Origin: Prosopocoilus inquinatus
Lineage: Eukaryota; Arthropoda; Insecta; Coleoptera; Lucanidae
Length of the DNA: 64,000 bases
Assembly (NCBI GenBank): GCA_036172665.1
Contig: CM069875.1
Span: 13,224,001-13,288,000 of the forward strand
Direction of reading: 5' to 3'
Position 1 is the stretch's first letter; every line of letters begins with the position of its first letter. The notes below the pieces were generated by a model, which made no database searches, had not been told where the DNA came from, and worked only from the letters and a program-made list of their open reading frames with translations. Shown here in pieces: positions 1-64,000 of this stretch. The translations under genes were made by a program, and so were the position numbers.

Positions 1-174
1 ACATCCTGGACCTGGACAAAACCTTCATCTTCTGCAGAAATTCCTAAAATTCACATTAATTTGATTCTGCTCTTTACAAAATTGTACAGTTGTAACTTCT
101 CGTTACAATAATACTTGTAAAGTTACAATTTATAGTCATATTAGATCAAATATATATTATGGTTTCTTACATAC

Positions 175-442
175 CTGTTAAGTGCATAGTGGGGTATGCA
201 TTCTTTGTTAATCCTCGCTTCGTGCCTTGCACTTTGAATTCATCATTAAAATGTGAATGACACACTAAATAAGTTTTATATACTTGGTCCAAAGGTTTAT
301 TTGCAAGATCTGGATTGCCAATTAAATTTATCCACTTCCGAAAGAGTTCTGGATCATATCTGGGAAAAGTGTGTCGCTTGCTATATAAATCTTTGCAATT
401 TGGTACACAACACTTTCGTGGTCTGAAGCTGGACTGTTCCAT
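175..442 (-). CDS. THAP-domain protein, first coding exon (partial)
   Basis: About 89 codons encode a C2CH THAP zinc-finger domain, a sequence-specific DNA-binding fold found in nuclear proteins and in P-element-type transposases. Visible marks are the CCVPNC start, the HTFP motif, the central tryptophan in RKWINLIGN and the VCHSHF C-H pair. The ATG at 442 is preferred because it has AACA before it and G after it and leaves the usual short leader before the first cysteine pair; the frame stays open to about 460 without an ATG. The exon ends at a strong donor, CAG|GTATGTAAG, after base 175, and the frame closes just inside the presumed intron. The rest of the gene lies off the left edge. It may be a host regulator or the N-terminus of a domesticated transposase; the window cannot separate these. 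Confidence 0.8.
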
Positions 443-1552
443 TGTTATATTCCCAAACAAGATTCAATATCACCTCTTTACCAAGTTTTTATAAACCAAT
501 AAAATTACTTTCGATATAAGTGATGTAAGTGCACTGTAGGTAAAAACAAGGTAAATTTCAAAAGCACGTTAAGAGGTCGAGGATATGATGCACACACGAA
601 TACACAATGTAAACTAACAAAATAAAACACCATAAATACAAAAAGCACTTTGCTAAAGTATATATTTTTGTCTTTCCGAAATAATTTTTTTTCTGCGTAA
701 CATTACGGTGACATCTAACATTCACAGTTGATTACAACGAGCGATGTTAGCGACTGCAGTGTTTCTTTGCACAACTAATAATGTATATGTAGTTGCATAA
801 AATATAAATCAGGGGCATCCATAAGAGATTCATTTCTATTTATGTGTGTTCTGTGTTTTAAAATTGAGATAATCTATGATTGAGATTGCGAATATGCCCA
901 CTAGAGTCTAGCCACTATCAGACCCGAAGGCGCCACGAAAATTGCCGAGCAAAAGATGATAGTATTTTCATTCATATTGAATTATGTAATTATTTTCCCC
1001 AGTGATTCAAAAGTACATACATACATTAAAGAATTATTTAAAATTAATATAAAAATATTTGAAGTACTAAATAACTGGTTTCTGAAATTTAAGGTGTTCT
1101 TTTACTAAGATTATAGCGTTGGGATGTTGAAAAACATAAAGAAAAATACTGGAGGCGTTGTTAGAAATAAAAGAAATCAATCGTTCTCGTGTTGATTAGT
1201 AATCTCTTCAAACTAAATATGAACAAAATAAATATAACATTGGCGGAAAACGAAACAGCAAGCTACAAAGAAAAAATAAACTAATAATAAATAAGAATAT
1301 TGTGCATTTTATTATTATAAATATTGTGTTGAAAAATTCGTTTGCCAAATTTCTAAGGTGAGATCAAATGGCAACAAAATAAGCCACTTTAATTTAACCT
1401 GGGGTTTGAAATTAATTATTGCATAAGACTGTAAAAGCCAAAAAAGTAATATTGCCAAATCAAACAAGAAATTAACAAGCGAATGATGAAATTTTGAACG
1501 CAGACGACATTAATTAGTATTGTTGTCAGATGTGTGTAAAAATAATCATTAG
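443..1552. other. Non-coding AT-rich stretch
   Basis: This is sequence upstream of the THAP exon. It presumably contains that gene's 5' UTR and promoter, but no core promoter element or repeat can be assigned. No reading frame is convincing. Confidence 0.5.
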
Positions 1553-1777
1553 CTGCTTTCTTTCGCTTAAAAGTTTGAATCGTGTTTCGAATAGTTTGGA
1601 CCTGAAATTCGTAGTTGTTGCAATAAAACGCCTGACTGAATTTTTGATTGACAGTTCATTTGTAAATAACTAATTCAATCGAAACAAGTTTTAAAAATAG
1701 AAAGATTCGTAGAAAAGAACGTCTGTTTTTGAATCAAAACACGTTTGGATCACGATTTTGTGAGCGAAAGAAAGCAC
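1553..1777. repeat. Small MITE, copy 1
   Basis: A ~225 bp non-coding element with terminal inverted repeats GCTTTCTTTCGCT at the left and AGCGAAAGAAAGC at the right. A second copy lies at 17024-17235 and shares long blocks such as TTTGGATCACGATTTTGTG and AAACAAGTTTTAAAAATAGA. TIRs, small size and dispersal indicate a MITE. The superfamily is unassigned. Confidence 0.75.
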
Positions 1778-2551
1778 CTATTTTCGACCCTAGGGAACAT
1801 CGGGAAAATTGTACACACTTTAATGGGATGGGAAATTTTTAGTTAAGCTGCCAAATTTTATGACAAGCGTTAATAAAAATTTTAAAATATTACATTTGAT
1901 ATAAAAAATGAACAAGGCTAAAGAACATAAAATTCTGTCTTAACATGAGGCAAAATATTTCCCACATAAAATAAATTTAAAGTCGACATTTCGAAGTTTT
2001 CTGACACTTAAACGTCGCAAACGTCAAATGCACATTTATGACAGTGCAACGATGCAAATTAATTAAAACTACTTTGTTATAATTATTAAATTATTTTTAT
2101 TGAAAGGAATAACGTAATGGAGCACGAAATTACATTATAAAGCTTCGCAAGCCAGGATCTGAATAAATTTGTCAAACAGAGCAAGTAATTTTTACGTTAT
2201 ATTATAGAGTTCCTCTTTGTGCCACAACAACCAAAGAAGAAAGAAGACTAAAGAAGTTTGAGTAAGGAAAGTTAAGAAAACAATTTTTTTATTTTGTACC
2301 TACCGTGTAAAATTTCAAACTACTTTACCCTTAAATTAAGATTTGGCCGTAATTAAATCATTTGTAGAATTAGTACTGTCTACCGATACCGCCAGAAAAC
2401 TATACCTGAGCCAATCTGAGCAAAGAAACACAACTTTACTGAGCATATACGCGAAACTGTCAAAGAAGCTGACATCTGTCAAAAATGACGTCACGGATAA
2501 ATTAGACTATCTATTTTTACAATTTGCACATGCGTGTAACACCAAATATAT
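1778..2551. other. Non-coding stretch left of the gypsy element
   Basis: No supported gene. An 83-codon frame at 2343-2594 starts without an ATG and runs into the neighbouring LTR, so it is not believed. A CRE-type palindrome TGACGTCA sits at 2486-2493; alone it proves nothing. Confidence 0.4.
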
Positions 2552-2872
2552 TGTTACGTTTCTAGGGTTTAAATTTATTTATTTAAACGAATAAAACACT
2601 CGGTGAAAACTTAACCGTAATTTAATAACGCTTACAAACTATTTTATTTGTAACAATTTATTTACACGCTAAAATCTAACTTCGACGATCGCTGTTAGAA
2701 TTCGATTGACTCCTGAGTCCACTCTGGCCGATTTTATATCCTTTGCTGCCGTCTCGAATTTTCCAAGCTGGAAAATTCGAGTTTGTTCGATGGTGGCGTG
2801 ACGGCCAATGACGCATAAGGAACCTACTTCTTGACGCCTTCAGTTTGACAGTAAGCCGGGTGGCGCGCCACA
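2552..2872 (-). repeat. 3' LTR of gypsy element
   Basis: A 321 bp direct repeat of 9127-9451 differing by scattered substitutions and small indels. It is bounded by TG/CA-type ends. The level of difference suggests an old insertion, since LTRs are identical at integration. Confidence 0.93.
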
Positions 2873-3480
2873 CTGCCCCCTTCTTAAAAACGTTTCGTCT
2901 CGAAATGTTCCTGGTGAGTCTTGAAGAATTGTGTCGGAATCTACATGCTGGCCCATTCTTGCAACTTCCCGTCTGGAAGAAGTAGCAGTCCACGGTTTTG
3001 CTGTTGCTGACTATTGCCTGTGGGTGGTGGCTGCAGACTAGGACTTCAATTCCCGTTCTGTGGAAGATGACTTCCAGCATGCTTCGAATTACTCTCCAGT
3101 CTAGTCCGTCCAATCCGCAGCCCAATTTGGGGATGGCTAACTTCATCTGGTGGTTCTCTATTAGCTGTCTGCTCAGGCTATATAGGGCTCTCCAAATACT
3201 TTGATAATCAGGTTTACCGCTTGATGGCTTCTTAGTGACTAAATAATGCACGTGGCGCCTCCGATCTGCCGTCGAATCAATGATCTGCAGACTCTTGCCT
3301 ACCACGGGATGCTGTCTTCGGAGCTCCTCGATTTGGCCAAATTTCTTCCTAAACACCGAGCGATTCCTCTGGACATTTTCAGGTCTTCTGCTACGAAGAG
3401 GGCCAGACTGTACTCCAGTGGCACTTTAAAGAGATCTTGTTGCTTTTCCGTGGTCACTCCAAAACCGTGCCTTGCTTCCT
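2676..3480 (-). pseudogene. Macrodomain (TARG1/OARD1-like) plus CCCH zinc-finger ORF carried by the retrotransposon
   Basis: After the integrase stop, and starting no later than about 3480, a reading frame encodes a macrodomain of the TARG1/C6orf130 type. In that family the enzyme removes ADP-ribose from acidic side chains and deacylates O-acetyl-ADP-ribose. Visible motifs are VFRKKFG, YLVTKK and LAIPKLGCGLDGLDW. The first lysine cluster and the aspartate of GCGLD match the places where I recall TARG1's catalytic Lys and Asp. About 40 residues after the macrodomain comes a CCCH finger, C-x7-C-x5-C-x3-H (residues 124-142 of the longer frame), which usually binds RNA. One single-base frameshift at about 3355 separates the first part, which ends in MSRGIAR, from the rest. 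The frame runs through the polypurine tract into the LTR and stops at 2676; a start codon cannot be fixed. It occupies the env position, but no signal peptide or membrane segment is seen. Confidence 0.85.
2873..2890 (-). promoter_or_regulatory. Polypurine tract of gypsy element
   Basis: On the minus strand the bases directly before the 3' LTR read TTTTTAAGAAGGGGGCAG. This purine run is in the expected place for the plus-strand primer of reverse transcription. Confidence 0.75.
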
Positions 3481-3533
3481 TTGGCGTGATGAGACATGAA
3501 GGTTTCGAAGTTCACTTCGGAAACTTGTGCCCT

Positions 3534-4860
3534 TTATACTATCCCTTCATCTGCTTCTCCATGGTAAGGGGCTATCCGGTTGAAGTGGATTACTTTGGGT
3601 TTGCCATGGGGGACCTTCTTGATGCGGTAAACGACGTCGTTGATCCGTTTCATCACTTTGTAAGGACCTTCCCAAGAAGACTGCAGTTTTGGGGACAGGC
3701 CTCGACGTCTTTGGGGGTTATAAAGCCAGACCAGTGCTCCAGGTTGGTATCCCCCGTGTTGAGCGTTGATGTCATAGTGCTCCTTCATCCGATCGCTGGC
3801 CGTCTGTATATTGTGACGCACTTGGTTGTGGATGTCGTCCATTTTCCTGCGTAATTTGCTCACGTAATCTTCGTCGGCAGAGACTTCGCCAGGCTTCACA
3901 CCAAACTTCAGGTCGCAGGGCAGTCTCGGCTCTCGCCCGAATACCACTTTCGCCGGAGTCTCCCCTGTTGTCTCATGAATGGACGAGCGGTATGCCATTA
4001 GGAACAGGGGAATGTACGTGTCCCAGTCCCTCTGATGATCGGAAACGACCTTGGACAAATGTCGGTTGATGATTCTGTTGAACCTTTCCACCATTCCGTC
4101 TGACTGTGGGTGGAGTGCAGTTGTTCGAGTTTTTCGTACGCCGAGCAGAGTACACACGTTCTTGAACAAGGCCGATTCAAAGTTCCTTCCTTGGTCTGAA
4201 TGCAGTTCCATAGGTGCACCATACCGACTGATCCATTCCCTGACAAGGACTTCCGCAATAGTGACTGCCTCTTGGTTAGGTAGGGCGTAAGCTTCAACCC
4301 ACTTGCTAAAATAGTCCATTACCACGACGATATAGTTGTTTCCACCATTCGTTTCTGGAAATGGGCCGGCTACATCGATGGCAACTCTCTCAAAAGGACT
4401 TCCAACGTTGTACTGTCTCATGGGGGGCCTTGCCTCGCCTATGGGGACCGTTACTGGCTGCGCAGACTGCACACTTTCTGCACTAATTCTTCACGTCTTC
4501 CTTGCAGTTCACCCAGTAAAATCTTTCGCGCACCTTCTCCATAGTCTTCTTAACTCCCAGATGCCCTCCCGAAGTTCCATCGTGAAGTTCCCTCAGAACT
4601 TCTGGCACCCTATTCTTGGGGATTAGTAACTGTGTCTTCTGTTCCATGCCTTCCTGATTCTCTATGCTTCGTCTCAGAAGACCACGATCCAACACTATGG
4701 AGTCCCACTGCGCCCAGTATGATTTCACGGACGGTGCACATGGTGCTACCTCTTCCCAGATAGGCCTCGCGTCCCTGCTTTTCCACTCTAGCACTAATTT
4801 CAAATCCGGGTCGTTTTCCTGGTCTCTTCGCAGTTCTTCGCCTTGCCATTTGTCGTCAAC
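3534..4860 (-). pseudogene. Gypsy integrase (HHCC, DDE core, GPY/F module)
   Basis: The integrase inserts retroelement cDNA into the chromosome. The HHCC zinc finger is seen in HDGTSGGHLG and CRKCAVC. An in-frame TAG lies just before CRKC, at a place where the family usually has Trp. The DDE catalytic triad is present: AIDVAGPF, HSDQGRNF and DGMVERFNR. The C-terminal GPY/F module (GPYKVMKRIND) is present, and the frame ends at 3534 with GEADEGIV. A one-base indel in the C run near 4420 shifts the frame between the zinc finger and the catalytic core. With these two lesions the copy cannot make integrase without recoding. Confidence 0.9.
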
Positions 4861-5650
4861 AATGGCTGTCCCCGCAGTCGTACAAAATCGTACTCCTGAA
4901 GTCGTTCGATCCATCGTGCAACTTGCCCTTCTGGGTTCTTGAAACGGAGAAGCCATTTTAGAGCGGCATGGTCGGTCCTCAGGAGGAAGCGTCTACCGTA
5001 CAAGTACTTGTAAAAGTGTTCTATCGTTTTTACGACGGCTAGCAATTCCCTTCTTGTGACGCAATAGTTTCGTTCCGGCTTTGATAGGACTTTACTGAAG
5101 TAGCCGATCACCTTCTCTTGCCCCTCTTGTATCTGGGAAAGTATGCCACCGATCCCAACGTTGCTAGCATCTGTGTCCACGACGAATTTGCCTTCCGGGA
5201 GAGGATAACTCAGAATAGGAGCACTAATCAAGTACTGCTTTAGTTGTTCAAAGCCAATTTGACACTGTTGGTCCCATTCAAATGGACGACCTTCTTCAGT
5301 GAGTTTTGTCAACGGCTTAGCAATGTCTGCAAATCCAGGAACGTAGCGCCGATAGTAAGTGCACAGGCCAAGGAAACTCCTTATTTGGTGTTTATTTCTG
5401 GGAGTTGGCCATTTTTTCACCACCTGAATCTTCACAGGATCCACGGCGATTCCATTTCCATTAACAATGTGCCCCAGGTAATTCACTTCCTTCTGGAACA
5501 GGTGACACTTCTTGAGGCTAAGCTTTAGTCCAGCTCCGCGAAGCCGCTGGAACACTCCTTCCAGGTCCTTAGGTGGTCGTCGAACGTCTTTCCCACGACA
5601 ATTATGTCATCAATTATGTCATCAAGGTACACCATGCACGTCAGTTCTTC
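4861..5650 (-). pseudogene. Gypsy reverse transcriptase C-terminal part and RNase H
   Basis: The retained part begins at the YLDD catalytic motif of RT (near 5600-5630), then the thumb (NYLGHIVNGNGIAVDP) and RNase H (FVVDTDASNVGIGGIL, TRRELLAVV, RTDHAALKWLL). The fingers and most of the palm, roughly the first two thirds of RT, are absent: the protease ORF joins directly to YLDD, and out of frame. Right at the joint is a 12 bp tandem duplication (AATTATGTCATC type, 5600-5625). After RNase H (EGQVARWIERLQEYDF) the frame shifts and the usual linker to the integrase is missing. The element therefore cannot encode a working RT. Confidence 0.9.
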
Positions 5651-6620
5651 CCTTGGATCCATTTTCTACCTCGAATACATCTTGATAGCGGCCGATCAGA
5701 TTCTTTGCTTTTGTCTTCTGGTCTGGAGTCAATTCCTGGGCTGCTGACATAACCATTTCCCATAATTTCGTTGGGACTTTTGCTTCTGGCACGTTTGCTT
5801 CAAGTTGGCGGGAGATGGAGGACACCATGGTGCAGCTTCCCAAGATGGTTCCTTTCTTGATATTGACAGAGAAACAATTGACGTTCATCAGGCGGACAGG
5901 TACTTCCTTCTTCGCCGTCAACAACATTTTCACAACGAGGACTCCTCTTCCAATTCTCTGATCATCAGTATTAGGTTCAACCATAATGACTTGCCCATCT
6001 TGAAAAACACCGTCCAGTTTTGCGTCGACGATAACCTCAGTCCTGCTTGGTAATACAACGTCTTCAGCGAGGACTACTCGAGCGGCCACGTCTCCTTGTT
6101 GATGTAGAACCAACTCCTCATTATTGACCGCCATCACGCCACGCTTTAAGTCCAATTGAAACCCGTGGGCACACATGACGTCTATGCCCAAAATTGCCTC
6201 GTCCTCTATGTCTGCCACCAGTGCACGGTGTTTTATTGGAGTTGAACCAATGGTGATGATAACCTCTACTTCACCGTGGACAGTTGCTGATGTTCCAGTT
6301 GCAGTTTTCAGTGTCCACTTGGTCGGCTCGGTGCGTCCAAATGACTTGATGACGTCGGGTCTTAGGATGGTCTTCGTCGCACCCGTATCCAACAACATGG
6401 TGTGAGGAATATCATCAATGGTAACATCCACGAAGACACTGCTGGTTAACTGCCGTAGGGATATTACCTGTTTGGCTTTCGTCTTTGAGGGCCTTTGAAT
6501 ACGGGTCGACGTTTGCCCCTCTGCATCGACCCGGCTTAGTTTAACTGTGGCTTCCTTGGATCCTGTCTGGGCTTTGGACATCGCCTGCGAACATGTCCTT
6601 CCTCCTGGCAATTCCAACAC
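5622..6620 (-). pseudogene. Gypsy aspartic protease and N-terminus of pol
   Basis: A 332-codon frame encodes a retropepsin-type protease that would cleave the Gag-Pol polyprotein. The active site MLLDTGATKTIL lies about 80 residues in, and the flap/hydrophobic motif AILGIDVM follows. The C-terminal part leads to the start of RT (DQKTKAKNLIGRYQDVF), where the deletion cuts it off. The frame begins inside gag in the -1 frame, so the original protein was probably made by -1 frameshifting. The frame has no ATG at its start, consistent with that. Confidence 0.88.
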
Positions 6621-7914
6621 ACCAGCGGATTCTTCTGCTTGAAGACCTGTTCCACAATGCGGCGAACATCCTCGGCGGTGGTATACTCCCTGGGTCGCTC
6701 CTTTATAGCAGATCCCACCTTGGCGTTAGCGGATTCTTCCTCTTCTTCCTCTTGGAAGTCCATAGCCACTCGCACCTTGACATGCCCTCTTGAGACTCGT
6801 CTCGCCGCTTCAAATTCCAAGGCATAAGCCAATGCGTTCTTGGACGTCTTCGGATGGGTCATTCTCAATGCCTGCTGGTTGTCTGGGTCACGTATTCCAT
6901 CTATGAAGGTCTGCACCGTCAAACATTTGAGGAATTCAACAGGAGCTGTGGGATATGCCAACTGGGCCAGACGCGCTACGTCTGCTTCGAATTCCTGAAA
7001 ACTTTCTCCGGATTTCTGACAGCGATTCCTCAACTGCGCATGGTATACCTCGGTCAGATGGGCCTGTCCGTAACGCATTTCCATCCTATTCACCAGCTTG
7101 TCGAAGTCTTCTTGTTCCTCTGGGGGCATCGTCTGTAGCACATCGATAGCGTCCCCTCTCAAGGCCACAATTAACGAAGTGGCTTTTTTGCTGGACGTCC
7201 ATCTGTTTGCCTTTGCTGCTGCTTCGAACTGTTTGAAGTAGTTGGGCCAAGAAGACTTTCCATCGAACGTTGGTGGTCTTATTTTCAATTTCGAATTTTC
7301 TGCTGGTCCTTCCTCAATTCGGGTTCATTATTTTCTAGTATTTCTACTGGTGGCTGATCCCCGAACACTCGCAACCCCGCCATGATTTGTTCCAGATTTT
7401 TGATTTTGTTATCCTGCTGGAATATTATTTCTTCCACATTTTCTTGCAGGTTTCTTGTTTCTTCCGATATTTTTACCACTAGTTTATCTTCGAGTCCTTT
7501 CGTCTGTTCTAGAAATTCACCCTTCAAATTTCCAGACTGTTCTTGAAACTTCTTGTCCAAATTTCTGGATTGTTCTCGAAGTTCGTCCTTGAAATTTCCA
7601 AATTGTTCTAGAAACTTCTCGTCCAAATTTCTGGATTGTTCTCGAAGTTCGTCCTTGAAATTTCCAGATTGTTCTAGAAACTTCTCGTCCAAATTTCTGG
7701 ATTGTTCTCAAAATTCATCCTTCAAGATTTTATTAAAATCGGTGGGACCACACGAAAAGGAACGTCTCTGGATCTGACCAGCTGTCAACAAATCGCATCG
7801 GAGACACTGTTGAAGTGCGCCTTTCAAACCGCAGGTTTCTAACTCTCGTTCTTCCAATTCGGTTTTTAATTCGGCCACTTTTAAGTCTTTCAACAACACT
7901 TTTCTCGTAGCCAT
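6536..7914 (-). pseudogene. Gypsy gag (SAP-like start, coiled-coil repeats, CCHC knuckle)
   Basis: Gag forms the particle that packages element RNA. It starts at the ATG at 7914 with MATRKVLLKDLKV, and the first 40 residues resemble a SAP motif. Next come 22-residue charged heptad-like repeats (FLEQSGNFKDELREQSRNL), then the capsid-like region (PPTFDGKSSWPNYFKQFEA), and a zinc knuckle CWNCQEEGHVRRRC near the C-terminus. Lesions: an in-frame TGA at about 7708-7710, at a position that is Arg in the neighbouring repeats (CGA to TGA is the likely change), and a frameshift near 7290-7320 just before the capsid part. Confidence 0.88.
7496..7712 (-). repeat. 66 bp minisatellite inside gag
   Basis: Three tandem units of 66 bp, with a partial fourth, encode 22-residue repeats of the type NLDEKFLEQSGNFKDELREQ. 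The period keeps the frame and suits a lengthening coiled coil. The units are nearly identical, so the expansion looks more recent than the rest of gag. Confidence 0.85.
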
Positions 7915-8022
7915 TTTTTTGCGATACTGTACTTATTTAATAATCTGATTAAATTTAATTTACTTTAAATTGTTTTTTAGAAAATTTTTTTGTGCAAATC
8001 GTTCTTGATTGCAGTGAAAACC

Positions 8023-8087
8023 TCGAGCAGCCTCTGGACAGCTGTTTCAGCCCTGTTTGGGGCTTCTTCAGCAGAGACGTAGCTCGA
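8023..8087 (-). ncRNA. Hammerhead ribozyme, type I (copy A, intact core)
   Basis: Read on the minus strand: helix I outer part TCGAGC/GCTCGA (6 bp), internal loop TACGT opposite GCT, helix I inner part CTCTG/CAGAG (5 bp), core CTGAAGA, helix II AGCCC/GGGCT with loop CAAACA, core GAAA, a very short helix III (AC-AGCT-GT), then TC with cleavage expected after that C. All conserved core bases are present. ACAGCTGT is self-complementary, so two tandem copies could also pair as a dimeric hammerhead, as described for ribozymes with short helix III. Confidence 0.9.
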
Positions 8088-8335
8088 CATTCCCACTGCA
8101 GACCAAAAACGACTTGCCCAATTTATTCGCAATTGCGATGTAAGAATGATGAACAGATAAAATAGCGACATCTTACTATCGCTTTTTGACCTGACATTGC
8201 AGTAGGATAGACAAATTGAAGCGGGATTTGCTCCTAATAAGTCCCCCATGCAAGGCGGTCATGCTTGCTGTCAAAGCATGATGAAAGTTTTTAGAAAAAT
8301 TGTGTGCAAATCGTTCTTGATTGCAGTGAAAAACC

Positions 8336-8400
8336 TCGAGCAGCCTCTGGACAGCTGTTTCAGCCCTGCTTGGGGCTTCTTCGGCAGAGACGTAGCTCGA
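8336..8400 (-). ncRNA. Hammerhead ribozyme (copy B, core mutated)
   Basis: Same architecture as copy A with all helices pairing, but the core reads CCGAAGA instead of CTGAAGA. The second core base is essential in known hammerheads, so this copy is probably inactive. Confidence 0.82.
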
Positions 8401-8647
8401 CATTCCCACTGCAGACCAAAAATGACTTGCCCTATTTATTCGCAATTGCGATGTAAGAATGATGAACAGATAAAATAGCGACATCTTACTATCGCTTTTT
8501 GACCTGACATTACAGTAGGATAGACAAATTGAAGCGGGATTTGCTCCTAATAAGTCCCCCATGCAAGGCGGCCATGCTTGCTGTCAAAGCATGATGAAAG
8601 TTTTTAGAAAAATTTTGTGCAAATCGTTCTTGATTGCAGTGAAAACC

Positions 8648-8712
8648 TCGAGCAGCCTCTGGACAGCTGTTTCAGTCCTGCTTGGGGCTTCTTCAGCAGA
8701 GACGTAGCTCGA
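8648..8712 (-). ncRNA. Hammerhead ribozyme (copy C, helix II mismatch)
   Basis: CTGAAGA and GAAA are intact and helix I pairs fully. Helix II is AGCCC/GGACT with one central C-A mismatch. It could retain some activity. Confidence 0.82.
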
Positions 8713-8850
8713 CATTCCCACTGCAGACCAAAAACGACTTGCCCAATTTGTTCGCAATTGCGATGTAAGAATGATGAACAGATAAAATAGCGACATCTTA
8801 CTATCGCTTTTTGACCTGACATTGCAGTAGGATAGACAAATCTTCAGCAT

Positions 8851-8901
8851 GCTGAAGAAGCCCCAAGCAGGGCTGAAACAGCTGTCCAGAGGCTGCTCGA
8901 G
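8851..8901 (+). ncRNA. Hammerhead ribozyme, truncated (copy D)
   Basis: Plus-strand copy holding CTGAAGA, helix II, GAAA, helix III and the 3' strand of helix I. The 5' strand of helix I is replaced by the palindromic junction, so the motif cannot fold fully. Confidence 0.75.
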
Positions 8902-9107
8902 GTTTTCACTGCAATAAAGAACGATTTGCACAAAATTTTTCTAAAAACTTTCATCATGCTTTGACAGCAAGCATGACCGCCTTGCATGGGGGACTTATTA
9001 GGAGCAAATCCCGCTTCAATTTGTCTATCCTACTGCAATGTCAGGTCAAAAAGCGATAGTAAGATGTCGCTATTTTATCTGTTTAAATTGTTTATTTATT
9101 TGCACAA

Positions 9108-9125
9108 ACCCGCACACCGACACCA
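9108..9125 (-). promoter_or_regulatory. Primer-binding site of gypsy element
   Basis: One base inside the 5' LTR the minus strand reads TGGTGTCGGTGTGCGGGT. It begins TGG, as expected for pairing with a tRNA CCA end. I cannot assign the tRNA. Confidence 0.6.
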
Positions 9126-9126
9126 C

Positions 9127-9451
9127 TGTTACGTTTCTAGGGTTTAAATTTATTTATTTAAACGAATAAAACACTCGGTAAAAACTTAACCGTAATTTAA
9201 TAATCCTTACAAACTAATTTATTTGTAACAATTTATTTACACACTAAAATCTAACTTCGACGATCGCTGTTAGAATTCGACTGACTGCTGAGTCTACCCA
9301 GGGCGATTTTGTATCCTTTGCTGCCCTCTCGAATTTTCCAACGCTGGAAAATTCGAATTTGTTCGATGGTGGCGTGACGGCCGATGACGCATAATAATGA
9401 ACCGACTTCTTGACGCCTTCAGTATGACGTGGTGCTGAGTGGCTCGCCACA
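9127..9451 (-). repeat. 5' LTR of gypsy element
   Basis: A 325 bp direct repeat of 2552-2872. As the 5' LTR it should hold the element promoter; I could not pinpoint a TATA box with confidence. Confidence 0.92.
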
Positions 9452-9904
9452 ATACTAATACTGTTAGAAAAATTAAACTATGCATGCTATAGTACTCATT
9501 TTGAATTGTAAATGAACGAAGTTTCACTTAAGAAACTCAGTATTTAGAGCTGCGGTAAAGCGGCAAAATTGCCGTAGTAAATGCCTTCACTTCTAAAGCG
9601 CTGCCTATGATTTAAATAGTAAGTTTGAGGTTGAATATCAGGCAGCAGAGTTGTTTAATGATCTTCTTATTCTAGGAAAAGATGACTCAACCATTTAATA
9701 ACAAATTTGTGAAAAATTATAGACCTCCGAACTCCGTAATTTTGGCCGCTTTTTGTAAATTCGGTCCCACTGTGAGATGGTTAGAAGCGATGCAAGAGAG
9801 ATTGAATCGTTAAATCATCATAGAGTGTGCAAATTGACGGAATTACCCCGTAGGGTAAATTTGTAAAGTGTAACTGGATCTACAAGTAGAAAGAAAATAA
9901 AGAG
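9452..9904. other. Non-coding spacer between retroelements
   Basis: Nothing recognisable. It may include degraded upstream parts of the copia fragment that follows. Confidence 0.4.
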
Positions 9905-11010
9905 CAAAGTGGTATGCCCCGCGTTGTAGCAAAAGGATGTTCACAACAGAAGGGAGTAAATTATTCCGAAGTATATGCTCCAGTTTCCAGCTGTAAGACA
10001 ACAGAATTACTGATTGCAACAGTTATAGAAAAGAATTGGATTATGGATCAGTATGATGTGAAGAGTGCTTGTACAGTGAATTAGAAACTGAATTTTTTAT
10101 GGAACAGCCGAAAGGGTTCGTGTGACAAGGAGAAAAAATGTTATACTGCAAACTCTTTAATTCATCTTTAAGAAAAATCGGATTTAAGAGAAACTAAGTT
10201 TATCCATGTTTTTATAAACTTGTAATAAAAGAACGAAATACAATCCTTGATGTACATGTAGGCGACATATTTACTATGTCAGAAAATGAAGCTTTCGAAA
10301 TGAACCAAGGAAACTTTTAGGTAATTGTTTCGAAGTTAAGTATGTCGGATTACTAACTTGCTTACTGGGAGTGGAATTTCACTACTCAAGTAAACAAGAA
10401 ATTGCCTCAATACAAAAGAAATATATTCATTGTTACAGAAATTTGGAGTTAAAAATATAAAAGGAACGAAGACGCCGATGGAAACAAAATCAGTATTTTT
10501 TGTAGACGCAGATGAAAAGCAAACCGTTTCAAAGAGTTTTCCTTTTGAGAGCTCTGATGGATTGCTGTATCTATCTCAGAGGACAAGGCTTGATATTTCG
10601 CATGCAGTCAGAAAATTTATCACAATATTGTAACTTCAACGAAAAACGTTGGAACGCTGCAAAACGGATACTACTGATTGTAAAATTTCAACGGACTATA
10701 TTGTAATACTTGCAGGAGGACCTGCGTTTTGGAAGAAGCATTAAGACGACGACAGTTGCTCTCAGTATAATAGAAGCTGAATACATTGCTTTAGCAGAAT
10801 GTACTAGAGAAATAACCTGGATGATAATCCGATGCGATAGTCAAGATATATAGTCAAGCAGTTTTAGCAGATGCTAATAATTTTATTGACAAATCTAGAA
10901 CTAAAAACATAGTAATCAAATATTATCACATTATTAAAGAAAAACTAATAGATAAGACGACAAAGTTACAATACATTTTTGCGGACAAAAATTTTGTTAA
11001 CAAAACAGTT
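9905..11010 (+). pseudogene. Ty1/copia pol fragment, heavily decayed
   Basis: Short segments in several frames follow copia RT order: VVAKGCSQQKGVNYSEVYAP and DQYDVKSA (RT N-terminal part), FMEQPKGF, a thumb-connection piece KGTKTPMETKS, LLYLSQRTRLDISHAV, and RNase H-like LSIIEAEYIALAECTREITW. Many stops and shifts interrupt it, and the YVDD box is not recognisable. No LTRs were found. It is an old relic of a copia element different from the one at 29195-33458. Confidence 0.8.
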
Positions 11011-11444
11011 AAATCAGAAACTACATAAAGCCCATTGCAAGAGAATCATGAAAACAGTTGTAATGGCAGAATAATTGCGGAATGATTTAGGTAGAAGATC
11101 ATTTCGAGGGGAGGGGATTATTGCAGTATTTAATTTAGTTACCCTTGGTATGATTACTGCGGTAGTTACTATGGAAGTAGATACATATAATAAAAAAAGC
11201 CACAATTTTGGTATACGTCAAACTACAGAGTGTTCTTTTACTGTGCGCAAATATTTAAACCTGTAATATATCACCATAAATGGCAACGATTGAACTCGTA
11301 TATTCTTAACAAAAATTTAATAGTTTTCGAGGAAAATGGAGTGGCAGATTTTTACTAAACTGTTTGAGAACTTCTGGTATAGCTAAAAGTGGAACGCGGC
11401 TGCCTCTTCAATTATGACCCGAAGCCGAAGTAGGCCAGGATCAG

Positions 11445-11460
11445 TACTACACTTGATCTT
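11445..11460 (-). pseudogene. U2 snRNA-like match (fragment)
   Basis: The minus strand reads AAGATCAAGTGTAGTA, the branch-point-recognition segment of U2 snRNA. Flanks do not match U2 well, so at most this is a small snRNA-derived fragment; it may be chance. Confidence 0.25.
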
Positions 11461-11947
11461 GAGCACGAACGACGTAAATCAGCCGCACCAATCAGCTGTA
11501 AAAACGTTTACAATTTAAATTAACTTCATTGCAAGTAATTACAAGTTTAAGTATATTTAAATTAAAATCTAGTGCAATTCAAGAAGCTGCGGTTCGTAAT
11601 TGCCGAACAAATTAAAAGCGAGATACAAACAAATTGTAATTTTTCATTCCATATTATTTTTAATAGACTTATAAAAATTTGCTTACATTTACCTTTTTTC
11701 CATGGACCGTAAGTAGTAATACATAGCTAGCAGCGAGATTACAGTAACAGTTTATTTACGTAAAACGGTGAAGAAAGAACATTTTTAACGCGCTTGCCTA
11801 ATTGGTGTATAAATTTTCGGATTTATTCGTCGATAGTTGCATATTAATTTTGTAATGTTTTGCTTAATATAGAAGATATCAAGCGACAAACCGTGCTCAT
11901 ACTCGCAAAAGTACAGTTTCTGACCTAGAGATACAAATAACTATTTT

Positions 11948-12066
11948 GCAGCTTTCGCTAAAATTTATTAGCTTCAAGTCAAAATACAATTTTATGATTG
12001 GTTGATACCACAGCAACAAAATTCAATAGCCCTTTAAATTTAACGCTTTTGATACAGAATAGACTA
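11948..12066. repeat. Partial copy of the 145 bp MITE at 28382-28526
   Basis: It shares TTTGATACAGAATAGAC and ACAGCAACAAAATT-type blocks with the later copy. The left terminal repeat is missing. Confidence 0.6.
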
Positions 12067-12777
12067 TTGAGAACGTTGAAATGGTTTGTAGCGTTAAATT
12101 AATACATATTGTGACAGCTGTGACGCGCAAATAGATCTATTTTTAGTAGAATACAGGAATTTTCTGTGAAGCCGTACCGGCCCGCCAGTGGAACAGTAAA
12201 GCTACATTTCCTGCTTGAAAGATTAGGTATTTGGGGATTGCTGCTATTGGTTTTCACGTATCACGTGATTAACAATAACCAATAAGCTTCGTTAAGTGAA
12301 CGACGTCAGCTAATGACAGCAATCGCCAAATACCCAATTCTTTTCTTATAAAAATTAACACAGTAATTTATTTAATAAACATGTAAGGTTGTGTAAAACA
12401 GACAAATTTTGAACAGAAATTCCTGCTTCTGTGTTTCGGCTCTCTGTTTTGGCTAGAAATCTGTAAATTTTATATTACGACACAATTAAAATGATATAAA
12501 TTAAAACAAACTAAAAGTTGATCAAATAATGCGTGTTCAGGTATAAAATGAGTTACGTACACCATACAAACTATTTTGGCATCACCTGTACAGGCTGGCC
12601 CAACGGTGCATATTTCTTCTGTGAAGTCTATGGGAAAAAAATTAGGAAAAAATCGATAAAGAATTTTAAACTGAAACAGAAAAATGACGGTTCGTGGAAA
12701 CTGTTTTTTTTAATGGATTACCCTATATAATTCTAGATATTTGGATGCACCTTAGTGAGCTGATTACAGCTATATAA

Positions 12778-14135
12778 ATATACAGGATGTCTCAGAACCT
12801 CTGTCTTTAAATGAAACTGTAAGTTCCTCGTTACATAAGAAATTAGTTCTCCAAATCTGAATTTTTTTGCCCAAAAATGAAAAACTGACCTATTACAAGC
12901 GAGTGCAGTCCCTTTGTTTAGAAACATCTGCTTGGTTTACGACTTTTTTCAGCAATTTATTCCGATAAAAGCAATAAATCGCAATAAAACTTTTAATTTA
13001 CGTTTGGAAGAACTTGGTCAGTGTCTTATTGTACACAAATATGAATCCGATTTGCGGACATCGGCATGTTTATTTGTATTTTCAACATGCGAAAAGTAAG
13101 AATGTTTGTTTACGCACCTCTTTGTAATAGACAATAACAATTATGTTAAAAACGAGTACCTAACCTTCGTTAGATTTTTGCTGAAGTAGTTAAACATCTT
13201 CGCTAGTTTTGTAACTGCGTTGAAAATGCGTGAAAGTATTTTTTAATTTTCGCACTACCACCTGCAGAGTAAGTATTGCAGCAGCAGAAATTATTCCTAT
13301 TCCGGAAAGCAAGAATTGGAGTACGATACGATGAAAAATTTAAATAAATTAGATTGCCTGTACACACAATAATCTGTGGGTTCAAAATAAGTGATTGAAT
13401 AACTTTGCCAGCTCTCAATTGTACTATTTTATTAATTGTTCACATTCCAACAGAGACCACATGTTTTTATAAGGATAATATTGAACCTGAATTTCTGCGT
13501 CGGCTTAAACCATAAAGACATAGAAGCTCTCGCCTTGTGTAGACGTTTATATAGTCGTTTATTCGAAGTTTTAATAAAGAAACAAATTTATTTTTGTAGT
13601 ACAAATACAATAAACTTTACTAATCAACATTGTAAGTTGATTATTGGCAATTTACAAATTAATATGATGTAAGTAGTTCCACTTTTTCGATCGCCTTGAG
13701 ATTGATTTTTTTTAATTTAAAATTTAATAAAAGTACGAATTAGCACAAAACTAATCATCAATTAATGCAACACGCACAGAATATTTTAAACTATTAAGAA
13801 CTTACCTAGTTACAAAATTTATCTGCTTTTAAAATTAACAAAAAAACACGATACTTGATCTACCTTAAATACAATATCTGTGCATTAGCTCATGGTCTGC
13901 GTTTTAAAGAATTTTTATGACCTCGAACGTCGGAGAATAGTTGAAAACCAAGCTCCGGCGGAACATTTAAGCTGCATTCAGCGACCCTCAAAAAATTTCT
14001 ATGAAAAAGTAAAATAATTTTTATCTGCGTTATTATAGTTATCTGACCAGTAGTTGTATAACAAATGTTGCTTCTTTTCTTGACCACTATTTGTGGTTTC
14101 AATTAAAGACATACGTTTAGAGACACGCTGTATAT
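12778..14135. mobile_element. Nested inverted-repeat element with ATATACAG ends
   Basis: Terminal repeats ATATACAGGATGTCTC at the left and GAGACACGCTGTATAT at the right, with TCTTTAAATGAAAC versus CAATTAAAGACAT further in. The interior is AT-rich with only short, unrecognised frames. Confidence 0.6.
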
Positions 14136-14905
14136 TGATTTTATTGAACTACTTTCGTAAAATAAATGTTGTCTCTTTAAAAATTTAGCCAATTTGAATA
14201 TGAATTTCTGTTCACTGAAATAACACAGACGAACGAAAATCTAACAAGGTATTTTTAGGACTTTGTGAAAACGTAAACAAAATTAAGATATCTTTTTTGC
14301 ATTATACCCAGCGATCGGTTTTTTTTAATGGAACGGCCTACTTTTTATTTCAGAAATGGATACCACTTAAATAGTTCTCAGCTGACATAAGATTATATAC
14401 CTTTATTTTTAATAATTTCTTGACTAGAAATTTTCTTTTTAATATTTCAATGGTCGGCTTTTAAATTATTTTTGTTAAAATAAATCTCATCGTGCGGGTA
14501 CTCAACGTACAGATGTTTGAAAGTAGAATCAAATGACCGAAAAATCGACGTCGAATGATCGAATTTAGGTAGGAAAGTGGCAACATTGGGTGTGTAGTTT
14601 AAAAGCCAACCATTGAAATATTTGTACTTGTTCTAGTGACGAAATTGTTAAAAATAAAGGTATATAACCTTATATCATCAGAAAGCTACATTAAAAAAAA
14701 AAATTAGATGCCGAATGTTTTGTAAGTATCGAACGCTCGGTATAATGCAAAAAGGTATCTTAATTTTGTTCACGTTTTCACAAAGCCGAGGTCCTAAAAA
14801 TATCGTGTTGGATTTTCGTTTGTCTGTGTTATCTCAGTAATTAGATATTCACATTCAAATTGACTGTATTTTACAAAAGTAGTTCATTAAAATCACTCAA
14901 CCGCC
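14125..14905. repeat. Large palindrome (foldback), arms ~370 bp
   Basis: Arms 14125-14490 and 14560-14905 are imperfect reverse complements, sharing ATTAAGATATCTTTTTTGCA-like blocks, AAATAAAGGTATATA and TTTCAATGGTYGGCTTTTAAA, with a ~70 bp loop. No coding capacity. Confidence 0.8.
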
Positions 14906-16239
14906 ATTTTTCTGATCATTCTGTATAGTTCAAAATAATTTTACAATGTGCCGCATATTATCTAGTATAAAATTATTTATCGATCTTTATCCTATTTTTT
15001 TCCGATAGACCTCACAGAAGAAATACGCATCGTTGGGCCACCCTGTACAAACATTTTCCCAGTTTTCTCAAAGGACAGTAGACAGGGACTAGAACTTCAA
15101 AATAAACACTGTCCGTACTTAATACGGCGGTTTGCTAATCACTATTTCAGGAGGCATAGCTCAATTCTGGCATCTAACATAAATGTTTCTCAATCAGCAG
15201 ATTTTATTATAATGTACATACATACATACATACATTACAGGGCTGATAGTTTATTATCAGATGGTAAAAAATCTGATATCTGGAGCTTTGTTAAATGATT
15301 TATTTCGCGCAGATTCATGTTATCACATGATTCACATCGGTGAAATTTTCTTCCAGTCCGCATCACCTTTTTCTCGAAACTAGTTGCAGTAATAACGGCA
15401 GCAAGAATGGTTCACGTAATTATTCCGCGATGTATTCGTACGTAAGTACGTAATGGACATCTGGTATAAATTTGACCCTGGTGTTGGGGGCGGGATAGAG
15501 GGGGACAGCCGAGAGTCGGCAGACCTCAGACCAGACCGGCCTTTCACTAGAAGTTGCTCTTGGCGCTCCAGAGGATTCGGATCAAGAAGTGAATAACAAT
15601 GCAATTTAGCGCTACAAGGCGCTGCGATTACAAATGTGACAGTGCGCGTCGTCTCGGGTAAATTCACACAAGAACTGAAAAAGACGTACTTCGGCCTTGC
15701 GAATTCCAGTGTGTAAAGCTGAAAGTGATGGTGTGAATTTTTGAATTTGTTCTGAACAAATCGCCGGTAATTTACACAAAAATTATTACTTCGAGTAATT
15801 ACTCTGTACAGGTAACTACAAAATTTTAAATGGAAGATGCATATTAAGCTTGTTTTACAATATTATAGGAATATAAAATGATACCAGAGAAATGTATATC
15901 AAGTTTTAGGACAGTACAAAGCAGTACCTAAAACAAATTATGGTACCAAAAGAATTCTCGTAACAAAAATTAGTATAGTGTAAAACAGCTTTTATACCGT
16001 GCCTTCAATTGAATTCCTAATTAGCTGTGATTTTTTATACTGCTTGTGACGTGTAATACAAGAGTGAGAGAATGTTTGTCAGTAACCATCAGTAATGTCC
16101 GTTTTCTAATGTACCAGTTCGAAAATAACTTTCAATAGTTTTTGTGTTACATACAGGAGTATCTACAAATATTTTCTGGCAATAAATCCTACAGACCAGT
16201 CTATGTGTGTTTATAAGCAATTGGGTTCCTTTACACATA

Positions 16240-16283
16240 AACAATGTGTAAACAATGTAGATTATGTAGATGATGTAGAAAAT
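16240..16283 (-). repeat. 9 bp tandem repeat ATTGTYTAC, minus-strand cluster
   Basis: On the minus strand about five units of the ATTGTTTAC/ATAATCTAC type occur in a row, a mirror of the cluster at 16531-16593. Confidence 0.65.
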
Positions 16284-16530
16284 CATTGTCCGTTAACATC
16301 CACAGCAGTTGAGGTTATTTGTTCTATAAGTGCAGTACCAAAGCCAGTTTTATGAGGCAGCAGTTTTTATTAAATCCGGCATATCTGTTGTTGTTTACTT
16401 GATTGCCATTTGGATCGTAAGTATATGTATCACGATTATAGGAACTTGCTCTAGAATTTATTAGCGAAAGAGAGTGCTTACTATTGTTAAAACTTCTTAC
16501 TTTTATGGTAGGTACGTGAGAAAAAATGAA

Positions 16531-16593
16531 ATTGTTTACGTTGTCTACATTGTCTATATTGTTTACATTGTCTACATTGTTTACATAGTCTAC
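16531..16593 (+). repeat. 9 bp tandem repeat ATTGTYTAC, seven units
   Basis: Seven consecutive 9-mers (ATTGTTTAC, GTTGTCTAC, ATTGTCTAT and so on) with few changes. With the minus-strand cluster ~250 bp upstream it could form a hairpin. Confidence 0.8.
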
Positions 16594-17023
16594 ATAAAAA
16601 AGTATAATGAAAATTACGTCAATGTCTACCTGTAAATAATTATGTAAATTACGTTCAACTACTTAAAAGCACATTACTTGTTTATAGTGATTTTTACCTC
16701 CAACAACTTACATGTTAGCCGTTCACGTTCTATTTTGACAGAAAGGTCACAATAGACGATAATAAATTTCATGTAATTCACGTAAAATTTTTGACAAAAC
16801 AAATTTAAATGTGTATTGGAACGGAATAGATGTTCTAAAAGTTTCAAATCTTACGTATGAAAACTCATAGAAGTTCTTTTTCATCGCAATACTTGTTAAA
16901 ATTTATGTTTTGTCAAAAAATTGACAAAAGTTGAATTACATGAAATATATGATCGTTTATTGCTGGTAGAAGTCACAATATGTCATGAAAAAAAATAAGT
17001 GTCGGAACTAAACGTGCAATATT

Positions 17024-17235
17024 AGGTGCTTTTTTTCGCTTAAAGTTTGAATAGTTTGGACCTGAATTTCGTAGTTTTTGCAACAAAACACCTCACTTGA
17101 ATTTTAGATTGATAGTTCATTTGTAAATAACCATAATTCAATCCAAACAAGTTTTAAAAATAGAGAGATTCAAAGAAAAGAATGTCTGAATCAAAACACG
17201 TTTGGATCACGATTTTGTGAGCGACAGAAAGCACT
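17024..17235. repeat. Small MITE, copy 2
   Basis: Second copy of the element at 1553-1777, with ends AGGTGCTTTTTTTCGCT and AGCGACAGAAAGCACTT and about 80 percent similarity by eye. Confidence 0.72.
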
Positions 17236-17516
17236 TATTGAAGGCGTTTAATTATTGTATAAAGGACTAAATGGAGCAGATTTGAAAAAATGTGGTGTTA
17301 TCAGAAGAATCTAAACGTATGCGCGTTGGAAGAGATGATGACAAGAGGACAGAATTCTGTATGTGTGTTATTATTTTGATTTATATATATCGATTTTTAT
17401 ATTCTAGTCTTTAGTATTGTCCAATATCACCTTACGTGATCTAAGAGATAAATAAATTATTATTATTATTATTAATTCTAAATGAGGTTCAATTAACCAT
17501 GGAAAAAGTTCTACTG
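17236..17516. other. Non-coding spacer with (ATT)n run
   Basis: It holds an (ATT)n microsatellite near 17457-17474. No gene recognised. Confidence 0.4.
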
Positions 17517-17529
17517 TAATTACTTTTTT

Positions 17530-17723
17530 CTTTGCTTTGCACCGTCCACCGCCCAATTTGCCTTTTGGTGTTAAAATTCCAGGCATTCACCAGTTAGTAT
17601 TGAGGTGGGTCAGTAAACAGACAGAACAAATATCCATGGCCCTGGTGGGGTTCGAACCCACGCGGCAACGTGACCCCGATCTGTAAGGTCGTCTAGGCTT
17701 CCCGCTCGGCCACGCTGCAGCCC
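17530..17723 (-). mobile_element. tRNA-derived SINE
   Basis: The minus strand starts with a tRNA-like head carrying an RNA polymerase III A box, TGGCCGAGCGG (17702-17712), and a B box within GGGTTCGAACCC (17648-17659). The T arm GTGGG/CCCAC pairs, but acceptor strands do not, so this is not a tRNA gene. A ~110 bp tRNA-unrelated body follows and ends in an A run. The exact 13 bp direct repeat TAATTACTTTTTT at 17517-17529 and 17724-17736 is the target duplication, typical of LINE-driven insertion. Confidence 0.88.
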
Positions 17724-17736
17724 TAATTACTTTTTT

Positions 17737-18182
17737 AATGAAAAATAAATAATTATCAACTGTTTGCTGGGGATGATACTCGATTTCATGGAATGCTTTT
17801 GTCTTGTTTTAGTCGACCTGGCAACGGTGGCAATGGTATTTTTCTAAAATATAACCATAAAATTAAAAATGAGCGTTAATCACTTTTCTGACAGATGTAT
17901 TTTTTTTAGTGATACCAACAAAAATGTTACCCTAACATGGCTTATTCTGAGTGTAAAAAGATCGTGTACGCATATTAATTTGCACATCGCTTCTAGGAAG
18001 CAACTAAGAAGACCTCTGTACACAAATTCGTTTTATCGGTGTTGTACATTTAATTGACATTTAACGTGTCGGCGAGGGTTCGGAAGTACAATGTCAAATC
18101 CGCCATTTTGCTCCAAGCTCCATATCGTTTACGAAATAGCATTACTATGGTTTATTCTGTCTATCCCACGGGAAAATCAAAT
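17737..18182. other. Non-coding stretch
   Basis: Only short frames; nothing recognised. Confidence 0.4.
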
Positions 18183-18336
18183 CAAATTGAAGCGGATTTC
18201 CTACCTAATAAGTCCCCCATGCAAGGCGGCCATGCTTGCTGTGAAGGCATAATGAAAGTTTTAAAAATTTTGTTGCAAATCGTTTTTGATTGCAGTGAAT
18301 ACTTCGAACAGCCTCTGTACAGCTGTTTCAGCCCTG
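18183..18336 (-). repeat. Hammerhead-unit fragment
   Basis: A diverged minus-strand fragment of the 312 bp unit. It keeps the 3' half of the ribozyme (TACAGCTGTTTCAGCCC on the plus strand) and is cut within helix II. Confidence 0.8.
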
Positions 18337-18479
18337 TTATATTTTAAGTTTAAGGCTTTTCTGTGATATTACATTAAATTACAAATATTGCAATTATTGA
18401 TATAATTTTGAATGCTTTTCTGCAAGTTACGCCAGTAATATTGATTTGCGAATTTTTAAGCTGTGTGAGGCTCCCGAGT

Positions 18480-19250
18480 TTCTCCAAAAGAAATTGTTTC
18501 AGCTAAAACGACGCCAAATCGTTTGTACAGTTATGTGGTGAAAGAATTTTCATTACTAGTAAAAACAAAGTTACGGGAGGGGGAAAAAGGGGCAGTCCCC
18601 AAATTGGGAGGGTGACTTCTAACAGGCACTAATCAATGCCAATACTCGGTAAATCGTATCTAAATAATGCGTAGATGATTGTAGTGAAGAAATTTTCGTT
18701 TGTAGTTATCCAGAAAAAAGTTACAACCACTTGAATGTTTAGTGTGGCACTATTTCCACCCCAGGGTACTAATCAATGCCAAATTGTTTGTAGTGAAGGA
18801 ATTTTCGTTTGTAGTTTTCCACGAAAAAAGTTACAACCTCTTGAGTTTTAAGGGTGCCACTATTTCCACCTCCGCAAGGGTGCTGACTCTATAAACTATA
18901 AGCCGTCTATAAATAATGCGTAGATGATTGTAGTGGAGGAAGAAGTTATCCAAATCCAAATATTAAGGGTGGCACTATTTCTACTCCTGGAGAGGGGCTG
19001 ACTCTATAATCGGTAAACAGTCTCTAAATAATGCGTAGATGATTGTAGTGAAGGAACTTTCGTTTGTAGTTATCCATTAAAAAAGTTACGACCCCATATT
19101 CGGATTTACTGATAAGGTAAGAATGGCGCCGCAGTCAATACCTGAGGGGTTGTAACTTCTTTTCAGGACAATTACAAATGAAAATTCCTTTATTACAAGT
19201 AACTACAGACAATTTGGCATCGTTTAGTGCTGGTTAGAAGTCAGCTCCCC
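18480..19250. repeat. Diverged tandem repeat, ~130 bp period, with inverted end
   Basis: Blocks ATAATGCGTAGATGATTGTA, TTTTCGTTTGTAGTTATCC and GTGGCACTATTTCCACC recur three to four times between 18530 and 19120. The segment 19150-19250 is the reverse complement of the beginning (AATTTGGCAT, AGAAGTCA). Parts are deleted in individual units. No coding capacity. Confidence 0.7.
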
Positions 19251-20826
19251 AATGCATTAAGTGTTAATAAAGATGCTCTGTTTTATTAAAGCGTCAACCC
19301 CGAAAACCCTGAATGATAAAAAACTCTTATACAATCTAATAAATTATTTTGCCACTCCTATGTCTATTATACTACATTTTATCACAATCTAACTTTATTA
19401 GGCAAGGGTATTAGCAATGTAAGTAGTAGATAACGTAGTACTGTTAACGTTGTAAAGTTTTATCAAACTGACTACCTACAAAATTTCACGAGGAAATCTA
19501 AATAAATTACAAAACCGTAAGAGCTCAAAATATAGCAGATCGAAAAAATGCGATTCATAGCTTTGTAGATTGAAAAATAAAAAAGTTTTTTTTTTCGTAG
19601 TCATGGAAGTCAAAATTATCAATTGATACGTATTCGTACTCGTAATAATCCGTAGATTTTAAATCTGTAAAAATATATACGGTGTTCCATTTAAAATAAG
19701 AAAGTTGATATCACTTCCAGCGAAACCGGAAGTCCTATGACGACTAGCAGTAAGTCCAAAAATACCATTTTTTGTTTAACTTATTGTCTCCAAAATTCAG
19801 GTTAATAGATTAATAAACAAATATTCCAGAAGGGTGAGCACATGACGCGGGACACCCGGTATACAAAATCTCAGTAGAATTTAATTTAGAATCGAAAATC
19901 GTGTTCCATTAGAAAAAAGTCAAGCGTAGTTTATATCTCGTTTATTTGAGAAACTTCGAATTAGTCCCTATAAATTTTGTATTAAATATTTTTTCCTGAA
20001 ATCAAAAATAAAAGACTTAAAGGGTGTAAGAATTCTCGCGTAGTCACCCTGTACACAGTGCTTTAGAAAAGTCCCGAATAAATTTTAACTGAATTTTCTA
20101 TAAATAACCTCAGACACGTCGATTTTAGTCTGTTCTTGTTCACATTTTGATATCAAAATTTCATAAATGGTGCTAGTGAACTAACGGAAATGACGTCTCC
20201 AATATTTTTTTATTAGCAACACCATACTTGACAAGAAGGAAGATCAAAAGTCGGATCAGAAAGTTAGGGCTGTATTTAAAAAAATTATGATGACGTCACA
20301 GCGAAAAAACAAGGCCGATCAGGAAAAGCTTTTGCACTAAAATGTGTCTTTTTAATATTAAAAATTTGACTGTTTAAGGATTTTGCAAAAAGAACATTAA
20401 AAAACTAAATATGAGGGACTTTATGACCTCCTGGTACAAATAACCGATAATGTTTTACTATTATCTATTAATTTAAAAAAGATAATAGCCCTCTAGATAT
20501 AAAAATAGAATGTATTTCTGATAAAAGAAGATCAGTTTCAGTTTGTTTTTCATTTATTTAGGCAGTACTGGAATAATACAATTATTTTATTCTCATGCAT
20601 CATTTGTCGAACCCTTAAAGATTCCAACAGATATGCATATAGCATAATGAATAGAAACTATTTGCCCACTATTAAAAAAGTATTACTAAATGTCGTGTTC
20701 AGGTAACCACAGCGGCTGAATTGCTGACTAATCTATTTTCCCTGACAATTTTCAATAAAGTGCAAATAGACAGGAATCTATTTGCACCTAAATTTTCGAT
20801 GAATTTAAACCCCAAATGCTAAGTGT
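19251..20826. other. Non-coding stretch
   Basis: No gene. A GGTGTTCCATTTAAA motif at ~19682 and CACCCTGTACA near 20045 resemble ends of the foldback elements elsewhere in the window and may bound a ~370 bp relic. Confidence 0.35.
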
Positions 20827-20938
20827 CAAATTTCACCGAAAAATTCGGTAAAAATAGACGGCAGTCTAAATTCACCGAACTTTTCGGTGAAATGGACAAT
20901 AGGCTAATTTCACCGAATTTTTCGATGAAAATAGACAC
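20827..20938. repeat. Three tandem palindromes TTTCACCGAAAAATTCGGTGAAA-like, ~42 bp spacing
   Basis: Hairpin motifs TTTCACCGAAAAATTCGGT, TTCACCGAACTTTTCGGTGA and TTTCACCGAATTTTTCGATG occur in a row, each followed by AATAGAC or TGGAC. Each is a near-perfect stem with a short loop. Function unknown. Confidence 0.75.
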
Positions 20939-21511
20939 CCCGCATATTTTACACGAGGGCGCTTGGCTATTTGTGGAAGTGAAGCATTCACATCATGGCA
21001 GAACGCGAAAACGCCTCATTGCTAACTCCGACGGCTACCTTCCAATGTCTCATGTACTAGATTCCGTTCTCTAATTAATATTGTTAAAATAGCGTCAGTC
21101 GGAAGTTTATCTTTCTTATTTAATTTTTGGATAGTTCTTGCTCGTGAGAATTGCAGAGGATATGAAACAAATAAAAAGGTTTTACCCTCCTAATTTTTTT
21201 TAAATTAATTGTGAAGAGATTGTTGGTGGTTAAAAAAAAATATCAGCAAAGATATAACTTGTAAAACAAGAATATCATTACTGGTGCGGCCAGACCCGTC
21301 TTAACATATACTCCAGTATTTACTGCAAGAGTTAGGAAAATCCTGGTAACATCTAACTAGATTATGCAAATAAATTGTTGTAACAAAAATTACAACAATT
21401 CTAACAATAATAAAGCAATAAAATAACTTAATAATAATATAGTTTTTCTAAAAACAGGTAAGTTTCCGATTATTATGTCTCATTAAATGAACTTAGAAAA
21501 CTACAAAATAT
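20939..21511. other. Non-coding stretch
   Basis: No recognisable gene or repeat. Confidence 0.35.
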
Positions 21512-21713
21512 ATCTAGAAAAATTTTGTGCAAATCGTTCTTGATTGCAGTGAAAACCTCGAGCAGCCTCTGGACAGCTGTTTCAGCCCTGCTTGGGGCTT
21601 CTTCATGGCCGCCTTGCATGGGGGACTTATTAGGAGCAAATCCCGCTTCAATTTGTCTGTCCTACTGCAATGTCAGGTCAAAAAGCGATAGTAAGATGTC
21701 ACTATTTTATCTG
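21512..21713. repeat. Hammerhead-unit fragments in inverted arrangement
   Basis: 21512-21605 is a minus-strand piece ending inside the ribozyme at CTTCA. 21606-21713 is a plus-strand piece of another part of the unit ending at ATTTTATCTG. That endpoint is the same as at 9081, and it abuts the end of the Penelope-like element. The 5' strand of helix I is lost. Confidence 0.8.
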
Positions 21714-21715
21714 AA

Positions 21716-22440
21716 CAAAATATATCGTTCAAATTTGCAAAATCTGTTCTTTTATTAATTGAATTATTACACATTTTGAGCGTGTTAGACTCCTGATAAA
21801 GAATTTTAGCATTTTCAAATAAAAAATATGTTTAGTTAAAAGTGAATGTTCTACTAACATTGAATGACTCATTCTTTTTTTTTTGATAAAATATTTATGT
21901 TGATCTAACCTTTTTTTTTTAATTTTGGCTAGTTTCACCTATACATATATGCTGAGTTACAACTTTAATAATTTACCTGATAAACTAGATTTGGAGTTTG
22001 AAACTTAGGTGTTTTTAAAAATTGTAAAATTGTAAAAATAATGTTAAAATTATCAGAAGATTTACTGACTAAAAGTAAATTAATTTTTTTGAAAAAATGT
22101 TTATAAGAATCATGTAAAGGTTCTGTATAAGGTAATGATATGTATTATCCTGATTTTTTTGTGAATTATTAGATATATTAACATTTTTTATATGCTTTAA
22201 ACGATTATTTATTACTGAGTCAATAAACTTCTCAGGGTGAGAATTTTGAATAAGAATTGTTTTAATTAAATTTAAATTTTCAGTTATAAATAATTTGTCT
22301 GAAAGTAATACTGCACGCTCAATTAAACTAATAATAGTTGAAATTTTGTGACTTTTTGGTTGATAGGAATTAAAGTTAATATGTCTACCTGACCATATAA
22401 AAAACTTATGGAATTATTATTTTCTTTTCCTACTGTAAAT
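21716..22440 (-). pseudogene. Penelope-like element, post-RT region and GIY-YIG endonuclease
   Basis: On the minus strand the order follows Penelope-like elements: RHINFNSYQPKSHK and TIISLIERAVLLSD, INNRLKHIKNVN, a linker, then a decayed GIY-YIG nuclease with SCNSAY, LDQHKY, a His-rich SMLVEHSLLTKHIF and FENAKILYQESN. This nuclease nicks DNA for target-primed reverse transcription. Stops and shifts are frequent in the nuclease part. It continues, after an interruption by other elements, at 24905-25330. Confidence 0.82.
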
Positions 22441-23130
22441 TGTAACCTATTACGACTAACCTATGACTAAAGCCTTCGATTGTGTAAATCTGGATTATCA
22501 ATTAGAAAAGGCATATAATTACGGTATTCGAGGATGTGTTCACGACTGGCTAAAAATGTATCTACAGGAACGAAGACAAACGATAAAAACTGAAGTTGAA
22601 GAGAATGGTAGTCAACGTACCGTGTACTCACCATTAAAACAAGTGAAACAAGGATTACCTCAAGGCTCCACCCTAGGACCAACACTGTTTACTTTGTACT
22701 TAAATGATCTCCCTAACAGTATAATAACTTGTATAGTGATATCGTTGCTAATACTAACAAATTGAATCGGCAAATCAGTGAGTGGGACACAACTAATAGT
22801 TTAAAGTTAAATAATACAAAAACTTCCTTGATGTGTTTTAAATCTAAAAATAAGAGTCGATTTAAATTAGAGACCCCTCTAATCTGGTGTAACAAAAAAA
22901 GTTTAAAACCAATTGACACTATCAAGTTCCTTGACCTAACTTTAAAGGTACGTGTCCATTCGAGAGAAACTCGCGAGAGTTACTCTCGATAGGTCCTCTC
23001 AAATGTTTGTCCATTTGAGAGTATTTGACTATCGAGAGCTTACTATCAGACTGTCGGAGAGCTTACTATCGGACAGTTCTCTCATAACCGTGTCCACTGT
23101 TGATATTTAGCGTCGCGTCCATGATAGTGA

Positions 23131-23397
23131 ATGCCAAAAAACTGCGAAAATATGGACGTGAAAACAATTGCAGCTGCAATCATTGTTTATAGAGTTTTAA
23201 AAAGGAAAAAGGAACGAAAAATTCGAAGAAGCTGCTGGGTGAAACCGTGGATTCAGCGCAGATCGGAACTAGGAGTATGTTTTACGTTAACAAGAGAACT
23301 TGAAATTGAGGATGCTCAGCAATTTCGTATGAATGCAGTACAGGTTCAGCAGATAGAATTAGTAGGTCCAAAAATCGTAAAAACATATTTTCGTTAA
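23131..23397 (+). pseudogene. Harbinger nuclease (HARBI1-like) N-terminal fragment
   Basis: An 88-residue frame contains RRSCWVKPWIQRRSELGV, TLTRELEIEDAQQFRMN and VQQIELVGPKIVKT, the order of the N-terminal part of Harbinger transposases. The DDE catalytic core that should follow is missing; the sequence becomes non-coding after 23397. It cannot be active. Confidence 0.82.
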
Positions 23398-23823
23398 GTT
23401 GCTATAAAATTGCTGAATTTATTACTGTAAACATTAATAAAAAATTTATACTTTTATCTTTTTATAAAGTACTAATTGTAAGTAAAATTTAAAAAAAATA
23501 GGAGGTCTTTTCTTAATTATTCTTCATTATAGTGAATTTTAAAAAGACAGATTATGATTTGTGTACTCGTACAGTGTACTCGTACAGTCGCGATAATCCT
23601 AATCGAGACCACTATGAGCTAACCGCGTCCTTGTTGACGCTAGCAATAAAGGTTACAAAACTGTCAATCGATCTCGATTCGTTTGATCGCTACTGTACCT
23701 ACATTTTTAAGCTAATGTTTAGCATTAAAAATCTTTTAATAATATGGTTTTCTTTCGTTCTAATAATTTGATAAAATTATTATAATTTAATAATAAACTA
23801 TAGATAAATATGTATATACTTAC

Positions 23824-24020
23824 CTGGTTTCTTAAATTATGCAATTTTCGTTGTATTTTCTCTGCAGTACAATTAAATTTTGCTGATATTTCTTTCAATT
23901 CTTTATCTTTATTTTCCCGATTTCGGTATTCTTTACATTTCATATTTCATAAAACAGAGTTTTCTTCGTATACACTAATCAATTCTATTGTTTCATCTTT
24001 TGAACACTCTTTTTTAGGCG
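23824..24020 (-). pseudogene. MADF (Myb/SANT-like) exon of Harbinger element
   Basis: The minus strand encodes ETIELISVYEENSVL, an in-frame TGA where the family has Trp, then MKCKEYRNRENKDKELKEI and IQRKLHNLRNQ, a MADF DNA-binding domain as found in the second Harbinger gene. The exon ends at a consensus donor CCAG|GTAAGTAT (exon end 23824). Confidence 0.78.
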
Positions 24021-24904
24021 CTATTTCTACATGCACTCTCAGCAGTACTTTTAAAAATTCGAAACACGTTCGTATTCTGCGAGTTACTATCCAAGCAAGC
24101 AAGTAATAGCTTGTCCACTTGAGAGCAAGTTTCAGCGCGCTAGCTCTCGATAGTTGACAGGCACTCTCCGATAGTTACTCTCAGATATGTGTCCACTTGG
24201 GATATATACTCTCGAGAGCTGCTCTCGAGAGTATTTCTCTCAAATGGACACGTACCTTAACAGAGACACTCTGTCGTGGACTAGTCATATAGACACTTTA
24301 CGAAATAAACTCTCTAGTGTATGCTATGTTCTAAGGCGATTGAGACCACAAGTGTGTGACTTCACAATGAAAAACGTTTACTACGGCTATTTTCAAGCAA
24401 CTTTGCTTTATGGTTTAATGTTTTGAGGAAACGCGCCACAAGCAACCAGTATTATCAAACTACAAAAATGTGCTTTGCGAATAATGACAAAAAGTGACAC
24501 TGGTACACATTGTATACCTTTATTTAAGGCTTTAAAAATTCTAATCTTATCATGTTTATACATATATATCTGATGTATTTTCGTGAAAGAAAATATGTCA
24601 ATTTTTATAAAAAAATTTGATATACATAATCACAATGTAAGAACATCTGAAAACTTATGTGTTCCTAAACAGAGACTAGACTTATACGGAAAGAGTCCCA
24701 AATGTATGAGTATCAAACTGTACAATGCCTTACCATTAGAAATTTGAAAAATCACATTGTTGAATCGTTTTAAAATTGCTTTAAAATATTATTTAATAGA
24801 AAACAGTTGTTATGACGTAGATTCGTATTTAGAATTGCGGTGAATCCTATTGTAAATGCCAAATCATTTCATTGTATGTTCTGACCTGACATGTATTTTA
24901 TTAT

Positions 24905-25330
24905 TATTATTATGAAAAGAATTACATTTATTTAAAATATAATCAACTTTATCATGAGGTAAAATTAATAAAATATCGTCAACATATCTATAATATAAAT
25001 TTTGATCAAAAAATGACCAAAATTAGCCAATTAATGATACTTTTTTCTAATTTTTGCATAACAATTTCAGCTAAAGCAGGAGAAAGAGGTGATCCCATTG
25101 CTGTACCAAAAGTTTGTTTATAAAATTTATCATTAAATGCAAAATAAGAAGTATCAAGACATAAAGTTATTATTTCTACAAAATTATTATATGAAATGTC
25201 AGTATATTCTTTATTCTTTTTCAAAATTTAGAAAATTATTTAAAGTATCAGCGTTAACAAAATTACTCAACTTTCCTATATTAAAATCTAATAACTTTTC
25301 TTATGTTAAATTTAATAATGCTAAGAATTT
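24905..25330 (-). pseudogene. Penelope-like element, reverse transcriptase palm
   Basis: The minus strand encodes YTDISYNNFVEIITLCLD, then FYKQTFGTAMGSPLSPALAE and, after a small frame change, YYRYVDDILLILPHDKVDY with the catalytic YVDD. This matches Penelope-type RT rather than LINE or LTR RTs. The region toward 25330 is decayed, and the N-terminal RT part is missing. Confidence 0.86.
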
Positions 25331-25521
25331 TGAACATATAAAATAGCGACATCTTACTATCGCTTTTTGACCTGACATTGCAGTAGGATAGACAAATTGA
25401 AGCGGGATTTGCTCCTAATAAGCATGGGCGCCTTGCATGGGGGACTTATTAGGAGCAAATCCCGCTTCAATTTGTCTATCCTACTGCAATGTCAAGTCGT
25501 TTTTGGTCTGCAGTCGGAATG

Positions 25522-25586
25522 TCGAGCTACGTCTCTGCTGAAGAAGCCCCAAGCAGGGCTGAAATAGCTGTCCAGAGGCTGCTCGA
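25522..25586 (+). ncRNA. Hammerhead ribozyme, type I (copy E)
   Basis: CTGAAGA, helix II AGCCC/GGGCT with loop CAAGCA, and helix I TCGAGC/GCTCGA plus CTCTG/CAGAG are intact. After GAAA a C to T change turns the short helix III pair into a wobble. Confidence 0.85.
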
Positions 25587-25833
25587 GGTTCTCACTGCAA
25601 TCAAAAACGATTTGCACAAAAATTTTTCTAAAATTTTCATTATGCTTTGACAGCAAGCATGGTCGCCTTGCATGGGGGACTTATTAGGAGCAAATCCCGC
25701 TTCAGTTTGTCTATCCTACTGCAATGTCAGGTCAAAAAGCAATAGTAAGATGTCGCTATTTTATATGTTCATCATTCTTACATCGCAATTGCGAATAAAT
25801 TGGGCAAGTCGTTTTTGGTCTGCAGTGGGAATG

Positions 25834-25898
25834 TCGAGCTACGTCTCTGCTGAAGAAGCCCCAAGCAGGGCTGAAACAGCTGTCCAGAGGCTGCTCGA
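25834..25898 (+). ncRNA. Hammerhead ribozyme, type I (copy F, intact)
   Basis: All core bases and every helix are intact. This and copy A (8023-8087) are the best candidates for self-cleavage. Confidence 0.9.
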
Positions 25899-25940
25899 GG
25901 TTCTCACTGCAATCAAAAACGATTTGCACAAAAAAAAATT

Positions 25941-26365
25941 TTGCTAAGAATTTTGTTGGGTGGCTGTAACTATGAACCCATGGATGACAGACAATAATTA
26001 ATAAACTAAAATAGTAAAGGAGACTGTGGTTTAAGAAGTAATTGAAATTAATCTTCGCCCACAATAATTTTATATCCATAGATACGTATTTCGGCAGCTA
26101 AGCTGCCATCTGCAGTATGCTGCCAACTTAAAAGCTCTTAAAAAGATCTAAAAACAACCTACTCATTCTAATAAAATCATAGAAATGTCTAAAACTAACA
26201 AGAATCTAATCATCCTAAAATATATACCGGCTGTTTCAAATTGGGTGTGCACTGAAGGGATCTCCTAAATCGTAAGAGATACAAATTTGGTTAAATGGAA
26301 GAAAAGTTGCACGAATCAATGTTTAACTCGTATTAATTAACAGAATGATTTTTTTATTATATATG
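25941..26365. other. Non-coding spacer with a dispersed ~130 bp repeat
   Basis: 26228-26358 starts GGCTGTTTCAAATTGGGTGT and recurs at 35059-35194; related ends (CTGTTTCAAATTC) occur in the element at 45826-46461. No gene. Confidence 0.6.
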
Positions 26366-26994
26366 CAGTGTTTCCTAAAAGTAACGGATAAATTCTATAA
26401 AATGGTTGAGAAAAATGTTGCATAAAAACGCTCGGACAGGTCGGTTTTTATTTTTAAATCGTCATTTGGAGATGTAATTTTCAACCCCCGACCCCTCAAC
26501 CCCTAAGCGACAGCAACCTCAACTTTAAAAATTCAAATAGCAAGGTACCCCTTGTAATATCTCATTTAATAGCATTTTTTTAATGGAGAATACAATAAAA
26601 GAAACTTCAAAGTCGCTTGATAACTGAATAACTGAGATATTTAGCAGAATATTTGAAATCCACTTGCCAATATTCGAGTAGGCCTTGCTAAAAATAATCG
26701 TAGTTAAATGTCAAATACAATTTATTGACATTACGTATTGGAGTATTTGTTACTTGTTTAACATCATATTTTTGTTGAATGTCTCAGTTATTTATCAACC
26801 GATTTTCAAAGTTTTTTTATTGTATTCTCCATAAAAATGCTATTAAATGAGGTATATCAAGGAGTACCTTGCAATTTGAATTTTTAAAGTTTAAAAGATG
26901 ATTTAAAAATACAAATTGACCTGTCCGAGCGTTTTTCTGTAATATTTTTTTCAACCATTTTATAGAATTTATCCGTTATTTTTGGGAAACACTG
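26366..26994. mobile_element. Foldback MITE, 629 bp, near-complete palindrome
   Basis: Ends CAGTGTTTCC and GGAAACACTG with arms of about 280 bp (ACGGATAAATTCTATAAAAT, ACGCTCGGACAGGTC). The 6 bp direct repeat TATATG at 26360-26365 and 26995-27000 is the target duplication. No coding frame. Confidence 0.88.
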
Positions 26995-27092
26995 TATATG
27001 TCTAAGGCTGATCACATATTCATAAAGCAAAAGCACGTTTCTACAAAACGTTCTTGACTAATCTTGTTAGAACTTGCTTTTTCAGTGCTTAA

Positions 27093-27344
27093 AGCCGGCT
27101 ACTCATTATGCGGTACAAGTACTTGCCAATACTTAGCAAGTGCCGAGTAATGTGTATTAAAACGCGGCGTGCAACTCGGTATTACTTGCCAACTATCCAA
27201 AGTCAAACGGGCAAATATTAAACGACTTGGCTACGTAGAAGTAGCTGAGTAATGTGTACGGTTCAACTTTTATTTGCATAAATACTCGCCGAGTACTTGC
27301 CAAATTAAGTCACTTGCCAAGTACCGCATAATGAGTAACCGGCT
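27093..27344. mobile_element. MITE, 252 bp, TTAA target site
   Basis: Ends AGCCGGCTACTCATTATGCG and the complement of AGCCGGTTACTCATTATGCG, flanked by TTAA on both sides (27089-27092, 27345-27348). TTAA suggests a piggyBac-like or Harbinger-like mobiliser. Internal halves are also partly complementary. Confidence 0.85.
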
Positions 27345-27602
27345 TTAAATAGGACCAAGCACACACTGGTAGAGCAAAACAAAAAGCAGTTTAAAGCACG
27401 CTAAAATAATTGCAGTCAAAACGTTTTCACTTAAAGCATTTTGCTTTAAAGCAGTCAATACGTTTTTACTTAATGCGTTTCGATCTGTGAATGTGTTTTT
27501 AATGTGAAACTAAATATTACGCAACAAAAAAAATATTTCTGCTGAAGTAGACGTTTTTTCCTCCTAACCTATTCCGCTTTTCTTTAGCAGAGAGAGATGC
27601 AC

Positions 27603-27791
27603 TTATCTTTTTTCGATGAAACAAAAGAAAAGAAGAGAAAAAAATGCAATGGACAAAGTGTAGTACAGGTTCCATAGGTTTTCAGAGTATTTTTTAACTC
27701 TTTCTTCATTTATAGGATGCATCCAATAGCGTTTTCTTTTATTACTCATCTCCTCTTTTGCACACATTTGCAAAAACTGCCACAGACTCAT
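27603..27791 (-). pseudogene. Harbinger transposase N-terminal fragment
   Basis: A 62-residue frame holds KRKRYWMHPINEERVKK, the signature before the nuclease domain of PIF/Harbinger transposases, preceded by a short leader. The rest of the protein, including the DDE residues, is not found. Confidence 0.72.
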
Positions 27792-28381
27792 CGTCCGAAG
27801 TCATTGTAACAACTAATTATAATAGCGAATTTAATAAAAAAAAGAAATTAATTATGGTAGCGAGCAAACGTATCACATTTTTCTAAAAATCGTAAGATTT
27901 ATCTGTACGATTTAGTTTAATCAGCAAAAAGTGGTAAATGATTCATACGGAACATTTTTTATCTCTTCGTTGTTACGATGCATTGCTTTATAATTAAGGG
28001 TCGGACATACCTAGGATATCTGGTAAAAAAAAACCGTATAAATTGCATCAAAGGCAACCGTTTGATGTAAATTACGTGTGTAACATAATTGCCTTTATAG
28101 TTCCTTTCAAATTAATAATTATGAAAACATTATAATTCTTTAATGTAACTTTTAAAAAGACTGGCATAATACATTAAATTCATATCAATTTTACCGCCGT
28201 CACTACAAAAAGAATGCGAGTTTATTTCGGAATGAATCGGTTATGTAAACAAGTTTTTATATCCAGTCGGCCAGAACTGTAGTGGTTACTGCGTGCTGCA
28301 TAGACCTCTCGGGGTTGGACTGGTTTATTGTTTTCTTTTTACAGGGCAGACGCGTTAAAGATTAGAACTATTTCCGACTGT

Positions 28382-28526
28382 GGGGCGTATTCTGTTACTT
28401 TTTAACGGGCTGTTAAAATTTCGAGGTCCTTTAAAATTTAAAATACAGTTCCATGATTGCTTGTTACCATAGCAACAAAATTTAACACCCCTCTAAATTT
28501 AGCGGTTTTGATACAGAATAGACCCC
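28382..28526. repeat. 145 bp MITE
   Basis: Terminal repeats GGGGCGTATTCTGT and ACAGAATAGACCCC. A partial copy is at 11948-12066. No target duplication is obvious. Confidence 0.7.
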
Positions 28527-28775
28527 TATGATTGCTTCAGCATATTAGTAGTTCCTCGTATATTTAACGACACCTTCCGCCTAAAATGCGCCTAGGCCTC
28601 TTTATAATGCAGTAAAACGTTTTGCCCGAAAACATTTTGCTCGAGACCGTTTTGCCTGAAAACATTTTGTTTTATTAGTGTGTGACTAACGGAAATGTTT
28701 TGCACTGCAGCAAAACGTTTTGCTTTAAAGCGTCTTTTGCTTCATGAATGTGTGGGCAGCCTAAGTGTAAGTGGA

Positions 28776-28967
28776 TACAAATTAATATGTAATCACCTAA
28801 AATTAACCATCAGAAAAACCTTACAAATAAGAGCTAACCAAACAACGCGGAAATACGGAAGTAAATAGTCAAAAGACCCAAAAAAAAGGTTTTTATTCTA
28901 ACGAATAAATAAGTATAAATTCCCTGTTATTTGATACCTAAAAATCCTGAAAATAAAATAAAATATA
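28776..28967 (+). repeat. ~195 bp dispersed repeat, copy 1
   Basis: Shares AAAAACCTTACAAATAAGAG and AACGAATAAATAAGTATA with copies at 34520-34715 (same strand) and 34853-35037 (opposite strand). It abuts the terminal repeat of the foldback element. Confidence 0.78.
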
Positions 28968-29194
28968 TACAGTGACCGCCAAAAAGTTCGCACCATACGG
29001 AAAAATTTTTTATTATTGATTTTTTTTTTGAACTTTTTGCCGCAATACTTTGTGCATATTCCATAATCAAATATAAGTAGGACGAAGCTGGTGAGCAACT
29101 CTTTGTGTTCTAAAAATAGCACTTATTTAAGATACAAAATTAAAAAATTGTTGTAATTTGGAATTGCTGGACATATTAAACAAAATTTTAGTAG

Positions 29195-29354
29195 TATTAA
29201 AGAAAAACATTTACTTGCTTGTTGCTATGTATATTAAAAAAAACAGTTGATATACTCCTACGTATGAGTACTGTATGTGTGTCAAATAAAAAAGTTTCTA
29301 ATTAAAGCATATAGATGTTTCTTCTCCTCTGAGCGAACCACGAAAACATCAATA
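29195..29354 (+). repeat. 5' LTR of copia element
   Basis: 160 bp, starting TATTAAAG and ending CATCAATA, with TATT/AATA terminal inverted repeats. The last 70 bp are nearly identical to the 3' LTR. Confidence 0.88.
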
Positions 29355-29370
29355 TGGTACCAGAGCGTGG
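29355..29370 (+). promoter_or_regulatory. Primer-binding site of copia element
   Basis: TGGTACCAGAGCGTGG directly follows the LTR and resembles the initiator-Met tRNA-complementary sites (TGGTATCAGAGC type) of many copia elements. Confidence 0.75.
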
Positions 29371-29484
29371 TTCTCTTCAATAGAATCCTGGAAAGTGCTT
29401 GTTAGTTTCCCGTGGACTAGAATTGGTGGTGATTTGTTTGTAACTTGACACATCACTGGAAATTTTCGAGAATTTATAATAAGC

Positions 29485-30345
29485 ATGGAATTCCAAACGA
29501 TTGAAAAGTTAAGAGGAGCCGAAAATTGGAGTATCTGGAAATTTGCTATAAGAAACTTATTACGTGGAACTGAAAATGCGTATGAAGTATGTGTTGGTGA
29601 CATTGAGAAACCAGAAGAGTTAGCGAAGAATGCATCAAAAGATGAAGTGGCTGCTTATAATGCTAAGATTAAAATTTGGGATAAAGGCGATCGTTCTGCT
29701 AGTCAAATTATTGTAAAAACGTTGGATGTTAAAATAATGGCATTACTGGTTAGATGCGATTCTGCTAGAAGTATGTGGATCAAGTTACACGCAATCTTTG
29801 AGCAACAAACTAAACAAGCTGCTCATGTTGTTCAAGCTGAATTCTTCAGTTTTGCAATGAATCCATCGGATGATATGGTCACGCACATTGCAAAGTTTGA
29901 AGCAATGGTTTTAAGATTGCAGCAGTTAAATTTGAAGCCAGATGAGTCTTCTCTAATGGTAAAATTATTGGACACTTTACCGGATGACTATGAGAGTTTG
30001 CGACAAGCATGGTGGGCTAGACCTGAGGAACAGCAAACTCTTTCAATTCTGGTAGGTCTTCTGACATCAGACGAAAAGCGTCGGCAACAAAACTCTAAAA
30101 GAAATGATGAGCTGGTGGCATTGACGGCTTCTAAAGGAAAAGCGCAAGGAAAGAGTAAGCAAGCCTGTCACTGGAAAAATAAGCATTTACGAACAAATCA
30201 GGAATTTGACACTGACAGGAGTAAGCTTCCTTATTAATTTAATAATTTAAATGTTATAATTGCGGCGGTAAGGGACATTTTCGACGAAGTTGTCCAAGTA
30301 AACAGAAGCAGAAGAAGAAAGAAGAAGTGAACAAGCATTTATTGG
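29485..30345 (+). pseudogene. Copia gag
   Basis: The ATG at 29485 opens a 250-codon frame starting MEFQTIEKLRGAENWSIWKF, a UBN2/Gag-like domain with the conserved LPDDYESLRQAW. The frame stops at 30235. The CCHC knuckle (CYNCGGKGHFRRSC) follows at about 30250-30295 in another frame, so a frameshift lies between. Another shift near 30325 leads into the protease frame. Gag and pol were probably one continuous ORF, as usual in copia. Confidence 0.88.
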
Positions 30346-30352
30346 GGAAATT

Positions 30353-31871
30353 ATGTACACAGAAGCCGAAGATAATTTTTGGATCGTTGACACAGGAGCA
30401 ACAGATCATTTGACTTATCATGAAGAATGGTTTTCATCGCTTGAATTTTTTGAAACTCCCATCAAAGTTCACATCGGCGACAAATCGACCATGGATGCAC
30501 TTGGGAAAGGCAGAATTAAATTTAAGTCATTAGTAGACGGAAAATGGTTGGCATGTTACATGGAAAATGTTTTATTCGTCCCGGCAGCTCGTAGAAATTT
30601 ATTTTCTGACATGTGCGCTTAACAAAGGCATGTCATTTATTTCGTCTAAAACGGCATGCAAATTTGTTAAGGACGGTGTAGTCAAAGCGTGTGGAAAACG
30701 TTTTGGGCAGTTGTTTAAAATGACCGTTCATGTAATTCAGCCAAAAATATCTTCAGTGAGCGAAGCAAACCATCAGTCAAAAGATGCATTACAAATTTGG
30801 CATGAACGTTTAGGCCATCAAAATAAACGTCAAGTGCATAAAATTTTGAAGCAAAATGGTATTGACGTTCCAGTGGAAAATGAATACTGTGAAGCATGTA
30901 TTGAAGGAAAGCAACACAGAAACACCTTCCACACTCGTGAGCAAAGAGCCAAGGAACCAGGAGAACTTATTCACGCCGATCTTTGCGGTCCCATGGAATG
31001 CACTTCTTTAGGTGGAACTAAGTATTTTATCTGTTTCAGATGTGATTATTCGAGATTGAAAATTGTTAATTTTCTTAAAGAGCTGAAGTTTTTGGAAAAA
31101 TCACTGAAATGTTGCCAATGATTAAAAATCAGTATGGACGATCTGTGAAGGCAATTCAATGTGACGGTGGACGTGAATTTAACAACAAGAATGTACAAGA
31201 ACTTCTTAAGTCTAATGGTGTGAAATTTGTTGTCACGAATCCATATACACCAGAACAGAACGGTTGTGCAGAGCGTAGTAACAGAACAATTGTTGAACTT
31301 GCACGAACGATGCTGCTAGCAAAGAAGTTACCAAAAGTACTGTGGGCAGAAGCGGTAAATACAGCAGTTTATTTGTTAAATCGCACAGGCCCAAGTAAAA
31401 TCGAATCTAAAACACCGTACGAAATTTTCACAGGAAAATCAGTTCATCTAAATAGACTTCATGTTTTCGGTACTGAATGTCACGTACATATCCCGAAGGA
31501 ATCTCGTAAGAAGTGGGATGTAAAAGGGCAACGTGGAATTTTTGTGGGTTACTTAAATTGTTCGAAGCAGAAATGTAATATTTACACCAGAAAGTACTTC
31601 CAAAATCTTGTCAATTCTCTCCAGTAAAATAGATGACAGTTCTGTAATTGATGAAATTCAAACTTCTTCATCTGAAGAAGCAACAACCGAAATAATAAAA
31701 GAGCGACTCAGAGATCGAACAAAAATCAAGCCACCAGATCGTTTAATTGAAATGATGTTAGGTGAAGTTGAAGAGCCCAGAAATTTTGATGAAGCAATGA
31801 AATCAGCAGACAAGCAGTTTTGGAAAACAGCGATGGAAGACGAAATGGCATCTCTGGAAGAAAATTCGACG
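30353..31871 (+). pseudogene. Copia protease and integrase
   Basis: The protease has the active site WIVDTGATDHL at the start of the frame. After a shift near 30600 comes the pre-integrase HHCC finger (WHERLGHQNKRQVH, CEACIEGKQHR) and the first catalytic Asp in HADLCGPM. After a shift near 31100 the integrase core continues with IQCDGGREF and EQNGCAERSNRT, the other two DDE residues. The C-terminal part ends by a shift near 31610. A TAG at 31872-31874 follows EENST, where the family usually has Trp. Confidence 0.9.
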
Positions 31872-31874
31872 TAG

Positions 31875-33293
31875 TCTCTAACCGAATTACCAGACGAACG
31901 GAAGCCAATTTCTAATCGTTGGGTATATCGCGTAAAACGAAAAGCTGATGGTGAAATTGCACGTTACAAAGCACGCCTTGTTGCTCGAGGCTACAGTCAA
32001 CAAAAAGGCATCTATTATAACGAGACATTTAGTCCTGTTGCTCGTTTTGACACAATAAGAGCAGTACCAAGTATTACGGCAAATGAAAATTTGCAGCTAG
32101 GTCAGTTTGACGTTAAGACAGCATTTCTAAATGGTATGCTCGAGGAAGAGATATATATGATGCAACCAGAGGGCTTTGAAGATGGTACTAGTCGTGTATG
32201 CAAGTTACACAAAAGTCTATATGGACTAAAACAATCTCCCAGATGTTGGAACAAAAAATTCAAGGAAGTACTGACGAATTTCGGACTGCGTGAAAGTGCA
32301 GCAGACCCCTGTATGCTTCATCGCATTGAAGAACATAAGAAATTTATAGTGATTTTATATGTGGATGACGGGCTGATTGCTGCAACCCATAAAAATGATG
32401 TCGAAAAATTTTTAGAAGCTAAAATCAGAATTTAAAATAACTATTGAACCTGTGGGATATTTCTTAAATATTTTGATTCAAAGAAGAGATAATGGAACAA
32501 TTTTTATTAATCAGGAGACATATGCGAAAGGCGTACTAAAAAGATTTAACATGGCAGATGCTAATCCTGTTTCAATCCCAATGAAAAAATATTTGCAGAT
32601 CGAGAAAGAAAAGATTATCAGCTTAACAACTGCCCCATACAGAGAAGCTGTTGGTTGTTTAATGTATTTAGCTGTTGTTACTCGTCCAGATATCGCATTT
32701 GCTGTATCTTACGTGTCACAATTTCTTGAGAAACCTGAGGATAGACATTGGGAATTGGTGAAACGAATTATGAAGTACATTAAAGGTACAACGAACTTGG
32801 ATATTCAATATAAAATAAATGAAAAACCCGGGGAAATCGAAGCATATAGTGATGCTGATTATGCAAGTGAACCAATCACACGACGCTCTGTAAGCGGAAT
32901 TGCTATTAAATACAGTGGTGGAGTGATTTTATGGGCCAGTAAAAAACAGCAGAGTGTATCGTTGTCAACAACGGAGGCAGAATACATTGCTGCAAGTGAA
33001 GCAAGCAAGGAAATTGTTTGGCTGAGTTGTCTGTTTGGTGAAATTGCACCATTAAAAATCACACCAACTTTGTTAATAAACAATGTAAGTGCGATCAAGC
33101 TTGCAAAGAATAGTGAATTTCATAAACGGTCAAAGCACATAGACGTCCGTTTTCATTTTATACGCGAAAAGATTCAAGAAGTCGTCTGAAAGTAGAACAT
33201 GTAATGAGCAAGAATCAAGTCGCGGATATTTTGACGAAACCCATTCCGCGTGTGCTATTTAATCGACTGCGAGATTTGTTAGGCATGACTTAA
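31875..33293 (+). pseudogene. Copia reverse transcriptase and RNase H
   Basis: RT starts with WVYRVKRKADGEIARYKARL and VARGYSQQKG. It includes QFDVKTAFLNGMLEEEIYM, YGLKQSPRCWN and the catalytic ILYVDDGLIAA. A shift near 32435 leads to LKRFNMADANPVSIPM, CLMYLAVVTRPDIAFAV and RNase H with YSDADYASEP and LSTTEAEYIAASEASKE. A last shift at about 33185 precedes KNQVADILTKPIPR and the stop at 33291-33293. With repair of a few lesions all motifs would be in order, so decay is moderate. Confidence 0.9.
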
Positions 33294-33370
33294 TTTATTT
33301 TAATGTTGATTGTATGACGTTGCTAAAAAAAATGTTTATGTGGTTAATTATAGGCAAGCAATGTAAAGTT

Positions 33371-33380
33371 TTAGGGAAGG
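33371..33380 (+). promoter_or_regulatory. Polypurine tract of copia element
   Basis: TTAGGGAAGG ends exactly at the start of the 3' LTR. Confidence 0.7.
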
Positions 33381-33458
33381 TATTGAAGAATAAAAAAGTT
33401 TTTAATTAAAGCATATAGATGTTTCTTCTCCTCTGAGCGAACCACGAAAACATCAATA
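33381..33458 (+). repeat. 3' LTR of copia element, internally deleted
   Basis: 78 bp, TATTGAAG to CATCAATA. It matches both ends of the 5' LTR but lacks the middle ~80 bp. Confidence 0.85.
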
Positions 33459-34519
33459 AGTAGAATTCAATAGTTATTTACAAAATGAGTGCCTTGATTG
33501 CCAGACAAAATTTCTCTCGGTCTAGTATTTCGAAAAAAGGAATATTTTCGATATTCTCAGTTTTGCTCAAGATGTGAAGTCATTTGGCATTTAACTCTTA
33601 CGAGTGGTTAGCTTATTCATTCATATTCATAAAAAAAATTAATAAAATAAATTTTTCTTGTTTCTAGTGCAAGGCCTTTTTTACACACGATTTCGTGTTA
33701 ATGTTTTCAATTGTTTCATAATACGTTTCTCAGAATTCCAATTTACTCTAATCAGACCGAAATTTGCGGGTTTAGACCCGTTTAATATCCGCACTTATGA
33801 TATCGATATTTTTCGTGGTAGCCATGAAATCGTATTTACTGTTTGTGGCAATGTCGATTTTACAAGTACGGATTTAAACAGAGCCAAACCAAAAGATAGA
33901 TGCAACTCTCGCAATTTTCGGTCTGCTTAGGCTAAGTTAGGGTTAGAAGATTTGTGTAATCAAGAAATCAAAAGTAATAACATACAATTTTATGTAAAAA
34001 AACCCTTGCCCCAGAAACGTGACAAATAGTTTCAAATTTTCCTGTGCACGCAACAGTTAAGAACCCAAGAGGAAATTTGATTGTTTTAAATACTGCTTAT
34101 GGAGATAAATGAAATTCGTAAAAGGTAAGTACCAAATGCCCCTTTACTCCTTCACATCGTGAGCAAAACTGAGAATATCGAAAAGCTTTCTGTCTTCGAA
34201 ATACTAGACCGAAGGAAATTTTGTCTGTCAATCAGGACATACATTTTGTAAATAACTATTGAATCCTACTAAAATTTTGCTTAATATGTCCAGCAATTCC
34301 ATATTACAACAATTTTTTAATATTTGTATCTTAAATAAGTGCTACTTTTTAGTAACACTAAAAGTTGCTCACCATCATGGTCCTACTTATATGTTATCGA
34401 ACATGCACAAACTATTGGCGCAAAGTTTCAAAAAGAATCAATAATAAAAAATTTTCCCATACGGTGCGAACTTTTTGGCGGTCACTGTGTATTATGTATA
34501 AATCGTCAAAAACAACCAA

Positions 34520-34715
34520 GTATAAATTAATATGTAAACACCTAAAATTAACCGTCAGAAAAACCTTACAAATAAGAGCTAACCAAACAACACGGAAATA
34601 CGGAAATAAATAGTCCAGAGACCCGAAAAAACTACTTATTCTGACGAATAAATAAGTATATAATTCCCTGTTATTATATACCAAAAAATCCTGAAAAACA
34701 AAATAAAATATACAT
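34520..34715 (+). repeat. ~195 bp dispersed repeat, copy 2
   Basis: Direct repeat of 28776-28967. The two copies bracket the foldback plus copia complex on the same strand. Confidence 0.78.
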
Positions 34716-34737
34716 ATTATGCATAAATTGTCAAAAA

Positions 34738-36536
34738 ATAACCTACAGATGAGAGCAAATTACACCCACACACCACAAGTTAAAAGCACTTTAGGAAAAT
34801 TTTATCTCGGAGAATCCTTATCCGATATCCAGTGGAAATGCATACATATATATTATTTTATTTTTCAGGATTTTTAGGTATCAAATAACAGGGAATTTAT
34901 ACTTATTTATTCGTTAGAAAGACACCTTTTTTTGGGTCTTTGGACTTTTCATTTCCGTATTTCCGTGTTGTTGGTTAGCTCTTATTTGTAAGGTTTTTCT
35001 GACGGTTAATTGTAGGTGTTTACATGTTAATTTGTATCTACGTACATTTAGACATATATCGGCTGTTTCAAATTGAGTGTGCACTTAACGGATCTCCTAA
35101 AGCGTAAGAGATACAAATTCAGTTAAATGGAAGAAAAGTTGCACGAATCAATTTCTAACTCGTATTCATTAACACAATGATTTTTTTCTTATTCTTGAGA
35201 TATTAATGAAAATGTAAAAAAGTCGATTTTCTTTTTTCCTCTGTATCTCTTCTATTATACATAATTTTGAAATTCTGATTTAATTTTCTACAGGCACTTT
35301 TTGATTCTGCTTTGAAAGGAAGTGGCATAATTGAAGTCAATCGTTTCGTCTTTCCATGACCATCATCATTTTCGATTTTTTAAATACAACGTATATCTTT
35401 TATTCTATTCGATAGCATTTTTTCTCCTGATTGGAATGGCATATCACACACACTTAATAGTTAATATTAATCTAAAGCTTAAATAAAACAGATATTTAGA
35501 TGAAAATTTTATTTAATACTTAATTTCAAATTGTTATTTCATTTTCTTAATCATAATAAACTATTTAAAGTTTTTCTGTATCGTTATTTTAATAATCACT
35601 GCACTTACGAAAATGAATTTTTACCGAGAAATATCGGGTGATTCTAATATAACTTGCTAGACTAATATCTCAGCTTTGGTATAGGAATGAAAAAGCCTAG
35701 TGTTTAATTTTGACTTGCACGGTTGGATTAAAAGAAAAAGTGAATACTAATTATACTAAAAATTTTTAGAAATTACTGAATAGTGTCTTTTACAAAGACA
35801 TTGGCAGCTAAAAAATAAATTTGAAAGATACTTTCTATAACAATGTAATTTTTTTAATATCTTTAGCACTCAGTGGCTCTCAACACTTCACTATCTTTAA
35901 TTTTTTTAAACATGGTTAAGTCCAAAAATGGTACTAAATTTTGTCACCCATTTTGACGAGGTGAATTACCAGTTGAAGTTTGGCATGTTATATCGGGACC
36001 TCCCTGCATAATTTAAACAGGATAAAGTAGGCTTTGTACTTTGGACATTTAGACAGTGACTAGCATTAAGATAAATAATAAGGGGGAACTAAGAAGGCGA
36101 ATAATATATTCTTGCAGAAATGTTTCGCGAATTCATATTCGACACGGTAGACCACACACAGGATTAACAACGAAAGTGTGTTTTGAAAACAGTGGAGGAC
36201 ATTTCGAGGATTTACTTTAATTTATTTATTTCACTTTTTTTATTTCACAAATTTATTTTATTCTTGTAATTTAATGTTTATACTGCTGTATATTTGGTTT
36301 GTGTTAACCATCTAATATCATATAGATAATATTTATTGATTGTTCGTCTTCCGAGAATTGAATGTTAGTTGTTAATACTTAACAAATAAGAAAAGAAAAT
36401 TGTATCAGTTTTTTTCTGTCATATTTTAACTTTACTTTGAAAAAAAGGTATTAAGTATCAGACATCACCGAAATCACTAGAAAAAAAAATGCTATCGAAT
36501 AGAATAATAAAAAGAAGCTATTAATCAATAGCGAAA
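34738..36536. other. Non-coding stretch with repeats
   Basis: It holds copy 3 of the ~195 bp repeat (34853-35037, opposite strand) and the ~130 bp repeat at 35059-35194. CTATTCGATAGCATTTTT at ~35405 is mirrored at ~36482-36505, just before the broken end of the gypsy integrase, so a ~1.1 kb element may have cut it. No gene. Confidence 0.5.
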
Positions 36537-36539
36537 CGT

Positions 36540-36966
36540 TGAGTGTTCGCTCGACCATTCCATCCGATTGTGGCCGAAATGGAGTCGTTCGTGTTTTTTC
36601 AATGGATAGTAGTCTACATATTTCGAGAAATATTTCGCATTCGAATTGCCTGCCCTGATCAATGTGAATAATATCAGGCGCTCCAAAACGGCAAATAAAT
36701 TCATCCACTAATTTCCTTGCAATCGTATTTGCTGCTTTCTGATCAGGCAGATCATAATCCTCCGTCCACTTTGTAAAATAGTCTGCCACAGCCATCATGT
36801 ATGTGGTGCCTTGATTGGTTACTGGTAGTGGTCCTAATAAGTCAATAGCTACGCGTTCTAATCTTCGAGTTGGAATACGTTTGTAGTTTCGTTCTCGGTG
36901 AGGGAGCTGGAGTTTTTCTTCGGCAGCAATCTTCACAGTCACGGCACCAAAGCGCAACGTCTCCAT
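36540..36966 (-). pseudogene. Gypsy 2 integrase core, truncated
   Basis: It contains LERVAIDLLGPLPVTNQG (first Asp), IIHIDQGRQFECEIF (second Asp) and PQSDGMVER (Glu), after which similarity stops. The C-terminal part and GPY/F module are gone. The HHCC finger lies in the decayed sequence before 36966. Confidence 0.88.
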
Positions 36967-37051
36967 TCATGTTACTCCAATAGTATCTATCTTGTATACG
37001 CGCCAATGTTTTCGCTACCCTGCGTCCAATTTACAATGCATAATAATTTTT

Positions 37052-38340
37052 TTATGATCCGGGCTTTAATTGGATTATCTGTTTTGCTTCTTCGGAAAGG
37101 TTATCTTCATCTTTAGAATTCGATTCCAAAGCTCTAATTACTGATATGCAAACTGAATCCTTTCGCTGTTCCTTCCACATTGTCGTATCTTCTTGTTCCA
37201 CTTCCATTTGACTGATCACACTCACTTCTTCTCCCTCCGAAAACTGCAGTTCTCCGCACTGTGAACAAGGATACCTTGACAGCGCATCAGCATTACCATG
37301 TAACTTTCCAGGACGGTGGATGACGTTCATATTAAATTCGGCGAGCAACTCAAGCCACCGAGCTACTTGTCCCTCCGGCTCTCGGAAGTTACGCAACCAA
37401 ATAAGACAATTATGATCCGTACATGCCGTAAATTCGTTACTCATTAAATAAACGCGAAAATGTCGACACGCATTTACCAACGCTAATAGTTCTCGACGTG
37501 TTGTACAATATTTACGTTCTTGTTTTGTCAAAGCGCGACTAAAATAAGAAACGACACGTTCCTTACCATCCTGTATATGACTTAACACAGCACCTAGAGC
37601 CATATAAGCTAGAATTGGGGCATTTGTTAACAAGTTTTTCAGTTTGTGAAAAGCAATGTCACATTCCTTTGACCAAACAAATCGTTCACTTTTATTTAAA
37701 AGTTTATGGAAGAGATCTGCTATATGTGCAAAGCCTTTAATAAATCTTCTATAATAAGCAGCCAATTCGAGAAACGCACCCACTTCTGTTAAATTCTTAG
37801 GATTTGGCTACTTTTTGATTACACGTACTTTTGATGGGTCTGGAGAAACACCTTGTTCATTAACTACATGTCCTAGAAATTGCACTTCGCGCGCAAATAA
37901 TTTGCACTTGGCCGGATTAACTTTGAGACCTGCATCCCTTAACCCCGCAAAAACTTCACAGTCTTTGTAACTGTTCATCAAAATTTTTCCTGTACACGAT
38001 CACATCATCGAGGTAAACAAGAGCAGTATGCCAATGCAGTCCGTCTAAGACCACATCCATAAGTCTCTGAAAGGTTGCCGGTCCATTACGTACTCCGAAT
38101 GGTAAAACATTAAATTCGTACAAACCTGTACCTATCGAAAATGCCGTTTTTTTCGGTGTTCTTGGTCTACTTCACATTGTCAATAGCCTGTTTGTAAGTC
38201 AAGTGCTGAAAATAAAGAAGCATTCGATAGAGAATCTAATATAGCATCAATTCTGAGTAATGGATAACTATCTTTAATAGTAACATCATTTAATTTTCTA
38301 AAGTCCACGTAAAATCTCAAGGTATCGTCTTTCTTTCGCA
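37052..38340 (-). pseudogene. Gypsy 2 reverse transcriptase and RNase H
   Basis: RT starts near 38335 (VRKKDDTLRFYVDFRKLND, then SALDLQTGY followed by a stop) and includes LVYLDDVIVY near 38000 with several frame changes. From 37783 an open frame covers the connection (YYRRFIKGFAHIAD) and RNase H (GAVLSHIQDGKERVV, TRRELLALVNACRHF, CTDHNCLIWL) to RPGKLHGNADALSR, the usual end of RNase H. The RNase H start seems to have lost a few residues around its first Asp. Confidence 0.87.
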
Positions 38341-39222
38341 CCAGAACAACTGGTGAGCATCATGGTGATGACGATGGACTATTGGTAGTCGTCGTGGTGC
38401 TTGACGTATTGGTTTAGCTTCATTCGTATCTATGCGATGTCGAAGAACATTTGTGCGACCTGTATCAGTTTTATTTTTAGCAATCGCATTTTCAAATTGA
38501 TTTAATCGTTTCTTAGCGCGAATTAAGTCGCTTGCCGACAAATGCTTTGCAGCTTGCGACCAACCAAATTTGTCCGCTATTTCTTTCGTTAATGTCTTTT
38601 CGCACTCCTCCGTATGACTAACTACAGAGCAAGGAGAAGCTAGACCTAGGCGCGTGTTACGATGGATAGTCACCGGTTCAGACGATACATTTTTAAGTAA
38701 TACTGAACCTTCGAGCCCGTTTATTACTGCACGACTGAGAATACACCCTAATTTGTCAAGATGGAAAGGGTCCGATTCAATGAGATTCACATTCACATTT
38801 AATTGTCCGTTGGCAACGTGTACATGAACTACTATTTCGGAACGTGCAGGTACTATCATTGCTTGGCACAATAATACAGGCGAACTGATATCTAAGTTTT
38901 TAACAACAAAGTCTCGTACTACAATACAACCAGCAGCCGGATCAATGCGGCATTTATGTTTCCTAATAAAATCGCATCCGATTACACATTGTTCAGCTAA
39001 ATTTTTACAAATGGTCACTTCGGAAACCGCGGTTAATTGTCCAAAGGTGATTTGAACAGTTCCCACACCTACTACCTGCAATGGGGTGCCACTCGCCTGT
39101 ATTTCCGTCGTTTTTGACCGAAGGATACGCCGACTACCAATTTGCACCCATACACTCTCGCGATTGAAACATCGCGACGCACCAGTGTTAATAAAAAAGT
39201 TGTTGCATGTCCGTTTATTTTT
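38317..39222 (-). pseudogene. Gypsy 2 protease and N-terminus of RT polyprotein
   Basis: The retropepsin active site reads FFINTGASR near 39195, with Asn where Asp is required, so the catalytic residue is lost. Downstream are TICKNLAEQCVIGCDFI (the second conserved strand) and a long spacer with HRNTRLGLASPCSVV and LIRAKKRLNQFENAI leading to the RT start (RHRIDTNEAKPIRQAPRR). The frame breaks at about 38330. Confidence 0.82.
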
Positions 39223-39322
39223 CCCGGCACTGGAACAACTGGAACATATTTCGTCCCCTCTGATATTTGGACCTATCTTGAGGGGCTAAAACCGGCCCTG
39301 GTTAGTTTTCCGATTTTTCGAA

Positions 39323-39775
39323 TTAGTTCCTGAAGTTTCTGGTTCTACGATTCTCGTTTCGGTATTGATATCGAATTGGATAATCTTTTGCAAAATGCCT
39401 AAAATCATGACATTCGTAATAGCGAATATTTAATTTCTTAAAATTTTTACTTTCTCGCTCAGGAGTGCGCGAAGATTCGCGACGTATGCAATTACCTGGT
39501 TTGTCATACCCATTTGAAGATCGAGAAGGAGGTGTAGGTAACCGTGAGCGGACACGCCGACCCACAGATCCATCTCGTCTTCATAAAATATAACTGTCTT
39601 TCTGAGTTGTTGTAGTTAACGTTTCAACAGCCTTCACTAGTTGAGTCACCATCCCCTCCAGCTCACTTAAATCTTGCTCCCGTTTGCCCTTTAATGAATA
39701 GATACTAGAAGAATTTACTGCCGCTACTTCTCCTCCTTTAATGTAGGATAGATTTTCTCGAGCTTCTCTCCCCAA
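39323..39775 (-). pseudogene. Gypsy 2 gag C-terminus
   Basis: Two short frames. 39323-39565 has YYECHDFRHFAKDYP, a zinc knuckle with its first and last Cys changed to Tyr. 39581-39775 is a preceding gag piece of no specific motif (SELEGMVTQLVKAVETLTTT, coiled-coil-like). The N-terminal gag is not found. Confidence 0.65.
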
Positions 39776-40009
39776 CTACGGTCCTGAGTCCTCTGACGTC
39801 GTCTTTGTGCAGATTCAAATTTCTACGCACATTCTACGCTTATACTGGGTGTCTGGGTGTCTCACAACGTACGGAGGAGATTGAAAGCGCAGCTGTAGGA
39901 TATCAAAATAAAGCTTTTTTCTTAATTTTCTCTTGAACAAAATCCAATAAAAAGGAAAGTTACAGCAGTTTTACTTTATTAATATCTTCTTTAACCAGTG
40001 AAGGCCTTC

Positions 40010-43000
40010 ATGTTGACGCTTCGCGCTGTTAGGGCCGCTGGCCTTGAGGGCGGGCTCGCGGCAACTAGGATCTTAAAAAATTAAGGAACATATTTTTAAA
40101 AAGTAAAAAAGAAATTAAAAGTTAATAATTAGCAAGATATAGAGAAAAAAAAAACAATTTCAAATCAGAAAAATTTTGTTTTTAATTCTTCCAATTTTTT
40201 CAATTTTGTGTTTTCGTAATTTTGCCCAAAATATGATTTTTTTTTCAATTTTTAAATTCTCTAATTTTTCTTGGTTTTTTCAGTTTTTTCCCAAATTTTT
40301 CTGTTCGAGTGTTCCTTAATTTTCTTTAAATTTTTTTAATGTTATAAGTTTGTTTTAATTTTTTCACGAATTCGTATATTTTTCAAGACGCCAATTGGCA
40401 ACTCGAACTCCAATTGCCAACTCCCTACTCTCCAGATCGAAAACTTTTCACTCATCAATTCGCCAACTCACAGAATCGCCAACTCACCAATCCCCACTCG
40501 CCAACTCGTCCACTCATTCCATTCGCAAACTTGCGACTCGCCTAACTGCCTACTCCCTCAATTATTAACCGCCAACTCCTCTAACCGCCAAGTTGCTCGC
40601 CTGCTTGCCAACTCGTCCACTCGCCATCTTACCGAATTGCCAACTCGAAGCACATCCAAGTCAAGAACTCGCTAGCTCTTCACATGATGGGTTTACCTCC
40701 AGCGCGGACGCTCTCCTGCATCGTAGCGCCGCCATCTTGGACTGTAATTTGGCGTTGGGATAACGGCTGAATTACCCTTGCCCGGACGTTTAGTTTGACA
40801 CCCCCCACACGACAGGTTTCCATCGACGCAAACGCTTTCCAACATCGCACTGCCGCCATCTTGGATCCGCTCAATGGAGTTTTTCAGTTTTTTCCCAAAT
40901 TTTTCAGTTGGTGTGTTCCTTAATTTTCTTTAGATTATTTTAATGTTATAAGTTTGTTTTAATTCTTTCACGAATTATTCGTATTTTTTCAACTCGCCAA
41001 TGAGTAACTCGAACTCCAATTTCTAACTCCCTACTCGCCAACTCCTTCAACCAAAAAGTCGCCACTCGTCGCTCATTAACTCATCCACTCGCCATCTTGC
41101 CAAATCGCCAACTCGAAGCATTGCCGCCATCTTGAATCCGCTCAATGAATTTTTCCAAATATGGGCCTCCGGGCATTAGGTACCCAAAAGACCGCTGCGC
41201 CGTATGACAGACGCTTATTTGCATCGTAATGCTGTCATATTTGATTCCCAGAAGGCGTCGGAATGACGGCCAAGTTGCTCTTACACAGAAGAGATTACTT
41301 TGACACCCCACATGATAGGTTTACATCGACACGGACGCTTCTCTACGTCACGCCGCCGCCATTTTGCATTCCAAAATGGCGTCGGGATGATGGCTGATTT
41401 ATCCTCGCCCAGACGGTTAATTTGACACCTCACATAGTTTTGGACGTTTTTTTTTTATATCACAGCGCCTTGGATTGCAAGATTGCTTGGGGATGACGTC
41501 TGAATTACGCTCTCCCGGAACATTAATAGAACACTCCACACACGGATTTACATCGATACGGACATTTTTTAAATCGTACCCCCGCCATCTTGGATTCTAA
41601 GATGGCGTCGGGTGCGACGGCTGCGTTCTCCTCGTCACAGCATTTCATTTGATACACCACATTACGCGTTTATCTTTACACCAATATTTTACACCGAACG
41701 CAACGCCCCGATCTTAGTTCCAAAATGGCGTCAAATGCAAGGGGGGAGGAATTTCACTCCTTCTGGCGCTTCATCTGACTCGAACTGGATCTTCGGCTGG
41801 CGGGAAGAAAATTGGCCATTTTTGAAACGAGGGGTACAAAATCTTTTCCCCGGGCGTTCCATCGCCCAGCTGACTCTGCCGTCGGTTTCTTCGGCCTTAG
41901 TGCGAAAAGCTCGTTTCGTTACGATCACGTTTAAGGGGCGTAGAAAAATCCCGAAAAGTGGTCCGCAAAGTCGAACCCCTGCATGAATTCGACTCCGGAG
42001 CGGTCGTTCGACGCGCGATCGCTCGAAACCCGCATCAAAAATCTTCCGAAGAAACAATCTAGAATATAGTAGTATTTACGGATTTCTAAAGAATTCCTCA
42101 TAGATTTCGCAATGTAACGTTTCGACAGGGCGGTGAAAATAAAAAATCGACGAACCTGGCCACTTGCGCTTCCGATAATCCCATAGCTTTTATTCGGATG
42201 ATTTTGTGCTAAAAAGTACGGTGCGGGCTACCTAATTCGAAAAATGCACTTTTTGTTTAAAACGCTTGCATTATGTGGGGAGGGGGGGTTAATTAGAGGC
42301 AGCTAATGGTCATAATGGCCCGAACGTCTCTTCCCTCTCATAACACTTGATGGCCTCCATAGAAATTAAGAAGAAAGTGTTTCGTGCTCTTTGGGCCGCT
42401 AAGCTTAGCTAACTTGAAAAAGTGAAGGAAAATAAATTGAAAATTTTTTTAAATCTATTCCATTTTTTCTATTTTTGTTTGATCCTTTTAATTTTTTTAC
42501 ATTTTTACAATATTTTGTGACTTTAAAATTTCCTCCCTAATTTTTAAGATTTTCTGTTGGGATGGGCTCGCGTAGGTCTGTATCCTTTAGGTTGGGTTGA
42601 CTTTGATTTTTTTAAAGAAAGTTGTGTCGGGTTTTTCCAATTTTTAAAAGTTTCTTTTGCTAATTTTTAGAATTTTCCCACATGATGGGTTTACTTCCAC
42701 GTGATGATTTCCTGCATCGTAACACAGCCATTTTGAACGGGATGTCGGCCGAGTTGCACCCGAGCATACGTTTAATTCAACACCCCACGCGGGTTTACAT
42801 CGACGTGGACGCTTTACGACTCCGCACTGTCGCTATCTTGTATCTGCTCAACGGATTTTCCCAGATATGGGGCTCCTGACTTTAGGTACCCGAAGGACTG
42901 CTGCGGCATATGAGAGAGTTTAATCAAATTCTAACTTCACATTTTTGAGAAATTTTCGCAATAGCTCTCAAATCGCGGATTTCGGGGGCCTCTTGGTTCC

Positions 43001-43920
43001 AGGACCGGACTAGGACTCGATCTTTGGGTGGTGGGAAGACCCCCCACCCCTATCTGCACATGCTCCCCAATTTTGTCCCAATCGGACGAAAATTGAGGGC
43101 GTTAGAATTTTTTTAATTTGAAAATGGGCTATTTTTGAGAAGGAGGGGTACAAAATCTTTTTCTTCGGGCGTTCCAGGGCCAACCGCGTAAAAAATCCGC
43201 CGCCACTCGACACACGATGGCCGTGAAAGGGGCATCAAGAATCGTCCGATAGATCAATCTAGACTGATTTGTGAAGAAATCCCCATATCTCCTACAAAAT
43301 CGAAAAAATAAACATACAAAAACGGACAAAAAAAGGTTTGCGAAATCTCAAAATCGAGCAAGTAGGAAAACTGCACAATTCCCCGTAGCTATTATTCGTA
43401 TCATTTTTCGAAAAACTTCCCCGTTTGTTTGTGGTTGACCGTAGAATGCACTTTTTGCTAAGTCCTTGAACAGAGAACTCGTGCAAGTTGAACGCATTTC
43501 AAAAAAGCGCTTCCCGCTGTTAGGCCCGCTCGCATTGAGGGTTCACAAGAGCAAATTAAAAAAAAAATTACTTTTTTTAAATTCTTTAAAAAAATTACAA
43601 AATCGGAAAAATTTAGAGAAAACCAATTTCGAATCAGTATTTTCCCTAATTATTAAGATTCTTTTAAATTATTTTCAATACTTACACTTTTTTTCCCAAT
43701 TTTTAGAATTTTTTTAAATTTTTCTTTATTCTTTTTTTAATATTTTACATTTTTTCCGCCTTTATAATCCTTCAAATTTTTCTGGTACATTTGTTTTTTT
43801 TTTTCATCGTCAATTTCTTTAAGGAGATGGCCATCTTTTCATCCAAGATGACGTCAACGTAATGGTCGGTTATCACGACGGGTTTATAACTACGCGCACA
43901 GTTTTCTATATCGCACCGCC
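40010..43920. repeat. Complex satellite region 1
   Basis: Units of about 120 bp with CACACGACGGGTTTACRTCGACG-like starts and GCCGCCATCTTGGATTCC cores recur at about 40681, 40801, 41313, 41531, 42679, 42783 and 43870. They are mixed with larger modules (41770-42260, 43010-43470) and T-rich filler. CGCTGTTAGGCCCGCT-like blocks at 40028 and 43517 are another shared module. Frames here are repeat artefacts. Confidence 0.8.
40385..40680. repeat. Degenerate CGCCAACTC short tandem repeat
   Basis: Variants of CGCCAACTC, ACTCGCCAACT and CCACTCGCCA follow each other for about 300 bp, and a shorter run lies near 41000-41110. Confidence 0.75.
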
Positions 43921-44589
43921 GCACAGTGGGGCCGAGATGGAAAAAAGCCCATTTTACAAGATGGTTAATTTGTAGATCTAACTGACTTTTCTTACATTAT
44001 TTTAGCCGTAGAATCTGGCTGTGATAATGATTTTGTGGTAAAAATTTGTTTTCATCTAATATAAGGGCTTAAATCCCATTCATTGAGTTATTAACCTTAA
44101 ACATAGTAATGTTCTGTAATTCCGCCAGCTTCATGGATTATTTTTCAAAATTACTCCATTATATATTTGGTTAGTACAGACTAACAGCTTTATCTAAAAA
44201 AAATAATTACTCCTTAAAGAAGCTTAGACGTAACAATTAAGCCGAAATTAGATTTCTAGGCGTAATACGAATTTTCAGTAAGCGTACAAAAAAAGCGTCA
44301 CTTTCCTACGGTTTGTAATATTTTTTTTCTGCAAGCTATAATATTGGACTAACTACACTAAGAAATTCATAGCCGCAATCAACCGCATGCGATATATATT
44401 AATTGAATACGAAGTTGAGTAGAGATGCGGAAAACAGCGTCAGCAGTCCGTATAAACATGATTTGTTGAATCAAGGAGGCTAACAGAGCTCCTTATTGTC
44501 AGTTTGTAATAAATAGAAACGTTCCGCACGTTAAAATAATTATACCTTATAGTGAGTTGTGTAAGTTCATTTTCTGAGGTGAAATTACG

Positions 44590-45003
44590 TTGGAAAATTA
44601 TTTGCAGGAGAAGTATTCAGAACTAAATGACGATGAAATCGGCCGTATCTGTGCGGAAATAAGTAAACTGTTCCTACCCAATTTTAATAAGAGATTGAAG
44701 GCGGTGTGTCACAATAAAACTAATTTTAAGAAGACATACAAAGAATGGTTGGACGGCGAATTTACTATTACTTTTGACTCACAATCAGCGCAAGTGAATT
44801 ATTTGCAGAGAAGTAGCAGACCCCTCGAGAATTTTGAAGATTGTGGTTCTAAAGCAAAAAAATATAAAGTAAATGACTTTAGAGTTTCACACTCTCAGGT
44901 TCTTATTGATGCTGCTGCTTCATCGTCATTTGAAAATCAAAAACAATTGTCTTTCGAACTCGATGCTGCTTTGGAATTAATTGTTTTTATTCTTTGTGGA
45001 TAG
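44590..45003 (+). CDS. Hypothetical protein of the CACAGTGG element
   Basis: A 137-codon frame beginning LENYLQEKYSELNDDEIG (first codon TTG, no ATG at the start). It has an acidic helical N-terminal part, then KTYKEWLDGEF and a basic SRPLENFEDCGSKAKKYKV. I recognise no enzyme motif. A related, broken frame is found in the other CACAGTGG element (48295-48730), sharing the W-L-x2-F and F-x-N-F-E-x2-S pattern. It may be the N-terminal exon of a transposase whose remainder is lost, or an accessory DNA-binding protein. Confidence 0.5.
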   Translation: MENYLQEKYSELNDDEIGRICAEISKLFLPNFNKRLKAVCHNKTNFKKTYKEWLDGEFTITFDSQSAQVNYLQRSSRPLENFEDCGSKAKKYKVNDFRVSHSQVLIDAAASSSFENQKQLSFELDAALELIVFILCG

Positions 45004-45825
45004 TAATCTTAAAATGCCAGAATTTCACTAAATTTCTGTGAATTGATACGTATGTAGACACAATCACGATTCCACTGACAAAATTATTATTGTAACCCTA
45101 CTTAGATCATAAAAAAATCAAGTTCATTGTTCGCATTATGCAAATAAGTCGTTTTACAGTTTCAATTCAAGGTTAAATGTTCTTGTTTTGTGTTTTTCCT
45201 TCAAAAGTCTATTGCTGTTGTGACGCATTCAATTATTCCAGTGACCACCAACAAGTTTAAATGTGAATTTTTTATCCATTTGATATCAAAAACTACACAG
45301 GTTAGACCCCCTTATGTCTACACTTATTTGATTTGTTTTTATCTGTGTTTAACGGGTCGGACACTTACTCTGAATCACCCTGTATAAATTCATGTGCGTA
45401 GTCACTTTCATAATTAACATACCTTAAAATATAAATAACTTTCCATGCTATTTTCATTACTTTTTTACTTATTCTTCCAGAATTAAAAGAAAGTTGGCAA
45501 AATCTAAAAGCATTGTCGTTTCCAGCGCAGCGTTAAATTCACTTAAAAATAAATGATCCCTTTAAAAAATCGATGAGTAAATTTTTAAAAATTTCGTCCA
45601 AATTTAGGTAGTCCGATAAATTTTTTGAAACTTTGAGAAACTTTCAAAAAAGAATTTTTTTATAAGGTGTAATCATTTTAATTTTACTCCAAGTGCAGAA
45701 CGTTTTCATGTACCTATTACAAAGTAACAGTGAGGAGCTCTGTTAGCTTCCTTGATTCAACAAATCATGTTTGTACGGACCGCTGGTGCTATTTTTCGCA
45801 TCTCTATTCAATTTCGTATTCAATA

Positions 45826-46461
45826 TACAAGCTGTTTCAAATTCGACCCTCACTTGGGATCTCGCTCATTTGAAGAGATAGACGATAGGTTTAGATTTGG
45901 AAAAGTTGCTAAATTTAATGAACATTGATAATCCGCAGAGAAAAAGTTTCTATATTAACTCTTATTCGAAATAATTGTAAAAAAAAGAAAAATGTGTCAT
46001 TTTCTTGTTTTATCTCTATCTTCTTTATTTAAAGAGATATCAAAAAAATAAAAATATTTCCTTAAGAAACTTCTCAATTCTCTACACAGTGTATTTTTCT
46101 ATAACACGTTTCGTCAAATTGATACCATCATCAAGTTCATTTTTTCTTATGGCGCTTATATTGAAATTTAGTGGCAAGAGAACCTACTTATTATGTCGAT
46201 TACGGCAACGTAGCACGTGTTATAAAAATTCTTTAAAACAAGGCCAGAATGAAAATGTTTAATGTGAGAAGATAGAGGCAAAATAAGAAAATGATAATTT
46301 TTCTCTTTTTTTTAGAATTACTTCGAATAAGAATTAACATTTTTTCTCTCCGGATATTAAAGCTCATGAAATGTAACAACTTTTCCAAATTTAAACCTAC
46401 CAACTATCTCTTCAAATAAGCGAGATCCCCATGGTGAGAGTTGAATTTGAAACAACCTGTA
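45826..46461. mobile_element. Foldback MITE, ~636 bp, in the right arm of the CACAGTGG element
   Basis: Ends TACAAGCTGTTTCAAATTC and the complement of TACAGGTTGTTTCAAATTC, with arms of ~150-250 bp. It lies in the sequence that pairs with ATATATATTAATTGAATACG of the left arm, showing it arrived later. Confidence 0.78.
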
Positions 46462-46839
46462 TATCGCATGCGGTTGATTGCGGCCGTGAAATTTTTAGGG
46501 TAGTTAGATAAATATTATAGCTTTTAGAAAAACGATATTACAGACCGTTGAAAAGTGAAGCTTTTTTTGTATGCTTACTAAAAATTCGCATTACGCCCAG
46601 AAATCTTATTTCGGCTTAATTATCACGTCTAAGTTTCTTTAAAGAGTAACTTATTTTTTTACAAAAAGCTAGTTAGTATGTACTAACCAAATATAAAAAA
46701 ATCCACGAAGCTGACGGAATTATACAAAATTACTCTTTTTAAGGCAGATTCTACGACTAAAGTAATGTAAGAAAAGTCAGTTAGATCAATGAACTTATCC
46801 CCTTGTGAAATCATTTTTTTTCCACCTCGGCCCACTGTG

Positions 46840-47327
46840 CGCTGTCATCTTGTATTCCAGTATGCATCGGCATGACGGCTGAATTGCTCTCGCTATGGCG
46901 TTTCACCTGAGATAGTATACGACGGGTTTACCTCTACGCGAACGGTTTCATTCATCGTAGCGCCGCCATCTTGGATTCCATGGCGTCTATATGACGGTTG
47001 AGTTGCCTTCTCCCAGGTGTTTTATTTGATACCAGACACGACGGGTTTTACGTCGACGCGGATGCTTTCGACTTCGCACCGCCACCATCTTGGATTCCCA
47101 AATTGCGTCGACACGTCGGTCAAGTTGTTCTCTCCCAGACGTTTAATTTCACACTCCACACGACGGGTTTACGTCGACGCGTACGTTTTCGACATCGCAC
47201 CGCCGCCATCTTGGATTCCAAGATAGCATCGATATGACGTTGAGTTGCCTTCTCCCAGGTGTTCTATTTGATACCCCACACGACGGGTTTACGTCGACGT
47301 GGAAGCTTTCAACTTCGCACCGCCACA
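46840..47327. repeat. Satellite region 2, ~121 bp units
   Basis: Four units start with (CAC)ACGACGGGTTT at about 46921, 47037, 47159 and 47279. Each contains TCGCACCGCC, CCATCTTGGATTCC and CTCTCCCAGACGTTTAAT blocks. This is the cleanest part of the satellite. Confidence 0.88.
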
Positions 47328-48937
47328 CAGTGGAACGAGCCAATGTAATCAGGCGGACATGCAATCAAAATATGAAATTTTGAATTAAAAATATTGAATG
47401 AAACTTTCATAATTTTGACTATATTCTGCATATTATAGTAAAATTTCAGGTCTGTAGGACTGCTGTATTTCATTTTATAGCACTTCAAAGTAGACCGTGC
47501 TTGCTCTTGAAAATAACTAGTACTTTTAACGCAGGGTTTAAATAGGGTTTTCAGACGGATACAAAAGAAAAAATCGGCTGAATCTTAAATTATTATATTT
47601 TTACATATTTTCTCGTCTTTTTGATGCAAAAATAAACAATATTTCTTAAAGATTGTATTTGTTATGAATATTCAAAGTCAATCACTTTTAATTTTTTCAT
47701 TTTCAACTTTGACCGTAAAAATAGTAAAACGCCCACATATGCCCGCTGTTTTGCTATCACAGTATGAAATTATGATACTTCTACATTATTTTTATGGAAT
47801 AATATTTTGCGACTTTTTGCGACCTTCGGAGTTAATCCACATTAATCGTGCGTCAACACAATACTTTTAGTGGTTAATCTTAAATTCTGCTTAAAAATGT
47901 TGCTGTATGAGGTGGTACATTTTAGTTTAACATTTTTCTCAGATCAATTATTATCAAGTTTTATTATTTTTTGAAAAATTATTGTTAACCTTTAAATATC
48001 AATTAGCTGGCATCAAATTAATGTTTCCATACATCATTAAGAAGATTATTGTGATACTTCTTAATAATGGGTTGTTTGTTGGAAATTGGATTTATAGACT
48101 GATACTTGATTTCTCAGAAATATTAACTCCTCCTTTTAATTGTGCATTGATTGGAAATAACCAATTGAATGTTTGTTGATATTATTTGACCAATCATTGT
48201 CGTTTCTATTATCTTATTTTCCTAATCCGTATAACTTGTGGTAAGCTTTAAATAATTGAGAATGAAGAAATTACGCATTTGAAATCAGTAACTGATGAAT
48301 ACGAGTACTATCAACGTTGTGTGGGTGTTTAGAAATGTGAATATTTCTAAAGTTGTATACACCGAAATGGAAAATTTCAATACAAATAAAGACATTTATG
48401 TTTTCATAAAACATAAAAATTTTAACTTTAGTGATGTAAATAATATAACTGATGTTCTGTGTGATGAATTATCTGAATTTAATTTGAATTTATTTCGTGA
48501 AAAAATTAGAAAATTGCGCTAAACTTAAAGATAAATGGAACGCAGCTTTCCGCAATGAAGAAATATTCCGCAGTCAAAATCAAACGTGGCTGAACAGTAA
48601 GTTTGAATTACCACAACAAGTTATAAGTGAAATTGAAGATGAACATTTGTTATTCGAACCAGTACCTTCAACGTTTAAAAATTTCGAAAGCCTTAGTGAG
48701 CGACAGAAAACGACGATCCAGTTATTTTGACAATATGTGGTTTACATCAAGAATACAAAATTTCAGATATGTCCAAGGATGCCAAAGCACTGTTAAAAGA
48801 AATGTCTTAACTTAGAGTAAAGAATGTGTACGTAAAAATTCTAAAATGAATAACAATACTTTATACATGTGAACTGAAAATTCATTATCATTTGCTATTA
48901 ATTTTTAAAATAAACAATTTTTTTTCAAGGTATTATT
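47328..48937. mobile_element. Second CACAGTGG element, decayed
   Basis: It starts ACACAGTGGAACGAGCC at the same satellite position (after GCACCGCC) as the element at 43922. The right boundary is where satellite sequence resumes (TCCAAGATGG). No matching right terminal repeat is seen, so the end is eroded. Confidence 0.6.
48295..48730 (+). pseudogene. Hypothetical protein related to that at 44590-45003, frameshifted
   Basis: Two overlapping frames: one with NITDVLCDELSEFNLNLF, the next with KDKWNAAFRNEEIFRSQ, TWLNSKFELPQQ and FKNFESLSERQK. Aligned by eye they follow the same order as the 44590 protein (C-x-E-[IL]-S, W-L-x2-F, F-x-N-F-E). One frameshift near 48500 separates them. Function unknown. 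Confidence 0.5.
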
Positions 48938-49500
48938 AAAAGTCCAAGATGGTGTCGATATGACGACGAGCTCGTCTCCCACGCGTTTTATATGATACCA
49001 GACACGACGGGTTTACGTCGACGTGGATGCTTTCGACTTCGCACCACCATTATCTTGGAATCCAAGATGGCGTCGAGACGATTGTCAAGTTGCTTTCTCC
49101 CAGACGTTTAACTTGACACCCCACACGACGGTTTTACGTCGACGCGGACACTTTCGACTTCGCACCGCAACCATCTTGGATTTCAAGATGACGTCGATAT
49201 CACGGCCGAGTTGCCCTCGCACAGACGTTTAATTTAATATCGACGTGGACGCTTTCGATATCGTACCGCCGCCAGCTTGGATTCCAAGATAGTGTCGACA
49301 TGACGGCTGAGCTTCCTTCTCCCAAACGTTTAATTTGACACCCCAGATGACAGGTTTACATCGATGCGGACATTTTCGACGTCGCACTGCCGCCATCTTG
49401 GAAACCAAGATGGCGTCGACATGGTGTCCGAGTTGCTCTCACGACGACGTTTTATTTGATACGCTGCACGACGGGTTTACCGTTACGCGAACGGTTTAAT
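48938..49500. repeat. Satellite region 3, ~120 bp units
   Basis: Units near 49005, 49127, 49250 (shortened), 49350 and 49468. CCATCTTGG and CCAAGATGGCGTCGA lie back to back in most. Confidence 0.87.
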
Positions 49501-51770
49501 CCGTGGTATTTTTTTCTAAGCAGAAAATCGGCCATTTTTGAAAAGGTGGTGCAAAACATTTTCCCCCGGGCATCACAGTGCTAAACCGACGCCGCCATCG
49601 GTTTCTTCAGTCTTTTCGACAAAACTCTAGCGAAAGTTTCGTTTCGATACGACCGCGTTTAAAGGGCGTAAAAAAAATCCCGAATAGCTCTCTGCAAAGT
49701 CGGAGTAATCCGCTCCCAGTGCCGCCACGTGACCCGCGATCGCCTCGAAACGGGCATCAAAAATCGTCCGATGGTTTAATCTAGAATGCTTATTTACGGA
49801 TTTGTACAAAAACTCCTCTATTTCCTGCAATTTGTAAAAAAAAAAACATGCAAAAAAGGGTGATTCTGGGACATTTCGATACCCGGGCGAAAATCAAAAA
49901 TCGACAAAGACCATGACCTGCGAATATCCCATAGCTGATTTTTCGCTAATACCTGTGGTATGAGCCCCCCTATTCGATAAGTGCACTTCTTGCTTAAGAC
50001 CCTCTTATATTATAATCACCTTAAGGGCAGATATGACCTTTAAAACAAAGTAAAGGAAAAAAAATACTTTTTTAAAATTCTTTTAAAAAAGTTAGTCAGA
50101 AAAAAATAGAGAAAACCAATTTCGAATTAGGAATTTCCCTAATTTCTTTTAAATCTTTAAATTTTTAAGAAATTTTAGCGTTATGTGGCGTTCTATGAAC
50201 CAAATTGCTCTCATGATGACGTTTCATTTGATATTCCGTACGGCGGGTTCATCTTTACGTGAACGGTTTCATGCCTGGTATGGTAGGGCCACCGTATTGG
50301 ATTCTAAGATGGCGCCTATTGAGTTCGAGGGGACGCCCGAGATGGAATTCTCGGCGCACGTAATCCTCTCCCACACCTTCGCCATTACCTGAAAAGAAAA
50401 TTGTTTCACCGCTGACCGCCCGAACCACGACATCGATCACACGACTTTAAAAAATCGCCGCTCTCCGGTCCGAAGACCGAACCCTAAAGTGACGCCCTCG
50501 ATGTGGGTTTAAGATCTCCTCTGACCCCTTCGACGCCCGAAATATCAGAAATTTCTTTATATTTCGAAAAAGCGATTTTTTTTCCGCGCCGACCCCGAAA
50601 GCGGGGCGGCTTCATCGCTCCCCCGTCGGAGTTGAGAGAGTTCCATTGAAGTGAAATCGGCGTTGAAAGACGCGCGTCGACGCTTTCGACGCTGACGGAA
50701 AGCACGATCATCTGCCTCAAATGATCCCGCGTCCAAAAGGAAAAAACGCCGATTTTTTTGATGATTTTGTATTCTCCCATTTAAAATACACGGGACTGCA
50801 CGTTTCCATTGGGGGGCGTCCCTATTTTTTGCTATCAGGCAAAGGCGAACGGGGATGCGGGGCCTTGCAGAGGAAGGACGGAGGAAGGTCCATGTCGAGT
50901 TTCAAGTCTACAGCTTTTTGACTTTTTTTTTAAAGGCTCCCGAAAATTCTTAAAATTTCTTCCGGAGCGCAGGGCTGTACCGGCTCCCGCAGGCCTCCGA
51001 TCGCCTCGCGAAGCGTAGCATTCCTTGTACTTTTATACCCTACAATAACGTGTGGCTCCGGTAATCGGGCCCCGCCAAAGCGCCCGAAAAAAATAAGCCC
51101 GCGGATCTTGCAAAACGAGCTCCCTTTGAAAAATCGCAAATCGTTGGGTACCCGAACGGCCGCTGCAGCGAATGAGAGAGTTTAATCAAGTTCTGAGGTA
51201 ACATTTTCGAGAAAGTTCAAAAATCTCGGTTTTCAATGGCCCCTCCGGTTCCAGGACCGTACTCGGACTCGATCGCCGGCGGAAGAGAAGCCCCTCACAT
51301 CCCCGCCTATGCTCCAAATTTCATCCTGATCGGATGAAAAATACGGGCGTTGGAATTTTTTGATAGTCGAAAAACGGCCGTTTTCGAAAGAGGGGGTACA
51401 AAATCTTCGCCCCCCGGGGTCGGATCGCTAAACGGCCGCCGTCACGGAATTCTTCGGACCAAGCGATGCCGAGAAACTAATTTCGATTCGATCGCGTTTA
51501 AGAGGCGAATAAAATTATTCTTCCGGCTCTTGCAAGGTCGCATCCGCGCAGGAATCCGCCCCTGGCGCCGCCACGTGACCCGCGAATGTATAAAAAATAT
51601 GCAAAAAGAGGCAAAAAAGTGTATTTCTCCGGAGGCATTTCGGCATCGGGCCGAAAATCAAAAATAGACGAAGCAGGCGACCTGCGTCTCCGAATATCCC
51701 ATTTATTCGGATGATTTTTCGTTATAACGTACGGTGCGGACGTCCTAATTGGGAAATTAGCTTAAAAATT
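49501..51770. repeat. Satellite region 4, large modules
   Basis: Modules at 49510-50010 and 51360-51760 share GGCCATTTTTGAAA, GGTACAAAATCTT, CGATCGCGTTTAA, CACGTGACCCGCGA and CGAATATCCCAT blocks with 41770-42260 and 43010-43470. A GC-richer stretch at 50300-51350 includes GGTTCCAGGACCG, also at 42990. No believable gene, although several frames of 60-105 codons exist. Confidence 0.75.
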
Positions 51771-52507
51771 TCTTTATATATAATTTACACCTTTGGCTTC
51801 GTAATTAATAAGAATTATTTCACAAAATGCAACTTTATTGTTAATTAAACTCTAAATTTATCAAACCACCATTTATAAAATGTCTGTGTTAATCTGTTTC
51901 CTAGTTTTGTTTTTAATTAGTAGGTGGTGTACAACGACATGAAAACCCGTTTTTGGGCATTAAAAGAAAAAATAAAATAGCCATAACTTTAAAGTGACTA
52001 CATTTTTTTAAATAGTTGTTTATTGTAAAGCAATGTTCAGTTAACTCATAAATGCTTCAACTTTGAATTTGAAACGTAAAATATTACTACAAGGAGTAAC
52101 TTTTGCTTGCTCATTAATTTCATTTTAAACTCTTGTAACTTTATAGTTATTGATTTTTTACCAAAAATTTATTAAGAAAAAAGCTTTAATTTGATCTCCC
52201 CTTGCTACCCTTTTAATCTCTTCCCTAGGTTATGAGACAACCAGTATAGAATAACGCAATTATAGATATTTGTCTTATTTTTCTGTTAAAAAATAGGTTG
52301 GTTATGTACAGTACATTGAATATATATAAATTATTTTAAATTAAGTTAAATTTTTATATCCATTTTGTGTTATATTATTGTTGTACTTCACAAAATTAAT
52401 CGTCTACAATAATTTAAAACAATACTATTTACTTCGGAAATTCACACAAAGTTCACATAAATAGTACAGGTTTCGGTGAAAAGCGAATGAAAGAACCGCG
52501 TAACATA
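51771..52507. other. Non-coding AT-rich stretch
   Basis: No gene or repeat recognised. Confidence 0.4.
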
Positions 52508-53229
52508 CCGTATGTCCGTCTCATTTTAGGGCATAGGAACTAACATGGGATAACAGAAAATAATTTATATTATTTATACATTGCAGTCGGAAGGACTTTG
52601 GCATTTGAAGTATTTTGATATTAAATGCATGACACTTTAACTGTCAATTACTTAAAAATAATGAAAAATGGAAATAATTTTCATTTTGCACGCTTAACAA
52701 TCTGACCAGAAACGAAAAATAAGCCATGTGTGTGGCCAGGTAGTTAGTGGCGAAGTTGCTACGTATTTTGTCGTTTTCTCGTCACACGTTCAAATCCGAA
52801 GCATGTTAATATTTTTCTAATTAAATAAAGTGTGTGAAAAAAAGGAAGAAGAAACTTGTTCTGATACATTTTAGAAAACAAATTCAAGCTTTAAAAAAAA
52901 TTATGAAAAAAAAACCTGGTCTGGGTTTAACACCATAACCTGACAGTTACGTAATTCGATCAATCTTGACACTACCCACTTGAACGCGAGAATCATTTAC
53001 TTTGATTAAAACACATTCTTAAGGCAAAATATAAAAATTTAATTGCTTTTTTTATTTACAAAAAATTAACAGCTAAAATTCAGCAAATTTGATATTAAAA
53101 TGTTTTAAATTTTATGGTCTTTCAGACTATATCCTATGTACTCATATAAATTTATTCAGGTAGATAATATAAAGCGATTTCTGTTCCTCTATGTTAATCG
53201 CTATGTCGTAATATCAGACGGACATACGG
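52508..53229. mobile_element. Non-autonomous element with TA target site, 722 bp
   Basis: Ends CCGTATGTCCGTCTCAT and the complement of CCGTATGTCCGTCTGAT, with inner similarity over ~60 bp (AACAGAAA, TTTATATTAT). TA on both sides fits Tc1/mariner-type insertion. No transposase. Confidence 0.8.
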
Positions 53230-54139
53230 TATAGAAATTAACGTAAAAACATGACAAGAGCACAAAGATGACATCACAGTCCCCCTCTGACGTTTTTCCC
53301 GCAGAAGTTACGTGGCAACCGATTAGTTTGACAACCTTGAGTCAGTACCGCAGAAGTGACACTGTCATTATTTTTTTCATGTCAGATTTTGGCTTCCATC
53401 AAAATACATGCACGTAACTTAACGAAAAAGAAGCATAGTCTTCTAGAGTCTAAAAAGATCGTGAACGGCTGTACACCTCGCTGTATTTCTAGTTTACTAT
53501 TTTACTTTTCCCATTAACATTAAAAAAATATTTTATCAATATCAGCTGCATTTGTTAATAAAAGACATTGATCTCTTACTGGACTGCGTGTAACTGTTCT
53601 TTCCATTCTTTTTTTTATATGATGAAAAAAGCACGTAATGTTAATTCTGATTGTGTCAGATATCACTTCCGCAAAACAAAATTCTTTTAATGTTACCTCA
53701 TCTGTCTATATAAATTTCGCTTACATCCATTTCTTCTCTTGATTTCTTCTGTAGCTCTTGCGCAAGCTCGACAACTTATGATTTACTTATCCTCTCAAGC
53801 GTTCGTCGTGTTATTTCAAGAAAATAAGGCATCTTAAAAGAATTACGATTTTTTGCAGCTCGCGACGCACCCAGTAAACATTACATAAGCTCTTACTTTC
53901 ATTTCGTTCAGAACGTATAAACGATTGCTGTGACCTATTGGTGTAAATTGTGCTTTTGCCGACTTGATGCGAAGGCGGAAATATTTTTCCGTTCGATGCA
54001 TTGTAGTTGTCAGCAAGTGAATTTATTCCTACCTTGTTTCGATCATATAGGTAGTGAGGTTTTATTTGGCAGTAATTTTTTCTCTAAAATTTCTTGAAAT
54101 TGCTATAAAATATTATTACGACAAGGAAGGGAATTTAGT
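53230..54139. other. Non-coding stretch
   Basis: Nothing recognised. Confidence 0.4.
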
Positions 54140-54500
54140 TTGATTGAAGTAAGGGTACCGATACCAGATAATTTTCCTACCCGGGTACCCGTTACGGATA
54201 CTCGGGTAGTTACCCGTTAAGTACCCGGGTACCCGATAAGTACCGTATATCCGTTAACTATATACTTGGATATTGATATTGAAAAATTAATACAGAATTA
54301 TCTAAAATAACTCAACAAAATTTAAGCGAAATGTGATGAAGGTCACGTCATGCGAAATTTAAAGGCCACTCTGTCGTTGGGCACTTTCTGAATTTCGGGT
54401 ATCGGGTAATTATCGGGTATCGGGTAATGGGTATTCATAAAGGGGAACCGGTTCCATTTAAATAAACGGGTACAAGAGTACCCGTCGTCATCCCTAGAAT
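54140..54500. repeat. Cluster of GGGTACCCG-type palindromes
   Basis: Many copies of ACCCGGGTACCCG, CGGGTAGTTACCCG, TCGGGTATCGGGTAAT and variants at 54150-54250 and 54405-54495, in opposite orientation around a central AT-rich part. This may be a degenerate foldback of ~350 bp. Confidence 0.65.
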
Positions 54501-54569
54501 GAAGTAATTAGTGCAAAGGTGTACAAAATACCGAATAGACACTGGTGAATGTCGCCTTGCGCTCGCTTA

Positions 54570-54818
54570 GGGTACGAATATGTCAAGATGTCTCGCTGTA
54601 CACCCTTGATATTTAGGTCCGGTTTGATACCACGATATCACCTCGATGTAAAACAAACGTACCTTTTTAAATGTAACTATGCATATCAAAGGTGTACTTC
54701 AAAGTGTACGATACCATTTAAACTATACATTTGGTTTACATCGATGTGATATCGCGGCAACGAGCACGACCTAAACATCGAGGGTGAACAGCAAAGCCCC
54801 TTCGGCATCTTCGTACCC
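54570..54818. mobile_element. MITE, 249 bp, TTA target site (Harbinger-like)
   Basis: Ends GGGTACGAA and TTCGTACCC with TTA on both sides (54567-54569, 54819-54821). Further inverted similarity inward (ACCCTTGATATTTAGGTC against GACCTAAACATCGAGGGT). Confidence 0.83.
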
Positions 54819-54884
54819 TTAACTAGGCATTTGGATTTTGAAACCCCCGTGTTATCCGCATTTTAATTATTATTATTCAAAAAA

Positions 54885-56285
54885 CGGACAATTTTCATTT
54901 CGAACATATTCCTATTATTTTACACAGGGTGATTCATAACTCTGATGTTTATTTTACTCGGTTAGTTTAAATGGAACACCCTATATTTTATGACTGAATT
55001 TAATAGGTCTTTGATTAAGCTTTGCAATGATATAAGGTTCAGTATGTGTTACACAACAAGCCTACACATTGTAAGCTGTCAAATTTGTAAATTCATAAAT
55101 CAGCATTTATTCCATCTCCCAATGGAATATTTTGTCTATAATTTAGTGGAATTTCATGGAAAAATCTGTACTGAGACTGTTTGTACTTTTTAGTCTGTTA
55201 AGAATTTACATTTATTTGAGCTGTGACATAAAAAACCGTATGGATACTTTTATTTAATACCACCCTAGCTCCAAGTTTTCTGATTTGTCGCAGAGTAGTA
55301 ATGGTTGGTAATTATGATCATTAACTGTGACTGAGCCCGACTTACTACATATTTACCTTCTTTGCCTTACAAATCAGGGAAATGTAGAAACACCAGTTCG
55401 CAGCAAATTCAACCGAACAATAACCGACAGATGAAAATACCATCTCTCACATACATAGAACATGCACTGGCAGTGGGGATAGAATCCACCTTGAAGACGC
55501 CACCCCCCCTCCAAATGTCAGTTCCGTTGCCTGCGAAACTCATGCAGACAGTTGATTTAAATGGGAATCAATCTCCTTGTCATAGAAAATGATGTGAAGA
55601 GCACCACGGTTATCATTTTGAAATTTTTTTATGTTGTTATTAATAAAAAAATTTCATTATGCTTTGACAGCAAGCATGGCCGCCTTGCATGGGGGACTCA
55701 TTAGGAGCAAATCCCGCTTCAATTTGTCTATCCTACTGCAATGTTAGGTTAAAAAGCGATAGTAAGATGTCGCTATTTTATATGTTGTTATTAATGTTAA
55801 TTCAGTTGTTATTATTATTATTATGGTTATAATTTTACAGTTATTTTCATTGGTATTGTTATTGTCTTTTGTTGCATTCCTTAGCGTTACTTAATCTTAC
55901 TTAAAATAATCAGGCAATGTTGGTAAAATAAAAATTAAGTATGCATATTGTCTGTTGTCATAAATCAAATCAGTGTTATTTCTGACAGACTAGAAACTAG
56001 AAACAGACTCAATATAGACTTTCTAAATAAATTCAACCATATTATACACAAATTATTCCATTAGAAGATGGAATAATGTTGTTTTATGAATTTACAAATT
56101 TGACATCTTACTCTGTGTAGGTTTGTTGTGTAACACATACCGAACCCTAGTTTAATCAAAGACCTATTAAATTCAGTAATAAAATGTAGGGCGTTCCATT
56201 TAAACTAACCAAGTAAAATAAACATCGAAGTTATGAATCACCCTATGTAAAATAATAGGAATATGTTCGAGATGGAAATTGTTTT
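54885..56285. mobile_element. Foldback element with ~250 bp arms
   Basis: Arms 54885-55150 and ~56035-56285 are reverse complements: ACAGGGTGATTCATAACT, GGAACACCCTATATTTTA, TTTGTAAATTCATAAA. The loop contains a short frame (55362-55592, unrecognised) and a hammerhead-unit fragment at 55650-55786. Confidence 0.83.
55650..55786 (+). repeat. Hammerhead-unit fragment without ribozyme
   Basis: A plus-strand piece from TTCATTATGCTTTGACAGC to GATGTCGCTATTTTAT. It ends at the same unit position as the other copies. The ribozyme part is not included. Confidence 0.82.
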
Positions 56286-56690
56286 CTGTTCCATAGAGGT
56301 TATGTAACGTTACTGTAAAATTCAAATGCCGAATTTTAATAAACATCTAATCTGTAAAACATTAAAAAATAGCATTTTTTACATTGAAATGTCAATATCT
56401 CAAAAACTATTAGGTTTAGGTACATAATATCCTTATAACAAATTTATCTACTCTTAAAGATAAATCGAAATAAACCATAATATACAGTATGTTCCCCATA
56501 AAAAAAACATAACTTTGGTCTGGCACAGCCACACTCTGTATAATTGTAAATAATTTTATATCATGCATACTACAGGTAAGTAATAGCGAAAACAGATTTT
56601 AAAAATTTGCATTAATACATCTATCTACCGAATACGCACTATTGGCCCACCCTGTACATTATTGCACTATTAGATTTCTTATTATCAATG

Positions 56691-59400
56691 GACCAAAATA
56701 ATATAGAGATTTATTGACCTAAAATTTGTCGTTTTCGAGATATTGACAATTTACCGGTAAAAAATGGCAAAATTTGTTACTCTGTTAATTAGCCATTTCT
56801 AAATATTTTGTTTTGAATTTTGGTGGATACATTACTTAAACGTTAGAAAACAGAAATATGTGATCAACTCGTAATCCCTCCGGGTACAAATTACCATTTT
56901 TCTAAAAAATAAAATGGAACGTCCTGTATATGAACACATAGTTTAAAACATCCCTTAGTAAGGTTTCCAATAGTGTAATATTTTTTACGTATAGCTCTTA
57001 AACATTGAATGTAGAAATTTTTAAAATTTGTATCTTTAAAATCTTAGTAATAATTGTAATTTAATAAATAAAATTGGATTTTTTGTATTTGTGTTGGCGT
57101 AAATTTCAACTTGCAATGAAGTTGGATGTTCTGTAGTATTTTAATAAGCATTTAGAATCCAGTAGCATGTTTTCTTGGATTAAAAACATTCTATTCTATT
57201 TATTAGGAGTAAACAAATCCTAACAAATAGAATTCACAATATTATGGTGTCGAAAATTCAAATTTTCTAGAAATTTTTCACACAACTAACGGCCTTTTAA
57301 TAAATGAATTCATATGTTATCATTCTAGTCATGTTTTATTATCGGTTTGTATTTTGTGAAACGATTCTTACCTTCTGTTTCTGATTTAGAATTATTTCTT
57401 GTAATTTTTGATGAATGTTCCCCGAAATAGCGATTTAAATATGTGGTTTAAGCATGATGAAGTACCATCATATTACAACAATGACATTAGAAAATTATTT
57501 AACTAAACAGTTAATTCAATAAATAAGATGCGAAGGAATTTTGAGTTCCTACCCGAATCTTACGACTGATTTCATTATTTTGTACGCCAAAATAGAAATG
57601 GTGAATGGATGTCGAGATCATGAAACAGAATTATTTAGAATTGCATTTGTAATATTATGTGTGTACAATTAATAAATTTTAAAGTTTTTTTTAAGTTTTT
57701 AATCGCCGAATTAAAAATGTTTAAAATAAATTGGATTATATTTTGAGTTTGTTAAATTTAGTTTTTCTTTTGTTAACTAAGATTTATGTTATTGCTTTTG
57801 TGGTGTTTTGTATATTTCGTATTGTGAATACATTGCAAGGCAATTGAACAATGACATGATTATAAAGAAATTAAATTTAATTCAATTTAATACTTTTTAA
57901 ATTAAAAAAAAATCAGTGTTCTAAATGTTGGTTCAAACATTAAAATACATCTAGCGTTAGTATTATCAAGGTTATTAACAATGTTATTGCCAAATATACG
58001 CATATAGAAACAAAGAAAAATCCAATTTTATTTATTAAATTACAATCATAACTAAGATTTTAAAGATACAAATTAAAAAAAAATTTAAGAGCTGTACGTA
58101 AGAAGTCTTATACTATTGGAAACCTTAGTAAGGCACATATGTGTTCACATACAGGGCGTTCCATTTAAATTATTTTAGAAAAATGGTAATTTGCATTGTG
58201 CATCACTCTGTGTAAAGTGCCCGGAGGAATTTCGAGTTTATTACATATTTATGTTTTCTAATCGTTATACCGGGTGGAAAGTTTCAAACCCGAACATAGC
58301 AAAGTTCCATTGAGAACTACGTTTCTGTAGATTACTGCTCGCCATTTAAAGATACAAAAATGGCAATGGTATTAAATGAAAGATAAAATTAAGGCCAATG
58401 TTATCGTGTCAAAATTATTCCTATTATATTAATACATTTGAAATAAAAATTAAATTTTTAAATTTGAAATTAAAAATGTAGTCGCCTTAGTATGTCAGAT
58501 TTGAAGTTTGCAATTTAGTAACCAGAATTTTGTAGAACATGCTTCTTATTCAAAATAAAATTCCATTCATCTGGGTAGCATACTGACGATGAAAAACTGT
58601 TAGAATTTATTTCTTTGCTCCTGTATTGCTTCACAAAATACTTTCCTACTATTCTTGTAAATTTCAATACAATGTTGATGGCAACTGGATTTGTGGAATT
58701 GATGTTTTGTTTTTAATATTCTTTACAGTTGTGTGTTACTTATACTTGAACAGTGTGAAACTTATATAATTCTTAGTACAATTGAATTTAAAACTGATTT
58801 AATATGGACATGTGTCGGTACTGATTGCCCATGGCATAATTTCAAGTTTATTGATAGTATCAGAAAAAACAGTATTTTTGTATGCAATGACGTAGAATAT
58901 AATTATCATTCTACTAAAGAAAGAATTGTTGTAACTTAAACGACAAGAGTACCTACCTACTATTTGCTCTGTACAATAATTCATAATGCTTTTTGACTGA
59001 CATATAAATTATTTTCCATTAATTGAAAGAACTGAAAGTTTTAAATTTGACATAGGCGACTAATTTTTTTTGTTCAAAATTTGAAAATTTTATTTATATT
59101 CCGAAACTATTAATATTTAGGAATAATTTTAACACCATAATATTGTCCATAATTTTCTCTTTCCTTTAATACCACTGCCATTTTTGTATCTTCAAATGGC
59201 GAGCAGCAATTCTCAGAAACATAGTTTTCGATACAAGTTTGCTATGTTCGGGTTTGAAACTTTCCACCCGGTATAATGTATCCATCAGAATTCAAAGCAA
59301 AATATTTAGAAATGACTAATTTAAGGAGTAACACATTTTGCCATTTTTACCGGTAAATTGTTAATATCGCGAAAACGGCAAATTTTAAGTCAATAAATAA
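56691..59400. mobile_element. Foldback element with ~400 bp arms, right arm split
   Basis: Left arm ~56691-57090. Right arm ~58000-58266 continuing at 59276-59400 after an inserted element. Shared blocks include TTACCGGTAAAAATGGCAAA, GGTTTCCAATAGT and TAAATAAAATTGGATTTTT. The loop 57090-58000 is AT-rich and holds no recognised gene. Confidence 0.8.
58270..59271. mobile_element. Nested element, 1002 bp, TATA target site
   Basis: Ends CCGGGTGGAAAGTTTCAAAC and its complement, with arms of ~110 bp. TATA flanks it on both sides (58266-58269, 59272-59275). A 68-codon frame at 58733-58939 has no recognised family. Confidence 0.85.
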
Positions 59401-59415
59401 ATAAATAAATAAAAT
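59386..59415. repeat. (AAAT)n microsatellite
   Basis: A run of AAAT units at the outer edge of the foldback right arm. Confidence 0.8.
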
Positions 59416-60599
59416 AAAGTATTTAAAATTAATAAATTTATTATTAGATTATTATAAACTTTAAGTAATTCTTTCCTAAGTTAAACAATGAAAAAGCATT
59501 TTGGCGCCCTTTTCTTAGAGAACATTAATAATTCTTTAAATTATTAAAATTAATTATAAATGCACAAGTTTAAGTAATTATTAATCAAAACTAATTTAAC
59601 AAATATGAGCCACATATTTTATATGTGAAACATCAATGATTCTGCGGAACTTAATTGGAAATCGGAAATTGTTTTTTTTTTTATTCAATAATATTTTTAT
59701 TTTTATTAAAAAGAGTTCTGATTACTTCAAATATTTCTGTTCTTATCATTCAACAAGCAGGTCGATGTAAATGTACTTACTGGTTATGTTTAGGGTGCAG
59801 TGTTTCTAGAAAAATTAAAATAATTTGGAAAGTCGCACACAAACGTATTTAGTTATTTAAATATTATATTTTGAATATGCATTAATAATAAAAAAAAGGA
59901 CATTTTGAAATCTGCAGAGACCTACCTTTTTGCGAGTCTGATTTTTTTAAATCTTAGAATCAAAACTAGTTTAATAGCAGAAACCATAGTTTTGAATTGC
60001 AAGTTAAGATTTTTATTTCATTTAATAATACATTTGTTTTAGTTAAAAAAAAAGTTCAAATCTTTTCCAATATTTTTTTTTTCGTAGCAGGTTCGTGTGG
60101 TTAACAGTTGTAGTGCACCTCAAAAAAAATTATAAATAGGAAACTTGCACACAGATGCACTTTACTTTTTTTAATAATGAATTTTGAATATGTATTGATC
60201 CTAAAAAAGTACATTTCAACATCTGCAAACATCTGCTTTTTTATCGGTCCACTTAATTTCTGAAACTAATTTTGTTTGACATGCAAGTAAATTGGCAAGT
60301 CAAAAAATATTTACATTAAAGACAGAATAATCATAAAAAATAATATAAAAAAATTATTAAAGCACGGGCTTGTGAAATCGTGGGCAATAGTGTCATAACA
60401 ATGCGTGAGGTAACCCGATATAATTCGGTTCTTGTTTCAAAACAAAACATCGGCAGAATCGCGACATCTAGGGCAAACGATTTCAGCAAGTAGGCAATAC
60501 AATTGAACGCCGGGCATGTTACGAATAACGCAATATGCGAATCAACAAAAATTTCGTAAAAAAATGTGCGCGTAAAATTTAGATAGGCACTCCGGTAGG
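59416..60599. other. Non-coding AT-rich stretch
   Basis: No gene or repeat recognised. Confidence 0.4.
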
Positions 60600-61110
60600 C
60601 TTAGTGCCTACTGTAAGAAGGGCAGCCGCCCTCGCAGTCGACCTAGGAACGACTCCCAATTGGCATCCTCCTGCAATCTCGAACGCTGAACGCTGATCCC
60701 AAGATCATCAGCATCCTGACGCTGATCGGAGGAAGCCTCTCTGCCACCTATGCCGCCTATGCCCAGCCGGAAGCTGCCAGTCTCATCCCGGTCAGCTCCA
60801 GTTCCGGGAAGCCGTACTAGCCTGCCAGCTGAAGCCATCGCCGCACTCCTGCTTGCTGTCGCCACCTCATCCGGCCCCATAAGGTCGTCGTTGCTGCCCC
60901 TAGATTTAACATCTACTCTGTCGAAGCCATCGAAAGCGCCTAGATACCGGAAACGACCACCCTTAGCGTGACATGGTGAAGGCGCTTAAAATCCAGAGCC
61001 AGAAGAAGACCGTAGTCATCCGTTCCTGAGCCGACCTTGACATTGCCACAAAATACCGCCGTCGAATCCCGTCGCCACCCGTCTTGAATTACGAACAATT
61101 ACAATTTTAC
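60600..61110. other. GC-richer island of unknown origin
   Basis: Base composition changes sharply here. Open frames exist on both strands (60608-60880 minus, 60750-60971 plus) but match nothing I know. CCTTAGCGTGACATGGTG near 60961-60978, followed by GGCGC, resembles the LTR-end/primer-site motif at 62164-62180. It may be an eroded LTR-retrotransposon leader. Confidence 0.35.
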
Positions 61111-61131
61111 ATTAATAAAAGGTATCCACTT

Positions 61132-62175
61132 TGTGACGTCTTGTGACACCACTTTTTTTTTGTTATTACTAATTTTTGAATTACATACTAATTTTAAGCT
61201 TAGTTATTACTGTTATCATAAGTTAATTTTAAGTGATGTGAACAGTCCTATGCGCATTTTCACGAACTCGAAATAATTTCCCAGAACTTTACTCTTCTGC
61301 CATCTATTGACCAGTAACCACGTTCTGTCCCTAACTAGTGAGCTTACCCTTCTAACTCTGCTGTCTGTTTGTGGCCTGTAGCTCAGGTAATTTTAAATTT
61401 TCCGCGTTTCTTAAATTAAAAAAAAAATGGTCCACCGGGTCCACCGGAAAGACGTGTTCAACGAGTCATGCTTTTTTCATTTTCTCTCTTTAATTAATTT
61501 TTCCCCTAATTATCCTACAGAACTAAGATTTTTTATAACGAGCCAATCTTACGCTACAATCCGGGCTCACGCCTCCCGACCACCTGCGCCTTGCCGAAAT
61601 TTCAATTATCACGTGGCCACAGGTGATTTTCTGGCGATCATTGCCCGAATTTATTTTCCCCAAGTTGGATTTTCCACCTGCACACCATTCGACCGGAGCA
61701 ACCTGCACCTAGTTGTCCCAGCAGGGACTCAAGCCAACACCCTCCAGGAAGGAGCCCCATCGGAGTGCAGTATTTCCGGATTCGTGAGTGCCATACGAAC
61801 TGTTTGCCTTCATACTTTTTAAGTCAAATCACCTCATTCATTTATTCCTAAGGCCTAAAATAAAGCAAATAAATAATTTGGAAATCTTCGGGAGTCCCTT
61901 TTATTACTTAAAAATATTGTCCAGTCAAGCTGCCGGAGCCCTGTGCCCTGCTGTACCACCGGCTTAAGAAGCAGAGCTTACCTCCGCACAATAAGAAAAA
62001 AAAGGTCCTTGCCGCCCTTTCAATCCAAGTGGCAGCTTTTCTTAACACCTCAGGAAGAATTGAAGGGGAGGCATGTGACAACTTTTATAAAATAACTGTG
62101 TTTCAAGCTCTACCTTCTGAAACCCTCCGCTACCCCCTTACGCGATATGGTGGTGGCACCACCCCTAGCGTGACA
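61132..62175 (+). repeat. Possible LTR (solo or 5')
   Basis: It starts TGTGACGTCTTGTGACACC, contains AATAAA at 61859-61864, ends AGCGTGACA and is followed by TGGTGGGGGCGCC, which begins TGG like a primer-binding site. There is no second LTR or pol gene in the window, so this rests on ends and layout only. A 131-codon frame at 61427-61822 has no recognised domain. Confidence 0.3.
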
Positions 62176-62299
62176 TGGTGGGGGCGCCGTAGCGTGACAA
62201 TAATTTATAGCGGTTTCGATTGGTGTGCACTATGTGCACTGACTGTATTCTCATTTCGTTTTAACCTCCTGCATCCCAATCGAAAGCGCTGTTAGAAAA

Positions 62300-64000
62300 G
62301 TAAGATCTCTCAAAGACGACTGATGACAACACGAATAAGGATTTAAGTTTGACAATCGATTATTTAGAATTAAAACAATATTTATGCAAACCTATGTTTT
62401 TTTTTCATATTCTCTGTGATGTTTATTAACAGCATTATTTTCATTTATGTGTTATACGAAGACTTAATTTTTCGAATTATTTCGCACTAAATATTCATTC
62501 TAGACCAAGCCGTGCGTTGCACGGCCAAATTTTCATCATACGAAAATTTTTCGAAGATCGGATCCGTTGGATCAGATCTCGTGATCCGTGAAGGGCATGG
62601 TCGGTCGAATTTAGTCATTTCTGTGCCGACTAACGAATATTGGAAAATCTGTAATATTGCCGAATTATGTCCGATGACGGAACAAATCTCTCCGTGTGTT
62701 GTTTTCTGAAGGAATTGGTATGTGACGTCAGATTCTGTGATCCTTCCAACATGCTTAAAAGATCTGCAGATTTTAAAACTGTAACTTGCGCGTTTTTATA
62801 GTTTTTATTTTTACATCCTTGTGAATTTTGCTTCCACAAGCACGATCGAAGTCCAAATAACTCAATAAAGTGAATAAAAAATTATTTTATCGACTCCATA
62901 CTATTTTTAATAATTTAACCAAACAGGAACACGTGACCAAGCTGACCGATCACTAAAGTTCGGACGTTTTCATGAATATTCACTGTCTCTTCGTCTCCTG
63001 AATGCAAGGCGCACGTTCGCCGCCAGTTCATGACTGCCAGACTATTAATGCGATGAATACGCGGTAACAAACGCAAAGTACGCGATCAGGATAGTCCCAT
63101 ATCTGCCGATCATTAAGGTCCAGTTTTACAAATGGGGTTTAACTTTGGCCCGAGGTCCTGATCCTTCCGTAATTTTGTGACAGTGAATACAATCCGTCGG
63201 ATCTGCAGCCGGATTCAGAACTCAAGATTCGACTCGAATCCCCACTATTTTGTTCGATACGTCGATCCGTAAAGAATCACGGAATTCAGAACTGCATGTC
63301 GCATCGAAAGATAGGTCACGTGATTGTCGAATCTTCCTCTAGTCAGTTCGACGTTATCTTGTATGTCGATTCGTATATTTTACTAATATTAACGCGTTTA
63401 TTTTCCACGAAGAACTGCTTCTTTGCACGTAATATTAACAAATATTTATGTTTGAATAGAAATTCGGTGATTTGACATAAATTTATGTATTTTTTATCCG
63501 TATTTTTTTTATAATTATTAAGATTCAAATACGCATTTAAGGGGAAAGAAATACTCGGCCTATATTATGAATATGAGTATTATGAGTAATTTATTAATGT
63601 TTGCGTTGAAACGAATATTCAAAAATTTTCGTTAAACCTTTTAAAGCTTCCTATATTCGTTAAAAACTACGCAGCACAAGGTTGTAATGCAGCTGAAGAT
63701 ATACCTGTTTTCAAATTCACGGAAAGCGATTTATTCTTTGGACCGAAACATGTGCGTTTTATTATGTTGCCTGTGGTATAATAAAATTCTGACAATATTT
63801 TATACTGTGGTATTTTCTATTTGTTTTCGGTGGGATACACTTCGATATTGTATTTCTTCAACATGGAAAAAAGTTTCATACAAATGATATTCATTGGGAG
63901 ATAATGGTAAATTTTATGATAGAAAATAAGCATTTGGCGCGAGGACAATTTAGCGGTCCAGACGGGAAAAAAAAGGCACGTGAATTGTGGGAGAGTTTAA
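62300..64000. other. Unassigned right end
   Basis: Only short frames, none recognised. GATCCGT- and ACCGATCA-like words recur between 62550 and 63300 without a clear period. Confidence 0.4.

Follow-up and report, generated by a model that had tools for sequence, protein, structure and literature searches.

A TARG1-type macrodomain is a recurrent Pol module of gypsy retrotransposons in the genome of Prosopocoilus inquinatus

Gypsy elements in the genome of the beetle Prosopocoilus inquinatus carry a TARG1-type macrodomain as a recurrent module of Pol. The domain was noticed in one element of the window, the 64,000-nucleotide stretch of contig CM069875.1 analysed here, and the Pol of this family almost certainly ends in the order integrase, TARG1-type macrodomain, CCCH finger. 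Human TARG1 (OARD1, C6orf130; terminal ADP-ribose protein glycohydrolase 1) removes ADP-ribose marks. On balance, the whole arrangement is best explained by a mono-ADP-ribosyl hydrolase embedded in Pol that would clear the element's own material, its activity, its packaging and its substrate all being predicted.

The element is a Ty3/gypsy LTR element located at window positions 9451-2552 on the minus strand, with several disrupted frames. Open reading frames and Pfam matches of the window copy give gag, protease, RT-RNase H and integrase in gypsy order, and the Pol order PR-RT-RH-IN places the element in Ty3/gypsy (Metaviridae). Its 5' LTR (9127-9451, minus strand) and 3' LTR (2552-2872, minus strand) both have TG...CA termini and are 90.8% identical over an alignment of 325 columns. 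The gag region (6536-7707, minus strand; ORFs 7707-7285 and 7324-6536, frames broken) contains a CCHC zinc knuckle (zf-CCHC E=1.1e-5) and a 33-bp-periodic repeat, whose units at 7505-7725 on the minus strand encode a repeated Gln/Glu/Lys-rich stretch. It is followed, on the same strand, by the protease with a post-protease linker (5622-6725; gag-asp_proteas E=1.5e-9), the C-terminal part of RT with RNase H (4800-5606; RT_RNaseH E=5.6e-34, RVT_1 positions 169-205) and the integrase with its H2C2 zinc-binding, rve core and p58_C parts (3534-4992; Integrase_H2C2 E=2.3e-14, rve E=2.2e-12, Integrase_p58_C E=6.7e-12).

Behind the integrase lie, again on the minus strand, the macrodomain (3036-3457), a CCCH zinc finger of the form C-x7-C-x5-C-x3-H (2931-2999), the polypurine tract AAGAAGGGGGCAG read from the sequence immediately 5' of the 3' LTR (2873-2885), and the LTR itself. 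This is the order given by the first-pass annotation, which had pointed to TARG1/OARD1 motifs and a CCCH pattern between integrase and polypurine tract; both are present. It had also placed these features of a gypsy element at 2676-3480; macrodomain and finger are indeed encoded there, but the end of the reading frame falls inside the 3' LTR (2872-2552). No env ORF stands behind pol in the window family, where the LTR comes directly after the finger, and no chromodomain appears among the Pfam matches of the ORFs scanned from the window and from other families.

The window copy is old, because its LTRs have diverged by 9% and an array of nested repeats occupies 7974-9083 in the 5' region of the element. 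This array consists of units of about 313 bp, some direct and some inverted, that do not belong to the element; similar pieces are scattered through the window near positions 18183, 21515, 25322-25954 and 55646. The copy is also broken, since the N-terminal part of the macrodomain (about 3457-3359) lies in a different frame from the rest; gag and pol are likewise spread over more than one frame. The flanking tetranucleotides, GTAT and ATAT, agree at three of four bases. Elsewhere in the window, a THAP domain ORF is located at 167-463 on the minus strand (E=6.5e-15), and a Copia-like element with gag, integrase, RT and RNase H can be read from ORFs at 29449-33189 on the plus strand. A second gypsy element, truncated in integrase, occupies 36451-39285 on the minus strand. 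No macrodomain is present between its PR and RT or between its RH and IN, the two sites that can be read, so the domain is not required by every gypsy element.

The class of the domain is evident from several comparisons. The window ORF 3425-2676 matches human OARD1 (PDB 4j5r) over query residues 24-130 with E=5.5e-18, and a profile of 15 element macrodomains recovers OARD1 chains from PDB over nearly the whole domain with E about 5e-57. DarG, the next family, follows at E 1.2e-11; the element macrodomains are thus nearer to OARD1 in sequence than to the other macrodomain classes in this profile search. A DarG-type antitoxin was considered and rejected, as NF048014 scores 38.4 bits against a curated cutoff of 250. 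Structure prediction, which had been recommended together with the protein search, leads to the same family: an AlphaFold model of window fragment 3356-2898, in which the N-terminus is left out, has a mean pLDDT of 75.9 (low in the finger part), and its best eight Foldseek matches are all TARG1, with TM 0.60-0.62 by query length. The Pfam Macro model is insensitive for these domains, giving 13.2 bits on the window copy (cutoff 22) and exceeding the cutoff in only 5 of 10 element ORFs scanned. In 15 element rows, identity to human OARD1 is 36-50%.

Conservation of individual residues points to enzymatic function. Every one of the 49 distinct element loci keeps Lys84 and Asp125 (human TARG1 numbering), the catalytic residues of TARG1. 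In an alignment of 54 rows, where five loci are entered twice, this pair is present in all 54, Asp20 is kept in 49 rows and Ser35 of TARG1 is replaced by Ala in 50. As judged from sequence, the element macrodomain is therefore probably an active hydrolase; details of its binding may differ from those of TARG1, given the Ala that most element rows have at position 35.

The finger is characteristic of the window family. ORF 3425-2676 also matches the CCCH finger of CPSF4 (E=1.5e-7), and Pfam zf-CCCH scores 27.1 bits on the window finger, above the cutoff of 20.5. The finger pattern is conserved in all 29 other window-family copies inspected, and it has no match in 32 macrodomain ORFs scanned from other loci (L029-L060).

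Moreover, the unit is maintained in other copies of the family. A search of the 650-Mb assembly yielded 4979 candidates; the best 150 of these were scored, all with E<1e-100, and 51 of the 150 fall within open frames of at least 1400 aa. Twenty copies were fetched. Nineteen were chosen for long frames and L028 for its closeness, which means that they are not a random sample. In 18 of the 20, RT-RNase H, integrase, macrodomain and finger share a single open frame that extends beyond the finger; the exceptions are L025, which ends late in the macrodomain, and L028, which ends in integrase. An LTR match follows the domain in all 20, which come from many contigs. The Pol frame continues into the LTR in most of them, and the polypurine tract is the same or nearly the same at the same place in 19; the remaining copy, L022, gave no match to the pattern searched. 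The first-pass annotation had called for a search for copies flanked by pol and LTRs, and had regarded family copies that lack the ORF as a sign of a one-off capture; every fetched copy has the domain beside integrase.

The proposed comparison of substitution rates gives a similar picture. Across 19 window-family copies (171 pairs, on aligned codons, in copies mostly selected for long frames), dN/dS is 0.19 in both RT-RH and finger plus tail, 0.23 in H2C2-IN and 0.26 in the macrodomain; one of the 19 has a stop in the macrodomain. Macrodomain and finger are hence about as constrained as RT-RH and integrase. Between lineages, NG86 estimates for the macrodomain are 0.10-0.29 in six pairs with dS>0.3 and 0.24-0.61 in seven close pairs. 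In divergent pairs RT is more constrained than the macrodomain, as in L043/L045 (RT 0.025 versus macrodomain 0.13). The E-values and the other copies together exclude a chance likeness. A one-off capture, a later insertion into the element or an assembly artefact was suggested by the window copy, which viewed alone is broken and odd. This explanation has practically no probability left and is rejected, as the domain lies between integrase and LTR in every fetched copy, from many contigs, under a constraint similar to that of RT and integrase. The macrodomain-finger unit is a maintained part of an element gene. The earlier view of it as an element gene thus holds as regards maintenance, but in other copies the unit is the C-terminal part of Pol and not a separate gene.

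The view of a single gypsy family with this domain proved too narrow: the family is real, but many further gypsy lineages carry the domain, at three sites in Pol. Human OARD1 gives 1287 candidates in the genome, the best 150 of which were scored, all with E<1e-26, and 55 of the 150 fall within frames of at least 1400 aa. The fetched loci form 11-14 macrodomain groups at identity cutoffs of 60-75%, the window family included, which leaves 10 to 13 further lineages depending on the cutoff. L037 is a decayed copy near L042.

The sites were called by Pfam or tblastn. Site I, after integrase, is used by the window family and by L041 and its kin. In the L041/L169 copy the LTRs show no difference over 235 aligned bases and an AATA flank stands on both sides, which indicates that this copy moved recently. 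At site II the macrodomain lies between RNase H and integrase, as Pfam matches show for L052; in L063/L064 RNase H directly precedes the macrodomain, and the fetched stretch ends short of integrase. Site III is the interval between protease and RT, found in eight scanned ORFs (L045, L043, L049, L053, L054, L056, L055 and L059). RT is present in all eight, and the protease model reaches E<=0.001 in seven, being weak in L056. In L034/L042, RT lies downstream in another frame, and L046/L047 are assigned to their site by likeness only.

The L045 and L052 families additionally carry an ORF for a chuvirus-type fusion glycoprotein behind pol (L171:580-1767 and L172:203-1999; Pfam Monjiviricetes_fusion E 9.9e-124 and 3.6e-160). 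The fusion ORF recurs at the same place in a second copy of either family (L174 and L175; 98.8% and 99.0%). No LTR pair is present within the fetched stretches of L045 and L052. PMC10084718 (excerpt) states that there is no clear evidence for the capture of chuvirus-type glycoproteins by Gypsy elements. Together with the THAP domain of the window and OARD1, the chuvirus-type env would point to an animal host, probably an arthropod; 30-base TTAGG and TCAGG patterns do not occur in the assembly.

The history of the domain differs from that of RT. In a macrodomain tree of 14 element rows, human OARD1 as the single animal sequence, and bacterial and IMG/VR outgroups, in which branches are long, the window family groups with L049-L059 (96/82), and a single clade of the two site I members, window and L041, is rejected (p-AU 0.017). 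The RT trees, which compare families of the P. inquinatus genome only and not named gypsy clades, place the window family near L041, at 98/96 before the second gypsy of the window was added. With that element included, window and L041 no longer form a clade of their own and belong to an open fork within a group of four (89/93). The RT tree rejects the window family with L049-L059 (p-AU 0.044) and also L052 with both (p-AU 0.0007); forcing the site III families together is not rejected (p-AU 0.22). Since the two kinds of tree disagree, the module either moved between families or was captured repeatedly, and the disagreement suggests that it moved between gypsy families.

How the domain first entered these elements bears on the same trees. 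Several independent captures of host OARD1, in place of one capture followed by exchange among elements, would agree with the three insertion sites, with the rejection of a single site I macrodomain clade and with the tree without bacterial outgroup, where human OARD1 falls among the element domains beside L041/L048 (90/85). With bacterial outgroups, a branch instead separates the 14 element rows from all other rows, weakly (78/80). Elements, human OARD1 and the IMG/VR contig L099 separate from the rest at 96/91, and a grouping of elements and human that leaves L099 out is likewise not rejected (p-AU 0.25), in a tree with one animal sequence only. Independent captures are a rather unlikely origin. 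L099, which clusters with human OARD1 (87/66), may come from a eukaryote and be misfiled.

Searches with whole human OARD1 and with its last 69 residues (best 150 of 1287 and of 1129 candidates scored, respectively) gave no host OARD1 gene among the matches fetched as possible host exons or genes: L037, L061, L062 and L176-L179 all turned out to be element copies. The host OARD1 may be split by introns and give matches weaker than those scored, or it may be absent. Outside the beetle, a single-protein scan of IMG/VR gave no match, and alignment scans recovered TARG1-like macrodomains in 71 IMG/VR contigs (L098-L168) and 31 prokaryote loci (L067-L097). RT and integrase queries matched none of these 102 loci, which for this reason serve as outgroups only.

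What the hydrolase would do for the element can be outlined as follows. Host ADP-ribosyltransferases would modify element material during reverse transcription and integration. Produced and packaged together with RT and integrase and delivered alongside them, the hydrolase would strip ADP-ribose off phosphorylated RNA or cDNA ends, or off acidic residues of Gag and Pol; the window family's CCCH finger would keep the enzyme attached to RNA. That the target is the nucleic acid or the Pol complex of the element itself is a tentative proposal. It is preferred over that of a freely acting antagonist of the host, since both the amount and the location of a domain built into Pol are tied to those of RT and integrase.

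Such an antagonist would be cut from Pol and would remove ADP-ribose from host proteins, blunting an antiviral or anti-transposon response. Macrodomains of alphaviruses and coronaviruses are thought to blunt the host response in this manner. An antagonist of this kind would fit the conserved catalytic pair and the fusion-protein ORFs of L045 and L052, whose families may live like viruses. A trans-acting antagonist is, however, more often a separate ORF, and here the domain forms part of Pol, at three sites, with its amount and place set by RT and integrase, which makes this alternative unlikely. A further possibility is a module without hydrolytic activity that recognises ADP-ribose, or RNA, and anchors the integration complex at PARylated chromatin or at DNA breaks. 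The adjoining CCCH finger and the post-integrase place in the window and L041 families, which resembles that of the chromodomain in chromoviruses (PMC12440569, excerpt), would agree with it. However, a mere binder would not need Lys84 and Asp125, which every element locus keeps, and the sites after protease and before integrase fit targeting poorly; this is quite improbable. The preferred reading is still that of a Pol-borne hydrolase acting on the element's own material. The first-pass annotation had supposed the capture of a host ADP-ribose hydrolase, perhaps against host ADP-ribosylation or for RNA packaging; its observation is confirmed, and its interpretation is partly supported.

Comparison with known systems clarifies what is new in this arrangement. 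The element domains resemble TARG1/OARD1 over the whole domain by profile, in predicted fold, in Lys84/Asp125 and in sequence identity, but TARG1 is a free-standing cellular enzyme, and here the domain lies within the Pol of a retroelement, with a CCCH finger added in the window family. The dUTPase of retroviruses is a housekeeping enzyme located in Pol at different sites in different lineages; the element macrodomain likewise varies in site, although the enzyme is another one. Ray-finned fish harbour epsilon-like retroviruses with macro-domain proteins as additional ORFs (PMC4977317, excerpt, citing Basta et al. 2009). These also combine an LTR retroelement with a macrodomain, but they are endogenous Retroviridae with the domain in an additional ORF and no macrodomain class stated in the excerpt; the beetle elements are of Metaviridae type, with a TARG1-class domain inside Pol at three sites.

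Other elements have acquired different enzymes. Ty3/Gypsy elements of orchids carry an AlkB m6A demethylase, active in vitro, in a separate ORF2 (PMC9289625, excerpt). They too have gained an eraser of a nucleic-acid mark with its cofactor residues kept, but they are plant elements whose ORF2 encodes an RNA demethylase, whereas here the mark is ADP-ribose, the domain is inside Pol and the activity is predicted. LTR retrotransposons of bdelloid rotifers share ORF3 modules with a DEDDy exonuclease and a GDSL esterase (PMC5408684, excerpt); enzyme modules apparently exchanged among element families are a common feature, but ORF3 is separate and the excerpt mentions no macrodomain. Chromoviruses, with a chromodomain at the C-terminus of Pol, likewise place an extra domain after integrase, but it is a chromatin reader and not an ADP-ribose hydrolase (PMC12440569, excerpt). 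In the open-licence literature searched, no report of TARG1 or a macrodomain in gypsy elements was found. Macrodomain-bearing LTR retroelements have a precedent in fish.

The wider meaning concerns the relation between retroelements and their hosts. Animal hosts and RNA viruses are known to contend over ADP-ribosylation; within the literature searched, a corresponding role against the LTR retroelements of invertebrates has not been established. It is conceivable, and we put it forward with caution, that host ADP-ribosylation restricts retroelements in the animal lineage of this beetle and that TARG1 is a transferable counter-module, derived from animal OARD1, passed among gypsy elements to three Pol sites with its catalytic pair always kept, and acting as an eraser in the particle that would protect RNA, cDNA ends or integrase from ADP-ribose. 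A hydrolase inside Pol, in several families, at three sites and under integrase-like constraint predicts that loss of the Asp alone would carry a cost in transposition, and with the Asp lost an ADP-ribosylated substrate should show up. The element domains would also supply natural and diverse TARG1s for finding the real substrates of TARG1, whether protein, DNA end or RNA end. A TARG1-related domain in several LTR families hints that ADP-ribose marks are used against such elements.
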